A DNA stretch of 64,000 nt from Paenalcaligenes suwonensis (lineage in GTDB: Bacteria > Pseudomonadota > Gammaproteobacteria > Burkholderiales > Burkholderiaceae_B), in NCBI RefSeq assembly GCF_011290505.1, contig NZ_JAANPV010000002.1, positions 1 to 64,000 on the forward strand, in the 5' to 3' direction. Of the stretch, positions 1-64,000 are shown piece by piece. Numbering within the stretch: position 1 is the first letter of the stretch; each line of letters opens with the position of its first letter. A program made the translations under genes and the position numbers. Under the pieces are notes generated by a model that ran no database searches, had not been told where the DNA came from, and worked only from the letters and a program-made list of their open reading frames with translations.

Positions 1-53
1 CCCCCCCCCTTGTCAGCCCCCCACCCCCCCCCCTTGTCAGCCCCCCACCAACC
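1..53. repeat. C-rich tandem repeat, 24-base period
   Basis: Runs of C are interrupted by the block TTGTCAGCCCCCCACC, which starts at 10 and again at 34, giving a 24-base period with about two copies visible. The second copy ends in a short CAACC tail before unique sequence begins. The repeat may continue to the left of the window. No coding potential is seen. It could be a minisatellite or an assembly-edge artefact. Confidence 0.7.
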
Positions 54-61
54 AGCGACAA

Positions 62-80
62 TACATGCATACCGTATGTA
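62..80. promoter_or_regulatory. Imperfect palindrome, possible TetR operator
   Basis: The 19 bases TACATGCATACCGTATGTA pair in six of nine positions around the centre, with perfect TACAT/ATGTA ends. The site lies just upstream of and touching the ribosome binding site of the TetR-family gene. TetR/AcrR-type repressors commonly bind palindromes with TACAT-like arms in their own promoter. Autoregulation is inferred. Confidence 0.35.
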
Positions 81-91
81 AGGAGATCGCA

Positions 92-676
92 ATGGCTAGA
101 CGCACACGCGCCGAAATGGAAGAAACCCGCCTGCAACTACTGGCTGCTGGCAGGCAAGCGTTTAGCGAGCATGGCTATGCCAGCACGTCTATGGACGAGT
201 TAACCGCCCAAGCCGGTTTCACTCGGGGTGCGCTTTATCATCATTTTGGGGATAAGAAGGGCTTACTACAGGCGGTGGTAGAGCAAATAGATGCCGAGAT
301 GGATGCCCGCTTACACGCCATTTCTAGCTCAGCAGAAGACGCCTGGGAAGGTTTTTGTGCCCGTTGCAGGGCTTACCTCGAAATGGCTTTAGAACCTGAG
401 ATACAGCGTATTGTGCTGCGTGATGCCAAGTCTGTTTTGGGGGGCGCATCGCCTGAGTCACAGCGCCACTGTATAGGTTCTATGCAGAACCTGATTCAAC
501 ACCTGATACAACAAGGCACGGTTGCTAAGGTAGACCCACAAGCTTTGGCCGCGTTGATCTATGGCAGTTTGGCCGAAGCGGCTTTTTGGATTGCTGACGG
601 TGAAGACGGCAATAGCCGGCTGGCACAAAGCACGGCTGCATTAGATTTACTACTGCTCGGCTTGCAAAGTAAGTAG
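92..676 (+). CDS. TetR/AcrR-family transcriptional regulator
   Basis: A 194-residue one-domain repressor of the TetR family, acting as a cytoplasmic DNA-binding dimer. The N-terminal helix-turn-helix spans about residues 32-52 and ends in the family signature GALYHHF; the rest is the variable all-helical ligand domain. The start at 92 is chosen because AAGGAG lies at 80-85; an upstream in-frame ATG at 65 has no such site. The target is unknown. AcrR/TtgR-type relatives usually repress an adjacent efflux operon, but left of this gene only the C-rich repeat is visible, so no partner can be named. It is the only plus-strand gene before the minus-strand block that starts with the phasin. Confidence 0.85.
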   Translation: MARRTRAEMEETRLQLLAAGRQAFSEHGYASTSMDELTAQAGFTRGALYHHFGDKKGLLQAVVEQIDAEMDARLHAISSSAEDAWEGFCARCRAYLEMALEPEIQRIVLRDAKSVLGGASPESQRHCIGSMQNLIQHLIQQGTVAKVDPQALAALIYGSLAEAAFWIADGEDGNSRLAQSTAALDLLLLGLQSK

Positions 677-678
677 AC

Positions 679-707
679 AAAAAAAATCCCCCAACCTAGT
701 TGGGGGA
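679..707 (-). terminator. Rho-independent terminator of the phasin gene
   Basis: A perfect 9-bp stem (687-695 with 699-707) with a 3-base loop. On the minus strand it is followed by a run of T (complement of A679-686), so it terminates the phasin transcript. A second perfect 9-bp hairpin, GGCAGCCCA/TGGGCTGCC at 733-754, lies between the phasin stop and this terminator. Confidence 0.8.
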
Positions 708-764
708 AAATATACAACGCAGATGAGGTTCTGGCAGCCCAATCATGGGCTGCCATGCAGCGTA

Positions 765-1355
765 TTAGGCTGGTGTAGAAGCACTACGTGTAGCACGACC
801 TACTGTTTTCTCTACGGCTTCAGCCGCTTTTTCAGTTGCTTTCACAGCAGCATTACGTGCAGCAGTAATGTTGGAGTCTACTACATCACTAACTTGGCGA
901 CCTGCTTTGATCATGCTGTCAGCCACGTGAGTGGAGTTCAATACAGCAGTTTTTAATACAGCGAAAAGGCTTTCGCTACCAGCAGGAGCATTCTTTTCAG
1001 CTTGCTCGATCAGCTGGCTAACTTGCTGTTGGTTTTGGTTAATTTGTGCTTCGGTCAGGTTGCCCAGATCACGCTGCAAACCGGCAATGATGTCAAACAC
1101 TTGCTGGCTGTAGTTCAGCGCGCTTTCAGCGGATGGTTGCAACAAGGTTGTAGCGAAAGAAGAAGCCTGCTCTGGATTTTTCAAGTTAGCAACTTGTTGG
1201 CTTTTCTCGGCCAAGCCTTCCAAAGAGGATTTGAATACGTTCAGGTTCAAATCAATCAATGCTTCAAAACCAGCAAACATGCGATTTTGTGCTGCAACCA
1301 AGTTATCCAAATTGGCTTTACCGGTGGCGATGAATTGCTGTTGTGGGGTGCTCAT
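765..1355 (-). CDS. phaP: Phasin family protein
   Basis: A 196-residue protein of the phasin family (TIGR01841/PF09361 type), which coats polyhydroxyalkanoate granules and controls their size and number. The N-terminal half carries the typical phasin pattern, with an aromatic F-x-x-L-x-D-L-N-L core near residues 28-40 and long amphipathic helices rich in Q, A and L. The C terminus (about 155-196) is an Ala/Lys-rich tail resembling PhaF-like tails. AGAGG precedes the ATG at a workable distance. It is monocistronic, with a strong terminator downstream and a TGC-rich palindrome 85 bases upstream. Its presence implies PHA storage, although no phaC, phaA or phaB gene is in the window. Confidence 0.9.
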   Translation of the reverse strand: MSTPQQQFIATGKANLDNLVAAQNRMFAGFEALIDLNLNVFKSSLEGLAEKSQQVANLKNPEQASSFATTLLQPSAESALNYSQQVFDIIAGLQRDLGNLTEAQINQNQQQVSQLIEQAEKNAPAGSESLFAVLKTAVLNSTHVADSMIKAGRQVSDVVDSNITAARNAAVKATEKAAEAVEKTVGRATRSASTPA

Positions 1356-1439
1356 GTCGTTAACCTCTGGTGGAGTAAAGAGTAAGGAGACAGCTTACGA
1401 GGAAGGCTGACCGTTAACGCTACCCTACGGTTACCTTCA

Positions 1440-1454
1440 TGCTGCAATGCAACA
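1440..1454. promoter_or_regulatory. TGC-rich palindrome upstream of phasin
   Basis: TGCTGCAATGCAACA has arms TGCTGCA and TGCAACA around a central A (six of seven pairs match). It lies 85 bases upstream of the phasin ATG. PhaR repressors of PHA bacteria bind TGC-rich palindromic sites upstream of phasin genes, so this is a candidate PhaR operator by position and shape. The assignment is inference. Confidence 0.4.
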
Positions 1455-1563
1455 TAACAATCATTTTACATCTTACGCCAACGTGGTCAAGTACATACGA
1501 CCAAATAGTTGGTTTGCCAGCACAACAGAGAGCTTTTTATTATCAGTAAGTTATATAGATATA

Positions 1564-1600
1564 AAAAAACCGGACTACAACGTGGTATGTCCGGTTTTTA
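1564..1600 (-). terminator. Terminator of the IclR-family gene
   Basis: CCGGAC (1570-1575) pairs with GTCCGG (1589-1594), flanked by A and T runs that extend the stem. On the minus strand it is followed by seven T. It begins 3 bases after the IclR-family stop codon and separates that gene from the phasin promoter. Confidence 0.8.
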
Positions 1601-1602
1601 TT

Positions 1603-2400
1603 TTAGTGACCGTGCCCTAATGCATGCGAGATCGTTTTAGCCGTACTCATTAGTACGGGAATCCAATCATCCCGCATACGCTCTGCCGGCGCGGATAACG
1701 ATAAACCTGCCAGCAATTTGCCCGTGTCATCGTAAATACCAGCGGCAATACAACGCACACCCAACTCTAGTTCTTCGTTGTCACGGGCGTAGCCGTGTCT
1801 GCGCACCAGTGCCAGTTCGCGATCTAAGTCTTCTATTTGCGTAATGCTATTACGTGTGGTGCCAGACAAGCCCGTACGCATCACATAGGCGCGTACTTGG
1901 CGGCTTTCCCACTTAGACAAAAACAGCTTACCAGTAGAGGTTAAGTGCAAAGGCGCATGACCACCAATCGCACGTACCACCTGCATGCCTGAGTTTTCGC
2001 TCCACGCGCGCTCTACGTAAACGATCTCGTCAGCTTGTTGCAGCGACAAGTTCACGGTTTGACCCGTAATACGATGCAACTCACGCATAGGCTCTAATGC
2101 CACGGCACGTACATCTAAACGCCCTTTCACCAATGAACCTAGCTCTAGCAGACGCATACCTAAACGATACAAACCGCTGTCCACTCGTTCTACATAGCGC
2201 CCAACAACCAAATCATTCAGAATTCGGTGAGCTGTAGACGTGTGTAGGCCGGTAGCCTTAGAAAGATCTTTTAATGCAACAGGTTCAGATTGGCGAGCCA
2301 ATTCATCCAGAAGAATCATGGCGCGTTCCAGTACTTGAATGGTGATTACACCTGAGCCAAACGGAGAACTGGAAGAGGAAGTAGTAGCTGGTCGTGACAT
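1603..2400 (-). CDS. IclR-family transcriptional regulator
   Basis: A 265-residue regulator with the IclR layout: a winged helix-turn-helix at about residues 20-75 (motif GLHTSTAHRILNDL) and a C-terminal effector-binding GAF-like domain (about 95-260) containing the conserved V-E-R, G-x-x-x-P-L-H and S-T-G-K-x-x-L segments. IclR proteins sense small carbon metabolites and control nearby catabolic genes. The first 18 residues are a Ser/Thr/Pro-rich extension without obvious function. The gene stands alone with its own terminator. Its neighbours (phasin, CinA-like) do not identify a target, so the regulated pathway is unknown. Confidence 0.9.
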   Translation of the reverse strand: MSRPATTSSSSSPFGSGVITIQVLERAMILLDELARQSEPVALKDLSKATGLHTSTAHRILNDLVVGRYVERVDSGLYRLGMRLLELGSLVKGRLDVRAVALEPMRELHRITGQTVNLSLQQADEIVYVERAWSENSGMQVVRAIGGHAPLHLTSTGKLFLSKWESRQVRAYVMRTGLSGTTRNSITQIEDLDRELALVRRHGYARDNEELELGVRCIAAGIYDDTGKLLAGLSLSAPAERMRDDWIPVLMSTAKTISHALGHGH

Positions 2401-2464
2401 AAGATTATTTGATGCAGCGCAACATTCCCATATTATGGAAATGTATCAATGAAAGCAAGTCATT

Positions 2465-3262
2465 TTAGGAGGCTGATAACTCGCCACCTAAGCGTTCCAC
2501 TTCCTGCCTTAAGAACTGCAAGGCAGCCGCTGCAGCTTGGGCCTCGCCTTTTACACCCAATTCAATATGGGGGCGACCACCCTCTTCACCTACGCTAGGT
2601 AAGCTAAAGACTTTAATGCCTGGCCATTGTTGTTCAACAGATTCCAACGCAGGAGTGATACGCGATTCTGGCAAACTAAAGGCCAAAAACGAATACTCCA
2701 TTGCAGGCTGCAAGTGCTGCAATGCCTGATAACGCGTGTCTAGCGTCCATTTCATCATGGGCCACGCCATCACGGGGAAGCCGGGCATGAAGGTATGGTT
2801 CTGTATATAGAACCCAGGAATTTTATTAAACGAGTTAGGGACAATTTCTGCCCCTTCAGGAAACACACCCATCTGTAAACGCTGCTGGTTTTCAGGGTGG
2901 TTGGGATCGGCACTGCCTTTACCTGCCGCTGCCATTTCTTGGCTGCGCTCGTTAATTAACGCAGCCGCTTCAGGGTGTAGGCATAATGGCACACCCAGAG
3001 CTCGTGCGGCAGCTTGTCGTGTTTGGTCATCGGGCGTAGCACCAATACCACCACAGCAAAACACAATATCAGAGGTTGCAAAACTGCGGCGTAAAGTGGC
3101 TTCGATGTGGTCTGGATCATCCGAGATAATCTCAGCACCGTGAAGCTTCATACCACGTTGCGCCAGCATTTCTACCAAACTAGCGAAATGCTTGTCTTGT
3201 CTACGCCCTGACAGTATTTCATCCCCGATAATAATCAGGCGGATTGCTTGTTGTTCTGACAT
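2465..3262 (-). CDS. CinA-like molybdopterin-binding domain protein
   Basis: A 265-residue protein of the CinA N-terminal / MoCF-biosynthesis fold (MoaB-Mog-like). The signature I-I-G-D-E-I-L-S-G-R near the start and the segment C-C-G-G-I-G-A-T-P-D-D-x-T-R around residues 70-85 are typical. The C-terminal nicotinamide-nucleotide amidase domain of full CinA (about 415 residues in total) is absent, so this is the short competence/damage-inducible protein A-like form common in Betaproteobacteria. The start is ATG at 3262; a GTG three codons upstream is possible. The substrate is unproven; members are often annotated as competence or molybdopterin-binding proteins by fold alone. Confidence 0.85.
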   Translation of the reverse strand: MSEQQAIRLIIIGDEILSGRRQDKHFASLVEMLAQRGMKLHGAEIISDDPDHIEATLRRSFATSDIVFCCGGIGATPDDQTRQAAARALGVPLCLHPEAAALINERSQEMAAAGKGSADPNHPENQQRLQMGVFPEGAEIVPNSFNKIPGFYIQNHTFMPGFPVMAWPMMKWTLDTRYQALQHLQPAMEYSFLAFSLPESRITPALESVEQQWPGIKVFSLPSVGEEGGRPHIELGVKGEAQAAAAALQFLRQEVERLGGELSAS

Positions 3263-3295
3263 GCTACGCACTATCCAATCAATGACAATACGCCA

Positions 3296-4081
3296 TTATC
3301 CCCTAGTTAGTCGCTCTTGAGAACGCAACTGGTGCAATTGCTGTAACGAGAAGTGCGCAAAGGCCAAGGCAGAAAATACAGGCAGCACTAACCATGCTGG
3401 TGGCAGGAAATTCAACAGTGCCATCGCCAACCCTAGCAACCAATACTCACGCCTGTTTTTGGACATAATTTCATCGCGCTCTGCGCCGTCAGCATGCTCT
3501 ACCAACGAGTCCATACGTAGCAAGCGGGTAAACAAAAAGCTACCCCAGAAGATCGGCACTAGGAATCCCAGCACAGGGATCAGCCATAGCGGCATGGTTA
3601 ACACCCAGCCCACCATAAACATAATGCCCACGCTAATGGCGTTGGACACGCTTAACAACGTCGCATTACTGCTTTCTTGCTTTAAGTCGGGGTAATACTT
3701 TTGCTGCACATGCCCTAGTGCCAAAGGCATCACAAAAATAGATGCCACAATCATGCCTAATGCCCCCGAGGCAGGAAGAATGATCAACACCACAATAATA
3801 GGGATCAGGCTCGCACTTAAGCTAAACCAACTTAACCACCCCTGTGCGGCAAACCATCCATCGGTCTGATTCAACCATTCAGAATGATCCATCCAATTGC
3901 CCACATACAGACTTAAGGGTGTCCATAATGTCCAGATCATCACCAAAGCCCCTATCAATGCCACAGCAATAGGAAGCAATAAAGCGGCCAGCATTTTGGG
4001 GTGCATTTGCGAAACCACGGCTTGTTTTAAGGTAAACAGCACGCGTCCCACGCTAGAGGAAAAAGGTTGTTGCGTTGTCAT
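3296..4081 (-). CDS. EI24-domain (CysZ-like) integral membrane protein
   Basis: A 261-residue membrane protein with about five or six hydrophobic helices (near residues 35-55, 85-125, 150-190 and 215-250) and the acidic/basic patch E-R-D-E-I-M-S-K-N-R typical of EI24-domain proteins. The family includes the sulfate transporter CysZ, but most betaproteobacterial members are uncharacterised, so a sulfate role is not claimed. ATG at 4081 is chosen; one codon upstream is a TTG. It lies 33 bases downstream of the start of, and in the same direction as, the CinA-like gene, and may be co-transcribed with it. It is divergent from the thioredoxin-like gene, with a 70-base promoter region between. Confidence 0.8.
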   Translation of the reverse strand: MTTQQPFSSSVGRVLFTLKQAVVSQMHPKMLAALLLPIAVALIGALVMIWTLWTPLSLYVGNWMDHSEWLNQTDGWFAAQGWLSWFSLSASLIPIIVVLIILPASGALGMIVASIFVMPLALGHVQQKYYPDLKQESSNATLLSVSNAISVGIMFMVGWVLTMPLWLIPVLGFLVPIFWGSFLFTRLLRMDSLVEHADGAERDEIMSKNRREYWLLGLAMALLNFLPPAWLVLPVFSALAFAHFSLQQLHQLRSQERLTRG

Positions 4082-4151
4082 CAAAACATCTACAAAGGTT
4101 GAATGGGGCTATGATAATGCATACTTAGACACTTCTAACTTGTAACGTTCA

Positions 4152-4541
4152 ATGGTCATGCATTTTTTACCTGACGATCTACCCGCCTTACAGCAACGCT
4201 TGCAGGAACCGCACCCAGACCTACTGGTGGTCTGCTATTGCGCCGCATGGTGCAAGACGTGCACCGCCTACCAACCTCTGTTTGAATCGTTAAGCAAACA
4301 GTATCCGCAGTCGGTATTTGTATGGGTAGATGTGGAAGAGAATGAAGAACTGCTAGGTGATGCCGATGTAGACGACTTCCCTACTTTGCTGGTGCAAAGC
4401 AGCCGTGGCACACTATTTTTCGGCAGTGTATTGCCGCATATAGAGCACTTACAACGACTGCTGGATCATGCCGCAGAAATGCCCGTGCTCACTGACACGG
4501 GCCCTGGGTCTTTTACAGAATTAGTAGCGTCCGCCACCTAA
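4152..4541 (+). CDS. Thioredoxin family protein
   Basis: A 129-residue thioredoxin-fold protein. The redox site is A-W-C-K-T-C (about residues 32-37), a CxxC with KT in place of the classical GP, and the cis-proline segment D-F-P-T-L-L follows near residue 79. There is no signal peptide, so it is probably a cytoplasmic thiol reductase or thioredoxin-like partner. The W-C-K-T-C centre is common in non-canonical thioredoxins, and the physiological substrate cannot be told. The 3' end overlaps that of the convergent rhlE gene by 21 bases. Confidence 0.85.
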   Translation: MVMHFLPDDLPALQQRLQEPHPDLLVVCYCAAWCKTCTAYQPLFESLSKQYPQSVFVWVDVEENEELLGDADVDDFPTLLVQSSRGTLFFGSVLPHIEHLQRLLDHAAEMPVLTDTGPGSFTELVASAT

Positions 4542-5900
4542 CAACACGCCCACAGAGCGTTTACGAGTCTCGCCATTACCAGAGTTGCGGGGCTCTGTTG
4601 CTGTACTGGATGCAGCAGACTGTGGTTGGTACGGTTTGGTGAAGAAGTCATCCAACGGCGCTTGACCACGGCTGTGATGACTACGTCTATTCGTGCTGCT
4701 AGTACTGTTATTGCTACGATGACTACGCTCTGGCTCGGCCAACTGTGGCGTTTCTTGTTTGATCTTTCTACCGATCAATTTTTCAATCGCATCTAGCAGT
4801 TGTTGTTCGGCTGGAGAATACAACGAAAACGCTTCACCGCTTGCGCCCGCCCTACCGGTACGACCAATACGGTGTACGTAGTCTTCGGCATTAAATGGCA
4901 AGTCTACGTTAATCACGCAAGGCACACCCGCCACGTCTAGACCGCGAGCCGCCACATCCGTAGCCACCAGCACATCCAGTTCTTCGGCCTTGAACGCATC
5001 CAACACTTTCATGCGTTCCAACTGACTTTTATTACCGTGAATGGATTCGGCTTTTAAACCATCGCGCTCAAGCTCGCGCGCCAATCGTGCCGCACCCGCT
5101 TTGGTGTTGGTAAAAGCAATCACTTGCTTCAAACCTTTGGACTTCACAATATGGCTAACAGCAGCGCGCTTTTGTTCTGGGCGCAACGCATATACCACTT
5201 GGGTCACGGTATCGGCCGTAGCGTTACGTGCCGCGACTTCAATCGTGACTGGGTCACGCAAGAAGTTCGATGCCAACTTGCGAATTTCTGGGCTAAAGGT
5301 TGCCGAGAACAACAAGCTTTGGCGCTGCTTAGGCAACATTTGCACAATGCGCAGCAAGTCGGGCATAAAGCCCATATCTAACATTCGGTCGGCTTCATCC
5401 AGCACCAAAATGCCCACTTGGGACAAGTTCACCGTTTTTTGATCAATATGATCCAACAAGCGCCCTGGAGTGGCGACCAACACTTCACACCCACGACGTA
5501 AGGTATCTTTTTGAGGCGCAATATCTACCCCACCAAATACCACAGCTGAACGCAATGGCGTGCCTTGGGTGTACAGGCGCACACTAGCGGCCACCTGATC
5601 AGCTAATTCGCGGGTAGGAGTCAAAATCAGTGCACGTACCGGATGGCGAGCAGGCGAAGCGCTGCTATTTGCCAAGGGCATCAATCGGTGCAAAATGGGC
5701 AGCGAAAACGCAGCGGTTTTACCTGTCCCGGTTTGTGCCGCGCCCATCACGTCTCTGCCATCCATGACGGGCGGCAAAGCTTGTGCTTGTATAGGCGTAG
5801 GTTGGCTATAGCCAGCACCTAAGACGGCAGACAGAATGGCTGGATGCAGGCCAAAGTCAGAAAAAGATTGTGTAACGTCGAAACTTGTGGCTTCTTTCAT
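4521..5900 (-). CDS. rhlE: DEAD-box ATP-dependent RNA helicase, RhlE type
   Basis: A DEAD-box RNA helicase of about 459 residues, acting in RNA remodelling such as ribosome maturation or mRNA decay. Visible motifs in order: Q motif (P-T-P-I-Q), Walker A A-Q-T-G-T-G-K-T, P-T-R-E-L, T-P-G-R, D-E-A-D, S-A-T, then the second RecA domain with A-T-D-V-A-A-R-G-L-D and H-R-I-G-R-T-G-R-A-G. A low-complexity basic Ser/Asn/Arg tail (last 80 residues) is typical of RhlE. The start is uncertain: ATG at 5900 precedes the conserved F-x-x-F-G-L-H-P block, with alternatives at 5927 (ATG) and 5951 (TTG); none has a clear Shine-Dalgarno. It could also be called a generic DEAD/DEAH helicase. Confidence 0.9.
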   Translation of the reverse strand: MKEATSFDVTQSFSDFGLHPAILSAVLGAGYSQPTPIQAQALPPVMDGRDVMGAAQTGTGKTAAFSLPILHRLMPLANSSASPARHPVRALILTPTRELADQVAASVRLYTQGTPLRSAVVFGGVDIAPQKDTLRRGCEVLVATPGRLLDHIDQKTVNLSQVGILVLDEADRMLDMGFMPDLLRIVQMLPKQRQSLLFSATFSPEIRKLASNFLRDPVTIEVAARNATADTVTQVVYALRPEQKRAAVSHIVKSKGLKQVIAFTNTKAGAARLARELERDGLKAESIHGNKSQLERMKVLDAFKAEELDVLVATDVAARGLDVAGVPCVINVDLPFNAEDYVHRIGRTGRAGASGEAFSLYSPAEQQLLDAIEKLIGRKIKQETPQLAEPERSHRSNNSTSSTNRRSHHSRGQAPLDDFFTKPYQPQSAASSTATEPRNSGNGETRKRSVGVLLGGGRY

Positions 5901-6008
5901 GGAAAAAGTATAAGACCTGATTGGCATGTAATCAGGTGAATGCAAGGGCAAGGTAGCATCATCACGACGCCATCCCGTTCATTATAGGGGCCCGAGGCAG
6001 GCCGGTAA

Positions 6009-6347
6009 TCAGGCAAAGAAGTACTTCAACAGCCAAAACATCACCATACCCGCAATAATCACGACAAGCGTGTTACGTGTACGCAAATAAGCCAGTACTG
6101 CAAAAATTGCTGCAATTGCCTTGATATCAATTTCAGGGGACCCGCCTGCTCGCCAGGGCAGTAGTTCGGGCACAATAATTGCAATCAATGCGGCCACTGG
6201 TGCGTAACGCAACGCTCGGCGTACCGAGTCCGGTAAAGGTAGGTGATCACCGATCAACCAATAACCGGAGCGGGTTATTAGGCTGCATACAAATAGCAAT
6301 CCTATAACCGCTAAAACATACCAATCATACTGCCATTGCGTGCTCAT
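6009..6347 (-). CDS. azlD: AzlD-family branched-chain amino acid exporter subunit
   Basis: A 112-residue membrane protein with about four hydrophobic segments and the A-L-R-Y-A-P-V-A-A-L-I-A-I-I-V-P-E-L pattern of AzlD. AzlD is the small partner of AzlC; together (as in BrnFE of Corynebacterium) they export branched-chain amino acids across the inner membrane. Its start overlaps the azlC stop by 4 bases (ATGA-type), showing translational coupling, and it follows azlC in the same operon. The true substrate here is inferred only from the family. Confidence 0.9.
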   Translation of the reverse strand: MSTQWQYDWYVLAVIGLLFVCSLITRSGYWLIGDHLPLPDSVRRALRYAPVAALIAIIVPELLPWRAGGSPEIDIKAIAAIFAVLAYLRTRNTLVVIIAGMVMFWLLKYFFA

Positions 6348-7087
6348 GGGGTCGTCCTCTTGCGTTGCAGTTGTTCAACTACCACGCCCGCGATGACGCC
6401 GCAGATCACTGCCGCGAGCAAGCCCAAGCGTAATGGCAACTGCTGTCCGGCCCACGCCACCACGCCTGCCACCACCAAACAGGCGAAGAGCGGACGCGTC
6501 GCAACCAAGGGTAACAATACCGCCAACAATGCCAAGACAGCGGCAAATTCCAGTGACCATGCGTCGGGAATAAAGGTGCCAAAAAAGATACCGGCAATAG
6601 ACGCCACTTGCCACGATATCCACCCTGGCACGACCGCGCCCATTAAGTACCACACATGCTGAGGGATACCGCGTTGGGCACTTTCACCAAAGCGCGCCAT
6701 AAACAATACAAAACTAATGTCGCCGGTCAGGTAGCCCAAGCCCAGACGCTTCTTCCAGCTTAAATGCCTAAAGAAAGGGTACATGGCTGCCGAGAAAATC
6801 ACAAAGCGTATATTCACCACACAGGCGGCCACAAACACCAGCCATAGGGGTGAGCGCGATTCGATCAGGGGCAACGACGTGAGCTGTGCTGAACCCGCAT
6901 ACACCAACACTGTCATCCACGACGCCATGGCTTCTGTGAGGCCTGATTTAAGCATAGCTACGCCTGTCACAAACCCCCACACGGAGGTAGCGATCATGGT
7001 GGGCAATAGGTCTTGCACTCCTTGCATAAACCACGCCCGCCGCGTTGCATCCGGCCAGTGCCGTTTTATTTTTGTAATCGCTCCCAC
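6344..7087 (-). CDS. azlC: AzlC-family branched-chain amino acid exporter
   Basis: A 247-residue inner-membrane protein, large subunit of an AzlCD/BrnFE-type exporter. The family motif V-Y-A-G-S-A-Q-L is seen at about residues 63-70, followed by N-x-R-F-V-I-F-S-A-A and a conserved G-Y-L-T-G-D stretch; seven or eight hydrophobic segments are present. Translation appears to start at a GTG (7087) with GAAGGG just upstream. It overlaps azlD by 4 bases. The promoter probably lies in 7088-7163. Family members export leucine, isoleucine, valine or methionine, and some export toxic amino acid analogues. Confidence 0.9.
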   Translation of the reverse strand: MGAITKIKRHWPDATRRAWFMQGVQDLLPTMIATSVWGFVTGVAMLKSGLTEAMASWMTVLVYAGSAQLTSLPLIESRSPLWLVFVAACVVNIRFVIFSAAMYPFFRHLSWKKRLGLGYLTGDISFVLFMARFGESAQRGIPQHVWYLMGAVVPGWISWQVASIAGIFFGTFIPDAWSLEFAAVLALLAVLLPLVATRPLFACLVVAGVVAWAGQQLPLRLGLLAAVICGVIAGVVVEQLQRKRTTP

Positions 7088-7310
7088 AACCCTTCTCTAC
7101 ACGCAGTTTTTTTATGCTTACATCTGAACAAATGGTAGCGCAAATCACTTAGACGCCCCATACGTGCGCGGCGAGTTATGGGATCAAAACAACAAACTGC
7201 TCATACACCAAACAGAAACCAAACAGAATCTTACTGAACCGCCTAAGGCCGCATGGGCTTGCTACAATAGACGCCATGGAAAAATCACCTTGTTGAGACA
7301 GGATAGCACC

Positions 7311-7505
7311 ATGAGCAACACGCAACACCAAAACGACATCATCGAAGTACCTAGCGAAGACCTTCCCGTTCACTGCCCAGGTCCACACACTCCTTTGTGG
7401 AATATGCACCCTCGCGTGTTTATTGATACCAGCAAAACTGGTGAAGCCAGCTGTCCTTACTGCGGTACAACGTACAAAGTCATTGGTGATCATTCTCACC
7501 ACTAA
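7311..7505 (+). CDS. Small CHCC zinc-finger protein
   Basis: A 64-residue protein of the zf-CHCC family. Putative zinc ligands are the Cys at residue 22, the His of M-H-P-R-V-F (33), and the two Cys of C-P-Y-C (about 47-50). The family is related to the zinc-binding part of mitochondrial complex I subunit NDUFS6 and is common as a single-domain protein in proteobacteria. ATG at 7311 is chosen, with AGGAT 8 bases upstream; an upstream in-frame extension lacks family similarity. A TACAAT hexamer at 7263-7268 is a possible -10 box. It sits 66 bases before the YheT-type hydrolase. Its function is not established. Confidence 0.85.
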   Translation: MSNTQHQNDIIEVPSEDLPVHCPGPHTPLWNMHPRVFIDTSKTGEASCPYCGTTYKVIGDHSHH

Positions 7506-7571
7506 TCTTTCACGTTTACTGCTGCCTAACCTGACTGCCCGCTTAGGTTTATCTCCTTTACGCTTCATCCT

Positions 7572-8663
7572 GTGACAGCCAAACTCGATCTCTCGCCGTG
7601 CCCTCTACCCGTCTGGTTACCCGGAGGACACCTGCAAACCATTTACAGCGCCTATTGTGCTCAGCACCACAATATTGCGTTTGTACGAGAGCGCGTGGAC
7701 ACTCCAGATGGCGACTTTATAGACCTAGACTGGGCTGGCCCCGGTTTATTTGCCGATAGGCTTGCCGATGGCACCATGGCTGGCAAAGACGCGCATCTGC
7801 AAAAAACAGCAGCACGCCGCTGGTTACAACCTGAAGATTGGAAAAGCCTAGCCCAACACCAGAATCTGCAAGCGCTGATTCTGTTTCATGGTTTAGAAGG
7901 CAGCAGTAACAGTCATTACGCCCAAGCCGTAGCGCAATATTTTCGTGCCCGTGGCTGGGTAGTCGTGGTCGCCCACTTTCGTGGCTGCTCCGGCTTTCCT
8001 AACCGTATGGCTCGTGCCTACTACTCGGGTGATAGCGACGAAATCGCCTTCATTTTGCAAACCGTGCGCCAACGCCTACCCAATGCTAATTGGCATTCTG
8101 TGGGGGTGTCGTTAGGCGGTAATGCCATGTTGAAGCATCTGGGAGAGCACGCCGAGCAAACCGACTGGATCAAAGCCAGTGCAGCCGTGTCTGTACCTAC
8201 CGATTTAGTAGCCTGTGGCGAGAAACTATCCGATGGTTTTGTAGGGCGCTATCTCTATTGCCCGTATTTTCTGCGCAGCATGAAAAGTAAGATTTTCGAT
8301 AAGTCACGCCGTTTCCCCGGCATGATCGACATCTTGCGGTTAAATCATGCCCGCACTTTGCGTGATTTTGACGATGTGTACACAGCCCCCATGCATGGCT
8401 TCAAACATGCATTGGAGTACTGGACCAAATCATCCAGCAAACAGTTTTTAAAGTACATCAAAATCCCTACGCTGGTGCTCAACGCCAGAAACGACCCCTT
8501 TGTGCCGCCTAGCTCACTGCCAACGCTGCAAGATGTATCCGAGCACGTGGTGCTGCACCAGCCCGCTCAAGGCGGGCATGTGGGATTCACAACGGGTGCT
8601 TTTCCGGGCAACATCAATTGGTTGCCCGCTAGACTGGCTTTGTTCTTCGAAACTGGTCAATAA
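7572..8663 (+). CDS. YheT-type alpha/beta-fold hydrolase
   Basis: A 363-residue hydrolase of the YheT / AB-hydrolase EMB8 family. Visible features: P-G-G-H-L-Q-T near the N terminus, the oxyanion segment F-H-G-L-E-G-S-S-N-S-H-Y, the nucleophile elbow G-V-S-L-G-G-N (Ser about 180), the acid in N-A-R-N-D-P-F and the histidine in G-G-H-V-G-F, making a complete Ser-Asp-His triad. Translation starts at a GTG (7572). The family is an esterase family of unknown natural substrate, cytoplasmic by sequence. It is convergent with the BepA-type protease, with only 4 bases between stops. Confidence 0.88.
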   Translation: MTAKLDLSPCPLPVWLPGGHLQTIYSAYCAQHHNIAFVRERVDTPDGDFIDLDWAGPGLFADRLADGTMAGKDAHLQKTAARRWLQPEDWKSLAQHQNLQALILFHGLEGSSNSHYAQAVAQYFRARGWVVVVAHFRGCSGFPNRMARAYYSGDSDEIAFILQTVRQRLPNANWHSVGVSLGGNAMLKHLGEHAEQTDWIKASAAVSVPTDLVACGEKLSDGFVGRYLYCPYFLRSMKSKIFDKSRRFPGMIDILRLNHARTLRDFDDVYTAPMHGFKHALEYWTKSSSKQFLKYIKIPTLVLNARNDPFVPPSSLPTLQDVSEHVVLHQPAQGGHVGFTTGAFPGNINWLPARLALFFETGQ

Positions 8664-8667
8664 AAGC

Positions 8668-10155
8668 TTAAGAACGGAAGCGTTCTAATAGCAAGCGCTC
8701 AGATTCCAAACGGCCACGCAGCTCTCTAATCTGCACATCTAACTGTGACTGTTCATAGAAGTCTTTGCTGCGTGAACGCGCTTGCTGCAATTGCTCTACC
8801 GCAGTAGGCAACGCACCAATCATTTGATAGTACTCGGCCATGGCTTTACGCGCCGCAATAGGCTCACCCAAACGTTCGTAGCCCTCGGCCAGTAGCTTTT
8901 GGAACTGCGGAATATGCGGCCACTTACGCAGTACCGTTTTTAAATAATCCACAGCTTGCTGATCTTGGCGTTGCTGCTGCAACGACTGCACATACACCAA
9001 CGCTATCGCTTGACTATCAGGCCACTTACGTCGTGCTTGATCAGCCAATGTGGCCGCCTGCTGAAACTGGGCTTGGCCCTGCGCGAGATCAATGGCTAAC
9101 ACATCCAGCGCGCTGGATTGATAACGGCCGCCATCCCGAGCCGCCGCCAAGTGCTGCTCGGCCACCGCAAAATCTTTACGCTGCCAAGCAGCATAAGCTA
9201 AGCCGTACTCCGCAGCGGAACGCTGCACACCACTTCCGCTTTCTGCCTCGCTACGCATCGTTTGCATAGCGTTTTGTAGATTAATGCCACTTTTAGCTTG
9301 CAACACCCGTAAGGCTGCACGCACATACCAGAAAGTAGGGTCTTGATAATAGTTCTGGCCTGTTAGCGAGGCGATACGGCTTTCCACATCCGACATACGT
9401 TGCAACGACAGCGGGTGAGTGCTGGCGTACACATTGCGCGGACCTTCATTTAAACGCGACACTTCCATCAAGCGCTTAAACATAGCTGCCATACCAGACG
9501 GGTCATAGCCTGCTTTTTGCAGCATTTGAAAGCCTACTCGGTCAGCCTCTTGCTCGGCCTGTCTAGAAAAGCCCAGTTGCCTATCAATAGCAGCGGCCTG
9601 ACCAAAGGTTGCTACCCCCATCGCCAAATCGGCACTACCCGATAAAGCAGCCAACAATGCGCCCACCATCGCCGCGATCATAATGTGGCCAGACTGTGAG
9701 TTCTGCGTCATCCCCCTAGCGATGTGACGCTGCGCAACGTGGGCTATCTCGTGCCCGATCACTGACGCCAACTCTGCTTCACTTTGTGAAGCTAGCACCA
9801 AACCACTATTAATACCTATGTAGCCGCCGGGCAGTGCAAAAGCGTTAATTTCAGGATCGCGTAGAGCAAAGATTGTGATGTTTTGCTGCAAGGAGTCAGG
9901 AGCATGCTGCGCCAACCGTTGCCCTACCTCACTTAAATATTGCTCTACCAATAGGTCAGCAATATAAGTAGGGTCACGACGGCCTTGCTCCATGATGGCA
10001 TCGCCCAGCAATTTCTCTAAACCCGGTGTTAGTTCGGCACCGGATGCGGCTCCCATAGAAGGAATACCTACAGGTTGTGCTTGCACGCCTACGGTAGGCT
10101 GCACCAATAAAGAAAGCGCCAGCGCTGATGACAGCAATGTTCGCTTGAAACTCAT
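8668..10155 (-). CDS. bepA: BepA-type periplasmic M48 metalloprotease with TPR repeats
   Basis: A 495-residue exported zinc protease. The N terminus is a signal peptide (hydrophobic stretch followed by V-Q-A-Q). The M48 peptidase domain holds the zinc site H-E-I-A-H (about residues 134-138) with a downstream E-x-E-A-D glutamate motif. The C-terminal half (about 280-495) is helical with TPR-like repeats. E. coli BepA (YfgC) is an outer-membrane quality-control chaperone/protease acting on LptD and the BAM complex; a similar envelope role is inferred. The start at 10155 is preferred because AAGGA lies 7 bases upstream; an ATG two codons earlier abuts that site. Confidence 0.9.
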   Translation of the reverse strand: MSFKRTLLSSALALSLLVQPTVGVQAQPVGIPSMGAASGAELTPGLEKLLGDAIMEQGRRDPTYIADLLVEQYLSEVGQRLAQHAPDSLQQNITIFALRDPEINAFALPGGYIGINSGLVLASQSEAELASVIGHEIAHVAQRHIARGMTQNSQSGHIMIAAMVGALLAALSGSADLAMGVATFGQAAAIDRQLGFSRQAEQEADRVGFQMLQKAGYDPSGMAAMFKRLMEVSRLNEGPRNVYASTHPLSLQRMSDVESRIASLTGQNYYQDPTFWYVRAALRVLQAKSGINLQNAMQTMRSEAESGSGVQRSAAEYGLAYAAWQRKDFAVAEQHLAAARDGGRYQSSALDVLAIDLAQGQAQFQQAATLADQARRKWPDSQAIALVYVQSLQQQRQDQQAVDYLKTVLRKWPHIPQFQKLLAEGYERLGEPIAARKAMAEYYQMIGALPTAVEQLQQARSRSKDFYEQSQLDVQIRELRGRLESERLLLERFRS

Positions 10156-10171
10156 AACCATTCCTTCTGAG

Positions 10172-11035
10172 TTAGGAGGCGCTTTTATTGAGTCTCGCCA
10201 CAGCGGGACTTTTACGGGTAGGTAAAGACAAGCGGTTGCGACTAGAAAGCCTCATGACCGTCGCCAACGCATAAATCACACCAAAAGTTTCTACCAAACC
10301 TGCGAGCACCCACATAATCAACCCACCCATGCCCTGATCCTCTAAGGCATTAATAGATGGCATTGCCCTGCCACATAGGTCAAAAATAGGGTAAAGATCG
10401 CTAGTAGAGAATGTAATCCATACACCCACAATAATTTGCGGTGTCATGGTAATAATGGGTGACAACACGCGACCTACAGGCCGCATCGCGGCAGGCGGGC
10501 TGGGGCGTCTATCGAGAATCAAATTCCAATACAGCACGCCGCTAATGACCACAGACCAATTCATGAAACGGTACAAGCGCCAATCAATCATGGAATAGAA
10601 CTGCGGAATGGGCAGCAACCAAATCAGCACAAAGAAGACGAACAAGAAAGGTATCAGCACCGGGTGCGTCAGCACACGTTCTGTTACCTTACCTAGGCCT
10701 GTAAGACGGAAATCGCGTAATTTGTAGCGCCACGACATGGGCAAACCTGCCCGCATCACTTGCCCGGGGTATGCCCCCATGATGATCAGTGGCCCTAGGT
10801 GGTGCAATACTAAGTGCTGCAACCGGTGGATAAAGAACATGCGCTCGGCATAGTAATCCACCCGTGTATGCAGTGAAAGATACAGCATGATCAGGCCTAG
10901 CCAAAACAACCACTGCCTGAACTTGCCTACGTGGTGCACCTTGGCACCACGCCAGAACAACCATGCACTGGCGATAAATACTGCCACCAGTGTAGGAGAG
11001 AATTCCCAGGGAGTAAGCCAGTCAATAACGATCAT
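10172..11035 (-). CDS. CtaG-family (caa3-type) cytochrome c oxidase assembly protein
   Basis: A 287-residue integral membrane protein of the Caa3_CtaG family, with about seven hydrophobic segments. The His-rich first third is typical: V-H-H-V-G-K, H-R-L-Q-H-L-V-L-H-H-L-G-P (about residues 70-82) and the conserved D-R-R-P-S-P-P loop near 175. In Bacillus, CtaG is needed for assembly of the CuB site of caa3 oxidase; the His clusters suggest metal handling. The bd-like genes of this window lie 12 kb away and no heme-copper oxidase gene is adjacent. It precedes bepA by 16 bases and may be co-transcribed with it. Confidence 0.85.
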   Translation of the reverse strand: MIVIDWLTPWEFSPTLVAVFIASAWLFWRGAKVHHVGKFRQWLFWLGLIMLYLSLHTRVDYYAERMFFIHRLQHLVLHHLGPLIIMGAYPGQVMRAGLPMSWRYKLRDFRLTGLGKVTERVLTHPVLIPFLFVFFVLIWLLPIPQFYSMIDWRLYRFMNWSVVISGVLYWNLILDRRPSPPAAMRPVGRVLSPIITMTPQIIVGVWITFSTSDLYPIFDLCGRAMPSINALEDQGMGGLIMWVLAGLVETFGVIYALATVMRLSSRNRLSLPTRKSPAVARLNKSAS

Positions 11036-11062
11036 GAGAGCCCGTATTCCACATAACAGGCT

Positions 11063-11401
11063 CTAGTTTAATGCATTACTGCGCTGACGCGGCTCCCATT
11101 GCACATTCAAGATAGAAGGATGATCGCGCAGGCGGCGCGCTTGTGTCATCAGTTCGGGACGCATCTCTGGCGGGCAGCTAATGGTCACACACGCTTTCGC
11201 ATTTTCATGCGATGCATGTTCAACACTTAGGTTGCTCACACGCAGCCCAGCCGCTTGGAAGTCGGTGTAAATGCGTTTGCGCACCGACGCCATATCTTGG
11301 CGCATGCACAATACAGACAACCGCGACTCAGAAGCTGATGCGGCACGAACCACAGGCTGCTGTACACCAGCCCGACGTAAAAACAGATTGAAGATTTTCA
11401 T
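11063..11401 (-). CDS. Small uncharacterised protein, possibly ACT-like
   Basis: A 112-residue protein I cannot assign firmly. After a basic N terminus (M-K-I-F-N-L-F-L-R-R) and a linker, residues 30-105 have a beta-alpha-beta pattern ending in I-L-N-V-Q-W-E-P, which resembles the C-terminal ACT-like regulatory domain of MgtC/SapB proteins (compare their final V-x-W strand). There are no membrane segments, so if related it is a free-standing domain. Start 11401 is favoured by GGGAG at 11408-11412; an ATG two codons upstream would sit directly on that site. It lies 27 bases upstream of, and in the same direction as, the CtaG-like gene. Confidence 0.6.
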   Translation of the reverse strand: MKIFNLFLRRAGVQQPVVRAASASESRLSVLCMRQDMASVRKRIYTDFQAAGLRVSNLSVEHASHENAKACVTISCPPEMRPELMTQARRLRDHPSILNVQWEPRQRSNALN

Positions 11402-11407
11402 CGCCAT

Positions 11408-11809
11408 CTCCCATCACCTGATAGCGCAGCACGCGCCCAGGATCAAAACCATAGAGGGACAGTAATGACGTGAGATTCGATAAGGAATAACACGCCCTTT
11501 TGCTCGTTTAAGCACCAGGGCGTGGCTGTGTAGAGAAGGCTCTTGCCTAACGCGCCTGGTTAATAAGTTGCCAGCCAATGCTGGCTGCTACTTTCACCGG
11601 GGTCTGGATTCACCACACAGTCCTTTTAAAGTTGAGGTGGCAACATTTTAGCCAATCTGGGCCTAGGACTCAAGCCATAGGCCGGGAACGCTCCCTATGC
11701 GCAACATCAACACCACAAGAGATAAAAAGCCATTCGGATTTAGCATTATCAAGGCTAGGCCTACAGGCATCCGGTACAATGCCAGCACCCTTTGTTCTGA
11801 TTCAATGCC
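11408..11809. other. 402-base non-coding region with several hairpins
   Basis: No convincing gene is present between the minus-strand 112-residue protein and ubiH. Perfect paired arms include CACGCCC/GGGCGTG (11491-11497 with 11518-11524), ACCAGG/CCTGGT (11514-11519 with 11555-11560), GCCAGC/GCTGGC (11570-11575 with 11580-11585), GTTGCCA/TGGCAAC (11567-11573 with 11638-11644, then ATTTT) and GGCCTA/TAGGCC (11660-11665 with 11678-11683). Some of these exclude each other. It must hold both promoters. I could not match it to 6S, RNase P, tmRNA, 4.5S or cobalamin riboswitch cores. Confidence 0.5.
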
Positions 11810-12967
11810 ATGCACGCAACTGATTACGATATCGTCATTTGCGGCGCCGGGCCGGTGGGTTGCGCCCTAGCACTACAGCTGGCTCAACTGGCACCAGACC
11901 CCAGCCGTATTGCCCTTGTTGGCCGCCCGTTGCCTGAACACAGTTCGGTTTCGCCCGGAGACCCGCGTGCCCTAGCGCTAAATCATGGCAGCGCCATGCT
12001 ATTAAAAAGCCTGCAAGCGTGGCCAGATTCTGGCTTAGCTACGATGGAAACCGTGCACGTTTCCCAGCAAGGCCGATTAGGTAGAGCGTTAATTGAAGCA
12101 TCGCAATTACATGTGCCGTTTTTAGGTGCTGTGATCCGCTACGACACTATTGTTCGTAAGTTACATCACGCGGTAGAGCGCAGCCCTATACAGTTCATCC
12201 ACGCCCAGATTGATGCCGCGCAAAGTTTGCAGCAGCCGGGCGTAATTGTGACTGACCAAAGGACGTTCACCACCCGTATTCGCGTACTGTCTGATGGCAT
12301 ACGTCCGCAAGGCCTGCACCGTAACTATAAGCAGCACGGCGTGATTAGCACCCTACGCAGCCAACTACCGCAAAAGGGTTGGGCCTACGAGCGCTTTACT
12401 AAAAACGGGCCTTTTGCTCTGCTACCCCACCCCGATGGCGAAGATCTCTACGCCTTAGTGTGGTGTAACCCACCTGAAATCGCCGCTGATCTTGCCGCGA
12501 TGCCAGAGCATGAGTTCAACCAACAAGCCCAACAGGCTTTTGGTTCACGACTAGGTTTATTAAGCGTTATAGAGAAGCGCTCGGTCTTTCCATTAAGCCT
12601 ATACGCCGGACCTACGTTGCCCGACCACCACACTGTAGCCATTGGCAATGCGGCGCAAACCTTGCACCCAGTTGCGGGTCAGGGGTTAAACTTAGGACTA
12701 CGCGACGCAGCGCAGCTTGCGCAAGTGCTACGCCCTTGGCTGGCCTGTACCACCCATGATGCTGCGCCCGTACTTGCCCACTATGCCACGACGCGACGAC
12801 AAGACCGTTGGCTGACCCTCGGAGTCACCGACATGCTGCCTCGCGTTTTCAGCACCACCAACCCACTCGTACAACATGCCTGTGGTCTCGGTTTGCTGGG
12901 CATGGACCTGTTTGCTGCAACGAAAAACTCTTTAGCCACGCACCTGTTGCAAGGCACCCGAATCTGA
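11810..12967 (+). CDS. ubiH: UbiH-family FAD-dependent monooxygenase (ubiquinone biosynthesis)
   Basis: A 385-residue flavoprotein hydroxylase. Motifs: the dinucleotide-binding G-A-G-P-V-G at about residues 12-17, an N-terminal R-A-L-A-L-N segment (residues 53-58), and the second FAD motif G-N-A-A-Q-T-L-H-P-V-A-G-Q-G-L-N-L-G-L-R-D (about 283-303), which is diagnostic for UbiH/UbiF/COQ6. The E. coli family hydroxylates the quinone ring during ubiquinone synthesis, UbiH at C6. In many Betaproteobacteria one such enzyme covers several positions, so the exact position is uncertain. It precedes dusB by 44 bases and is probably in the same operon. Confidence 0.88.
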   Translation: MHATDYDIVICGAGPVGCALALQLAQLAPDPSRIALVGRPLPEHSSVSPGDPRALALNHGSAMLLKSLQAWPDSGLATMETVHVSQQGRLGRALIEASQLHVPFLGAVIRYDTIVRKLHHAVERSPIQFIHAQIDAAQSLQQPGVIVTDQRTFTTRIRVLSDGIRPQGLHRNYKQHGVISTLRSQLPQKGWAYERFTKNGPFALLPHPDGEDLYALVWCNPPEIAADLAAMPEHEFNQQAQQAFGSRLGLLSVIEKRSVFPLSLYAGPTLPDHHTVAIGNAAQTLHPVAGQGLNLGLRDAAQLAQVLRPWLACTTHDAAPVLAHYATTRRQDRWLTLGVTDMLPRVFSTTNPLVQHACGLGLLGMDLFAATKNSLATHLLQGTRI

Positions 12968-13011
12968 ACCTTGGCCTGCATGCGTTAAGCAGGCTTCACT
13001 CTCTCTGTTTT

Positions 13012-14022
13012 ATGCATATAGGCTCCTGGTCCTTCGCTAACCCCGTCTTTGTTGCCCCTATGGCAGGGGTAACGGATCGCCCTTACCGACGCCTATGCAA
13101 AGCGTTGGGGGCAGGTCATGCGGTGTCCGAAATGGCTGCCAGCAACCCCAAGCTGTGGAACAGTGTAAAGACCTCGCGCCGTATTGATCACCAAGGTGAA
13201 ACGGCTCCTATCGCCGTACAAATTGCTGGCTCTGACCCTGAAATGATGGCTGAAGCCGCCCGCTTCAATGTAGAAAAAGGCGCGCGCATCATTGATATCA
13301 ATATGGGCTGCCCTGTTAAGAAAGTGTGCAATGTGGCCTCTGGCTCCGCGTTATTGCGTGATGAGCCGCGCATTGCCGCCATTTTGGAAAGTGTGGTGCA
13401 AGCCTGCACCCCCTTAGATGTACCGGTTACGCTTAAAACCCGTACAGGCTGGGACCGCGAATCCAAAAATGCCATACGCATTGCGCATTTGGCACGCGAA
13501 AGCGGCATCGCTGCTCTCACCCTACATGGCCGCACACGCTGTGACCTGTACCAAGGGGAAGCAGAATACGACACGATTCGCCAAGTTAAGCAAGAGGTAG
13601 ATATACCCCTTATTGCTAATGGGGATATCGATAGTCCCGAAAAAGCCAAATACGTACTACAGTACACTGAAGCAGACGCCATCATGGTTGGCCGTGCCGC
13701 ACAAGGCCGCCCTTGGATTTTCAGAGAAATCAATCATTACCTACAACATGGCGAGCACCTCGCCCCACCCACCTTTGGTGAGTTGCGTAACGTGTTGTTG
13801 GAACACCTAGAAGACCATTACGCCTTCTACGGAGAGTTCACGGGCGTACGCACTGCCCGTAAACACATAGGGTGGTATTTTGCCCATCTTCCGGATATCC
13901 GGACGTGGTTAGATCAGATTAACAAAATCGAAACTACCCACGAACAGTTTCACGCTATATCGCAGTGGTTTGATCAACACGATCCCTCTGCACCTTTTGT
14001 AAACGAACCTGCTGTTGCCTGA
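13012..14022 (+). CDS. dusB: tRNA-dihydrouridine synthase B
   Basis: A 336-residue FMN enzyme that reduces specific uridines in tRNA D-loops using NADPH. Motifs: the FMN-binding start A-P-M-A-G-V-T-D (residues 15-22), the catalytic-cysteine segment N-M-G-C-P-V-K-K (Cys about 104), L-H-G-R-T-R, and the phosphate-binding A-N-G-D-I and V-G-R-A-A-Q-G-R-P-W. ATG 13012 is chosen because family similarity begins at once. It sits directly upstream of fis, the same dusB-fis arrangement as in enterobacteria, where the operon drives Fis synthesis during rapid growth. Confidence 0.93.
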   Translation: MHIGSWSFANPVFVAPMAGVTDRPYRRLCKALGAGHAVSEMAASNPKLWNSVKTSRRIDHQGETAPIAVQIAGSDPEMMAEAARFNVEKGARIIDINMGCPVKKVCNVASGSALLRDEPRIAAILESVVQACTPLDVPVTLKTRTGWDRESKNAIRIAHLARESGIAALTLHGRTRCDLYQGEAEYDTIRQVKQEVDIPLIANGDIDSPEKAKYVLQYTEADAIMVGRAAQGRPWIFREINHYLQHGEHLAPPTFGELRNVLLEHLEDHYAFYGEFTGVRTARKHIGWYFAHLPDIRTWLDQINKIETTHEQFHAISQWFDQHDPSAPFVNEPAVA

Positions 14023-14060
14023 TCGGAACAGCGTTGCCTGTTACACCCAATTTAGAAAAT

Positions 14061-14300
14061 ATGTCTACTACCAACCCACTAGAACAATCTGTCAGAGACC
14101 GCCTGGAACGTTATTTTGCTGACCTGGGCGAATCTGAGCCGCGCGATATGCTGGCCATGGTCATCAGTTGTGTCGAACGCCCTGTTCTGCAAGTGGCACT
14201 GGAGCGTACCCAGGGCAACCAGTCCAAAGCTGCCGAGATGCTGGGCATTACCCGCAGCACTCTGCGTAAAAAGCTGCAATCGCATAATCTACAACCCTGA
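14061..14300 (+). CDS. fis: Fis-family nucleoid protein
   Basis: A 79-residue protein, shorter than E. coli Fis (98 residues) but with the full C-terminal helix-turn-helix: [22 protein letters not shown] covers about residues 52-73. Residues 1-48 form the dimer helices ([10 protein letters not shown] ... P-V-L-Q-V-A-L-E). Fis bends DNA and regulates ribosomal, recombination and growth-phase genes. The start at 14061 fits the M-S-T/K start usual in Betaproteobacteria; a TTG at 14034 is less likely. It is 38 bases after dusB and 26 bases before purH, consistent with one operon. Confidence 0.92.
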
Positions 14301-14326
14301 TTTTTAACTACTCTCGTTCTACTCTC

Positions 14327-15919
14327 ATGAAAATCCAGACCGCTTTGCTTTCGGTTTCCGACAAAACCGGCATTGTTGATTTCGCCCAAGCCTTGGCCAG
14401 TCGTGGTGTACGCCTACTTTCTACAGGTGGTACCGCTAAACTGCTAAAAGAAGCCGGCTTGTCCGTCACCGAAGTAGCCGAGCACACCGGCTCACCAGAA
14501 ATTCTTGATGGCCGCGTTAAAACTCTGCATCCAAAAATTCACGGCGGCTTGTTGGCCAGACGTGATGATGCAGCTCACCTGCAAACTCTGGACGAGCACG
14601 GTATTAGCCGCATCGACCTGCTGGCTGTGAACCTGTACCCATTTCGCGAAACCATTGCGAAAAAAGACTGTAGCTTTGGCGACGCCATCGAAAACATCGA
14701 TATTGGTGGCCCAGCCATGTTGCGTGCTGCCGCTAAAAACCACGGCAGCCCAGCGGGTGGCGTAACCGTTGTGATTGATCCATTGGACTACAGCCGCATT
14801 TTGGCTGAAATGGATGCAGACGAGGGCAAAACCAGCTACGCATTGCGTCTGGAATTAGCCGGTAAAGTGTATGCACACACCGCCTCTTACGATGGCGCTA
14901 TCGCTTCCTACCTCAGCAGCCTCACCAACCCTGAGCCTGCAGCAGAGAGCACACCCGAGCGCGAGGAATGGCCACAGGTATTGAGCCTGCAACTGTACCA
15001 ATCCCAAGCGTTGCGTTACGGCGAGAACCCACACCAAAGCGCTGCCTTCTACAAAGACCAAGAAGTTGGCCGTGGTTTGTTGGGTAACTACCAGCAGCTG
15101 CAAGGCAAAGAACTGTCTTACAACAACATTGCTGACGCCGATGCAGCATGGGAATGTGTACGCAGTTTTGACGCGGGTGCATGTGTGATTGTTAAGCACT
15201 CCAACCCTTGTGGTGTAGCCTTGGGCGAAACACCTTTGGCTGCTTACCAACAAGCACTGAAAACTGACCCTACCTCGGCATTTGGCGGCATTATTGCGCT
15301 GAACCGTACTGTAGACGCAGCCGCTGCAACAGCGATTAGCGCCCAGTTCTTGGAAGTATTGCTGGCTCCTTCTTACTCCCCAGAAGCGCTGGATATTCTG
15401 GCTCAGAAGAAAAACGTACGTGTATTGGTAGTACCTGATGGTCAATCCCACAACGACTTCAACGTGAAGCGTGTGGGCGGCGGCTGGTTGGTACAAACAC
15501 CAGACACCTACCGTGATGCGGTGGAAAACTTCAAAGTCGTATCCGAGAAGCAACCTACAGAGCAACAACTGCAAGACATGCTGTTTGCATGGAACGTAGC
15601 TAAATACGTGAAATCCAACGCTATTGTGTTTACCGCTGGCGGGATGACATTGGGCGTAGGCGCTGGTCAAATGAGCCGCGTAGACTCCGCACGTATTGCT
15701 TCTATTAAAGCCTCTAATGCAGGGTTGAGCCTGCAAGGTTCCGCCGTAGCATCGGATGCTTTCTTCCCCTTCCGTGATGGTTTGGATGTGGTTGCTGACG
15801 CTGGTGCAACCTGCGTGATTCAACCCGGTGGCAGTATCCGTGACGACGAAGTCATCGCCGCCGCTAACGAGCGCGGCATTGTGATGATCTTCACTGGCAC
15901 ACGCCACTTCTATCATTAA
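14327..15919 (+). CDS. purH: Bifunctional AICAR transformylase / IMP cyclohydrolase
   Basis: A 530-residue bifunctional enzyme for the last two steps of de novo IMP synthesis. The N-terminal IMP cyclohydrolase (MGS-like) domain shows S-V-S-D-K-T-G, S-T-G-G-T-A and [14 protein letters not shown]. The AICAR transformylase domain (about 200-530) shows [16 protein letters not shown] (active Lys-His), S-A-F-G-G-I-I-A, and a C-terminal G-T-R-H-F. Length is typical. The stop overlaps the ruvC start (TAATG), so the two are translationally coupled. Codon use is that of a well-expressed gene. Confidence 0.97.
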
Positions 15920-16461
15920 TGCGCATACTTGGCATTGACCCTGGCTTACGACGCACCGGCTTCGGTGTGATCGAAGCCCAGGGATCCAGCTTAACCTATG
16001 TAGCCAGTGGCACCATCGTGGTGCCCACTGAACTGCCCCTCTCGGAGCGGTTAAAGGTGATTCTGGATAACGTACGCGAAGTCGTTGGCCTGTATACGCC
16101 TGATCAGGCGGCCATTGAACAAGTGTTCGTCAATGCCAACCCGCAATCTACGCTATTACTGGGTCAGGCCCGTGGCGCTGCACTGTGCGCCCTAGCCGAT
16201 AAAAACCTACTCGTGATGGAATACACCGCCCTACAAATAAAGAAAACCACCGTAGGACGCGGACACGCCGCCAAAGAACAAGTGCAAATGATGGTGCAAC
16301 ATCTGCTGCGCTTAGATGGGGCTCCCGCCCCCGATGCGGCTGATGCCTTAGCATGCGCTATTTGCCATGCTCACCACTACCCGCTGACCAGCCGTTTAGG
16401 CATTCAGCTTGAACAAGCTAGCGCTACACCCCGCTTACGCGGAGGCCGACTGATTTCTTAA
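15919..16461 (+). CDS. ruvC: Holliday junction endonuclease RuvC
   Basis: A 180-residue crossover junction endodeoxyribonuclease that resolves Holliday junctions after RuvAB branch migration. The RNase H-like acidic residues are visible: G-I-D-P-G at residues 5-9 (Asp7), A-A-I-E-Q-V-F (Glu about 67), and [12 protein letters not shown] near 139-150 with the final Asp pair and His. The ATG overlaps the purH stop by one base. It is followed by ruvA after 10 bases, with ruvB separated by about 1.1 kb. Confidence 0.96.
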
Positions 16462-16471
16462 TGGAGTCCTC

Positions 16472-17056
16472 ATGATTGGACGCATTACAGGCACCTTGAT
16501 TGAAAAATTGCCCCCTACCATCTGTGTGGATGTAAATGGTGTGGGCTATGACATTGATGTGCCCATGAGCACCTACTACGATCTGGGTGACATACACAGT
16601 AAGATCACACTGTTTACTCACCTCACCGTGCGTGAAGACGCCCATGTACTGTACGGCTTTGGCAATGCGGCTGAACGCGCGGCTTTCCGTACCCTCATTA
16701 AAGTCAGTGGCATTGGCGCACGTACTGCGTTGTCGATTTTGTCGGGGTTGAGCGTGCAAGACTTAGCCACGGCTATTCAGCAGCAAGATGCTGGCCTGTT
16801 AACGACCGTTCCGGGTATTGGTAAAAAGACAGCCGAACGACTGCTCTTGGAATTACGTGGCAAATTTGGGGCCGATAGCGCTATTGCTGCCAGCCTGCCA
16901 GAGCAAGCCCATAACGAACGCAGCGACATTTTGAATGCGCTGCTGGCCCTGGGTTACAACAACACCGAAGCCAGCAAAGCCCTGAAAGCACTGCCTGAAG
17001 ACGTCAACGTATCAGACGGCATCCGGTTGGCACTGCAAAGCCTGTCCAAGCGCTAA
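16472..17056 (+). CDS. ruvA: Holliday junction branch migration protein RuvA
   Basis: A 194-residue Holliday junction-binding protein that loads RuvB. Domain I (residues 1-62) is the OB fold starting M-I-G-R-I-T-G. Domain II has two helix-hairpin-helix motifs, [10 protein letters not shown] and [12 protein letters not shown] (about 106-117). Domain III (about 145-194) ends the protein and contacts RuvB. GGAGTC stands before the ATG. Its last 45 bases overlap the 3' end of the opposite-strand dehydratase gene, which separates ruvCA from ruvB. Confidence 0.96.
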
Positions 17057-18016
17057 GTACTTGCATAGCTGAATGCTATCCAAGTTGCCACCACTCACGA
17101 TTACCCCCACACGCTTACCACGAATCTGCTCAGCGGCCTGCACGGCTGCTGCTGCAGCCAAGCAGCCTGTGGGTTCAACCACCATCTTCATACGCTCTGC
17201 AAAAAAGCGCAGCATATTTAGCAATTGCTGATCAGTCACCGTCACGATATCTGTGACGTTGTGGCGGATGATGTTGTAGGTGGTGGAAGACAAGGCCTGC
17301 GTTTGCGCCCCATCCGCAATGGTTTGAGGGGTCGCAATACGCACCAGTTGCCCTAGTCGTAAGGACTGCTGGGCATCATTACCTAACTCAGGTTCTACCC
17401 CAAACACTTCACATGCTGGTGACAAGGCCTTGGCCGATAATAACGAACCAGACAATAACCCGCCCCCACCGATGGGCACATACAGACGATCTAGCTCGCC
17501 CACGTCATCGAATAATTCTTTAGCCGCCGTACCTTGGCCGGCAATAATGCCCTCATCACCAAACGGCGGGATAAAGTACAACCCCTGTTGTTCGGCCAAT
17601 TGCCGCGTCAGGCTTTCTCGGTCGTCTCGGTGGCGATCGTATTCCACAATGGTGGCACCATAGCCTTGAGTCGCTGCTTTTTTAGCCTGTGGCGCATCAG
17701 CAGGCATCACAATAGTGGCATGAACGTTTAACATGCGCGCCGCCAAGGCGACTGCTTGTGCCATGTTGCCAGAAGAGTACGTAATCACCCCCCGCGCTCG
17801 CTGCTCGGGAGTCAAGCGTGCCACAGCGTTGTAGCCACCTCTAAACTTAAACGCGCCCACACGTTGAAAGTTTTCACACTTGAAAAAAACCTCTGCACCC
17901 AACCATGCATTCAGGGTAGAGGATTGCAAAACGGGGGTGCGGTGCGCAACACCTCGCAAACGCTGCTCAGCTCGTTCTACCTCTTCAAAATCGAGCTCAT
18001 TTGACACAGCATACAT
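17012..18016 (-). CDS. PLP-dependent threonine/serine dehydratase family protein
   Basis: A 334-residue fold-type II PLP enzyme of the threonine dehydratase / serine racemase / threo-3-hydroxyaspartate ammonia-lyase group. The Schiff-base lysine is in G-A-F-K-F-R-G, the phosphate loop is [10 protein letters not shown], and S-G-G-N-L-D follows near the C terminus. The usual S-S-G-N-H-A-Q is S-S-G-N-M-A-Q here. There is no C-terminal ACT-like regulatory domain, so it is not biosynthetic IlvA and is more like a catabolic or racemase type. The start is uncertain (ATG 18016 has GGGAGAA 11 bases upstream; ATG 18034 is an alternative). It runs against ruvC-ruvA and overlaps ruvA by 45 bases. Confidence 0.85.
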
Positions 18017-18129
18017 CGTCGACAGTTCTCCCATGGCTCTGTCAGAGAGCTGACAGAATAAGTAAAACATTATGCCACCAGCCAGCCTTGTGCGACACTC
18101 CCACGCAAGGTTGTGATTGGTGTACCATA

Positions 18130-18145
18130 CTGTGTATTCATTCAG
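18130..18145. promoter_or_regulatory. LexA-box-like palindrome before ruvB
   Basis: CTGTGTATTCATTCAG matches the CTGT-N8-ACAG LexA consensus at seven of eight outer positions (TCAG instead of ACAG). It ends 10 bases before the ruvB start codon. ruvB is an SOS gene in many proteobacteria, so a LexA operator is plausible. It is inferred from sequence only. Confidence 0.5.
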
Positions 18146-18155
18146 TGAAACTGCT

Positions 18156-19226
18156 ATGGCTATTTATTCAGACTCTCTTCGCAGCGAATCATCCCCCGCA
18201 CCCCGTATGGTTGAGGCTACAGCACAGTCTCCCAACGAAGAATCTATTGAGCGTGCGTTACGCCCAAAAACGCTGCATGACTATGTAGGTCAGCAGCGTG
18301 TACGCGATCAACTCGAAATTTTTATTGCGGCGGCTCGCGGACGCCAAGAGGCACTGGATCACGTTCTATTATTTGGCCCACCAGGCTTGGGTAAAACCAC
18401 CTTGGCACACATCGTGGCCCAAGAAATGGGGGTACGCCTGCACCAAACTTCTGGCCCCGTGCTAGAAAAACCCGGCGACTTAGCCGCGCTACTCACGAAT
18501 CTGGATAAAAACGACGTATTGTTTATTGATGAAATCCATAGGCTGTCGCCCGTAGTAGAAGAAATTCTCTACCCCGCCATGGAAGACTATCAAATAGACA
18601 TCATGATTGGTGATGGTCCCGCTGCACGCAGTGTCAAAATCGACTTACAGCCCTTCACCTTGGTAGGTGCTACCACCCGTGCCGGTATGCTGACCAACCC
18701 CCTGCGCGACCGTTTCGGTATTGTGTCTAGACTAGAGTTCTACAACACGGCCGACTTACAACACATTGTAGAACGCAGTGCCCGCCTACTTAACGTGGAA
18801 TGCGTAGAAGACGGCGCTCAAGAAATCGCCCGTCGCTCACGTGGCACGCCACGCATTGCTAACCGCTTGCTGCGGCGTGTACGCGATTATGCCGATGTAA
18901 AAGCCAACGGCACCATCTGCTCACAAACCGCCAGCAATGCCTTGGCGCTACTTGAAGTAGACCCCTCTGGGCTAGACCTCATGGACCGCAAATTATTAGA
19001 AGCGATTATTCATCGTTTTGATGGTGGCCCCGTAGGGGTAGACAGCTTGGCCGCCGCTATAGGTGAAGAACGCGACACCATTGAAGATGTCATCGAGCCT
19101 TACCTGATTCAACACGGTTTTATGCAACGCACCCCGCGCGGACGTACCGCCACACGCATGGCATGGACACACCTAGGCCTTACCCCTAGCGCCAATGCCG
19201 TAGGCAGTGGTGCCTTATTCGACTGA
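18156..19226 (+). CDS. ruvB: Holliday junction branch migration helicase RuvB
   Basis: A 356-residue AAA+ motor that drives Holliday junction branch migration with RuvA. Motifs: [11 protein letters not shown] at about 37-47, Walker [10 protein letters not shown] (about 75-83), Walker [10 protein letters not shown], sensor G-A-T-T-R-A-G, arginine finger region P-L-R-D-R-F-G-I, and the C-terminal winged helix with Q-R-T-P-R-G-R. Start 18156 is chosen as the family-like M-A-I; an upstream in-frame extension would run through the LexA-like box. The last 12 bases overlap recQ on the opposite strand. Confidence 0.96.
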
Positions 19227-21038
19227 CGATGCCGCCACGTTAGCCACACAAGCTAGCAAATCATCACCGTAGGCTTTCAGCTTACGCACCCCTATACCCG
19301 AGATGCAGCGCAGATCGTCTAGATCCTGCGGCTGCTCAATGGCAATTTGGCGCAAGGTTGCGTCATTAAAAATAATAAATGCGGGCACTTCGTGTTCTTT
19401 TGCCACGGCAGAGCGCCATTCGCGCAATGCTTGGAACAACGGCTGTGCCTCTGGTGGTACCTGAGTTACAGCTTTAGAGCTACGTGTAGACTTGCTGGCA
19501 ATAGTGGTTTCACGCCTGAACATCAGTTGCTGCTCGCCTTTTAGCACCGGCCGTGCTTTTTCCGTTAGGCCCAAGGTGCCATAACCTTGGGTATCTACCG
19601 CCAGCACATTCAAGGCCAACAACTGACGCAACACACTGCGCCACCCTTGATCATTAATTGCTACGCCTACGCCAAATACACTTAAACTTTGGTGGCCGTA
19701 TTCTTTGACCCTATCGGTTTCTTTGCCACGCAAAATATCAATTAAATGGCCAGCACCAAAGCGTTGCCCACGTTCGCGCCATAACCTATACACGGCTGAT
19801 AGCAGCTTTTGCGCCGCCACCGTACCATCCCACGATTCAGGCGGTGTCATGCAGGTATCGCAGTTTTGGCAGTTGTGAATGCTTTCACCAAAATAGGCCA
19901 ACAACGACTGACGCCTACAACTTACGGTTTCACACAGCCCTAGCATGGAGTCCAACTGACGCCCTTGCGTACGTCTGTGATTTTCTTCGGCTTGCGAATC
20001 ACTAATCATGCGGTGCAACTGCACCACGTCTTGCAGCCCATAGGCTAACCACGCGGTAGCCGGTTCGCCATCTCGCCCTGCTCGCCCCGTTTCTTGGTAA
20101 TAGCCTTCAATAGATTTAGGTAAATCTATGTGCGCTACAAAACGCACATCGGGCTTATTCACCCCCATACCAAAAGCAATGGTGGCTACCATCACCACGC
20201 CCTCTTCTCGTAGAAAGCGGGACTGATTCTGCGCGCGCACCTCAGCACTTAACCCGGCGTGATACGGTAAGGCATTCACGCCCTCTCGCACCAAGTAAGC
20301 TGCGGTATCTTCTACCCGCGCACGAGACAAACAATACACAATCCCGCTGTCGCCTTCATGTTCGTCACGTATTAGCGCCATCAGTTGGCGTCGCACATCG
20401 TTTTTCTCTACGATACGGTAACAGATATTAGGGCGGTCAAAGCTGGAGACAAACTGCTCAGCATGGTGCAGCGATAAGCGTTCGGCAATTTCATGGCGCG
20501 TTTCGGCGGTAGCTGTTGCCGTTAACGCAATACGCGGCACATCGGGCCAGCGCTCCACCAAATACGACAGCTTTAAATATTCGGGTCTGAAATCATGGCC
20601 CCACTGCGATACACAGTGCGCTTCGTCTATAGCAAACAAAGCAATACGACCACGCGCTAACAAATCCAAGCAGCGGTCGGTCATCAGTCGCTCTGGCGCC
20701 ACATATAGCAAGTCTAGTTCGCCAGCCAAAAAGGCACGCTCAACCTCGCGGGTTTGTGACCATTCTTGCGTGGAATTCAGATAGGCAGCACGTACCCCTA
20801 GCTCGGTTAACGCATCTACCTGATCTTGCATCAAGGCAATTAACGGGGAAATGACGATACCTGTGCCGGGACGAATTAACGCGGGAATTTGGTAGCACAA
20901 CGACTTACCACCGCCAGTAGGCATCAGCACTAGCGCATCGCCGCCGCTCACGACTTGTTCAATAATCGCGCGCTGGTCTCCCCTGAAGGCATCATAGCCA
21001 AACACATTTTGCAGGGTTTCCAGAGCGGGATCAGACAT
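19215..21038 (-). CDS. recQ: ATP-dependent DNA helicase RecQ
   Basis: A 607-residue 3'-5' DNA helicase in recombination and replication-fork repair. Visible: F-R-G-D-Q-R motif 0, Walker A P-T-G-G-G-K-S (about 42-48), DEAH box [13 protein letters not shown], motif [12 protein letters not shown], the RQC zinc cluster (C-R-R-Q ... C-Q-N-C-D-T-C near residues 375-398) and a C-terminal HRDC domain (about 528-600). Length matches E. coli RecQ (609). The ClC gene lies 94 bases upstream on the same strand. Its end overlaps ruvB by 12 bases, convergent. Confidence 0.96.
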
Positions 21039-21132
21039 GAAGAACTTTAATCAAAACAAGGAAGAAGCGCGCGCTAGAAGTGGCAGCGCTTTTACTACAG
21101 CCAATAGACTGTACCAGAAAACCCTAGGCCAC

Positions 21133-22917
21133 TCACGCTTTGGTGCTGTTAAAAACCGCTGTGACTTCTGCCCCATCCAAGGAGCGTTTGATCGCCGTAT
21201 ATTTTTCCAATAGCGCCGATTTATACACCACACCCAGTAAGCGAGGCTCTGCCTCTTCACTGACCACCGGCAAACGTTCACCACTGAAATTCACGAAATA
21301 ATCTTGGGCCTCGTCCAAACTTAGGCTAGGCGTTAAGGTTTTCACAAAATCGGGACGCAACACATCGGCCAAACACAAATTATCCGTATCCGAGTGGTGT
21401 AAGAGCAAACGGGTTAAATCTTGTTGGGCTACCACCCCTTGGAAAACGTTATTGGCATTCACCACATACACATACTTCACGGGGTAGTCCAAAAACATCT
21501 GTAAGGCATCGGCAATTTTGGCGTCATCGTGCAGCACTGTTTCTGCTGGCCGCACTAGCTCGTTTAACTGCGTATGTCTAAGCGTACTGCGCAAACGTTC
21601 GTTTTGCTCACGCACCAGCACCACATCGTACATAGCGACTTCCGCCAGCAACCTGGCCACAAAATACGCCACTACTGTCGCGATAATCAGCGGCAACACC
21701 AACGCATAGCTCAGCGTCATTTCAAACAGCATCAATATTGCCATCAGCGGCGCACTGGTAGCCGCCCCCAAAAATGCCCCCATCCCCACCAGCGTAAACA
21801 AATGCAGGGGAATAGATAAACCGGGTACCACTGACAACAACAATTGTCCGCACAAGGTACCAAAGGCGGCCCCCACAAAGAGCGCCGGCGTAAACACCCC
21901 ACCTATAGCCCCAGAACCTACTGTTAACGCTGTGGCTAACACTTTGGCAAACAGCATGCCTACTACCATGTACCATGCCCACGGTTCATGCAGTAACGCA
22001 GTCACTACACTGTAGCCATTGCCCGCCACATCTGGAATAGCGATGAGCAACAGCCCTAATAACAACCCACCCACCGCTAAGCGCAAATACAGCGGAATAC
22101 CTGTACGGGCAAACCGGTCTTTAAACAAGGTCATCAGCTTTAGAAAACCCGGTGCCGCAACCCCTACCAACACGCCCAGCAGCACAAACACCCAGATATC
22201 AATGCCGACTACACTTTGCACATCAGGCATTTCGTATAAGGGTTGGTAAATACCCAAAATACGCATGGTGAGGTTTGCTACAGCTGCCGCCACCAACAAC
22301 GGGCCTAAGCTTTGAATATTCAACGTACCTAATACGATTTCGGCCACAAACACGGCGCCTGCCAAGGGGGTACCATAAGCGGCACTAACACCCGCCGCTC
22401 CACCACACGCTACCAACAACCGCAAATGCGTCGCCCCCACCTGTAGCAATCGTCCCAACATAGACGCCACTAACGACGCCAAGTGGATCATGGCCCCTTC
22501 CCTACCTATAGAGCCACCCGTAGCCACCGTAAACAACGACGATAAGGTGCGCAGCAAACCTTGGCGAATAGACAAACGCCCATCGCCCAAGGTGACCGCT
22601 TCCATGTAATCTTCGGCCATGGCGCTTTTTCGTCGTTTCGCCAACCACAGCAAAATACCAGCCACTAACCCACCTATAGTAGGCAGCAGCAAACGCCACC
22701 ACCACGATAGGTCGTGCATGACATCCGAAATTTCGCCGGATTGCCCTGTGAGTAAATGTTGAACCAAGAACATGGCTTCATGAAAAAGCCAAATAGATAA
22801 GGCTCCAGCGATGCCCATTAGCACCGCCCAACCTAGTACCCACAACATAGAAGAAGCTTGCCCCAGCTTTTGTCGGGTAGACATCAGCACAGAAGACGAG
22901 CGTGGGTTTTCCTGCAC
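21133..22917 (-). CDS. ClcB-like voltage-gated chloride channel/antiporter with CBS domains
   Basis: A 594-residue ClC-family membrane protein (about 10-12 hydrophobic helices, residues 25-440) followed by a C-terminal cytoplasmic CBS pair (about 465-580). Selectivity-filter regions: G-D-G-R-L-S in place of GSGIP, G-R-E-G-A with the gating glutamate, and G-G-V-F-T-P. At the internal proton-path position the E-E pair of ClcA appears as E-I, as I recall for ClcB-like proteins, so it may be a channel rather than an antiporter. Translation probably starts at GTG 22917 with AGAGG upstream inside the end of the cydB-like gene, only 2 bases from its stop, so the two are coupled. An ATG at 22884 is the alternative. 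Confidence 0.88.
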   Translation of the reverse strand: MQENPRSSSVLMSTRQKLGQASSMLWVLGWAVLMGIAGALSIWLFHEAMFLVQHLLTGQSGEISDVMHDLSWWWRLLLPTIGGLVAGILLWLAKRRKSAMAEDYMEAVTLGDGRLSIRQGLLRTLSSLFTVATGGSIGREGAMIHLASLVASMLGRLLQVGATHLRLLVACGGAAGVSAAYGTPLAGAVFVAEIVLGTLNIQSLGPLLVAAAVANLTMRILGIYQPLYEMPDVQSVVGIDIWVFVLLGVLVGVAAPGFLKLMTLFKDRFARTGIPLYLRLAVGGLLLGLLLIAIPDVAGNGYSVVTALLHEPWAWYMVVGMLFAKVLATALTVGSGAIGGVFTPALFVGAAFGTLCGQLLLSVVPGLSIPLHLFTLVGMGAFLGAATSAPLMAILMLFEMTLSYALVLPLIIATVVAYFVARLLAEVAMYDVVLVREQNERLRSTLRHTQLNELVRPAETVLHDDAKIADALQMFLDYPVKYVYVVNANNVFQGVVAQQDLTRLLLHHSDTDNLCLADVLRPDFVKTLTPSLSLDEAQDYFVNFSGERLPVVSEEAEPRLLGVVYKSALLEKYTAIKRSLDGAEVTAVFNSTKA

Positions 22918-22919
22918 TG

Positions 22920-23969
22920 TTAGCCTCTGAACTCGGGTGGCTGAGGAGGCTTAGATAAGCCAAACATGCCCTTATATACCCAAATATTAAACAGCAACAT
23001 AATAGGAATGATCAGCACTGCCACCCCTCCTACTATCTGCAATACAGGTAATGACGCTGCGCCATCCCAAATGGTGATTTCATCTAAGACCAAGAAGGGG
23101 AAGAAGCTAAATGCCAAGCCCGACATCACCGCCACAAAGACAATCAAGGTCAGCATAAAAGGGAGTGCGGTGGTTCGGTAGCTACTATTGATCATGCGCT
23201 GCAAACACATTTCTAGTGAAATAAAGCACAGCAACAATGCCCCCCATAGCACTAACACGACGACACGCTGTAGGCCTTCGCTCCATTTCAACAACACGCC
23301 TGGGTTAGCCAACGCTAACACCACTGATGCCGCAATAGCCCCCGATGCAAACCAACGTACGGTCACACTGCCCCAACGTACCGCCCTTGCGCGCAGCTCG
23401 CCTGCTTCACGCATAATCAACCAACTGGCTCCTAGCAACGCATACGCCGCAACAGAGCACAGCCCCATGAAAATACTGAACCAGAAGTAACCTGCTCCGG
23501 TGTTAAAGCTCACCACTACTTTAGCCAGCAACACACCGTGTACAAACGCGGTAATCACCGAGCCCACACCGAACGCTACCTGCCACTTGGCTTGTAACTC
23601 GGCTGGGGCACGCAAACGCATCTCAAAGCTGACTGAGCGCAACAACACCCCTAAGGCCAAGCCACACAACGGCAAGTACAAACTGCCCATCACGGCTTCC
23701 CACGCGTGGGGAAAGGCACAAAAGAACAGCACCATGCCTAAGAACAACCAATACTCATTGGCATCCCGCCATGGGCTAAGCAACGACAACATACGTGGGC
23801 GCAGCGCAGCCGGCGCAATAAGTGACAGGCTGCCTACCCCAATATCAAAGCCGTCCAAAATGGTGCCGGCAAGCACCACAATAAAGAACAGCCCCAAAAA
23901 GACTAAAGGCATCCAGAACACGGGATCGGTGATAGCAAGCCCCATCGCATTGGCTAAGACTTCGATCAT
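22920..23969 (-). CDS. CydB-like (cytochrome bd subunit II) protein
   Basis: A 349-residue membrane protein homologous to subunit II of cytochrome bd oxidase, with about eight or nine hydrophobic helices. Conserved points: D-G-F-D-I-G-V-G (residues 39-46), W-R-D-A-N-E-Y-W-L-F (E. coli: W-D-G-N-Q-V-W-L), F-x-F-F-P-F and T-I-W-D-G-A-A-S (E. coli: T-M-W-D-A-T-S-S), and a final W-V-Y-K-G-M-F-G. In bd oxidases subunit II scaffolds subunit I. Here subunit I (the next gene) lacks recognised heme ligands, so enzymatic function is doubtful. Its ATG overlaps the subunit I stop by 4 bases and its stop is 2 bases from the ClC gene. Confidence 0.85.
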   Translation of the reverse strand: MIEVLANAMGLAITDPVFWMPLVFLGLFFIVVLAGTILDGFDIGVGSLSLIAPAALRPRMLSLLSPWRDANEYWLFLGMVLFFCAFPHAWEAVMGSLYLPLCGLALGVLLRSVSFEMRLRAPAELQAKWQVAFGVGSVITAFVHGVLLAKVVVSFNTGAGYFWFSIFMGLCSVAAYALLGASWLIMREAGELRARAVRWGSVTVRWFASGAIAASVVLALANPGVLLKWSEGLQRVVVLVLWGALLLCFISLEMCLQRMINSSYRTTALPFMLTLIVFVAVMSGLAFSFFPFLVLDEITIWDGAASLPVLQIVGGVAVLIIPIMLLFNIWVYKGMFGLSKPPQPPEFRG

Positions 23970-25303
23970 GCACGTCCCCTTCTACGAGCCACTGGTACCA
24001 CACCGTACCTAACGATGTAGCGCACCAACATGAAAAACCCTACCAGACAAAACCCGTACACAACGGCGTAGCTCACCAACGATGCTAAGGCTGACTCAAA
24101 AGGCACATCAGAAAACACGTCTGTGTATTTCACGGTGCCATTGACCATATACGGCAAAGCCCCCGCAAAGTGATACAGCAAGCCCACGATTAACAGCAGC
24201 CACCCAGCCGCCCCCATCGCGATCAACACGCGACGCCAGCCTGTGGATAAAGATGAAGGGTCATAATGCAGTGGACGCACACGCCAGCATGTCACGATGG
24301 TCACCAGCAAAATTACCAGCCCCAACAGCAACGCTATTCTAAAACTGAAAAACACCAGCGCTACGGGGGGTAACAGGTCTTGCCCTGCCAAGCCCAAATA
24401 CTCACCGGTTTCTGATTGTGGAATCCACATAGCCCCTAGACCATGCCATCCATAGCTATACAGGTTACCTAGCTCTGCGCCTGCCGGGTACGCAATAAAC
24501 GGCCAGAACACAGCAGCATCAGGTTGCCAACGAGCCATCGTGGCTAAGGCTTTTAAGGGTTCGTACTGCACCACCATTTGCCCATAGCCCCAGACAGTTG
24601 CCCCGAGCAGCACTGTGCTTAGCAACAACACCCACAGCACTAATCTGAAGGCGCGACGTTCGCTTTCATCGGCTGGCCTACGCAGGCTTTTTGCAGCCGT
24701 AACAGCCATAACAAAGCAACATGCCACCACCATGCTTAACAGCAAAAACAACGCTAACTGCCATACAAAAGCGGAACCCGTTAGCAGTTCATACCAATCA
24801 GTGACCACATACCCTTTGTCTTGCCATGTCACCCCTACTGGCGCTTGCATCCATGAAGACAAAGCGATCAGCACACTGACTGTTAGCGTGCTGCCTACCG
24901 CCACAGCACCCACAATGATGGTATGCAACCAATGCGGCAACGACCTGTAAGCAAACAGCATCAAGCCTAAGAAGCCACTTTTAAACAGCAGCGTTACTGC
25001 CAATGCTAAGGCAATTAATGGTCCTGAGACCTCGCTAGTACGGCTACTAAAACCCGGCCATAAGCTACCTAGCTGTATCAGCATGGGTAAGCTTGAGGCA
25101 AAGCCAAGCACCACGGTTAACGCAAACACCCGTACCCAAAAGCGGTAACTGGCCAGCCAGACCGAATGCAGGCCTGATAACGTACGTAACCTAAATATCA
25201 GCAACAGCCACGCTAGCCCTAGCTCCATAGCAAAGAAAATTGCCATAAAACTCAGACTGCTAAAAAACTGCAACTGTGATAACCAAAGGGCAGAATGCGT
25301 CAT
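23966..25303 (-). CDS. Divergent CydA-like protein lacking known heme ligands
   Basis: A 445-residue membrane protein that aligns along most of its length with CydA (for example L-S-x-L-Q-F at 8-13, F-W-V-R-V-F at 55-60, S-S-W-M-Q-A-P-V-G at 149-157, S-F-R-I at 320-323, A-G-W at 366-368). Compared with the E. coli sequence as I recall it, the heme ligand His19 corresponds to Met20, the acidic Glu99/Glu107 pair to Ala100/Lys108, His186 to a helix around 175-200 without any His, Met393 to Ala324, and G-R-Q-P-W to G-L-L-Y-H (374-378). The Q-loop Glu of K-L-A-A-I-E is also lost. It may be non-oxidase. It is the first gene of the cydA-like, cydB-like, ClC operon. Confidence 0.8.
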   Translation of the reverse strand: MTHSALWLSQLQFFSSLSFMAIFFAMELGLAWLLLIFRLRTLSGLHSVWLASYRFWVRVFALTVVLGFASSLPMLIQLGSLWPGFSSRTSEVSGPLIALALAVTLLFKSGFLGLMLFAYRSLPHWLHTIIVGAVAVGSTLTVSVLIALSSWMQAPVGVTWQDKGYVVTDWYELLTGSAFVWQLALFLLLSMVVACCFVMAVTAAKSLRRPADESERRAFRLVLWVLLLSTVLLGATVWGYGQMVVQYEPLKALATMARWQPDAAVFWPFIAYPAGAELGNLYSYGWHGLGAMWIPQSETGEYLGLAGQDLLPPVALVFFSFRIALLLGLVILLVTIVTCWRVRPLHYDPSSLSTGWRRVLIAMGAAGWLLLIVGLLYHFAGALPYMVNGTVKYTDVFSDVPFESALASLVSYAVVYGFCLVGFFMLVRYIVRYGVVPVARRRGRA

Positions 25304-25415
25304 AATGTCAGCTAGTTTAGAACGTGTTTATGAATTGTGCTGATGAAAAGCGCATGATGTGGACAGAACATGGCAAAATGGGTGATTACCCGATTATTTT
25401 CTTTGTATTTTACGT

Positions 25416-27173
25416 ATGACCACTGAATCTACAACGGCTCCTGTTTCGAATTTCCTACGCTCCATTATCGACCAAGATCTGAAGGCTCAGCGTCATGCGT
25501 CCAAACGCTGGGGCGGAAAACCAGGCCCTGCGCAGGTGCACGCTACTGCAGACGTAGACCCTGCCCGCATCCGCACTCGTTTCCCCCCCGAACCCAACGG
25601 CTACTTGCACATTGGTCACGCCAAAAGCATTTGCCTGAACTTCGGTTTGGCTCGCGACTATTTAGGCGCCTGCCATTTGCGTTTTGACGACACCAACCCT
25701 GAAAAAGAAGAACAGGAATACGTAGACGCCATTATTGATATGGTGCACTGGTTAGGCTTCGATTGGAAATTCCAAAATGAAACTAACTTGTACTTTGCCA
25801 GCGATTACTTTGAAGACATGTACGCCTTTGCCGAAGCCTTGATCCAAGGTGGCTTTGCATACGTAGATGAACAAAGCCCTGAGCAAATGCGTGAAACACG
25901 CGGCACATTAACCTCGCCAGGCACTAATTCGCCATGGCGTGATCGCCCAGCCGACGAATCGCTGACCCTGCTGCGCGAAATGCGTGATGGTAAACATCCC
26001 GATGGCAGCATGGCATTGCGTGCAAAAATTGATATGGCATCGCCCAACATCAACTTGCGCGACCCTGTGATGTACCGTATTCGCCATGCTGAACACCACC
26101 GCACTGGCGACAAATGGTGCATTTACCCTATGTACAGCTGGGCTCACCCCGTAGAAGACGCGCTGGAACAAATCACGCACAGTATCTGTACGCTTGAGTT
26201 TGAAGATCAACGCCCTTTCTATAACTGGACACTAGAGCGTCTGCGTGACTTAGGCTTTTTGGCCGACCCACTGCCTCAACAGTACGAATTTGCACGCTTA
26301 TACCTAAGCTATGTGGTCACCAGCAAACGCAAATTGCGTCAGTTGGTCGTAGAAAACCATGTAAACGGTTGGGACGACCCACGCATGCCCACCTTGGCAG
26401 GTTTGCGTCGCCGTGGTTACACCCCTGAATCCATTCGCCTTTTCTGCGAACGCATTGGTGTGTCCAAAGCTGACTCCCGCATTGACTACAGCATTCTGGA
26501 ACAAGCTCTGCGTGACGATCTAGACCCTAAAGCACCACGTAGCGTGGCTGTACTGGATCCTATCAAACTGATCATCACCAATTACCCAGAAGGTCAAAGC
26601 GAAGAGTGCACGGCACCCGCGCACCCTAAAGACCCAGATGCTGGCCAACGTACCTTCCCACTGACGCGTGAGTTGTGGATTGAACGCGATGACTTCCGCA
26701 TCGAACCTGAGAAAAAATACTTCCGTCTGTACCCCGGCAACACCGTGCGCCTGAAATACGGCTACGTTGTTACCTGCACAGGTTACAAACAAGACGACCA
26801 AGGTAACGTCACTGAAGTGTATGTGGAATACCTGCCAGACACGAAAAGCGGTACCCCTGGTGCTGACTCGGTAAAAGTAAAAGGCAACATCACTTGGATT
26901 AGCGTAGAACACGCTATTCCTGCCACCGTACGCTTGTACGACCGTTTGTTCAGCGATCCACACCCAGATACTGGCGACAAAGACTTCCTGGCACTGTTGA
27001 ACCCTAACTCACTGACTACCGTAGAAGCATGGGTAGAACCCGGCTTGGTGGCAGAACCCGGTGCAAACTGGCAGTTTGAGCGCTTGGGCTACTTTATCGC
27101 CGACCGTGAAGAATCCACGCCAGAAAAACCTGTACTGAACCGTACAGCAACCTTGCGTGATACATGGGTATAA
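25416..27173 (+). CDS. glnS: Glutaminyl-tRNA synthetase
   Basis: A 585-residue class I aminoacyl-tRNA synthetase charging tRNA-Gln. Motifs: [16 protein letters not shown] (residues 49-64, HIGH box), the tRNA acceptor-end region with R-F-D-D-T-N-P, and the KMSKS-equivalent V-V-T-S-K-R-K-L (about residue 305). C-terminal beta-barrel anticodon-binding domains occupy residues 350-570. An N-terminal extension of about 45 residues compared with E. coli is common in Betaproteobacteria. It is transcribed divergently from the bd-like operon across 112 bases and is followed by minC after 2 bases. Confidence 0.97.
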
Positions 27174-27175
27174 GC

Positions 27176-27955
27176 ATGTCAGGAACTCGTAAAGGTCCAC
27201 AGGCGCTAGACTTCAAAAGCGCCACCCTGTACACCGTACGCTTGGTGTTGCACAGCAGTGAGTTAGACGAGCTGCTGTCTGCCTTGGCACAACGCATGCA
27301 CGACGCTGGCTCTTTTTTCGAAAATGAGCCAGTAGTGGTAGACGCCAGCCAGTTGGATGACGACACCACCTTAGACTGGGCGGCGTTACTCGCAGCCCTG
27401 AACACCCACAAGCTAAACGCAGTAGGCGTGGTGGCTAATGGCGCATTGCTACAAGCAGCCACTGCTGCGGGCTTACATGAGGTAGATCTCTCTAACGCCC
27501 CTACGCGCCCTACCGCCAGCCCCAACGTGCCAGAAGCAGAGGTTCCTACCCTGTCTACAGCACAAGAACAAAACACCGCAACACCTGCCGAAGTTGCCCC
27601 CGAGGTTATTACCCAAATCGCGCCAGCCGCCATGGTCATCAATAGACAATTGCGTTCTGGTCAGCGTGTCTATGCACGCGATACCGATTTAGTAGTGATC
27701 GGTGTGGTAGGTCAAGGTGCTGAGGTGATCGCTGATGGTAACATTCACGTGTATGGGCCCTTGCGCGGCAAGGCGATGGCTGGTGCTCGTGGCGATACCA
27801 ATGCGCGTATTTTTACGACCGAACTGGATCCAGAACTCATCGCCATTGCGGGTGTGTACCGTATAGTAGATGAGCCTCTGGAAAAACCGCTGCACAAGCA
27901 ACCCGCTGTGATCCAGTTAGAAGGTGAGAATCTCAGTATTCATTTACTTTCTTAA
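27176..27955 (+). CDS. minC: Septum site-determining protein MinC
   Basis: A 259-residue inhibitor of FtsZ ring assembly, recruited to the poles by MinD. The N-terminal domain (about 1-105) binds FtsZ; a Pro/Ala/Thr-rich linker (about 105-150) joins the C-terminal beta-helix (about 160-259) with [11 protein letters not shown]-like turns and the conserved [19 protein letters not shown] 27176 (two bases after the glnS stop) is chosen; another ATG at 27164 lies inside glnS. minD follows after 102 bases and minE after that. Confidence 0.94.
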
Positions 27956-28009
27956 CAGATGATTACAAACGAAGTCTGCCAAGCAGTTACACTTGCCAGA
28001 TGCGTCCCG

Positions 28010-28024
28010 TACGGCCTAGCCGTA
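28010..28024. other. Short hairpin between minC and minD
   Basis: TACGGC and GCCGTA form a perfect 6-bp stem around CTA, 34 bases before the minD start. There is no T run, so it is not a terminator. It may affect minD translation or mRNA stability. The rest of the 102-base gap contains a GAGGA at 28042-28046 as the ribosome binding site. Confidence 0.4.
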
Positions 28025-28057
28025 TAACCGATCAAAAACCTGAGGAATAGCTCTATC

Positions 28058-28873
28058 ATGACGCGAATTGTTGTGGTGACATCCGGTAAAGGTGGTGTAG
28101 GTAAAACCACCACTAGCGCCAGTTTTGCTTCCGGCCTTGCCATGCGCGGCCACAAAACCGTAGTAATCGACTTTGACGTAGGCTTGCGTAACCTGGATCT
28201 CATCATGGGTTGCGAACGTCGTGTAGTCTACGATTTTGTTAATGTCATCCAGGGTGAAGCCACGCTGCACCAAGCCCTGATTCGCGATAAACAGCTTGAA
28301 AACCTGTATATCCTGCCTGCGTCACAAACGCGTGACAAAGATGCGCTAAGCAAGGATACCGTTCGCAAGGTACTGGATGATCTGAAAGCCATGGACTTTG
28401 AGTTCATTGTCTGCGACTCGCCTGCTGGGATTGAAACAGGTGCGTTGATGGCCTCCTACTTTGCAGACGATGCATTGGTGGTCACCAACCCTGAAGTATC
28501 CTCTGTTCGCGACTCTGACCGTATGCTGGGTATTTTGTCTGCCAAGTCTCTGCGTGCAGAAACCGCCCAATCACCCATTAAAGAGCACTTGCTCATCACA
28601 CGTTACAACCCTAAACGTGTGCTAGATGGTGAAATGCTTTCCCTTAAAGATGTGGAAGACATTTTGCGCATCAAACTCATTGGTGTGATTCCAGAATCCG
28701 AAGAAGTCTTGCAAGCCTCCAACCAAGGTGTGCCCGTGATCCACGATCGCGGCTGCGATGCAGCAGCAGCGTATCAAGATGTGGTTGATCGTTTTTTAGG
28801 TGACGAAAAACCCCTGCGTTTTGTTGATTACGAGAAACCGGGCCTGTTTAAACGCCTTTTCGGAGGAAAGTAA
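28058..28873 (+). CDS. minD: Septum site-determining ATPase MinD
   Basis: A 271-residue ParA/MinD-type ATPase that binds the membrane when ATP-loaded and carries MinC. The deviant Walker A is G-K-G-G-V-G-K-T-T (about 10-18), followed by [14 protein letters not shown] and Walker B C-D-S-P-A-G-I-E. The C-terminal amphipathic membrane-targeting helix [10 protein letters not shown] is intact. minE starts one base after the stop, so the ATPase and its activator are coupled. Confidence 0.97.
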
Positions 28874-28874
28874 T

Positions 28875-29147
28875 ATGTCCTTCCTGTCTGTGCTACTGGG
28901 CAAGAAAAAAACTTCAGCCAATGTCGCCAAGGATAGACTACAGCTCATTTTGATTAACGAACGAGGCAAAGGTGGCGTTACACCTGATTACCTGCCTCGC
29001 TTGCAAAAAGAGTTGATTGAGGTGATTTCCCGTTACGTCAGCATCAACCCTGACGACATCAAAGTGAATCTTGAACGCCAAGATGATCTTGAAGTGCTGG
29101 AAGTGAAAATTGAAATGCCACAAGCGGAAAATGAGAAAGCTAGCTAA
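28875..29147 (+). CDS. minE: Cell division topological specificity factor MinE
   Basis: A 90-residue activator of MinD ATPase that sets up pole-to-pole oscillation. The N-terminal membrane-anchor part is [12 protein letters not shown]; the anti-MinCD segment follows ([13 protein letters not shown]), and residues 35-80 form the topological specificity domain. GGAGG at 28862-28866 lies in the end of minD. Length is typical. A strong terminator stands 47 bases downstream. Confidence 0.96.
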
Positions 29148-29193
29148 CCCCTAGCCTTCTTCTCCCTTGGTGTATGGTCCTTGGACCTACATT

Positions 29194-29232
29194 AAAAAGG
29201 CCTGAGTCTCCCTGTGGGACTCAGGCCTTTTT
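29194..29232 (+). terminator. Terminator of the min operon
   Basis: A 15-bp perfect stem (29194-29208 with 29218-29232), from AAAAAGGCCTGAGTC to its complement, ending in five T. It lies just downstream of minE on the plus strand and is symmetric enough to work in both directions. Confidence 0.9.
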
Positions 29233-29246
29233 GCTGGTACTGGCGT

Positions 29247-29277
29247 AAAAAAAGCTTGCCTATTGGGCAAGCTTTTT
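29247..29277 (-). terminator. Terminator of the OsmB-like gene
   Basis: AAAAAGCTTGCC pairs with GGCAAGCTTTTT around TATTG (29249-29260 with 29266-29277). On the minus strand it is followed by a run of T (complement of A247-253). It lies 50 bases after the OsmB-like stop and is back-to-back with the min terminator. Confidence 0.85.
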
Positions 29278-29326
29278 AATGTATCTAGCCTAGAAAAATA
29301 AGGCCAAACACGACTAACTAGTCATT

Positions 29327-29554
29327 TTACTGTTTACCGATTTGGTCACCAATCAGGCCACCCAATGCAGCGCCACCAATAGTGCCCAGTACACCGCCAT
29401 CTGTGATCACAGCACCTGCTAAACCACCTACGCCTGCACCGGATACCGCACCTTTTTGACGGCTAGTCATGCCATCCCACGCGGTACAACCTGCCACAGA
29501 TGCTAACAAAGTTACCAATACACCTACTTTAGCAATACGGCTGCGAACTCTCAT
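29327..29554 (-). CDS. OsmB-like glycine-zipper lipoprotein
   Basis: A 75-residue lipoprotein. A basic N terminus and hydrophobic segment end in the lipobox L-A-S-V-A-G-C (Cys about 23), so the mature part is lipid-anchored, most likely in the outer membrane. The mature part is a glycine zipper: G-A-G-V-G-G-L-A-G-A-V-I-T-D-G-G-V-L-G-T, then I-G-G-A-A-L-G-G-L-I-G-D-Q-I-G-K. This is close in length and pattern to E. coli OsmB, an osmotic/stress-inducible lipoprotein, and to the wider YMGG/2TM glycine-zipper group. It is monocistronic with its own terminator. Confidence 0.88.
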   Translation of the reverse strand: MRVRSRIAKVGVLVTLLASVAGCTAWDGMTSRQKGAVSGAGVGGLAGAVITDGGVLGTIGGAALGGLIGDQIGKQ

Positions 29555-29671
29555 GACGTTACTCCTTCAAAATCCTAGTCAGATAAATATAGCTTAACGG
29601 ACTTCAGCCTTAGGAACGTGTACGATTTACGACAAGTTGTATGCAAACACTACAACCTGATCCAACGTATT

Positions 29672-30208
29672 TCACTTTACTAATTTTAGTACAGATTTAA
29701 AAGCGGGGTGTGCAGGGGTTTCCAGCCACTCAAACAGCGCCATTTCCATGGTGACGCTTTCTAGGCCGTGATACTGCCAACGCTTGCATGCAGCTTCGTA
29801 GCTGGACGACAAACGCGACCCTATGCCATCTAGCACCAATATTGGGTGATAGCCCGCCTGATGCAAGCTTAACCCTGTTTGCAGTACACAAATATGTGCT
29901 TCAGCCCCCAGCAACAGCACTTTAGGCCTATGCGTAGGTAAGTTAGCACGTACAGCAGGTTCTCGCAGCGCATCAAAATGCGTTTTAGCAATCACCGACT
30001 CCACATGAGGCAACAACGCAGGATGCGTAGGGCCTATTTTTTCAGGCCAATGCTCGGTAGCCACTACGGGTACCGAGCATAGCTTTGCCCCCTCTATGAA
30101 GCGCTGTACTCGCTCCAACAATGCCTCGTGATCCGCAATAGCAGGCAGTAATTTCTCCTGCATATCTATCAATAACACACTGCACTGATGTGCTGTCAGT
30201 AGCGCCAT
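29672..30208 (-). CDS. Isochorismatase-family cysteine hydrolase
   Basis: A 178-residue hydrolase of the isochorismatase/nicotinamidase (YcaC-like) superfamily. The catalytic set is Asp15 (L-L-I-D-M-Q-E-K-L), Lys about 74 (V-I-A-K-T-H-F-D), and Cys about 107 (A-E-A-H-I-C-V-L-Q-T). The substrate cannot be predicted; related short members are of unknown function. It starts 28 bases before the next minus-strand ORF end and lies 18 bases after the stop of ettA, so it is likely co-transcribed with ettA. Confidence 0.87.
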   Translation of the reverse strand: MALLTAHQCSVLLIDMQEKLLPAIADHEALLERVQRFIEGAKLCSVPVVATEHWPEKIGPTHPALLPHVESVIAKTHFDALREPAVRANLPTHRPKVLLLGAEAHICVLQTGLSLHQAGYHPILVLDGIGSRLSSSYEAACKRWQYHGLESVTMEMALFEWLETPAHPAFKSVLKLVK

Positions 30209-30226
30209 AGAGGACTCCTTAAAGGA

Positions 30227-31900
30227 TTATTTCAGGGCTTTGTAACGAATACGTGTAGGTTTGGCAGCTTCCTCACCCAAACGACGACGTTTGTCTTCTT
30301 CGTACTCTTGGTAGTTACCAGCAAAGAACTCCACATGCGAATCGCCTTCGAACGCCAAGATGTGGGTAGCAATACGGTCCAAGAACCAACGATCGTGGCT
30401 GATCACCATGACGCAACCGGCGAATTCCAATAACGCGTCTTCCAACGCACGCAGAGTTTCCACGTCCAAGTCGTTAGAGGGTTCATCCAGCAGCAACAGG
30501 TTGCCGCCCGAGATCAGAGTTTTAGCCAAGTGCAAACGACCACGCTCACCACCCGACAACTCACCCACAATCTTGTTCTGATCGGAGCCACGGAAGTTGA
30601 AACGACCCACGTACGCACGTGCAGGCATTTCAAAGCGGCCTACGGTCAAGATATCAGAGCCTTCAGAAATGGCATCAAAGACAGACTTGTCGTTAGGCAA
30701 GGAGTCGCGTGACTGATCAACGTACGACAAGTTCACCGTTTGACCAATGTCTACGCTACCGGAATCAGGCTGCTCTTCGCCAGCAATCATACGGAACAAG
30801 GTAGATTTACCAGCACCGTTAGGACCAATAATCCCCACAATCGCACCGGGTGGTACTTTAAAGCTCAGGTCATCAATCAGCAGACGGTCACCAAAGGACT
30901 TGCTGACGTTTTTGAACTCAACCACTTCATTACCCAAACGCTCGGATACAGGAATGAAGATCTCTTGAGTTTCATTACGTTTTTGGTATTCGTGCGATGC
31001 CAATTCCTCAAAGCGGTTCAAACGTGCTTTGGACTTAGCCTGACGGCCTTTAGGATTCTGGCGCACCCACTCCAACTCTTTCTGAATAGTGCGTTGGCGT
31101 GCGCTTTCAGTGGCTTCTTCTTGCTTCAAGCGGTCTTCTTTTTGTTCTAACCAGGAGCTGTAGTTACCCTTCCATGGAATACCATGTCCACGGTCAAGTT
31201 CAAGAATCCACTCAGCAGCGTTATCCAAGAAGTATCGATCGTGCGTTACCGCCACAACCGTACCAGGGAATTTGCTCAGGAACTGCTCCAACCAATGTAC
31301 GCTTTCCGCATCCAAGTGGTTAGTAGGCTCGTCCAGCAACAGCATGTCAGGTTTAGACAGCAACAATTGGCACAGCGCTACACGACGTTTTTCACCACCA
31401 GACAAATTGGCGATTTTTGCATCCCATGGTGGCAAACGCAGTGCATCTGCCGCAATTTCCATCTGCGTAGCAATGTCATCACTACCGCTAGTTGCAGCCG
31501 CTTCAATAATTGCTTCCAGTTCACCCTGCTCAGCGGCCAATGCGTCGAAATCGGCATCGGGCTCGGCATAGGCAGCGTACACTTCTTCCAAACGCTGTTT
31601 AGCGGAAAACACAGCACCCAAACCCGCTTCAACGGCTTCGCGCACGGTGTGCTCTGGGTTTAACTTAGGTTCCTGCGGCAGGTAGCCAATGTTCAACCCC
31701 GGCATGGGGATGGCTTCACCTTCAATTTCTTTATCCACACCTGCCATGATTTTCAGCAAGGTAGATTTACCTGACCCGTTCAAACCCAGCACACCAATCT
31801 TGGCACCAGGAAAGAAAGACAGGGAGATATCACGTAGAATCTGACGTTTAGGAGGGACAATCTTGCCCACCCGGTTCATGGTGTATACAAACTGAGCCAT
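30227..31900 (-). CDS. ettA: Energy-dependent translational throttle protein EttA (ABC-F)
   Basis: A 557-residue ABC-F protein that binds the ribosomal E site and gates entry into elongation according to ATP/ADP ratio. Two ABC domains: Walker [10 protein letters not shown] (about 39-47) and G-P-N-G-A-G-K-S-T (about 357-365), signatures L-S-G-G-E-K-R-R and L-S-G-G-E-R-G-R, and Walker [12 protein letters not shown] / [11 protein letters not shown]. The arm and linker segment (about 95-130 and 245-310, rich in K, R, E) is typical. There are no membrane segments, as expected. Length matches E. coli EttA (555). Confidence 0.95.
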
Positions 31901-32062
31901 AAATACTCGATGCTAAGAAAAAGGGGAAATAGCAAAGCCCCAATTGTAGGCCAGGCATGGCTCATTTCGCTAATACCAGACGCAACAATGCGGGAAAGCT
32001 GCAACCACCTACGAGCCAAACCTTTGCATCTGCTTTAAAATGATTTTTTATTCTTTTACGAC

Positions 32063-32551
32063 ATGACCATGACAGACTCCGCTTCCCTGTTGTTCACTGA
32101 AGCCGATATAGACCTTTTGGCACGTACTGCTGACGCCTTAAGTTCCTACTTGGGCAAGCCAGTGCTCGCCGAAGTCATGGATGCTGGTGAAACTGGTTTT
32201 GAATGGGTGGTGTTCGCGATACCTTTGAACGTGGAAGAAGACTCCACCGATATGACCGTCGTACAAATAGGCGGTGCCAACGCACGCCTATTGGGCAGTC
32301 AAGGTGGCGTACAGCTTGCTGAAAACGAAACCTACAGTTGCCGCTTTTTATGGGCTGTACAGCGCATAGACATGGAAGGCATACGTTACGTCAAACTTGA
32401 CGAGCAAGGCGATGATGTAGGCTGGAGCGAAACTCTTAACGAGCTGCTACCTTTTGACCTTAGCGTAGACGATGAGCCCGACGAGGAAGAAAGCGACGCA
32501 GGCGATGCTCAGATTTTCATTCCTGATGCACCAAACCGCACCCTGCATTAA
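32063..32551 (+). CDS. Acidic hypothetical protein
   Basis: A 162-residue protein I do not recognise. It is strongly acidic in the last third (a run of D/E with S and P around residues 133-147), has no signal peptide or membrane segment, and includes a plausible globular core with alternating strands (G-K-P-V-L-A-E-V-M, F-E-W-V-V-F-A-I-P-L and V-V-Q-I-G-G-A). Such short acidic proteins are common as conserved hypotheticals in Burkholderiales. It is divergent from ettA and convergent with the glycosyltransferase, whose stop codon directly abuts its own stop. A second ATG lies at 32069. Confidence 0.7.
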   Translation: MTMTDSASLLFTEADIDLLARTADALSSYLGKPVLAEVMDAGETGFEWVVFAIPLNVEEDSTDMTVVQIGGANARLLGSQGGVQLAENETYSCRFLWAVQRIDMEGIRYVKLDEQGDDVGWSETLNELLPFDLSVDDEPDEEESDAGDAQIFIPDAPNRTLH

Positions 32552-33487
32552 TTAGCGCCTACTATCGCGCCAATACAGCGCCCATCCTACTGGCCACATC
32601 ACCGCCACCAGCAGATGGGCTGCTACCCCCTTCAAGCTGTAGCACGGCGGCCTTACTATATGTTTGGCATTACAGTGCAATCTAAATCGTGTGTAGCGCG
32701 CCGCTGCTTTGACAAACTCGACGGGTGCGTACCTAAACCACGGCATACAGTTGCTTAACGTATCGTTTGCCAATAGCCACAATCCCAATGCATGTTGCTG
32801 ACTGCGTTGACGTCCTTGCTGCGACAAGGAGTCTGCACTGTCGTAATACACCCTAAATACCTGATTCACAAAACGTGTCAGAAAACCAGCTCTGGCAATG
32901 GCCCGCCATACTAGGCTTTCAGGAACAAAGCCATCCACCTGCTCCGGAAATGGAAATTGGCGCAGTACTACAGTACTTAAACAGCCGAATTTCTCGCCTT
33001 TCACGCGGTATTTAAAATTGAGGTCTAACGACGTAACGTCTAAGGGATCCTCAGGAAAGCTGTCACCCACAATGCGCCCATCTGGCGTTTGGCACAACCC
33101 TACCACGGCAACATAGTACGAGCGCTCATCAGAAGGAATACTGAGCCATTCTTGCTCTAACTGTATCAGTGCATCCGCTACCAAGCTGTCGTCGCTATCT
33201 ATAGCCACAATCAACTCGCCTTGCGCCAAGCGCACACCGGTATTAAAGGCCGTTTTCTTATGCTGGTTAGGCTGCCAGTGATACACAATGGGAAAGTTAG
33301 CCTCTGCTTGCCACGCTTGTATCAACGCGCGCGTGTCGTCCGTAGAGCCGTCGTCTACGACGATCCATTCAAAATTTCGTATTGTTTGCGCGCATAGCGA
33401 ACGGTACACACGCTCTAGCGTATGAGCACGATTGTAAGAAGGGGTCAGTACCGTAAACCGGTATGCCCAAGCAGGTGCGGGAGCCAT
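32552..33487 (-). CDS. Glycosyltransferase family 2 protein
   Basis: A 311-residue GT2 enzyme. The GT-A nucleotide-sugar fold begins at residue 11 (F-T-V-L-T-P-S-Y-N-R-A-H-T-L); D-D-G-S-T-D-D-T follows at about 45-52, and the metal-binding D-S-D-D is near 97-100. The C-terminal part (about 240-305) has a hydrophobic segment that may anchor it to the membrane. It is likely to build a surface polysaccharide or lipopolysaccharide, but neither the sugar nor the acceptor is known, and it is isolated from other polysaccharide genes. It begins 57 bases downstream of a strong terminator. Confidence 0.88.
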   Translation of the reverse strand: MAPAPAWAYRFTVLTPSYNRAHTLERVYRSLCAQTIRNFEWIVVDDGSTDDTRALIQAWQAEANFPIVYHWQPNQHKKTAFNTGVRLAQGELIVAIDSDDSLVADALIQLEQEWLSIPSDERSYYVAVVGLCQTPDGRIVGDSFPEDPLDVTSLDLNFKYRVKGEKFGCLSTVVLRQFPFPEQVDGFVPESLVWRAIARAGFLTRFVNQVFRVYYDSADSLSQQGRQRSQQHALGLWLLANDTLSNCMPWFRYAPVEFVKAAARYTRFRLHCNAKHIVRPPCYSLKGVAAHLLVAVMWPVGWALYWRDSRR

Positions 33488-33543
33488 ACACCCTCTCTTA
33501 AAGGGAAGCGTTAATTACACACCGACTAGTTTGCTACAAACAG

Positions 33544-33587
33544 GCATAAAAAAACCACAGCAAGATTAGGCTGTGGTTTTTTTATGC
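33544..33587 (-). terminator. Terminator of the 42-residue gene
   Basis: CCACAG (33555-33560) pairs with CTGTGG (33571-33576). The stem extends through A7/T7 and GCAT/ATGC flanks, so the whole element 33544-33587 is nearly symmetric. On the minus strand it carries seven T after the stem. It lies 37 bases after the small gene's stop and upstream of the glycosyltransferase. Confidence 0.85.
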
Positions 33588-33624
33588 TAAAGCATACTGA
33601 GCGGCAGAACCGCCAACACTACAC

Positions 33625-33753
33625 TTAGGCGCGTTTTACTTTCTCAAGCATTTTGAATACGCCCTTAGGGGAGCGAATAAACAAACGTTTGAAAGCTTTA
33701 CCCAGGCAACGACGCTCAAGCGTGTTGCGGCGAGTGCGTTTAATTTCTGCCAT
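33625..33753 (-). CDS. Small basic 42-residue protein, function unknown
   Basis: A 42-residue open reading frame on the minus strand, starting M-A-E-I-K-R-T-R-R-N-T-L-E-R-R and ending V-K-R-A. About 17 of 42 residues are Lys or Arg, with few acids, as in ribosomal or nucleic-acid-binding proteins. Support for a real gene: GGAG at the ideal spacing of 6 before the ATG, a strong terminator 37 bases after the stop, and clear isolation in an otherwise empty gap before uvrA. I cannot name the family; it does not match L34, L36, S21 or Thx as I recall them. A ribosome-associated or RNA-binding role is a guess. Confidence 0.65.
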   Translation of the reverse strand: MAEIKRTRRNTLERRCLGKAFKRLFIRSPKGVFKMLEKVKRA

Positions 33754-33901
33754 GATGATCTCCGAATTCGATAACCTGGCGACAAATAAAAAGCCGCCAT
33801 TAGGGACAATCCGAAATTCTACCGTAAACCGCGCTAAGATACAAAGAACCGCAGGCTAATCCTTCGTTACTTTCCTTCCTAACTGTCGTTTTCTCTGCAC
33901 C

Positions 33902-36900
33902 ATGAGCTCTCAAATACGCCTTTATGGCGCCCGCCAAAACAACCTCAAAAACCTGGATGTCAGCTTTAATACGGGCGAACTGACAGTACTGACCGGCGTA
34001 TCGGGCTCAGGGAAAAGCTCATTGGCGTTTGATACGTTGTATGCCGAAGGCCAGCGACGCTACGTAGAAACCTTTTCTCCTTACGCTAGGCAATTCCTAG
34101 ATCGTATGGATAAACCGCAAGTAGACCGCATAGAAGGTGTATTGCCTGCGATTGCTATTGATCAGGTTAACCCTGTGCGTAACTCGCGTAGCTCGGTAGG
34201 TACCATGACCGAGCTAAACGACTACTTGAAATTGTTGTATGCCCGCTTAGGCACGCTGTACTGCCGCAGTTGTGCACATGAAGTAAAACCGGATAGCGCC
34301 CAGTCTATAGCAGAAGACTTACAACAGCGCTGCGCCGAACACGATCCTCGTCTAGTCATTAGCTTTGCTGTGACCGTGCCAGCCAACTTCACCCAAGACG
34401 AAGTAGAAAACTTTCTCGCGCAACAGGGCTACACACGCCTGCATAAAGAGACACCAGAAAGCGCTGCCTCATTACGTACCTTATATGTAGTGCAAGACCG
34501 CTTCCGTCTGAGCAAAGCCGAACCGGCACGGTTAATGGAAGCGTTAGACGCAGCCCTTACTCACGGTAATGGGCAAATTAGTGTGTTTGCATCCAACACC
34601 GCCGACGGCCCCGAGCAAGAATGGCGCTACAACAATAGACTGCATTGCACCCGCTGCGACATTGATTACCAAACCCCGCTGCCCAGCACATTTTCGTTTA
34701 ACTCCCCGCTGGGTGCCTGCGAACACTGCCGCGGCTTTGGCCGAGTAATGGGCATTGATTACGGCTTGGTCATCCCCGACGAAAACAAAAGTTTGTTAGA
34801 AGGCGCTATACGCCCATGGCAAAGCGCCTCTAATAAACAGTGCCAAGACGACATGCAACGATACGCCCCAGCGGCTGGCGTGCGCTTATCTGCCCCATGG
34901 AACACCTTAAGTTCACAAGAAAAACACTGGGTGATTTATGGTGCTGATGACTGGAAAGAAGGCCGCAAAGCATGGGAAACCCAATGGTATGGTGTGGCCC
35001 GTTTCTTTGACTGGTTAGAAAGCCGTAGCTACCGTATGCACGTACGTGTAATGCTATCTAAATACCGCAGCTACACGCCCTGCCCCCACTGCCAAGGCTC
35101 ACGCCTAAAACCGGATGCTTTGTTATGGCGCGTGGGCACTGAACCTCATTCAGAAGAAGGCAGCTACCAACGCTTTAAGCCCGTGCATGCACTATGGAGC
35201 CCTGCACAACTTAACGCCTTACCCGGTTTGCATATACATGACCTCATGCGTATGCCCATTGATCAGGTTTACGCCTACTTCCAACAGTTTCAAACGGGTA
35301 GCGTTTTTGATGCCGCTACCGCGTTACTACGCGATGAAGTGTGCTCACGCCTAAAATTCTTATGCGACGTAGGCTTGGGATACTTATCGCTAGACCGACA
35401 AAGCCGCACCTTATCGGGCGGTGAGGTACAGCGTATTAACCTGACTACGGCGTTGGGTACATCGTTAGTCAATACGCTATTTGTGCTGGATGAGCCGTCT
35501 ATTGGCCTGCACCCCCGCGATATGCACCGCATTGTCGAGGTCATGCACCGCCTGCGTAATAATGGCAACACCTTAGTGGTGGTAGAACACGACCCACAAG
35601 TGATGGTGGCCGCCGACCGCATTATGGATATAGGCCCCGGCCCCGGTGAGCGTGGTGGCCAAATCTTGTTTGATGGTGCCCCCAAAGACTTACGCAATGC
35701 CACCACACTAACCGGCGACTACCTAAGCGGCCGCAAACGCATTCACGCCCCCAACCCTATGCCGGTGCAAGACAACACACCGCGCCTGCTGTTGGAAAAC
35801 GTCAGCGCTCACAACCTCAAGAACATTAATGTTTCTATTCCGTTGGGGCGCTTGGTGTGTGTGACTGGCGTATCGGGTTCGGGGAAATCCACCCTAATCC
35901 AAGACGTGCTGTACCCCGCCATACTCAAACATAAAGGGCTGGCCACAGAAGCCCCCGGTAGCTTTGGTGCGCTGCTGGGTGCCGAACAAATTGCCGAAGT
36001 CTTTATGGTGGACCAAAGCCCCATCGGTAAAACGGCTCGCTCCAACCCGGCGAGTTACGTAGGTGCGTTTGACCCTATTCGTAAGCTGTTCGCTCGCGCC
36101 CCTGTGGCTCTAGAGCGTGGTTACACAGCGGGCATGTTCAGCTTTAACAGTGGTGACGGTCGCTGCCCTACCTGCGGCGGTACAGGCTTTGAACACATAG
36201 AAATGCAGTTCTTGTCGGACGTGTACTTACGCTGCCCCGACTGCGACGGTAAACGCTTCCGTCCTGAAGTACTAGAAGTGGAAGTAGAACACCTAGGCAA
36301 ACGTGCCAATGTGGCTGATGTACTAGACATGACCATCCATGAGGCCTTGGAATTCTTCACTGGCCTACGGGATGTACAAACTGCACTGACCCCCTTGTGT
36401 GATGTAGGCTTGGATTACCTGAAACTAGGCCAACCCGTCCCCACACTATCCGGCGGTGAAGCTCAACGTTTGAAGCTAGCTGGTCACTTGGCCGAAGCGG
36501 CGAAAAGCCGTCTTTCAAAAGCCAGAGTCGCCAAAAAAGGCAACCTGTTCCTCTTTGATGAACCTACGACTGGTCTGCACTTTGACGATATCGCCAAACT
36601 GATGCTGGCTTTTCGAAAACTGCTGGCAGCAGGCCATTCCTTAGTGGTGATTGAGCATAACCTAGACATGGTATTGGCGGCCGACTGGGTACTAGACTTA
36701 GGCCCCGAAGGTGGGCTATACGGTGGTGAGTTGGTTGCCACGGGTACCCCTGCCGACTTGATGCAAAACGCTAGGTCTTACACCGGTAAAGCATTAAAAG
36801 AATACCAAGCCAGCATTGTGGGTGAAGGTGCTATCCCCTTGCCGGTGATTAAAGAACCCACCTTAGCCTACGAGCGTAACAATGCCATCAGCATTTTGAA

Positions 36901-39511
36901 CGCCAAAGAACACAACCTGCAAAACATTAATGTTTCTATCCCCCGTGATACCTTTACCGTGATTACGGGGGTGTCGGGCTCAGGGAAATCCACCTTGGCC
37001 TTTGATATCTTATTTAACGAAGGCCAACGCCGTTATCTGGAATCGCTAAACGCTTATGCGCGTTCTATTGTGCAACCCGCTGGTAAACCTGATGTGGATG
37101 CCATTTATGGCATTCCCCCTACCGTAGCGATTGAACAGCGTACTAGCCGTGGGGGGCGTAAATCTACTGTCGCCACCATGACAGAGATTCACCATTTCCT
37201 GCGCTTGCTGTATGTGAAACTGGCTACGCAATATTGCCCCACCTGCCATGTGCCCGTAGAGCCGCAAACGGCCGAGCAAATTGTGGCGCAAATTATGACG
37301 CAGCACCGTGGTGAGCACATTGGTATTCTGGCCCCCTTGGTGAGTGCTCGTAAAGGTTACTACACCGACTTAGCCACGTGGGCAGGCAGCAAGGGCTATA
37401 CACACCTGCGCGTGGACGGTGAGTTTATTCCCGTTTCGCCATGGCCACGTCTAGACCGCTATAAAGAGCACAACATCGATTTGCCTATTGCCGATCTGAT
37501 TGTGGACCCTAAAGACGAATTGGCTCTGCGCCACGCCTTGCATACGGCACTGGATCACGGCAAAGGCAGTGTGATCGTGTTATCGCCTATCAGCCAAGCA
37601 CTGAGCGGCACTGTAGAAAGTCGACGTGAAAGCGGCCTGCAACTGCAGGCCCATAGCCAACGCTTCTCTACTAAACGCTCTTGCCCATGTTGTGCCACCA
37701 GCTTCCCTGAGCCTGATCCACGCATGTTCTCGTACAACTCCAAGCATGGCTGGTGCCCAGACTGCTTTGGTACAGGTGTACAACTTAAAGGTTTCACCAG
37801 CGAGCAAAACGGTGAAGAAGCCAGCTGGACCACCCAGTACGAAGGCGAGGCTCACACCTGCCCTAGCTGTGAAGGCAAACGCCTAAACCCCGTATCCTTG
37901 GCATTCTCGTGGCGTGATCGCTCTATTGCTGAACTGGCTGCCTTACCGGTAGACGAAGCATGTTCTTTCTTTACAGGCCTCAACACCAAAGGCCGCGAAG
38001 AAGAAATTGCTCGCGACTTACTGGCTGAAATACGTAGCCGCCTGCACTTTATGGAAGAAGTGGGCTTAGGCTATTTGGCCTTAGACCGTGCCGCGCCCAC
38101 CCTATCTGGAGGCGAAGCACAGCGTATTCGTTTGGCCTCGCAACTAGGTTCAAACCTACAAGGTGTGTGTTACGTACTGGACGAACCCACCATCGGGCTG
38201 CACCCACGCGACAATAAAATCCTGCTAAATGCGATGCAGCGCTTAGAGTCCAACGGCAACACCTTGGTGGTGGTTGAACACGACGAAGACACCATTAGGC
38301 AAGCTAAGCATATTATTGATATGGGGCCAGGCGCAGGCTCACGTGGTGGCCGTGTGGTGGCAGAAGGGTCTGTGGATGAAATCATGCAGAACCCCGACTC
38401 ACTCACTGGCCGCTACCTGCGCCAGCCTATAGTGCACCCCATGCAGCCACGTCGCCCTATAGAAAAAGACCATGCCATGCTAACAGTGATGGGTGCGCAT
38501 CTGCATAACCTGCGTAACGTGGAAGCCCAAGTACCACTAGAACGCTTAACCTTGGTAACCGGTGTATCAGGTTCAGGTAAATCCACCTTTGCCCGTGAAG
38601 TACTGCTGGATAACCTGCTACGTACGCTGCCTAAACGTGAAGATGGCCCATGGCAAGGTTGCACCAGCATCAAAGGCTGGGAGCCTTTAGATCGCGTGCT
38701 AGAGGTAGATCAAACCCCTATTGGTAAAACACCGCGTTCTTGCCCTGCCACTTACATTGGTTTCTGGGATAACATTCGCCGCTTATTAGCCGATACCCGT
38801 GACGCCAGAATGCGCGGCTGGAATGCCTCGCGCTTTTCCTTCAACACCGGTGATGGCCGCTGCTCCGCATGTGGTGGTCAAGGTATGCTGACGCTGGAAA
38901 TGAGCTTCCTACCCGACATTAAAGTGCCCTGCGAAAGCTGTCACGGCCAACGTTTTAATGACGACACCTTAAGTATTCGTTGGCAAGGTAAAAATGCAGG
39001 CGAAATTCTGCAAATGGAAGTGGATGAGGCGGTAGAGTTCTTCGCCACCAGCCCCAAAATCGCCCGCCCCTTAAAGCTGATGCAAGACGTAGGATTAGGC
39101 TACTTAACGCTGGGCCAAGCGTCGCCCACCTTATCTGGCGGAGAAGCACAACGCGTTAAACTGGTGACTGAACTGAGCAAAGCACGCTTGGATGAGGGTT
39201 TAACCCGTACGGGTAGAGCCAGCCGTCTGCCGCACACCTTGTACGTGTTGGACGAACCTACTGTGGGTCTGTCTATTCCCGACACCGAAAAATTGATTCA
39301 TGTACTGCACCGCCTAACCGATGCGGGCAACACCGTGGTCGTTATTGAGCATAACTTAGACGTGATCGCCGAAGCTGACTGGATTGTAGACTTAGGCCCA
39401 GAGGGTGGCTCGGGCGGCGGCCGCTTAGTGGTACAAGCCGACCCTGATGTAGTGCGCAACACCGCGAAATCGCATACTGGTATTGCGCTTAACGAATTCT
39501 TAACCCCCTGA
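33902..39511 (+). CDS. uvrA: Double-length UvrA (four ABC domains)
   Basis: A 1869-residue protein, about twice a normal UvrA (about 940). Each half repeats a UvrA layout. Walker A motifs G-V-S-G-S-G-K-S lie near residues 31, 653, 1020 and 1553; ABC signatures L-S-G-G-E lie near 503, 849, 1400 and 1743. Zinc-finger-like C-x-x-C sets occur in each half (C-P-T-C-G-G-T-G near 759, C-S-A-C-G-G-Q-G near 1657). UvrA dimerises and recognises bulky DNA lesions before loading UvrB; a fused tandem would be a pre-formed pseudo-dimer. Such double-length forms occur in Burkholderiales. Whether a standard uvrA exists elsewhere cannot be known. pabB follows 3 bases later. Confidence 0.9.
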
Positions 39512-39514
39512 TTC

Positions 39515-40633
39515 ATGTATTGTCGTTTTGAAAACCGCCTGACCCATCAGGCGTTAGTACTAGAAAACCCCGTTCATCGGGTAGCGGTATGGCACGCTCA
39601 CGAGCTGCCTGCCGCCTTTGAGGCCATTAACCGTGCACGCCACGAAGGCCTGTGGACAAGTTTACTGTTGGACTATGAGCTAGGTGCTGCCCTGCTATGC
39701 AACGGCGAGGCAAAAAGCGCTGCGCCTAGAGCTACCCCCTTGCTCACTGCCCAGTTTTATTCGTCTGCAGAGCAGACTTTACCTTGGGATGCTCCCACGC
39801 AAACGCCTACTTTACGCTGCACACTAGCCCAAGAAAAAGCGCATTACGTTAAGGCTATAGAACACATACGCAGCGACATTCACAACGGTGAGTACTACCA
39901 AGCCAACTACACCGTGCCCATCACAGTACAAAGCGATCTAGCTGCTGAGCAGGTGTATCGGGCGCTCGCCCACAGTCACCCCACGGCCTACTCGGCCTTT
40001 GTGGTAGATGGCGAACGCCAAATCGCGTCATTTTCACCCGAGTTATTCGTAGAGCGCTCTGGCGATACGCTACGGGTACGCCCCATGAAAGGCACACGCC
40101 CCCGTTTTGCCGACGCAGCAGAAGACCAAGCCTCGGCGCACGCGCTACGTCACAGCGAAAAAGACTGTGCAGAAAACGTGATGATTGTGGATTTGCTGCG
40201 TAATGACTTAGGCCGCTTGGCGCGCCCTGGTAGCGTAAAAGTGGAATCCTTACTAAACGTGGAGCAGTACCCCTCCGTCTGGACCATGACCTCTACCGTA
40301 CAAGCGCAGTGCGACGACTACGATATTGAAACGCTACTTGTGGCCCTTTTTCCGTGTGGCTCTATTACAGGTGCGCCTAAACTAGCCGCCATGCACGCCT
40401 TGCAACACCTAGAGCAGCGTCAACGCGGCATTTACTGCGGCAGCCTAGGCTGGATAGCACCTAATGGCGATTTTCGCTTCAACGTCGCTATACGCACCTT
40501 AGAATTCCACACACCTCATGATGCGGTGTTTGGTGTGGGTGGTGGCATTGTGTACGATTCTGATCCAGAATTAGAATGGCAAGAACTGCTGTGGAAAGCA
40601 CGTATTCTGGGCAGCCCTATTCTTACTGCATAA
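39515..40633 (+). CDS. pabB: Aminodeoxychorismate synthase component I
   Basis: A 372-residue chorismate-utilising enzyme that, with PabA, makes 4-amino-4-deoxychorismate for folate synthesis. Family features are R-P-M-K-G-T-R-P-R (the P-x-K-G-T motif, about residue 190), I-V-D-L-L-R-N-D-L-G-R, F-P-C-G-S-I-T-G-A-P-K and G-V-G-G-G-I-V-Y-D-S-D-P-E-L-E-W near the end. It is a compact PabB lacking part of the N-terminal tryptophan-sensor region, as in many Proteobacteria. A class IV aminotransferase, likely the lyase PabC, follows after 10 bases, completing PABA synthesis. Confidence 0.9.
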   Translation: MYCRFENRLTHQALVLENPVHRVAVWHAHELPAAFEAINRARHEGLWTSLLLDYELGAALLCNGEAKSAAPRATPLLTAQFYSSAEQTLPWDAPTQTPTLRCTLAQEKAHYVKAIEHIRSDIHNGEYYQANYTVPITVQSDLAAEQVYRALAHSHPTAYSAFVVDGERQIASFSPELFVERSGDTLRVRPMKGTRPRFADAAEDQASAHALRHSEKDCAENVMIVDLLRNDLGRLARPGSVKVESLLNVEQYPSVWTMTSTVQAQCDDYDIETLLVALFPCGSITGAPKLAAMHALQHLEQRQRGIYCGSLGWIAPNGDFRFNVAIRTLEFHTPHDAVFGVGGGIVYDSDPELEWQELLWKARILGSPILTA

Positions 40634-40643
40634 GGACGAAACC

Positions 40644-41270
40644 ATGAGCATACATCCCACGCTAATTGAAACTATGCGCGTAGAACATGCCCAGATCGCC
40701 CTGCTGGATGCCCATCTAGAGCGTCTTGCTCGTTCCGCCCAGCAACTGAATTACACCTTCTGCCACAACACCGTTTGTGAACACATTACCGAATACCTGT
40801 CACTGCTAACGTCTGGCGTATGGCGTTTGCGCCTGACATTAGATAACGAAGGGCAGCCAGTACTAGAGCATTCCGCACTGGAACCCGATGTGCAGCCTGT
40901 GAGTATCTTGTTAGCCGATACCCCACTGCCCGAAAGCCCATGGCTGAGCATTAAAAGCAGCCACCGCCCGTGGTATCAAGCGGCCAACCAAACCCTACGT
41001 ATGCAACCGCAGTTATTTGATGTGATTTTTTGCAATCAAGCGGGTGAGGTGTGCGAAGGTAGCCGCAGCAATATTTACCTCCAACGCGATGGCCAGTGGT
41101 TCACACCGCCTGTATCCTGCGGTTTGTTGCCTGGTGTGATGCGTTCGCAGTTACTGAAAAGCGGGCAAGCACACGAAGCGGTGCTCTACCCTTCTGATCT
41201 CAAAAATGCAGACGCCATACGCGTATCCAACGCACTACGTGGCTGGTTAGACGCCAACATTCAGGCTTAA
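40644..41270 (+). CDS. pabC: Class IV aminotransferase, probable aminodeoxychorismate lyase
   Basis: A 208-residue fold-type IV PLP protein, shorter than full PabC (about 270). Conserved: E-T-M-R-V near the N terminus, L-D-A-H-L-E-R-L, E-V-C-E-G-S-R-S-N-I-Y, and G-L-L-P-G-V-M-R-S (about residues 157-165). The segment carrying the PLP lysine of longer members is not obvious here; members of this short subgroup are described as PabC-like, so catalytic status is uncertain. It directly follows pabB and would produce p-aminobenzoate with it. The last 4 bases overlap the convergent tcdA stop. Confidence 0.75.
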   Translation: MSIHPTLIETMRVEHAQIALLDAHLERLARSAQQLNYTFCHNTVCEHITEYLSLLTSGVWRLRLTLDNEGQPVLEHSALEPDVQPVSILLADTPLPESPWLSIKSSHRPWYQAANQTLRMQPQLFDVIFCNQAGEVCEGSRSNIYLQRDGQWFTPPVSCGLLPGVMRSQLLKSGQAHEAVLYPSDLKNADAIRVSNALRGWLDANIQA

Positions 41271-42061
41271 GCTTTCTGAGCGCTGCTCAAAATACGGTTA
41301 ATTGCCAACTGAGCAGCAGCTAGCCCCATGCTGGCTGTTAGCGTCACCGCCGAACCATACCCCGCACACGACAACCCCTGTGGTGCCTCTGTGGCCTCTC
41401 CTTGACGCCACAACTCGGGCATCACGGCACTTTCCTCTACCCATAAACAGGTCACCCCCATTTTGGGCACTCGCGAGCCTTTTTCGGGTTTAGGCTTAGG
41501 AAAGCCATATTGCTTACGCAACTGATTACGCAGTCTCGCTAACAGCGCATCGTGCGATGTTTGGGATAAGTCAGTACTGCGTAACGCCAATACATCACGC
41601 TTACCGCCTGCTGCCCCACACACAATCAATGGCACCTTATGACGTTTAGCCTCTACCACCATAGCCAGTTTGGCGCTGATCTGATCCGTACAATCGATGA
41701 ACACATCCGGCTGCATTTGCAGCAGGCTGACGATGTTCTCGGCACTGACAAAATCATCCACAATCTCTACCTGAGCCTGAGGATTAATGTCAGCAATACG
41801 CTCAGCCATCGCCACGGCCTTCGCCTTACCAATAGTGCTACCCAAGGCAGGCAACTGCCTATTAATGTTGGATTCGGCGATGTGGTCCAAATCAATCAAC
41901 GTGATCTTGCCTACACCATGACGTGCAACGGCTTCCGCGCACCAACTGCCTACACCGCCTATACCCGCGATCATGACATGCGCAGCAGAAAACCCTGCCG
42001 TACTGCCAGCACCATATAAACGGTCTAGCGCACCAAAACGCCGTTCAAAGCTCTCGCTCAT
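41267..42061 (-). CDS. tcdA: tRNA threonylcarbamoyladenosine dehydratase
   Basis: A 264-residue E1-like (ThiF/MoeB fold) enzyme, TcdA (CsdL/YgdL), which converts t6A to the cyclic ct6A form in tRNA. The nucleotide-binding motif G-I-G-G-V-G-S-W is at about 33-40, followed by D-L-D-x-I-x-x-S-N-I-N-R-Q (about 57-69), which is diagnostic for this group. The C terminus (L-T-A-S-M-G-L-A-A-A) is also typical. Its start is 141 bases before chaC in the opposite direction. The t6A-related sua5 gene also occurs in this window. Confidence 0.9.
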   Translation of the reverse strand: MSESFERRFGALDRLYGAGSTAGFSAAHVMIAGIGGVGSWCAEAVARHGVGKITLIDLDHIAESNINRQLPALGSTIGKAKAVAMAERIADINPQAQVEIVDDFVSAENIVSLLQMQPDVFIDCTDQISAKLAMVVEAKRHKVPLIVCGAAGGKRDVLALRSTDLSQTSHDALLARLRNQLRKQYGFPKPKPEKGSRVPKMGVTCLWVEESAVMPELWRQGEATEAPQGLSCAGYGSAVTLTASMGLAAAQLAINRILSSAQKA

Positions 42062-42202
42062 TAGCTACTATCCTTTGCATTCAAAACTACAGGCTTGCGT
42101 GAATTACCCCACATTTTAACGCGTGGTTTCGCCAGTAGTGGCCGGTTGTTCTACAATATAAGACTATCTTCTGTCAATGGAATCTTCTACTAAGCCATTA
42201 CC

Positions 42203-42865
42203 GTGAACACCTACCCTGTTTCTGACGTACCCACTCCCGCTTCTTTTAAGCAGCTTAGTGACGCTGAACGTAATGAATCCATGCAGCATAGCTTGCAGCA
42301 CTGGACACCCGGCACGGATGTCTGGGTCTATGGCTATGGCTCGCTAATCTGGCGCCCAGAATTCGATTTTCTGGAGCAACGTCATGCCAGATTGCATGGT
42401 TACCACCGCTCGTTGTGTTTGTGGTCGCATATTAATCGCGGCACACCCGAGCGCCCAGGGGTAGTATTTGGTCTGGACAATGGCGGCTCTTGCCGTGGCA
42501 TGGCATTTAGAATTGCTGGTCACGAAGTACCTGAAGCCTTTGACGCGCTATGGCGCAGAGAAATGCCCAGCGGCGCGTACATTCCCCGTTGGCTGCCTTG
42601 CCATACCGAACACGGTATGGTGAATGCCTTGGTATTTGTGATGAACCGCAGTTACCAAGGCTATGTGCCCCGTATGCCGCTTGAACAGCTGATTCATGTC
42701 ATCTATGGTGCCCATGGCATTAATGGGCCCTGCATTGAGTACGTAATGGAAACAGCTGAAGCCCTAAAAAGGTCTAAAATTGAAGACAAACGTCTGCAAA
42801 GCCTAGTACAAGCCTTGCAAAGTAGTTCGTCTTTATTTCCCTCTTCTGCACTACACACAGCCTGA
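42203..42865 (+). CDS. chaC: Glutathione-specific gamma-glutamylcyclotransferase (ChaC family)
   Basis: A 220-residue protein of the ChaC family, which cleaves glutathione to 5-oxoproline and Cys-Gly. Conserved Y-G-Y-G-S-L-I-W-R-P-E-F is at residues 43-54 (substrate loop); the catalytic Glu should be in F-D-A-L-W-R-R-E. The start is GTG at 42203. It forms a row with pdxH (after 4 bases), a flavin reductase and purU, so this may be one operon. Its role is cytoplasmic glutathione turnover. Confidence 0.9.
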   Translation: MNTYPVSDVPTPASFKQLSDAERNESMQHSLQHWTPGTDVWVYGYGSLIWRPEFDFLEQRHARLHGYHRSLCLWSHINRGTPERPGVVFGLDNGGSCRGMAFRIAGHEVPEAFDALWRREMPSGAYIPRWLPCHTEHGMVNALVFVMNRSYQGYVPRMPLEQLIHVIYGAHGINGPCIEYVMETAEALKRSKIEDKRLQSLVQALQSSSSLFPSSALHTA

Positions 42866-42869
42866 CATC

Positions 42870-43502
42870 ATGAGCCTTTCTGACTACCGCAATGAGTACA
42901 CCCGTTTCACGTTAGACGAAAGCGGGCTGGATCCCAACCCTCGCGTACAGTTTCATCACTGGTTAAAAGAAGCCATGGATGACAACGCCGTAGAACCTAC
43001 TGCCATGACACTGTCTACAGTGAACGCAGCGGGACAACCTACATCGCGTATTGTCTTGCTTAAAGGCTATGAAGACGATGGCCTGCGTTTCTTTACCAAC
43101 TTTGATTCGCGTAAAGGGCAAGAGCTGGCACAAAACAATCGCGCTTGCCTGATGTTCTTCTGGCCTACCTTGCACCGCCAAGTACGCTTTGAAGGCAGTG
43201 TGCAAAAGCTAAGTGCAGACATTGCCGACGAGTACTTTCACAGCCGTCCGGTAGAGTCACGTATCAGTGCGATTGCCTCGCCGCAAAGCCATCCCGTACG
43301 CAACCGTGCAGAGTTAGAACAACGCGTACAAGAATTGGAAAAAGAATTTGGCGACCAACCACCACGCCCAGAAAATTGGGGTGGTTACGTCTTGGTGCCT
43401 GATTACATTGAATTTTGGCAAGGCCGTGCTTGCCGCTTACACGATAGGTTTGCATTTAATCTCACAGATTCCGCATGGACTGTATCGCGTTTAGCGCCTT
43501 GA
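42870..43502 (+). CDS. pdxH: Pyridoxamine 5'-phosphate oxidase
   Basis: A 210-residue FMN enzyme making pyridoxal 5'-phosphate from pyridoxamine or pyridoxine phosphate with oxygen. Conserved R-I-V-L-L-K-G (residues 60-66), F-F-T-N-F-D-S-R-K-G, the W-G-G-Y mid segment and the C-terminal W-Q-G-R-A-C-R-L-H-D-R FMN/PLP-binding stretch. Length fits the family (about 210-220). It lies between chaC (4 bases) and the flavin reductase (1 base). Confidence 0.94.
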   Translation: MSLSDYRNEYTRFTLDESGLDPNPRVQFHHWLKEAMDDNAVEPTAMTLSTVNAAGQPTSRIVLLKGYEDDGLRFFTNFDSRKGQELAQNNRACLMFFWPTLHRQVRFEGSVQKLSADIADEYFHSRPVESRISAIASPQSHPVRNRAELEQRVQELEKEFGDQPPRPENWGGYVLVPDYIEFWQGRACRLHDRFAFNLTDSAWTVSRLAP

Positions 43503-43503
43503 T

Positions 43504-44034
43504 ATGGTAGTGTATGCCGCCATGTCTGAACAGCTTTCTCCCCCCGCATTTGATACGCCTTTTTTCAAGTCTGCGCTTAGCCGCTTTGCAACAGGTGTCA
43601 CGATCATTACCACTGAAGGGCTGGCCCCTGAGCGCGAGCCCTGGGGGCTCACGGCCAGTTCATTCAATACGCTATCGCTAGATCCACCGCTCATTGTCTG
43701 GTCACTAGACAAGCAAGCGCGATCATTGCCGCACTTTTTGCACGCCCCCAGCTATGTGATCCATGTGCTGGGCGCTGCCCAAGAAAAAATGGCTAAACGT
43801 TTCGCCATGGGCCCTCAAGCTGAACGTTTTCACGGCCATACTCTAGGTCGTGCACCGGGTGGCACCTTGATGCTAGAAGACCAAGGCTTCTGCGCTTGGT
43901 TTGAATGCCGCAATGTCAGCCAGCATGAGGCTGGTGATCATTACCTGTTCATCGGACAGGTGGAGCACTGTACCCACAGTGATAACTCCCCACTGATTTA
44001 CCATGCCAGCAAATTTGCGCTGACACCGCGTTAA
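43504..44034 (+). CDS. Flavin reductase-like FMN-binding protein
   Basis: A 176-residue protein of the flavin reductase-like (FMN-binding split barrel) family. The N-terminal F-A-T-G-V-T-I-I-T-T is typical of the first strand; W-G-L-T-A-S-S-F-N-T-L-S-L-D-P-P-L-I (about residues 40-57) is the FMN-binding segment; H-A-S-K-F lies near the end. Members supply reduced flavin to monooxygenases. No monooxygenase partner is adjacent. Start 43504 nearly touches the pdxH stop; ATG 43522 (M-S-E-Q) is an alternative, and neither has a clear Shine-Dalgarno. Confidence 0.87.
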   Translation: MVVYAAMSEQLSPPAFDTPFFKSALSRFATGVTIITTEGLAPEREPWGLTASSFNTLSLDPPLIVWSLDKQARSLPHFLHAPSYVIHVLGAAQEKMAKRFAMGPQAERFHGHTLGRAPGGTLMLEDQGFCAWFECRNVSQHEAGDHYLFIGQVEHCTHSDNSPLIYHASKFALTPR

Positions 44035-44073
44035 GCATTACCCAACAATTTTAATTACCCTCTACACCTCACA

Positions 44074-44925
44074 ATGTCCGACTTCATCCTGACCCTTTCC
44101 TGTCCTGATCGCACAGGTATCGTCCACGCTGTTACTGGCTGGCTGCTACAACAACACGGCAACGTGGTAGAAGCCCAGCAATTTGGTGATGCCGAAACCC
44201 AGCGATTCTTCCTGCGCATTCACTTCTCGGTGTCAGGCAAGGAAACCAACGTAACCGAACTGAACGAAGCGTTTGCACCCGTGGCTACTGAGTTCAACAT
44301 GGAAGCACATATCCATGATGCCAGCCGCAAAGCTCGTATTTTGATTCTGGTTAGCCGTCAGGGCCACTGTTTAAACGACCTGCTGTTCCGTACACACAGC
44401 GGTCAGTTGCCAGTAGAGATTGCAGCGGTATTGTCCAACCACCAAGACCACGCCACGCTGGCATCGTCGTACAACATTCCGTTCCACCACCTACCAGTTA
44501 CGCCTGAAACCAAAGCCGAACAAGAACAACAAATTCTGCGCTTTGTGGATACCTTGGGTGTAGATTTGGTGGTGTTGGCGCGCTACATGCAGATCTTGTC
44601 TCCAGAGCTGTGCCGTGCATTGTCTGGTCGTGCCATCAACATTCACCACAGTTTCTTGCCTAGCTTTAAAGGTGCACGTCCTTACCACCAAGCGCATGCT
44701 CGCGGCGTGAAGATTATTGGTGCTACGGCTCACTACGTGACTGAAGATCTGGATGAAGGCCCAATCATTGAGCAAGATATTGAGCGTGTGAATCACTCTA
44801 TGAGTGCGCATCAACTGACTCAGGTCGGTAGTGATGTGGAGTCACTGGTGCTGTCCCGTGCTGTGGCTGCCCACGTGCAACATCGTATTTTGCTGAACGG
44901 CCAACGTACTATTGTGTTCCGTTAA
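44074..44925 (+). CDS. purU: Formyltetrahydrofolate deformylase
   Basis: A 283-residue hydrolase releasing formate from 10-formyl-THF, which balances one-carbon pools and feeds PurT. The N-terminal ACT domain (residues 1-80; L-S-C-P-D-R-T-G-I-V) is the regulatory part. The C-terminal formyltransferase-like domain has H-C-L-N-D-L-L-F-R, L-A-R-Y-M-Q-I-L-S, I-N-I-H-H-S-F-L-P-S-F-K-G-A-x-P-Y and D-E-G-P-I-I-E-Q-D. Length and motifs match PurU. A strong terminator follows 30 bases later, ending the chaC-pdxH-purU row. Confidence 0.95.
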   Translation: MSDFILTLSCPDRTGIVHAVTGWLLQQHGNVVEAQQFGDAETQRFFLRIHFSVSGKETNVTELNEAFAPVATEFNMEAHIHDASRKARILILVSRQGHCLNDLLFRTHSGQLPVEIAAVLSNHQDHATLASSYNIPFHHLPVTPETKAEQEQQILRFVDTLGVDLVVLARYMQILSPELCRALSGRAINIHHSFLPSFKGARPYHQAHARGVKIIGATAHYVTEDLDEGPIIEQDIERVNHSMSAHQLTQVGSDVESLVLSRAVAAHVQHRILLNGQRTIVFR

Positions 44926-44954
44926 TTTGGGATGCTTTTTTAGCTGTGCTGAAG

Positions 44955-44984
44955 AACCTCTGGTGTAATGCCAGAGGTTTTTTT
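44955..44984 (+). terminator. Terminator after purU
   Basis: AACCTCTGG (44955-44963) pairs perfectly with CCAGAGGTT (44971-44979), followed by a T run to 44984. It lies 30 bases after the purU stop and ends the plus-strand block. Confidence 0.9.
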
Positions 44985-44985
44985 G

Positions 44986-45373
44986 TTTGTGACGTGTGTA
45001 TTGCTTATTGCTGATGAGGTGGCAGATGAGATGCCGTATTCATCGCACACGCTGGGGGACTGCTGAACAACTTTTTATGATTTGAGACACCAAATCAAAA
45101 AAGTTTTCCTCCGCCTCCCCTGAGCTATTTCAATGAATAGGCTTACAGCCTTTTCTTAAGCAGCAGTATGATTTGCCACAGAAGTACATACAGCTAACAA
45201 CTACCTCTGCATATAAACCGTGGCAAGCGACGAAGGAAAGGCGAATGGAAGTGTTTTTTTATTTGGTTTACAAATTAAAAAATACTTTCGCAGCCTTAGG
45301 CTATGGCAGCAGGTGGTTACTAAGCGGGCTTTGCAGCCTTAATCATGCAGTCCAATCGTGAGCAATCAGGCTG
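44986..45373. other. Intergenic region with a long AT-rich inverted repeat
   Basis: 388 bases lie between the purU terminator and the LysR gene. An inverted repeat at 45069-45105 pairs AACTTTTT-AT-GATTTG with CAAATC-A-AAAAAGTT around ACACC (13-14 bp with a small bulge) and may act as a minus-strand terminator of the LysR gene. A 38-codon reading frame from 45245 to 45361 has AAGGAAAGG upstream but its composition is not gene-like. No gene is claimed. Confidence 0.45.
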
Positions 45374-46267
45374 TTAGCTTTTAGCCGGTAACCCCAGTTT
45401 CCGCTTGATCCAATCCCGAAACGCCACCAACGCTTCCATATTTTCGTTATCCACAGGGTAACTAAAGAAGTACGCTTCACGCCCTGCCAAAGTACCATCA
45501 TGCGCCGTCACTAAACTGCCGTTTTGCAGTTCGCTTTCCACCAAAAAACGGGGAATTAAACCTACGCCCATGCCTGCTCGCACCGCTAGCAAGGTTAAGG
45601 AAAACAGCTCATAGCGTGGCCCAGCTTCGGCTGTGGGTGTGTGCTCTAAGCCTTGCTCTCGGTACCACATGCGCCACGCATCGGGTCTAGAGATCATGTG
45701 CAAGTGCACCATGTTCGCTATTTGCCCCTGTGCGGTTGCCAGGGTTGCAGGTGTGCAAACGGGTACTAAGTCGTTTTCATCAAAGAGTTTGATACCCTGC
45801 GTGCGTGGCCACAGTTGTGCCGCGTGGTAAATGGCTGCATCAAAGGGGTTGTCGGCAAACTGGAAGGGCAATGTGCGTATAGACAGGTTAATCGTAATAT
45901 CTGGCCTAACTTTGCCGAACTCTGCCAAGATAGGCATTAGCCACACGGTAGCTAAGGTGGGCAGCACGGCTAAGTGTAAGCTACGCCCCATGGCTGAACG
46001 CGTCATGAGGCTAAGCGTATCTTTTTCTAATTGCTCTAGGTGCAAACGTACCCGCGCGGCGTATTCTGCCCCCGCATCCGTCAAGGCAATACGGCGTCTG
46101 ACACGGGTAAGCAATTGCACACCCAAACTTTCTTCCAGCCCAGCTACCTGTCGGTACACCGCACTGTGCGTGAGCGACAGCTCTTCCGCCGCCCGTGAAA
46201 ATGTTCCCAGTCGTGCCGTGGCCTCGAAGGCTTGTAGCGCGCCTAAACTTGGTACTCCGTGTCTCAT
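45374..46267 (-). CDS. LysR-family transcriptional regulator (GcvA-like)
   Basis: A 297-residue LysR-type regulator. The N-terminal winged helix-turn-helix (residues 5-65) shows P-S-L-G-A-L-Q-A-F-E-A-T-A-R-L-G-T-F-S-R-A-A-E-E-L-S, typical of the GcvA/AmpR-like subgroup; the C-terminal periplasmic-binding-protein-like effector domain follows. It is divergent from the TPP enzyme and glutaryl-CoA dehydrogenase genes across 149 bases and is therefore the likely regulator of that pair. The inducer is not known; a glutarate or related metabolite is a guess from context. Confidence 0.9.
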   Translation of the reverse strand: MRHGVPSLGALQAFEATARLGTFSRAAEELSLTHSAVYRQVAGLEESLGVQLLTRVRRRIALTDAGAEYAARVRLHLEQLEKDTLSLMTRSAMGRSLHLAVLPTLATVWLMPILAEFGKVRPDITINLSIRTLPFQFADNPFDAAIYHAAQLWPRTQGIKLFDENDLVPVCTPATLATAQGQIANMVHLHMISRPDAWRMWYREQGLEHTPTAEAGPRYELFSLTLLAVRAGMGVGLIPRFLVESELQNGSLVTAHDGTLAGREAYFFSYPVDNENMEALVAFRDWIKRKLGLPAKS

Positions 46268-46291
46268 GGTTTACCCGTATCTGATTACAAA

Positions 46292-46305
46292 TGTTGCGCT
46301 GCAAC
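46292..46305. promoter_or_regulatory. TGTTGC..GCAAC palindrome in the LysR/TPP intergenic region
   Basis: TGTTGCGCTGCAAC contains perfect GTTGC/GCAAC arms around GCT, in the 149-base region between the divergent LysR and TPP-enzyme genes. The 10-base word CTGCAACTAT occurs here (46299-46308) and again at 46409-46418, overlapping the TPP-gene start codon. The same TGTTGC-NN-TGCARC form stands upstream of the phasin. It is a likely operator; the bound protein is unknown. Confidence 0.4.
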
Positions 46306-46416
46306 TATCTGCTGCACCAAACATTCTCTACTATATTTTTTGGTCGTGCATTTAACACACGATGATGTGCAATTTTATCAATTGATTTGTGCCACAAACG
46401 CACATAACCTGCAACT

Positions 46417-48117
46417 ATGACTACTACTACAAAAACACATATGCAACACTCCCGTTTAGGTGGCCATCTGCTGGTAGACCAGTTGGTCAAACAAGGTGTT
46501 CAGCACGTTTTTTGCGTGCCAGGTGAAAGTTACCTGGCCGTATTAGACGGGCTGCATGACGCCAAGGTTGATATTACCGTATGCCGTCAAGAAGGAGGCG
46601 CAGCCATGATGGCTGATGCTTACGGCAAACTTACGGGCCAACCAGGGATTTGCATGGTCACACGTGGCCCCGGTGCATCCAATGCACTGGCTGGCGTACA
46701 CATTGCTCAACAAGATTCCACACCACTGATTTTATTTGTAGGCCAAATTGAACGTGGCATGCGTGAGCGTGAAGCATTCCAAGAAATGGACTACCGCGCT
46801 GTGTTTGGTACGCAGTGCAAGTGGGCGACAGAAATTGATCAAGTTGATCGTATTCCTGAAATTGTAGCTCGTGCGTTTCATATTGCTACCAGCGGCCGTC
46901 CTGGCCCTGTGGTCATTGCCTTGCCTGAAGACATGCTAATTGAAACCAGCACGGCCACAGATGCACGTATTCCAGAACCCGTCAGTGGCGGTTTAAGTAG
47001 TAGTCAATTGCAATCCTTAGATGAACTACTGTCTAACGCCAAAAAACCGTTGGCTATTTTAGGCGGTAGCGGTTGGACAGCTGAAAGCCGCAAGGCTTTC
47101 CAGGATTTTGCAGAAAAAAACAATCTACCTGTTGCCGTGCAATTCAGGCGGCAAGCCCTGTTCTCTGCCGACCACCCTAATTACATTGGTGATGTAGGCT
47201 TGGGCGTGAACCCCAAACTGATTGCCGCTATCAAAGAGGCCGATACCATTTTGCTGTTGGGCGGACGCATGTCCGAGGTACCTAGCCAAAGCTATACGTT
47301 GTTTGATATACCAACCCCCCAGCAAACACTGATACACGTGCACCCTGACGTCAGCGAGCTCAACCGCACGTACCAGAACACGCTAGGTATTGCCTTGACT
47401 CCTAGCGATTTTGTAGCAGCATTACCTGCCAAGCTGAGCCGCACTTCCGCCGACGCCGAACGTGTCAACACCTTGCACCAAAACTATTTAGCATGGAGCA
47501 CACCGGATGCTATTCGTAGCCCGGGTAAGTTCCACATGGCAGATGTCATGAGCTACTTGCGTACAGCCTTGCCTGCTGACGCCATCATGTGCAATGGTGC
47601 CGGCAACTACGCCACATGGCTGCATCGCTTCCACCGCTTTAACGAATTTGGCACACAGCTAGCACCTACCTCTGGCTCTATGGGCTATGGTTTGCCTGCG
47701 GCGGTTGCCGCCAAACGCATCAACCCCGAATCTACCGTTGTCTGCTTTGCAGGCGATGGCTGCTTCATGATGCACGGCCAAGAATTTGCCACAGCGGTGC
47801 AATACGACCTGCCTATTATCGTTTTACTGATTGATAACGGTATGTACGGCACCATCCGTATGCACCAAGAACGTGAATACCCGGGCCGCGTATCAGCCAC
47901 GGTATTGAAAAACCCCGACTTCGCCCGTTATGCTGAAGCCTTTGGCGGCTACGGCGAGCGGGTAGAAAATAGCGCTGACTTCCCTGCTGCTTTCGAGCGT
48001 GCACGGGCAAGCGGCAAACCCGCAATTTTGCACTGCTTGCAGGACCCCCAAGCCATTACACCAAGTATGAGCTTAGACCAGATCCGCGAGCATGCACTAA
48101 ACACTCAACATCGTTAG
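46417..48117 (+). CDS. Thiamine pyrophosphate-dependent enzyme (acetolactate synthase-like)
   Basis: A 566-residue TPP enzyme of the acetolactate synthase large-subunit / benzoylformate decarboxylase superfamily. The catalytic glutamate is in V-P-G-E-S-Y (about residue 40). The C-terminal TPP motif G-D-G-C-F-M-M-H-G-Q-E-F-A-T-A (about 446-460) through L-I-D-N-G-M-Y-G-T is complete. No small regulatory subunit is adjacent, so it is probably not the biosynthetic IlvB; a decarboxylase or carboligase role in an acid-degradation pathway is possible. It lies 17 bases before glutaryl-CoA dehydrogenase under the divergent LysR regulator. Start 46417 has no clear ribosome binding site; ATG 46441 is an alternative. 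Confidence 0.85.
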   Translation: MTTTTKTHMQHSRLGGHLLVDQLVKQGVQHVFCVPGESYLAVLDGLHDAKVDITVCRQEGGAAMMADAYGKLTGQPGICMVTRGPGASNALAGVHIAQQDSTPLILFVGQIERGMREREAFQEMDYRAVFGTQCKWATEIDQVDRIPEIVARAFHIATSGRPGPVVIALPEDMLIETSTATDARIPEPVSGGLSSSQLQSLDELLSNAKKPLAILGGSGWTAESRKAFQDFAEKNNLPVAVQFRRQALFSADHPNYIGDVGLGVNPKLIAAIKEADTILLLGGRMSEVPSQSYTLFDIPTPQQTLIHVHPDVSELNRTYQNTLGIALTPSDFVAALPAKLSRTSADAERVNTLHQNYLAWSTPDAIRSPGKFHMADVMSYLRTALPADAIMCNGAGNYATWLHRFHRFNEFGTQLAPTSGSMGYGLPAAVAAKRINPESTVVCFAGDGCFMMHGQEFATAVQYDLPIIVLLIDNGMYGTIRMHQEREYPGRVSATVLKNPDFARYAEAFGGYGERVENSADFPAAFERARASGKPAILHCLQDPQAITPSMSLDQIREHALNTQHR

Positions 48118-48134
48118 AACACTAGGAGAATCAC

Positions 48135-49328
48135 ATGTCCAGCAAGCCTTCTTTTCACTGGGAAGACCCTCTCTTGCTATCCACGCAGTTGACGGAAGAA
48201 GAGCGTATGGTGCGCGATGCAGCACACGCGTATGCTCAGGAAAAACTAGCACCTCGTGTGCTGGAGGCTTTCCGCAATGAGCAAACAGATGTATCCATTT
48301 TCCGTGAAATGGGTGAGCTGGGCTTGCTGGGACCAACCATCCCTGAAGAATACGGTGGCTCTGGCCTGAACTACGTGTGTTACGGTTTGATCGCTAGAGA
48401 AGTGGAATACGTAGACTCCGGCTACCGTTCCATGATGAGTGTACAGTCCTCGTTGGTGATGGTACCTATTAACGAATTCGGTAGCGAAGAGCAGAAAAAG
48501 AAATACTTGCCTAAACTGGCTTCCGGCGAGTGGATTGGTTGTTTCGGCTTGACCGAGCCTAACCACGGCTCCGACCCAGGCGGCATGGAAACCCGCGCTG
48601 TTAAAACCAGCGACGGTTACCTGCTGACAGGCGCCAAAATGTGGATCACTAACTCCCCTATCGCTGACGTGTTTGTGGTGTGGGCTAAAGTAGTTGGTGG
48701 CGAAGACGACGGCAAAATCCGTGGCTTCATTTTGGAAAAAGGCATGAAAGGTTTGTCCGCTCCTGCCATCCACGGCAAAGTAGGTTTGCGCGCATCCATT
48801 ACTGGTGAAATCGTCATGGACGAAGTACCTGTATCAGATGCTCAAATGCTGCCTAAAGTAACAGGTCTGCGTGGTCCATTCACCTGCTTGAACTCTGCTC
48901 GTTACGGTATTGCTTGGGGTGCTCTGGGTGCTGCAGAAAGTTGCTGGCACACTGCACGTCAGTACACACTGGATCGCAAACAATTTGGTCGCCCATTGGC
49001 AGCCAACCAGTTGATCCAGAAAAAACTGGCCGACATGCAAACAGAAATCACATTGGGTCTGCAAGGTTGCTTGCGCTTGGGCCGCATGAAAGACGAAGGT
49101 ATTGCTGCCGTAGAAATCACCTCTATTATGAAACGTAACTCTTGCGGTAAATCCTTGGATATCGCTCGTTTGGCTCGTGACATGTTGGGTGGTAACGGTA
49201 TTTCCGACGAATTCGGCGTAGCCCGTCACTTAGTGAACTTGGAAGTTGTGAACACCTATGAAGGTACACACGACGTTCACGCCCTGATCTTGGGTCGTGC
49301 ACAAACAGGTTTGCAAGCCTTCTATTGA
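48135..49328 (+). CDS. gcdH: Glutaryl-CoA dehydrogenase
   Basis: A 397-residue acyl-CoA dehydrogenase of the glutaryl-CoA type, which oxidises and decarboxylates glutaryl-CoA to crotonyl-CoA in lysine, hydroxylysine and tryptophan catabolism. Features: the FAD-binding segment [14 protein letters not shown] (about residues 136-149), M-W-I-T-N-S, the GcdH-type R-x-x-Y-G-I-A-W-G-A and the C-terminal [10 protein letters not shown] with catalytic Glu about 376. AGGAG lies 6 bases before the ATG. Codon use suggests strong expression. It is probably co-transcribed with the upstream TPP enzyme and ends at a strong terminator. Confidence 0.93.
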
Positions 49329-49373
49329 TCAAAAGCAGTGCTGATCTTTTTTACGTGAAGATCCGCTTTTTTG

Positions 49374-49403
49374 AAGCACCCTTACCCAAGGGTGCTTTTT
49401 TTT
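49374..49403 (+). terminator. Terminator after gcdH
   Basis: AGCACCCTT (49375-49383) pairs with AAGGGTGCT (49388-49396), followed by seven T (49397-49403). It lies 47 bases after the gcdH stop and upstream of the FMN riboswitch. Confidence 0.9.
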
Positions 49404-49481
49404 GCTTATAACCAAACGTGAGTTGAAGCCAGTTCAGCAACGCTATAAACTTCAAGAGTTGGTACTTTTATCAACATAAGC

Positions 49482-49643
49482 GTCTTCAGGGCGGGGTGTA
49501 ACTCCCCACCGGCGGTAGGCAAAGTAACAGCAACGCGCTGATTGGTCTTTGCAAGCCCGCGAGCGCCCATGCAGCAATGCGTGGGGTCAGCAGATCTGGC
49601 ACACACTCCAGAGCCGACGGTCATAGTCCGGATGAAAGAAGAT
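49482..49643 (+). ncRNA. FMN riboswitch (RFN element)
   Basis: The conserved RFN core is visible: T-C-T-T-C-A-G-G-G-C-G-G-G-G-T-G at the 5' end, C-T-C-C-C-C-A-C-C-G-G-C-G-G-T-A, A-G-C-C-C-G-C-G-A-G-C-G, G-G-T-C-A-G-C-A-G-A-T, A-G-A-G-C-C-G-A-C-G-G-T-C-A-T-A-G-T-C-C-G-G-A-T-G-A-A-A-G, closing with GAAGA that pairs to the 5' TCTTC. It binds FMN and shuts down the downstream riboflavin gene ribB, which starts 113 bases later. The gap to ribB holds the expression platform, with GAGGAG at 49744-49749. Confidence 0.96.
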
Positions 49644-49756
49644 GTGCGGTAAACACAAACTCATGCTGCAGGTATGCGCCTGTGAAATGGGTATGGTGTG
49701 CCGCTGCATGCCCCGAAAACGTCTTCTCAATTTTGTTATGACCGAGGAGCGTTTCT

Positions 49757-50443
49757 ATGTCTCATACCACCTTAGCTGAGCGCGCTGCGCCTACGCTTGA
49801 CCATTTTCCTTCCACTCCAGAAGCAGTACACCAACGTGTGCAAGCTGCTTTGACTGCTATTCGCGCCGGTATCCCTGTCGTTGTGATGGACGATTACGAC
49901 CGCGAAAATGAAGCTGACCTTATCTTTGCTGCCGAACGCTTAACGGAAAGCGGCATGGCACAAATGATCCGAGACGGCAGCGGCATTGTGTGCCTATGCT
50001 TAACCGAAGATACATTGGCTCAGTTAGGGCTGCCACAGATGGTGCCTAACAATGAAAGCCCTTATGGCACAGCCTTTACCGTTACCATTGAAGCCCGCGT
50101 AGGGGTAAGCACAGGCGTAAGCGCCCGCGATAGACTAACGACTATTCAAGCTGCCATAGCCCCTGATGCCAAACCCCATGACCTGATTCGTCCCGGCCAC
50201 GTGTTTCCACTGCGTGCCCATCCCGGCGGCGTACTGGCTCGCCAAGGGCACACCGAAGGCTCCGTGTGCTTAGCTGCTTTGGCAGGCTTACGCCCTATGG
50301 GGGTGTTGTGCGAGCTGATGAACCCAGATGGCACCATGATGCGTGGTGACGATGTGTTTGATTACGCTGAGCGCAACCAATTGCCTGTACTGGCCATTGC
50401 TGACTTAGTCAGCTACTGCCAAGACACCGGCTCAGCGTATTAA
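49757..50443 (+). CDS. ribB: 3,4-dihydroxy-2-butanone 4-phosphate synthase
   Basis: A 228-residue enzyme making the four-carbon precursor of riboflavin from ribulose 5-phosphate. Signatures: [13 protein letters not shown] (about residues 45-57), [23 protein letters not shown] and H-T-E-G-S-V-C-L-A. It is the single-domain form, without the GTP cyclohydrolase II domain. Controlled by the FMN riboswitch upstream, with GAGGAG 7 bases before the ATG. The last 4 bases overlap the convergent TetR gene. Confidence 0.96.
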
Positions 50444-51078
50444 CAGGGGCGCGGCTGCCTGCCCAACAGGTAGCCAGCCAAGGTATCCACAATCGCCTGC
50501 TCTACGTCTTCCATAGAGTGCTGCGGTAATGGCGTAATCACCGCCGCATGAATTAACGCCTCCATCGTCTGCAAGACCACCCATGTGGCTAAATCCAGAT
50601 TGCTGGGGGCAACTTCATCGCGGTGATCTTCCAATAATTGGCGTATACGCAAAAAAATGCTTTGGTCTGCTGGACTTTGATCGCGTGGCGCATCAAAAAA
50701 TGGAAATTCTTTCTCTAGCACCCTGTGCAGCTCCGGCGATACCTGATGCGCCGCTAATAGCGCATGCACAATAGCCCTAAGGTGTTCGTACAAACTTAAC
50801 GGCTTCGCGGCAACCAGTACCGTTTCTATGGCTGCCTGCATTTCCGCAGCGTGCCGTTCATGCAACGCCGTGATCAGTGAATCCTTATTTGGGAAGTACT
50901 GATACACCGACCCCACACTCACTCCAGCCCGTTCCGCCACCAGATTTGTATTGGTGCCGGCATAGCCACGCTCGGTTAAAACGCGAGCCGTTGCTTCCAA
51001 AATTGCTTCTACGATGGCCCTAGAACGGGCTTGACGCGGTACGCGCCGTGGTTGAGGTAGGGCTTCCATATACGTCAT
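50440..51078 (-). CDS. TetR-family transcriptional regulator
   Basis: A TetR-family repressor of about 212 residues. The helix-turn-helix [25 protein letters not shown] lies in the N-terminal 65 residues. The start is uncertain: ATG 51078 or 51069 are likely; a TTG at 51105 would run into the operator region. It is divergent from the MFS transporter and siderophore-interacting protein genes, with an inverted repeat between them, so it is probably their repressor. Its stop overlaps ribB by 4 bases. Confidence 0.88.
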
Positions 51079-51094
51079 CCAAACATGAGTTTTC

Positions 51095-51145
51095 AACGTG
51101 AGCAATCCCTCATATTATATCAAATATCGAGTAAATACTCACGTT
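51095..51145. promoter_or_regulatory. Divergent operator region between TetR and MFS genes
   Basis: AACGTGAG (51095-51102) and CTCACGTT (51138-51145) form perfect 8-bp inverted arms 35 bases apart. Inside the right arm GAGTA-AA-TACTC (51129-51140) is itself a palindrome. This lies between the divergent starts of the TetR regulator and the MFS gene. A TetR binding site is likely; the exact operator is inference. The MFS ribosome binding site GGAG is at 51147-51150. Confidence 0.5.
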
Positions 51146-51156
51146 TGGAGACATTC

Positions 51157-52378
51157 ATGTCTGATCGTTCAAGGGCTACGGCAGCCGCTACGGCGGCCTC
51201 TCCTGTAGCCAATGTTTTTGTTACCTTGCTGCCTATTACCTTGGCAGTATTTATTGGTTTTCTAATCATCGGTTTACCGTTACCCATTCTGCCTTTGCAT
51301 GTGCATGACAACTTGGGTATGAGCACTCTGGTGGTAGGTATTGTGATTGGTACGCAATTTGCTGCCGCCCTACTTTCCCGCGCATGGGCGGGTAACCTAG
51401 CCGATACCCGCGGTGCCAAACGCGCGGTAGTCATGGGCTTTCTTTTAGCCTCCAGCTCAGGTATTGCCTATCTGGTGTCACTCGCCTTTATACACTCCCC
51501 CACTACCTCGGTATGGGTGCTGTTACTCGGTCGTGTGTTACTAGGCTGCGGTGAAAGTTTGGTCGTCACCGGAGCCCTTAGCTGGGGGGGTAGGCTTAGT
51601 AGGCCCACAACACGCAGGCAAAGTGATGGCCTGGGTAGGGATTGCCATGTATGGCGCCTATGCCGTCGGTGCTCCTCTGGGGGTGGCGATTAATGACCAA
51701 CAAGGTTTTGCTGGCATTTCCGTCGTGGCTGCTGTCTTACCTATTATTTCCTTAGCCGTGATTGCAAACCTACGTGCGCTCCCACCTACTGCCAACCGCC
51801 GCACACCGTTCTACAAAGTACTGGGATTAGTGTGGGGTGCAGGATTGGGACTTGCCTTATCCAGCGTTGGTTTTGGTGTGATTACTGCGTTTATCGCACT
51901 GATGTTTGCCTCCCATGATTGGGGCAATGCGTCACTGGCCTTTACCGCCTTCGGTTTAGCCTTTATTGGTGCACGACTGTTCTTTGGCCACCTGCCCGAC
52001 AAACTGGGCGGTGCCCGTGTCGCCCTAGTCTGCGTACTGATCGAAGCCTTGGGTCAACTGTTGATCTGGGGTGCCCCTACCCCTGTCATCGCCTATGTAG
52101 GCGCTGCCTTAACGGGTTTTGGCTACTCCTTAGCCTTCCCTGGCTTTGGTGTGGAAGCCGTACGCCGCACACCACCACAAAGCCGTGGTATTGCCATGGG
52201 TGCTTACGTGGCTTTCTTAGATATCTCATTGGGAATCACCGGCCCTGTATTGGGTGCTGTAGCCGGTGCCTGGGGCGTTGATGCTGTCTACCTTGTAGGT
52301 GCTATTGCGGTAGCGTCCTCTGTACTGGTGGCTGTACGCCTGTTGATCTCCGCACCCAAAGGAACACAACATGTCTGA
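51157..52378 (+). pseudogene. MFS transporter (YhhS/YfcJ-like) interrupted by a +1 frameshift
   Basis: Restoring the frame gives a 406-residue major facilitator of the YhhS/YfcJ-like drug or sugar exporter group, with about 12 hydrophobic helices and the family G-N-L-A-D-T-R-G-A-K-R loop. The break is in a run of seven G at 51594-51600: the first frame ends shortly after S-W-G-G, while the remainder continues in the next frame from V-G-L-V-G-P-Q-H-A-G-K. Six G would give one open frame. Either the tract is phase variable or this is a sequencing error. GGAG lies 6 bases before the ATG. It is followed by, and overlaps by 8 bases, the siderophore-interacting protein gene. Confidence 0.8.
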
Positions 52379-53108
52379 AGTGATACAAAAACCTCGCACC
52401 GCCCGCGCCGTGGGCGTCGTGCAAGCCGTACGTAACGTTACCCCCATGATGCAACGCATTACTGTGAGCGGTGACGAAATTACCGATTTTTTAACTGTTG
52501 AAGGTGTGGCAGAACCTGCCGCTTGGGTCAAAGTGTTTTTACCTTCGGGTGAAGGTAGGGCCTATACCATTCGCCACATAGACCATGAAGCAGGGTCTAT
52601 TGATTTAGATTTTGTGCTGCATGGCAACGATGCCGACTCTGGCCCTGCTTCAGCGTGGGCCGCACAAGCTTCGGTTGGCGAGCACTTAGGTATTGCAGGC
52701 CCTCGTAGTGGCGGTTTCTCGCTACCTCATGATGCCGAGTGGGTACTGATAGCCGGTGACACCACCGCCCTGCCCGGCATGCAAAGCATTGCCGCGCAAT
52801 TACCCCCGGACATTGATACCAAGATTTTTGTAGAAGTTGCCAACAAGGCCGAACAACAAGCCATACCTAGCCCAGCCATTGTGCGTACCCACTGGGTCAC
52901 CGCATTGTCTGAGCCATGCCAAGCCTTATGCAAAACCTTGTTATCACAGTCGTTGCCTTCGGGGCCGGGCTATATCTGGATCGCGGGTGAGTCTACAGCG
53001 ATACGCACACTGCGTTTGCACTACCTGCAAGATTTAGCCTTACCCAAACATCGTGTAAGCGCCAAAGGCTACTGGAAAGCAGGCGAAGGCGACCACAAAG
53101 ATAGCTAA
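52371..53108 (+). CDS. Siderophore-interacting FAD-binding protein
   Basis: A 245-residue flavoprotein of the ViuB/YqjH siderophore-interacting family, which reduces ferric siderophores in the cytoplasm to free the iron. The FAD-binding motif R-A-Y-T-I-R is at about residues 63-68, and the NAD(P)-binding end carries W-I-A-G-E-S-T-A-I-R (about 203-212) and K-G-Y-W-K-A-G. It overlaps the frameshifted MFS gene by 8 bases, so the two form an operon under the TetR regulator. The pair suggests iron or siderophore handling, although no Fur box was recognised. Confidence 0.88.
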   Translation: MSEVIQKPRTARAVGVVQAVRNVTPMMQRITVSGDEITDFLTVEGVAEPAAWVKVFLPSGEGRAYTIRHIDHEAGSIDLDFVLHGNDADSGPASAWAAQASVGEHLGIAGPRSGGFSLPHDAEWVLIAGDTTALPGMQSIAAQLPPDIDTKIFVEVANKAEQQAIPSPAIVRTHWVTALSEPCQALCKTLLSQSLPSGPGYIWIAGESTAIRTLRLHYLQDLALPKHRVSAKGYWKAGEGDHKDS

Positions 53109-53238
53109 CCATTTTGCGCATTACCATGCTAATTGAACGCGTCTAAGAAGCCCGCACAGCCTAACGGGGCTAACTGCGAGTCACACGTTTTTTCACGTAT
53201 ACTCAAAAGGTTTTCCCTCGTTAGGCTAGGCTTTTTCT

Positions 53239-54054
53239 ATGCGTCAACCTGCTACACATCAAACGCTGCAAATCACTGAAAATGGCGACTTGCTGGACAT
53301 TGAATATCAATGGGTAGGTAGCCAAGACCCTCAGGCTCCCCTACTGGTATTTCTGCACGAAGGCTTAGGCAGCATTAATCACTGGTCGTTTTGGCCTGAA
53401 GAATTAGCCTCGTTTCTAGGCTGCCGAGGCCTACTGTACTCCCGCCCCGGCTATGGCCAAAGCACCCCACGCGACCCCAACGAAGACTTGCCCGTCAACT
53501 ACTTGCACCGCGAAGCGCAGCAACGCTTACCTGCCGTGCTTGCCGCCTTGGGGCTAGCCGACGAACGTCCTATTTTGTTTGGACACAGCGATGGCGGCTC
53601 TATAGCCCTTTTGCATGCTGCGATGGAAAACAGTGCTGCCAGCGCCATTATTTGCGTGGCTCCGCACATTAACGTGGAACCCTTCATGCACCACGGGCTA
53701 GAGCACTGCATCAATTGGTATGACAGCGGCGACTTGCGTCAACGCTTGGCGCGCTACCATCAAGATGTGGATGGCACCTTCAAACCGTGGAGCCGCGCAT
53801 GGAGCAGCCCTTATTTTCAAAAGAACTGGAATATTGAGCGCGATGTTAAACACATCCAATGCCCTACGCTACTGGTACAAGGCGACGAGGATGAGTACTC
53901 ATCCCTGCACCAAATATACGGCGTGCAATGTTTAGTACCCCATGCCCAAGCGTTGGTCATGACAGGCGTCCGGCATAGCCCTCATTTCGAGCAACCGGAT
54001 CGCCTTAAAAAACGCTGCTTGCGCTTCTTACAAGATATGGGGCTATTGGACTAA
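53239..54054 (+). CDS. Alpha/beta-fold hydrolase
   Basis: A 271-residue hydrolase with the alpha/beta fold. H-E-G-L-G-S (oxyanion region, about 38-43), nucleophile elbow G-H-S-D-G-G (Ser about 117), Asp in Q-G-D-E-D-E-Y and His in R-H-S-P-H-F make a complete triad. Its closest resemblance is to carboxylesterases/lipase-like enzymes of broad specificity; the substrate is not known. It is preceded by 130 bases with a TATACT hexamer that could be a -10 box and is convergent with sua5 over 7 bases. Confidence 0.86.
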   Translation: MRQPATHQTLQITENGDLLDIEYQWVGSQDPQAPLLVFLHEGLGSINHWSFWPEELASFLGCRGLLYSRPGYGQSTPRDPNEDLPVNYLHREAQQRLPAVLAALGLADERPILFGHSDGGSIALLHAAMENSAASAIICVAPHINVEPFMHHGLEHCINWYDSGDLRQRLARYHQDVDGTFKPWSRAWSSPYFQKNWNIERDVKHIQCPTLLVQGDEDEYSSLHQIYGVQCLVPHAQALVMTGVRHSPHFEQPDRLKKRCLRFLQDMGLLD

Positions 54055-54061
54055 CGTTGGC

Positions 54062-55093
54062 TTAGGCTTCAAAGGCGGCTGCGGCACGATTTAACCTATC
54101 CGCCACAGCTAGCCATTCTGGTGTAGTCGGTAGCTGCTCAATATAAAACGCGTCAAAATCTTGTGCGTCTAACTCGCGCAGCAACGCATACAACGAATGG
54201 GCGAAATGTGTAGGTTGAGCCGGCAACTCTACCCATTGCACACCTGCCGCTAACGCCTGAGGCGCAGATCCAAAGCCCAACACCCCTACTTTCTGGGGTG
54301 CAGCCGCTACAGCAGCCTTAGCCACTAGGGCTGCTCGCGGCAAGCTATACAGCGGAGTGGTTGGTGCGTAATGGGCTTTTAAGCTGCCCGATACACGGGG
54401 CGCATGGTGCTTAGCCCCTATTTGTACTGAACGACCTAAGGCCGCTTCTATTTGCGCCACACTAATACCACCGGGTCGCAACACTGCTACTTCACCAGTT
54501 TGTGCGACACGGGATACATCCACAATGGTGGATTCAATCCCTACCTCGGCTGGACCACCTTCCAAGATCATCTTAGGTTGCAGCACACAGCCTTTGAACT
54601 CTTGTTGTACGTGGTAAGCCTGTGTAGGAGAAATACGCCCAAACCTATTTGCTGACGGTGCTGCCACACCACCCTGACCACCTTTGCATTGTGCAAAAGC
54701 TGTCAATAACGCTTGCGCCACGGGGTGCGACGGACACCGTACACCGACGCTGTCTTGCCCACCGGTAATTTGCAACGGTACGTGGTCTGCCTTAGGCAAA
54801 ATTAAGGTTAACGGCCCCGGCCAAAAGCATTCCACCAAGCGCCAACCCTCGTCCGGGATTTGCTTAGCCCAGTAGTACAGATCGGCACCGGGGGCGACGT
54901 GCACAATCACCGGGTGATTGCTAGGACGCCCCTTGGCCTCATAAATGCTTGCTAAAGCAGCGAGATTTTCTGCGTCGGCACCTAAGCCATACACCGTTTC
55001 CGTAGGAAAGGCGACCAGCTCACCGGCATACAGCAACTCAGCAGCCTGCTGCACAGACTGCGCATCAGACGGGCTGATTACAGTCTCATGCAT
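54062..55093 (-). CDS. tsaC: L-threonylcarbamoyladenylate synthase (Sua5/YrdC)
   Basis: A 343-residue Sua5-type enzyme that forms threonylcarbamoyl-AMP for the t6A modification of tRNA. The YrdC core (about 10-200) has P-T-E-T-V-Y-G-L-G, K-G-R-P-S-N-H-P, G-V-R-C-P-S-H and A-P-S-A-N; the extra C-terminal Sua5 domain (about 240-343) distinguishes it from short TsaC (about 190 residues). ATG 55093 is used; a TTG three codons upstream is possible. It overlaps purK by 8 bases and ends the purC-purE-purK-sua5 row. TcdA, acting later in the pathway, is also in this window. Confidence 0.92.
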   Translation of the reverse strand: MHETVISPSDAQSVQQAAELLYAGELVAFPTETVYGLGADAENLAALASIYEAKGRPSNHPVIVHVAPGADLYYWAKQIPDEGWRLVECFWPGPLTLILPKADHVPLQITGGQDSVGVRCPSHPVAQALLTAFAQCKGGQGGVAAPSANRFGRISPTQAYHVQQEFKGCVLQPKMILEGGPAEVGIESTIVDVSRVAQTGEVAVLRPGGISVAQIEAALGRSVQIGAKHHAPRVSGSLKAHYAPTTPLYSLPRAALVAKAAVAAAPQKVGVLGFGSAPQALAAGVQWVELPAQPTHFAHSLYALLRELDAQDFDAFYIEQLPTTPEWLAVADRLNRAAAAFEA

Positions 55094-56258
55094 GGTACAC
55101 AAAACCTATAGGAGCAGCCGCTTGAGCAGCGCGCTGTTGTGCCTCGATTAGCGTACTACCCACAACGTTGATATGCCCCATCTTACGGCCTTTACGGGCT
55201 TCAGCTTTACCATACAGGTGCAAACATGCTCCCGGTACTGCTAATACACCAGCCCAATCGGGTTCGCGGTACGTGCCTTGTTCGTCAAACCACAAATCGC
55301 CCAACAGATTCAGCATCACGGAATGGCTGTGCGACGTAGGTGCGCCCAATGGCAAACCGGCCATCACACGTGCTTGCTGAGCAAACTGACTAGTGACACA
55401 GGCATCCATAGTGAAGTGCCCACTATTATGCGGACGTGGCGCCACTTCGTTAGCAATTAACGAACCATCTTGCAGAATGAAGAATTCCACACAAAACACG
55501 CCGTAGTAACCCAAAGCTTGGGCAATTTTCTCGGCAGCTGCAATGGCTTGCTGGTACACCGGCAACGATGCAGATGCCGCAGTAGAAACAGCCAAAATAC
55601 CATCACGGTGTTCATTATGTGATGGCACGAATGCGGCTACATCACCCTGTAGCGACCTTGCCATTACCACCGAAATTTCATCTTTCAATGGCTGCAATGC
55701 CTCCAGCACACAGGCCACTTCACCAAACTGTTCGAATGCCACCAACGCCTCTTCACGACTGCTCACACGCGCTTGGCCTTTGCCGTCGTAACCCAAGCGG
55801 GCTGCCTTCAAGATACCGGGGAATAAAGCAGCATCCGCATTTTGCAGATCAGCTTTATTTTGAATAGGTGCATAAGGAGCTACCGGCACACCAGCAGACA
55901 CAATAAAGGCTTTCTCAGCAATACGATCTTGCACTACCGCCACCGCAGACGACGACGGTGTAACGCGACTGCCTTGCTCTAAAAACTGCAAGCTAGCAGC
56001 TGGTACGTTTTCAAATTCAGTTGTAATGGCTTTGCACTGTGCCGATAACGCACGCAGACCCTCTTCATCGTCGTAGGCTGCACGAATATGTTTGTCTGCT
56101 ACTGCACCGGCAGGGCTGTTGGCATCGGGGTCCAACACCGCCACTTTATAGCCCATGCTTTGAGCCGCATGACAAAACATGCGCCCCAATTGACCGCCAC
56201 CGATCATGCCCAACCAATCGCCAGGCTGGATCACAGCCTCGTTTGTAACCTTGTTCAT
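55086..56258 (-). CDS. purK: N5-carboxyaminoimidazole ribonucleotide synthase
   Basis: A 390-residue ATP-grasp enzyme that carboxylates AIR using bicarbonate. Visible: N-terminal G-M-I-G-G-G-Q-L-G-R-M (about 17-27), central T-E-F-E-N-V-P and D-G-K-G-Q-A-R region, and V-F-C-V-E-F-F and N-E-V-A-P-R-P-H-N-S-G-H near the ATP-grasp core. ATG 56258 is chosen; upstream in-frame sequence lacks similarity. It follows purE by 22 bases and overlaps sua5, so purC-purE-purK-sua5 is one transcription unit. Confidence 0.94.
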   Translation of the reverse strand: MNKVTNEAVIQPGDWLGMIGGGQLGRMFCHAAQSMGYKVAVLDPDANSPAGAVADKHIRAAYDDEEGLRALSAQCKAITTEFENVPAASLQFLEQGSRVTPSSSAVAVVQDRIAEKAFIVSAGVPVAPYAPIQNKADLQNADAALFPGILKAARLGYDGKGQARVSSREEALVAFEQFGEVACVLEALQPLKDEISVVMARSLQGDVAAFVPSHNEHRDGILAVSTAASASLPVYQQAIAAAEKIAQALGYYGVFCVEFFILQDGSLIANEVAPRPHNSGHFTMDACVTSQFAQQARVMAGLPLGAPTSHSHSVMLNLLGDLWFDEQGTYREPDWAGVLAVPGACLHLYGKAEARKGRKMGHINVVGSTLIEAQQRAAQAAAPIGFVYHA

Positions 56259-56280
56259 ATACTGCTCTTTAGCTGAAAAT

Positions 56281-56790
56281 TTAAGCCTGCTCAGGTGGTG
56301 GTACTTGCATGTTACGTGCTGCCTCAGTTTGGCGCGCACGGAATGCGTTTAATTTGGTGCGTAACGCATCGTCATACATGGCTAGGTTAGCCACTACATG
56401 CAAAGCCGCATTGGCAGCACCCGCTTCACCAATAGCAAAGGTGGCTACAGGCACGCCTTTGGGCATTTGCACGATAGACAACAACGAATCTTCACCACGT
56501 AAATAACGTGAAGGTACAGGCACACCATACACAGGCACTTCTGTTAGCGCAGCCAACATACCTGGTAAATGAGCAGCACCACCCGCACCAGCAATAATGG
56601 CTTTCATGCCAGTTTCACTGGCTTTGCGACCATATTCCACCATATCCAACGGCATACGGTGAGCCGATACCACTAGGGTTTCAAAGGCAATACCAAACTC
56701 TTCCAGAATGGCGGCGGCATTTTGCATCACCGGCCAATCGCTGGAAGACCCCATGACTACCCCTACTGTTACGGGTGCTACTGTGTTCAT
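56281..56790 (-). CDS. purE: N5-carboxyaminoimidazole ribonucleotide mutase
   Basis: A 169-residue mutase that moves the carboxyl group made by PurK. The signature [13 protein letters not shown] (about 9-21) and the active-site S-A-H-R-M-P (about 43-48) plus [12 protein letters not shown] are complete. Length is normal for class I PurE. It lies between purC (21 bases) and purK (22 bases) in the same orientation. Confidence 0.95.
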
Positions 56791-56811
56791 GTCCTTACCT
56801 TACTCCACGTA

Positions 56812-57696
56812 TTACTTAGTCAATTTATCCAGAGCTTCCTGGTATTTAGCTGCCGTGCGCGCCAGAACATCGGCAGGCAGGCGGGGTGCTGGCGCTGTTT
56901 TATCCCAATCTTGGGTTTCCAGCCAATCACGTACAAACTGTTTATCAAACGACGCTGGGCTAGTACCCGGCTGATAGCTGCTCGCATCCCAGAAGCGGGA
57001 AGAGTCTGGCGTAATCACTTCATCCATCAAGTGCAAAACACCGTCCTCGTCCAGACCGAACTCAAACTTGGTGTCAGCAATGATGATGCCGCGCGTGGCT
57101 GCGTACGCCGCGGCTTCTTTGTACAGACGCAACGTAATATCGCGGATTTGCTCAGCCAGCGACTGCCCTACTTCAGCCACCACATGTGAAAAGTCTACGT
57201 TTTCATCGTGGGTGCCCGCTTCTGCTTTCGCGGCAGGCGTGAAAATAGGCTCAGGCAACTGACTAGCTTGTTGCAAACCTGCTGGCAAAGCAATGCCACA
57301 GATTGCGCCTGTTTGTTGATATTCTTTCCAACCCGAACCAATGATATAACCGCGTGCAACGGCCTCTACCATAATAGGTTTTAAACGCTTTACCACTACA
57401 GCACGGTCTTTCACTTGTGTCTGCTCATCGGCAGCCACCACATCGACTGCACGCACAGTAGTAGAGTGATTAGGTACGATATGCGCCAGCTTCTTTAGCC
57501 AGAACTCCGTCATGCTCGTCAACACTGCCCCTTTACCAGGGATAGGATCATCCAAGATCACATCAAAAGCTGACAATCGGTCGGAAGCTACCACTAAAAG
57601 TTTGTCATCACCTACCGCGTACATGTCGCGCACTTTACCGCGTGCCAACAAAGGTAAGGATTTCAGAGTGGATTCGTAAAGCGCCTGTTGCACCAT
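56812..57696 (-). CDS. purC: SAICAR synthetase
   Basis: A 294-residue enzyme joining aspartate to CAIR in purine synthesis. It opens G-K-V-R-D-M-Y and [10 protein letters not shown] (about 20-46), with G-S-G-W-K-E-Y-Q and D-T-K-F-E-F-G (about 203-209) downstream. ATG 57696 has AAGGA about 5 bases upstream; more upstream codons are in frame but not conserved. A strong hairpin (57770-57800) separates it from fba, so purC probably has its own promoter in 57697-57769. Confidence 0.95.
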
Positions 57697-57769
57697 GTTT
57701 TCCTTAAAAAGCGCCTTGCTGCGGGCGGACGTGCAGCAAGTAAAAGAGGGGTGGCTAGTCCCACAAAAC

Positions 57770-57800
57770 AAATCAGGCCATCCAAGGGATGGCCTGATTT
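57770..57800 (-). terminator. Hairpin terminator between fba and purC
   Basis: AAATCAGGCCATCC (57770-57783) pairs perfectly (14 bp) with GGATGGCCTGATTT (57787-57800) around a 3-base loop. On the minus strand it is followed by T-rich TGTTTTGT. It stands 5 bases after the fba stop, so it is the fba terminator. Confidence 0.88.
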
Positions 57801-57805
57801 CAGCC

Positions 57806-58870
57806 TTACTGTACCTGTTGGGACAGTGCACCCGAAGCATAGCGTCGGGCGATTTCATCCAAGGCTATAGGTTTGATTTTGGATGCATTACCTGCGGTAC
57901 CAAACTGCTCGTAACGCGCTACACAAATTGCTTTGGCAGCAGCACGAGCTGGCTTCAGGTATTCACGTGGATCAAACTTGTCTGGGTTCGTAAACAAGAA
58001 ACGACGGATCGCAGCAGTCATCGCCAAACGGATGTCAGTATCGATGTTCACTTTGCGTACACCGTATTTGATGGCTTCTTGAATTTCTGCCACGGGCACG
58101 CCGTAGGTTTCTTTCATGTCACCACCGAATTCACGGATTTCAGCCAGCAGCTCTTGTGGCACGCTGGAACTACCGTGCATCACCAAGTGAGTGTTAGGCA
58201 GGCGTGCGTGAATTTCTTTTACGCGCTGAATAGACAAGATATCGCCTGTGGGTTCACGAGTGAACTTGTATGCACCGTGACTAGTACCAATAGCAATCGC
58301 TAACGCATCCAGTTGTGTGCGACGTACGAAGTCTGCCGCTTGCTCTGGGCTAGTCAGCAATTCGTCTAGTGTTAGAACGCCATCAAAACCGTGGCCGTCT
58401 TCTTTGTCGCCTTGCATGGTTTCCAATGAACCCAAGCAACCCAACTCACCTTCAACGGTAACACCCAGTTTGTGGGCCATTTCTACGACGCGACGAGTAA
58501 CGTCTACGTTGTACTCGTAATCGGCAACGGTTTTACCGTCTTCTTCCAGTGAGCCATCCATCATCACGCTGCTGAAGCCCATCTCGATGGCGCCTTTACA
58601 TACAGCGGGGGATTGGCCGTGATCCTGGTGCATTACCACAGGAATATGCGGGTAGCTTTCAACGGCGGAACGAATCAAACCTTGCAGGAATTTTTCGCCT
58701 GCGTATTTGCGGGCGCCTGCCGAAGCTTGCATGATAACGGGGCTATCAGTCTCAGCTGCCGCTTCCATGATTGCCTGGACCTGCTCCAGATTGTTCACGT
58801 TAAATGCGGGAATGCCGTAGCCATTTTCAGCCGCATGATCCAACAGCTGACGCATGGAAACCAAGGCCAT
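57806..58870 (-). CDS. fba: Fructose-bisphosphate aldolase class II
   Basis: A 354-residue metal-dependent aldolase of the Calvin-cycle/CbbA-type subfamily (type B class II). Zinc ligands and motifs: H-Q-D-H-G (about residues 80-84), the G-E-L-G-C-L-G-S-L loop, G-T-S-H-G-A-Y-K and H-G-S-S-S-V-P-Q. It cleaves fructose 1,6-bisphosphate and may act on sedoheptulose bisphosphate. AGGAGATC lies 5 bases before the ATG. Between it and pgk are mog and an epimerase gene, where I would expect pyk in relatives. Confidence 0.95.
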
Positions 58871-58905
58871 GAAGATCTCCTGAGTACTTGAATAAAATAA
58901 CTAAA

Positions 58906-58927
58906 TCACCCGTAATTTTACGGGTGA
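58906..58927 (-). terminator. Terminator of mog
   Basis: TCACCCGTA (58906-58914) pairs perfectly with TACGGGTGA (58919-58927) around ATTT. On the minus strand it is followed by TTTAGTTATTTT. It lies 27 bases after the mog stop and upstream of fba. Confidence 0.75.
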
Positions 58928-58953
58928 AAACGAATTCTTGCTTGTTTTGCGTA

Positions 58954-59574
58954 TTATTGTTTGGGCCTACGAGCCGATTTTGGGCGAAATGCCGACACTA
59001 TGTGCTCATGCGTTTCCACATATGGCCCACCAATCAGATCAATACAGTAAGGCACGGCCGCAAAAATACCGGGCACCACTATTTTACCTTGATCATCGCG
59101 CAACCCCTCTAAGGTTTCACGTATAGCTTTAGGCTGACCCGGCAAATTTAAAATCAGCGCGGCATGATCCGCAGTTTCGCGTAACACCCCCACTTGCCTA
59201 GACAAAATAGCCGTAGGTACAAAACGCAGACTAATCTGGCGCATTTGCTCGCCGAAACCTGGCATTTCGCGGGTTGCTACGGCCAAGGTTGCCTCGGGAG
59301 TAACATCGCGTCGCGCAGGGCCTGTGCCCCCTGTGGTCAATACCAAATCACAGCCTAACTCGTCTACCAGCTCTGTTAACGTCGCCGAGATCGTGTCGGC
59401 ATCATCAGGCACCAAACGTGATACGCACTGTGCAGGTTGTACCAACGCGCTATCTAGCCAAGCTAGCAATGCAGGAATGCCCTCATCTTGATATTGCCCA
59501 CCCGAGGCTCTATCAGAAACCGATACTACTCCTACGAGTAACTCATCTGGATGTGTACGCTGTAATTTTTTCAC
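58954..59574 (-). CDS. mog: Molybdopterin adenylyltransferase (Mog/MoaB family)
   Basis: A 206-residue enzyme of molybdenum cofactor synthesis that adenylates molybdopterin before metal insertion. Motifs: V-G-V-V-S-V-S-D-R-A-S-G-G (about residues 12-24), the T-T-G-G-T-G-P-A-R-R-D-V-T-P-E-A signature (about 80-95), L-P-G-Q-P-K-A-I (about 145-152). A GTG start at 59574 with GAGGGA 5 bases upstream is preferred. It is divergent from the epimerase gene over 97 bases. The CinA-like protein at 2.5 kb shares this fold. Confidence 0.9.
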   Translation of the reverse strand: MKKLQRTHPDELLVGVVSVSDRASGGQYQDEGIPALLAWLDSALVQPAQCVSRLVPDDADTISATLTELVDELGCDLVLTTGGTGPARRDVTPEATLAVATREMPGFGEQMRQISLRFVPTAILSRQVGVLRETADHAALILNLPGQPKAIRETLEGLRDDQGKIVVPGIFAAVPYCIDLIGGPYVETHEHIVSAFRPKSARRPKQ

Positions 59575-59671
59575 AAGTCCCTCACAGTACAATGGAACAA
59601 ACCATTCACTATGCCTAAAAACCAGCCTCAGTGCAAACGCATAGCCCACACTATTGCTAGGAGCTTTTGTT

Positions 59672-60511
59672 ATGCCTACCCCATCACTCTCAGGGATTTT
59701 ATACGCGGGTGCCGGAGACATCGCCAAACGCTGCTATCAGCACTTACACCCACTCGCTATCCCGCAATGGGCATTACGCCGCTCCCCTACTCCTAACGAC
59801 AACGGCATTCCAGCGATACACGCCGACCTCACCCAAGCCAGCAGCCTACAAAACCTGCCTACAGTGAGTCATGTGCTATACACCGCCACACCTAGCGAGC
59901 GCTCTACCGCAGGCTATGCGGCCATCTACGAAACAGGCCTAAACAATCTACTCAATGCGTTAGATCTAGACGCCCTGCAACGCTTTGTATTTGTATCATC
60001 CACCGCCGTCTATAGTGCCAGCGAGGCATGGCTAGACGAAAGCAGCCCCACTCATCCAGCCCAGTTTAATGGCCAAGCCCTGCTAGATGCTGAAACGCGT
60101 TTACGCGAACGCCTAGGCGACAAACTCGTCATCGTGCGCTTCAGCGGTATTTATGGGCCTGAACGCCTGCAGTGGCTACAACGCTTGCGTAAACCAGGTT
60201 GGGTGGTACCTGCATCGGCCGGTAATTGGGCCAACCGCATACATATTGACGATGTAGTACAAGCCTGCTGCGCGCTACTGCAACATCCAGAGGCACACGG
60301 CATCTATGTAGGCACCGACGACACGCCATTAGAACAAATTGAGCTATACACCCAGCTAGCAGAGTTTCTAGGCATCGCCCCACCGCTACGTGATGACAAA
60401 GCCCCGGCTCAAGGGAAACGGCTGCAGAATCAGCGCCTCAAACAACTAGGCTGGACACCAAAATGGCCTAACACCCTAGCAGGATATCAGGCCATTTTGC
60501 GTGCTTTATAA
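59672..60511 (+). CDS. NAD-dependent epimerase/dehydratase family protein
   Basis: A 279-residue extended-SDR-like Rossmann protein (YeeZ-like). The N-terminal motif A-G-A-G-D-I-A (about residues 13-19) binds a dinucleotide; V-S-S-T-A-V-Y-S (about 109-116) and the later G-I-Y-G-P-E-R sequence are typical. The canonical Y-x-x-x-K catalytic pair is not evident: after A-V-Y comes S-A-S-E, then F-N-G-Q-A-L rather than Y-x-x-x-K. ATG 59672 follows AGGAG at 8 bases. Product unknown; it is plus-strand and convergent with pgk over 16 bases. Confidence 0.85.
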   Translation: MPTPSLSGILYAGAGDIAKRCYQHLHPLAIPQWALRRSPTPNDNGIPAIHADLTQASSLQNLPTVSHVLYTATPSERSTAGYAAIYETGLNNLLNALDLDALQRFVFVSSTAVYSASEAWLDESSPTHPAQFNGQALLDAETRLRERLGDKLVIVRFSGIYGPERLQWLQRLRKPGWVVPASAGNWANRIHIDDVVQACCALLQHPEAHGIYVGTDDTPLEQIELYTQLAEFLGIAPPLRDDKAPAQGKRLQNQRLKQLGWTPKWPNTLAGYQAILRAL

Positions 60512-60527
60512 CGCCCTATATAGGGAA

Positions 60528-61724
60528 TTACTCTGCGGCGCGTTCCTGCAGTACGGCGACTGCTGGCAGGCTTTTACCTTCCAAGAACTCCAGGAATGCC
60601 CCACCACCCGTAGAGATATAGCCAATTTTATCGGCCACATCAAACGCGGCAATCGCGGCCAAGGTGTCACCACCGCCAGCGATAGAGAAAGCATCTGAGT
60701 CAGCAATAGCTTGTGCCAACACGCGTGTACCGCCTGCAAAATTGGGGAACTCAAACACGCCCACTGGGCCGTTCCACACAATCGTACCGGCTTTACGCAA
60801 AATACCTGCCAACTGCTGGGCGGTTTCTGGACCAATATCCAAAATCAGATCGTCTTCTTCTACGTCTGTAGCCGCTTTTACGGTAGGTTCTGCATCGGTA
60901 GCAAAGCTTTTAGCACATACCACATCCACTGGAATAGGCACTTCTGCACCACGCTCTTTCATCAGCGCAATCACTTGGCGTGCTTCTTCTAGCTGGCCTT
61001 CTTCTACCAATGACTTACCTACTTTCAAGCCTTTTGCCAGCATGAAAGTGTTAGCAATACCACCGCCCACAATCAGTTGATCCACTTTACCGGCCAATGC
61101 CAACAAAATAGACAACTTGGTAGACACTTTGGCACCACCCACAATCGCCACTAAAGGACGAGCAGGATCAGTCAAGGTACGGCTCAATGCATTGAGTTCC
61201 GCTTCTAGCAATGGACCTGCACAAGCAATAGGTGCGTAACGAGCTACACCTTCAGTAGAGGCTTGTGCGCGATGCGCTGCGCCAAAGGCGTCATTCACGT
61301 AGATGTCACACAAGGCCGCCATTTTACGTGCCAAGGTTTCATCGTTCGCTTTTTCGCCCACATTGCAACGGCAGTTTTCCAACAGCACGATTTGACCAGG
61401 AGCAATATCTACCCCTTCAATCCAATCGCGTTGCAGAGGTACCGAAATACCCAGCAATTCGCTTACGCGTTCAGCAATAGGAGTCAGCGTATCGCGAGGC
61501 ATGATTTCGCCCTCTTTGGGTCTGCCCAAATGGCTCATTACCATCACGGCAGCGCCCGCATCCAGAGCCATACGAATGGCTTCCAAGGACGCACGAATAC
61601 GTGTGTCTTCTGTAATAGCGCCGCCCGCCATAGGCACGTTCATATCGGAACGAATCAGCACGCGCTTGCCAGCAACTTGACCGTCGGCGATCAGCTGGCT
61701 CAAAGTTTTAATCGTAGTAATCAT
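60528..61724 (-). CDS. pgk: Phosphoglycerate kinase
   Basis: A 398-residue glycolytic/gluconeogenic and Calvin-cycle enzyme transferring phosphate between 1,3-bisphosphoglycerate and ADP. Motifs: R-S-D-M-N-V-P (about residues 25-31), M-S-H-L-G-R-P-K, the G-G-A-K-V-S-T-K segment, D-I-G-P-E-T and the C-terminal [14 protein letters not shown]. It follows gap across 60 bases with a GC-rich hairpin between. Convergent with the epimerase gene. Confidence 0.97.
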
Positions 61725-61747
61725 GATTGCTTTATCCTAGGCACGAC

Positions 61748-61773
61748 AAAGGCGGGGAACCCCCGCCTTTTTG
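61748..61773. terminator. GC-rich hairpin between gap and pgk
   Basis: AAAGGCGGGG (61748-61757) pairs with CCCCGCCTTT (61761-61770) around AAC. A T run exists only on the plus strand, so for the minus-strand gap-pgk transcript it is at most a weak terminator. It may stabilise or attenuate the message, lowering pgk relative to gap. Confidence 0.6.
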
Positions 61774-61784
61774 AGCCGCTGTAT

Positions 61785-62801
61785 TTATTTTGCGGTCATC
61801 ATCGCATGAGCCGTATCCAGCATACGCACGGAGAAAGCCCATTCGTTGTCGTACCATGCAGCCACTTTAACCAAGTTGCCACCGGATACTTTGGTCAACA
61901 TGGAATCCACAGTGCTAGACGCTGTACTGTGGTTGTAATCCATGGACACCAGAGGTTCGTCGCTGTAATCCAGCACACCTTTCAATGCGCCTTGAGAGGC
62001 TTTTTTCAGAATGCTGTTTACTTCTTCTACGCTAGTAGGACGAGCTGCTACAAATGTCAGGTCTACCATAGACACGTTGATGGTAGGTACGCGTACAGCG
62101 TAGCCATCCAACTTGCCGTTCAACTCAGGCAACACCAAACCTACTGCTGCCGCTGCACCAGTTTTGGTTGGGATCATGCTCATGGTTGCTGCACGTGCAC
62201 GACGCAAGTCTTTGTGAGCAACGTCGATCAGCACTTGGTCGTTAGTGAAGGCGTGAATAGTGGTCATCAAACCATTCACAATCCCCAACTCTTGGTTCAA
62301 AGGCTGTGCCAATGGTGCCAAGCAGTTAGTTGTACAAGAAGCGTTAGACACCACCGTGTCAGTTGCTTTCAGTACGTTGTGGTTCACACCGTACACAATC
62401 GTTGCGTCTACATCTTTGCCGCCTGGTGCAGAAATCAACACTTTCTTAGCACCAGCTTGCAAGTGTGCGCTAGCAGCTTCTTTGGTGGTAAAGCGGCCTG
62501 TGCAGTCCATGACCACGTCTACATTCAATTCGCCCCAAGGCAATTTAGTAGGATCACGCTCAGACAACAAACGAATACGATCACCATTGATGATCAAGTA
62601 CTCTTTACCTTCCAACTCTACATCGGCGTTGAAACGGCCATGTACTGTATCGAAGCGAGTCAGGTGTCTAGCCACTTCGTCTTGGCCAGGAGCATTGATC
62701 GCCACGATCTCAATACCGTGTTTTTTACCGTACTCGTAATGAGCGCGCAGTGTCATGCGTCCAATACGACCATAACCATTGATAGCGACGCGAATCGTCA
62801 T
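61785..62801 (-). CDS. gap: Glyceraldehyde-3-phosphate dehydrogenase
   Basis: A 338-residue type I GAPDH. It opens [11 protein letters not shown] (NAD-binding) and has the active site [12 protein letters not shown] (Cys about 158). The His is in the later N-x-x-x-x-D-V-A-H region (D-V-A-H-K-D). Length is normal. Its start is 15 bases from the tkt stop, so it is in the same operon; pgk follows downstream. Codon use is strongly biased to highly expressed codons. Confidence 0.97.
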
Positions 62802-62816
62802 CTTGGATCTCCTAAT

Positions 62817-64000
62817 TTACAAAATCTTTTCTACAGCAGCGACCAGCTTCGCAGCGGTCAGCCCAAAGTGCTCGAACAGTACATCAGCCGGCGCAGACGC
62901 ACCGTAGCTGTCTATACCTAGAACGGCACCATCTAGGCCTACATATTTGTGCCACAAGCCTGTGGAGCCAGCCTCGATTGCCACACGTGGCAAACCAGCA
63001 GGCAACACCTCGTCGCGCCATGCTTTGTCTTGGGCATCAAAAATATTGGTGCAAGGCATGGATACCACGCGCACAGCAATACCTTTGTTCGCCAATTCCG
63101 CTTGAGCAGCTAATGCCAGCTCTACTTCGGAGCCTGTTGCCATAATGATGGCACGTGCATTATCAGCGTCACGCAATACATAACCACCACGCGCAATCGC
63201 CGCAACAGTTTTGCTATCACGTTCAATGAATGGCAGGTTTTGACGCGACAACAGCAATGCACTTGGGCCACCGTCTTTTACATTCAGACCAACGCTAGCG
63301 GGGCGACGTACGGACTCAATCCATGCCACTGCTGTTTCAGTGGTGTCGCAAGGACGCCATACATGCAGGTTAGGAATCAAACGCAGGCTGGAAGCGTGCT
63401 CAATAGATTGGTGTGTAGGGCCGTCTTCACCCAAACCAATAGAGTCGTGGGTAAACACGTGTACTACGCGCTGCTTCATCAGTGCAGCCATGCGAATGGC
63501 GTTACGAGAATAGTCAGAGAACGTCAGGAAGGTACCGCCAAATGGCAAGTAACCACCGTGCAAGGCCATACCGTTCATCACGGCAGCCATACCGAACTCA
63601 CGCACACCGTAGTTGATGTGACGACCAAACTGCACACCATCGTCTGTTGCACGTACAGCAACAACGCCAGGCCAGTTAGTCAGGTTAGAGCCAGTCAAGT
63701 CAGCTGAACCGCCCAACATTTCAGGCAAACCATCTACCAAGCCTTCAATAGCCAACTGGGACGCTTTGCGTGTTGCTACTGTTTGTGCAGCAGCTTGGGT
63801 TTTATTCAGCAACTCTTGTGCCAACTCGTCGAAGTTAGCGGGCAATTCGCTACGCAAACGACGGGCCAACTCTGTAGCCAATTCAGGATATTCAGCTTGG
63901 TAAGCTGCAAAGCGCTGTTCCCACTCGGCTTGCGCTGCAGCACCTTTGCTACGGCCATCCCAGTATTCGTATACATCGGCGGGAATTTCAAAGGCTGCAT
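62817..64000 (-). CDS. tkt: Transketolase, partial at right window edge
   Basis: The C-terminal 394 residues or so of a transketolase; the N-terminal TPP half lies beyond the window. The readable start F-E-I-P-A-D-V-Y-E-Y-W-D (near 63990) and the central part (S-A-D-L-T-G-S-N-L-T, then Y-G-V-R-E-F-G-M-A, H-D-S-I-G-L-G-E-D-G-P-T-H-Q-S) are typical of the PP and C-terminal domains. An apparent ATG at 63881 is internal, not the start. It exchanges two-carbon units in the pentose phosphate and Calvin pathways. The order tkt-gap-pgk is conserved in Betaproteobacteria. Confidence 0.95.
   Translation of the reverse strand, partial: AAFEIPADVYEYWDGRSKGAAAQAEWEQRFAAYQAEYPELATELARRLRSELPANFDELAQELLNKTQAAAQTVATRKASQLAIEGLVDGLPEMLGGSADLTGSNLTNWPGVVAVRATDDGVQFGRHINYGVREFGMAAVMNGMALHGGYLPFGGTFLTFSDYSRNAIRMAALMKQRVVHVFTHDSIGLGEDGPTHQSIEHASSLRLIPNLHVWRPCDTTETAVAWIESVRRPASVGLNVKDGGPSALLLSRQNLPFIERDSKTVAAIARGGYVLRDADNARAIIMATGSEVELALAAQAELANKGIAVRVVSMPCTNIFDAQDKAWRDEVLPAGLPRVAIEAGSTGLWHKYVGLDGAVLGIDSYGASAPADVLFEHFGLTAAKLVAAVEKIL

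What the first reader, a model, noticed from the sequence alone, without database searches (positions are those of the whole stretch)
23966..25303. CydA-like protein with all recognised heme ligands replaced
Seen: the 445-residue protein keeps CydA topology and many landmarks (L-S-x-L-Q-F, S-S-W-M-Q-A-P-V-G, S-F-R-I, A-G-W). Known for E. coli CydA: His19, His186 and Met393 bind hemes, Glu99 and Glu107 lie by the active site, and G-R-Q-P-W is conserved. Here the matching positions are Met20, a helix with no His, Ala324, Ala100, Lys108 and G-L-L-Y-H. The canonical bd oxidase families keep the active-site hemes. Inference: this is a non-oxidase membrane protein or binds cofactors differently.
Basis: partly seen in the sequence, partly recalled or inferred. 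Interest (0 to 1): 0.8.

Follow-up and report, generated by a model that had tools for sequence, protein, structure and literature searches.

The report
Heme-stripped cytochrome bd look-alike pair
This bacterium carries, beside three ordinary copies, a fourth gene pair that looks like the respiratory enzyme cytochrome bd but has lost every residue known to hold its hemes; related bacteria keep the pair at the same place, so it probably does a job other than breathing oxygen.

Summary
Confirmed, with corrections. It belongs to one clade found in 48 of 61 sampled genomes of the window's family-level group; no other of 369 class genomes showed it at E <= 1e-45. Wherever the contig reaches, glnS lies on the opposite strand beside it. 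Its CydB-like partner is now the better conserved subunit, and both genes show purifying selection in 16 of 16 pairs tried. Four positions on or near the published proton path carry new, nearly fixed basic residues. Members near the clade's base keep H19 and often E445 or D445, which suggests stepwise heme loss. Two near-complete genomes have no other CydA or CydB, arguing against a bd helper. Bordetella 'cydAB3', in print a bd oxidase, very probably belongs here. Best reading: a non-oxidase, probably heme-free heterodimer repurposed around its basic inter-subunit path. Its ligand is unknown.

The parts
23966..25303 (-). CydA-like subunit, 445 aa, without heme ligands (P0001)
22920..23969 (-). 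CydB-like partner, 349 aa; start overlaps the CydA-like stop by 4 nt
   Evidence: PF02322, 182 bits; the same 4-nt overlap in 106 of 110 family loci
25244..25246 (-). codon of Met20, place of heme ligand His19
25130..25132 (-). codon of Arg58 of A (E. coli K57A; R in 66 of 66 family members)
25004..25006 (-). codon of Ala100, place of Glu99
24980..24982 (-). codon of Lys108 of A, place of Glu107 (K 64, R 2 of 66)
24749..24751 (-). codon of Leu185, place of heme ligand His186
24536..24538 (-). codon of Met256, place of Glu257
24332..24334 (-). codon of Ala324, place of heme ligand Met393
24167..24169 (-). codon of Phe379, place of heme ligand Glu445
24158..24160 (-). codon of Ala382, place of Arg448 of GRQPW
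23766..23768 (-). codon of Arg68 of B (E. coli Trp57B; R in 65 of 66)
23763..23765 (-). codon of Asp69 of B (E. coli Asp58B, kept; D in 64 of 66)
23610..23612 (-). codon of Arg120 of B (E. coli K109B; R in 66 of 66)
25304..25415 (.). intergenic region shared with divergent glnS
25314..25319 (-). TAAACT, a -10-like box 10 nt before the ATG; would give a nearly leaderless mRNA (inference)
   Evidence: TCTA[AC]ACT upstream in 89 of 111 family loci, exactly 10 nt before the start in 80; the simple promoter scan did not report it
25416..27173 (+). glnS (name from reading the sequence), divergent neighbour of the pair
21133..22917 (-). ClC-type gene (name from reading the sequence) starting 2 nt after the CydB-like stop; beside the pair in part of the clade only

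Best explanation
A duplicated CIO-type cydAB pair, fixed beside glnS in an ancestor of this Alcaligenaceae-type group, has become a non-oxidase membrane heterodimer. SHOWN by sequence: all four heme ligands are missing in this protein and in most of its clade (49 of 66); the pair is syntenic and under purifying selection; subunit B is now the better conserved one; four positions on or near the path that in E. coli carries protons along the A/B interface have new, nearly fixed Arg or Lys, while Asp58B, an acid at D105B, Arg100B and Arg391A are kept. INFERRED: it carries no heme in this species, cannot reduce O2, and its work is done at this basic inter-subunit path and the emptied pocket. Most likely it binds, or lets pass, a small anionic or quinone-like ligand, or acts as a gated ion path or sensor. 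Likelihood by layer: not an O2 reductase about 0.9; heme-free in this species about 0.8; functional site at the re-charged A/B path about 0.3 (set at 0.35 in my draft; lowered on recheck because two further fixed switches in B, at E. coli 191 and 354, have no known tie to that path). The physiological role is not known.
For: Ligands: 0 of 66 at E99, E107, H186, E257 against 43 of 43 canonical; H19 kept in 12, M393 in 5, E445 in 8, R448 in 11 of 66. Profile alignment unambiguous. One clade, SH-aLRT 100 (quick trees). glnS on the opposite strand beside the pair in 45 of 48 loci and in 62 of 64 later ones, the other five at or within 0.5 kb of contig ends, against 0 of 5 canonical comparison copies. 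dN/dS in 16 pairs that I chose: A 0.029-0.233, B 0.007-0.139; window pair 0.040 and 0.007, with dS 1.5-1.6, near saturation. A exceeds B in identity in only 22 of 903 family pairs, but in 116 of 120 canonical CIO pairs. Switches: K57A→R 66/66, E107A→K 64/66 (+2 R), W57B→R 65/66, K109B→R 66/66. K57A and K109B lie on the water chain D119A-K57A-K109B-D105B-Y379B-D58B (PMC6853902 passages); W57B is next to D58B in sequence; E107A is named as part of a proton pathway in the title of a reference seen there. G015 and G051 have no other CydA or CydB. Members near the base keep H19 with E445 or D445.
Against: No experiment, spectrum or structure; structure prediction failed, then was switched off. R391 is invariant and K252 mostly kept (45 of 66, R in 8), so quinone chemistry is not excluded. 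H127A (65 of 66), H144B (49 of 66) and C171B (65 of 66) are conserved, so another cofactor cannot be ruled out. K→R is a mild change, and Arg is a poor proton relay, which speaks against a simple proton channel. Two other B switches (191 and 354 in E. coli numbering) are not known to touch the path. D119A, the path's first residue, is not conserved in canonical CydA either (D in 7 of 48 non-family rows). The switches mark a site but not its ligand. No constant third gene points to a pathway.
Confidence: 0.6

Rival explanations
1. It still binds one or two hemes through other ligands, or weakly in the old pockets, and does some other redox reaction (for example quinol-linked peroxide, NO or metal reduction).
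For: 19 loci (L134-L152) keep H19, 18 of them E445 or D445, 17 R448; L059 keeps H19, M393, E445 and R448. R391 and most K252 persist; H127A and H144B are conserved.
Against: In the window protein H19, H186, M393 and E445 are all gone, no new clade-wide His/Met pair was seen and there is no CXXCH. Small residues G66 and G70 are mostly A, S or T, as if pockets were filled. H127A is also in 46 of 47 canonical CydA, where I know of no ligand role (recalled).
Confidence: 0.17
2. It is an assembly or regulatory partner of genuine cytochrome bd, for example by forming mixed A/B complexes.
For: The window's genome has three canonical CydA and three other CydB, and 5 of the 12 genomes that I chose for (G012, G022, G028, G046, G053) hold both kinds of CydA.
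Against: G015 and G051 (both listed as 99% complete) carry the pair as their only CydA/CydB homologue; in draft G036 the only matches are pieces of this gene and one CydB. CydD is below the curated cut-off in 8 of 15 pair-carrying genomes and CydC in 8 of 15, but several of these have a canonical CIO copy, so this last point is weak.
Confidence: 0.1
3. It is a decaying relic of a lost oxidase.
For: Some carriers are broken: G008 has a stop inside, G049 lacks a stretch; the B gene in L159 is out of frame after a G tract. Ligand positions drift freely. 13 of 61 sampled family genomes show no member.
Against: dN/dS below 0.24 in 16 of 16 pairs for both genes, presence in 33 of the 43 genus codes of the family sample (my count; two of the 33 only by a split or broken copy), class-specific residues near fixation, constant place.
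Confidence: 0.06
4. It is a working bd oxidase whose hemes sit differently, as the annotation of Bordetella cydAB3 assumes.
For: Automatic annotation, and a published genetic study listing cydAB3 as a bd-type oxidase of predicted high affinity (PMC11257404 passages).
Against: No ligand left in the window protein or L159. A strain with only cyd3 could not be made; this held equally for cco, cio, ctaD2 and cyo2, and cyd3 transcripts were low, so it is weak evidence.
Confidence: 0.04

Closest known systems
Bordetella cydAB3 (BP3225-BP3224; BB4012-BB4011)
   Same: L159, whose flanking kinase gene ends with the exact primer printed for risK/BP3223 (1 of 173 loci), holds a family member beside glnS with none of the four heme ligands. 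That this is BP3225-3224 is inferred from the adjacent locus number.
   Different: In print it is a bd-type oxidase of predicted high affinity (PMC11257404 passages) or a second cytochrome bd not expressed in the laboratory (PMC12914433 passages). In L159 the B gene is out of frame after a G tract; BP3224 is listed among putative phase-variable genes (PMC1891110, one table row).
CIO-type (short Q-loop) CydAB, nearest canonical copies L157/L158
   Same: Same fold family and A-B gene order; L157 is the nearest canonical row on the tree (SH-aLRT 100).
   Different: They keep all ligands, and no glnS lies on the opposite strand nearby.
E. coli cytochrome bd-I CydA and CydB
   Same: CydA aligns over its length; CydB is itself a heme-free subunit related to CydA by pseudo two-fold symmetry (PMC6853902 abstract).
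   Different: E. coli CydA has three hemes; here neither subunit has the ligands for them.
Archaeal CydAA' (Murali et al. 2021)
   Same: Recalled: a superfamily paralogue with altered sites.
   Different: Recalled only; the paper is not held. CydAA' is archaeal and was reported active with b hemes.

Membership tests
CydA homology family (PF01654) | profile match above the curated cut-off over the full length | tested here: met
   239.8 bits against 26.2, residues 8-434
cytochrome bd oxygen reductase | CydB partner encoded beside it | tested here: met
   PF02322 182 bits; 4-nt overlap in 106 of 110 loci
cytochrome bd oxygen reductase | axial ligands of heme b558 (H186, M393) | tested here: not met
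   L185 and A324; H186 kept 0 of 66, M393 5 of 66
cytochrome bd oxygen reductase | ligands of the di-heme site (H19, E445, E99) | tested here: not met
   M20, F379, A100 in the window; kept 12, 8 and 0 of 66 in the clade
cytochrome bd oxygen reductase | E107 of the proton path | tested here: not met
   K108; K 64, R 2 of 66 against E 43 of 43
quinol-type bd (qOR) | quinol-side residues K252, E257, GRQPW | tested here: not met
   K252 kept, E257 lost in 66 of 66, GRQPW reads GALPY
cytochrome bd oxygen reductase | hemes seen in spectra; O2 uptake | not testable with these tools
   needs protein
pseudogene | no purifying selection | tested here: not met
   dN/dS below 0.24 in 16 of 16 chosen pairs
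archaeal CydAA' | pairing of two CydA-type subunits (feature recalled, not read) | tested here: not met
   the partner matches PF02322 (CydB) and no other Pfam family was listed for it

The most novel reading that the evidence does not exclude
A terminal oxidase has been turned into a different kind of membrane machine: a heme-free channel, transporter or sensor whose basic residues (Arg58 and Lys108 of A, Arg68 and Arg120 of B) line the former proton path and lead to the emptied heme pocket, with subunit B as the working part.
Probability: 0.25. Interest if true: 0.9.

Novelty: new variant of a known kind. Interest (0 to 1): 0.72.

Why it matters
Members of this respiratory-oxidase superfamily are taken to keep at least the active-site hemes (recalled from Murali et al. 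2021, not read here). Here a clade has largely lost their ligands yet keeps the pair under selection, with surviving partial forms that hint at the order of loss. It implies that 'cytochrome bd' calls by Pfam or automatic annotation include a class that probably cannot respire, very probably Bordetella cydAB3 among them, so counts of oxidases and inferences of oxygen affinity in these genera need correcting. It also opens a concrete question: what does a CydAB fold do without heme?

Tried and rejected
Named relatives: the genome-contig scan gave only L035 and an Acetobacter copy, the latter canonical. Plasmids: 644 records matched; the 40 listed reach at most 31.0% identity and were not read further. 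Rfam: nothing at gathering scores in 22000-27500. A third operon member: no constant one among the neighbours tested. An FNR-like TTGA-N6-TCAA site: none in 22 upstream regions. CydDC dependence: mixed. Deletion-length match to cydAB3: fits, but canonical copies such as L043 (2374) and L044 (2369) come close too, so it does not discriminate. The readings 'unique to this genome', 'pseudogene' and 'helper of bd' were tested and found wanting. The first alignment script took many loci in the wrong orientation and is void; one search replaces it. E. coli numbers in the table are off by one because of an extra Met; onward is corrected. One search did nothing.

Limits: family loci were chosen, not exhaustive. 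One search reported 211 of 268 family genomes with a match to the L059 protein at E <= 1e-60; that includes canonical relatives, and its list was cut. Of its 30 loci I used 29 (L104 repeats L059) and fetched 40 more that I picked (35 family, 5 canonical). One genome (G013) is in twice, as L065 and L114; the 85% filter treats such repeats. Of 111 family proteins 5 (L007, L014, L060, L061, L068: fragments or short starts, or a B gene cut by a contig end) were dropped before the non-redundant counts; L074 (stop inside) was never counted there. The B gene of L159 enters with an out-of-frame start, which probably makes some of the single exceptions in B. Trees are of the quick kind; branching among L059, L051, the L134-L152 group and the rest is unresolved, with warnings on long branches (L051, L058, L063 and others) and letter make-up. 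One search lists only matches at E <= 1e-45, so a very divergent member elsewhere could be missed. Pairwise counts are not independent.
Full report
WHAT IS THERE. On the minus strand the window holds a tight gene row: a CydA-like gene (25303-23966, 445 aa), a CydB-like gene (23969-22920, 349 aa) overlapping it by 4 nt, and a ClC-type gene starting 2 nt later. glnS runs divergently from 25416. The names glnS, ClC, recQ and ruvB are my reading of the sequences; no family search was run on them. The CydA-like protein matches PF01654 at 240 bits and its partner PF02322 at 182 bits. The same genome has three other CydA genes at 555-573 bits, which keep every ligand, and three other CydB genes. The gene is thus a divergent fourth copy.

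OBSERVATION. Family and canonical sequences were aligned separately and compared as profiles (66 and 43 non-redundant sequences): probability 100, E 2.7e-93, confidence 9 through the blocks that hold the key columns. In the window protein H19 is M20, E99 A100, E107 K108, H186 L185, E257 M256, M393 A324, W441 L375, E445 F379 and R448 A382. K252 and R391 are kept (K251, R322). It did not list E445, which passages of PMC6853902 call a heme ligand. The roles of H19, H186 and M393 rest on passages of PMC5322542.

NOT AN ISOLATED FREAK. In a search of 101 genomes with this protein, 48 of the 61 genomes of the window's own family-level group hold a relative that I then read as the same type (three of the 48, L060, L061 and L074, as partial or short frames). 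They cover 33 of the 43 genus codes in that sample (my count). A search of 369 class genomes, own included, at E <= 1e-45 lists besides itself 22 loci at 27-31% identity. All 22, read, keep the E. coli residue at 11 of the 12 key positions; the twelfth, 183, varies in canonical enzymes. So the trait is confined, as far as sampled, to one family-level group. The one named close relative is Alcaligenaceae bacterium 429 (90% identity; taxonomy). On quick trees the group is one clade with SH-aLRT 100 against all canonical rows (46 against 42; 82 against 13). Its nearest canonical neighbour is a second copy in the same family-level group (L157) that keeps all ligands and has no glnS on the opposite strand nearby.

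SYNTENY AND SELECTION. In the first 48 loci glnS lies divergently beside the pair in 45; the other three (L013, L015, L068) stop at contig ends. In 64 further family loci a glnS frame lies on the opposite strand within about 2.5 kb in 62, the other two again at or within 0.5 kb of contig ends; in 5 canonical comparison loci, in none. A and B overlap by exactly 4 nt in 106 of 110 loci. In 16 close pairs that I picked from the tree, NG86 dN/dS is 0.029-0.233 for A and 0.007-0.139 for B. These are rough where dS exceeds 1, as in the window's own pair. Of seven canonical CydA pairs tried, two gave no dS and five gave 0.064-0.243. The genes are maintained about as strictly as canonical ones.

THE CENTRE OF GRAVITY HAS MOVED TO SUBUNIT B. 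Among 43 family loci, A exceeds B in identity in only 22 of 903 pairs (medians: A 44.9%, B 57.5%). Among 16 canonical CIO loci A exceeds B in 116 of 120 (medians 50.6% and 43.5%). The pairs are not independent, but the direction is opposite and strong.

WHAT IS FIXED AND WHAT DRIFTS. In 66 non-redundant members the ligand columns drift among mostly hydrophobic residues: H19 becomes M, L, F or V (H in 12), M393 mostly A (M in 5), E445 mostly L (E in 8, D in 5), H186 mostly L (H in none). Some positions are instead near-fixed in a new state. In A: K57→R (66 of 66; canonical K 40 of 43) and E107→K (64, R in 2; canonical E 43 of 43). In B: W57→R (65; canonical W 22 of 22), K109→R (66; canonical K 22 of 22), and two more, R at E. 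coli position 191 (65; canonical K 20 of 22, but R in E. coli itself) and Y354→F (64; canonical Y 22 of 22). Passages of PMC6853902 describe the E. coli water chain D119A, K57A, K109B, D105B, Y379B, D58B, then the heme d propionate, and a reference title there places E107 in a proton pathway. So two switches lie on this chain, one is next to D58B in sequence, one is E107, and two have no known tie to it. D119A is R in 106 of 111 members, but canonical sequences vary there. D58B (64 of 66), an acid at 105B (E, 66) and R100B (66) are kept. Conserved Gly66 and Gly70 have mostly become A, S or T, as if pockets were filled (inference).

PARTIAL FORMS AND ORDER OF LOSS. In 19 loci of one genus code (L134-L152) H19 is kept in all, E445 or D445 in 18 and R448 in 17, while K252 and M393 are gone; L073 of the same code has lost H19. 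L059 keeps H19, M393, E445 and R448, and L051 keeps E445 alone of the four ligands. All of these already lack E99, H186 and E257, and E107 is already K. Parsimony over 95 rows needs one change each for E99, E107, H186 and E257, two for H19, four each for E445 and R448, five for M393, six for W441 and seven for K252. The simplest reading is that the change at E107, the b558 His, E99 and E257 came first and the remaining ligands were lost later and repeatedly. The branching at the base is unresolved, and exchange with canonical copies was not tested.

TESTS OF RIVALS. If the pair served real cytochrome bd it should need one. Of 12 genomes that I chose, 9 have a CydA match; in G015 and G051 (both listed 99% complete) it is this gene alone, and in draft G036 only pieces of it. 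PF02322 likewise finds one CydB in each of these three. CydD passes its curated cut-off in 7 of 15 pair-carrying genomes and CydC in 7 of 15, which is mixed evidence. No CXXCH occurs in either protein. The His conserved in over 40% of members are H127A (65 of 66, also in 46 of 47 canonical), H429A (58, Tyr in the window), H153A (29, Gln in the window), H144B (49) and H202B (31, Val in the window). Decay is disfavoured by selection, though single lineages do break: G008 and G049 in A, L159 in B, and 13 of 61 sampled genomes show no member.

LINK TO BORDETELLA. The histidine-kinase gene beside its pair ends with the exact primer that PMC5020355 prints for risK (BP3223); the primer occurs in 1 of 173 loci. 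By locus number the neighbouring pair should be BP3224-BP3225 (inference). That operon is described as a second cytochrome bd not expressed in laboratory conditions (PMC12914433 passages). PMC1891110 sets BP3224 beside BB4011 (one table row), and PMC11257404 names BB4012-4011 cydAB3. Its stated deletion of 2373 bp is within 1 nt of the 2372 expected for a 446-aa A gene with a 4-nt overlap, but some canonical copies come close too. So cydAB3 very probably belongs to this clade and, judged by L159, lacks all four ligands. In that study a strain with only cyd3 could not be made; this was equally so for four other loci, cyd3 transcripts were low, and the single deletion grew like wild type (passages). 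None of this shows function.

MECHANISM. I commit to a non-oxidase heterodimer (about 0.9), heme-free in this species (about 0.8), whose site is the re-charged A/B path and the emptied pocket (about 0.3, lowered from 0.35 on recheck because of the two switches off the path). It would bind or pass a small anionic or quinone-like ligand, or sense one. Arg at both former Lys positions makes an efficient proton wire less likely (inference). The ligand remains open.

NOVELTY. Eight text searches (two of them by locus tag) and the passages read showed no description of a CydAB clade without heme ligands. Limits: only open-licence papers are held, listings were cut at 12-20 titles where more matched, and the main superfamily paper (Murali et al. 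2021) is not held, so it may mention this group.

Noticed in passing
L159:4080-4160: A run of G puts the CydB-like gene out of frame in this Bordetella-type locus; BP3224 is listed among putative phase-variable genes (PMC1891110, one table row).
   Followed up: partly
25304-25415: TCTA[AC]ACT lies upstream in 89 of 111 family loci, exactly 10 nt before the start codon in 80, as if the mRNA were nearly leaderless; an element like CATTTTGCCACG recurs on the glnS side (by eye).
   Followed up: partly
21133-22917: A ClC-type gene begins 2 nt after the CydB-like stop here and follows the pair in 13 of 48 loci (most flanks were only 1.5 kb, so this is a lower bound); it could hint at chloride or acid stress.
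   Followed up: partly
L134-L152: Loci of one genus code (g26) keep H19, with E445 or D445 in 18 of 19, but lost K252: possible living intermediates of heme loss.
   Followed up: yes
19215-19226: The recQ-like and ruvB-like genes end tail to tail with a 12-nt overlap.
   Followed up: no
23457-23459: Cys171 of the CydB-like protein is conserved in 65 of 66 members, and Cys is common at A position 110 (48 of 66; Gly in the window); no role known.
   Followed up: no
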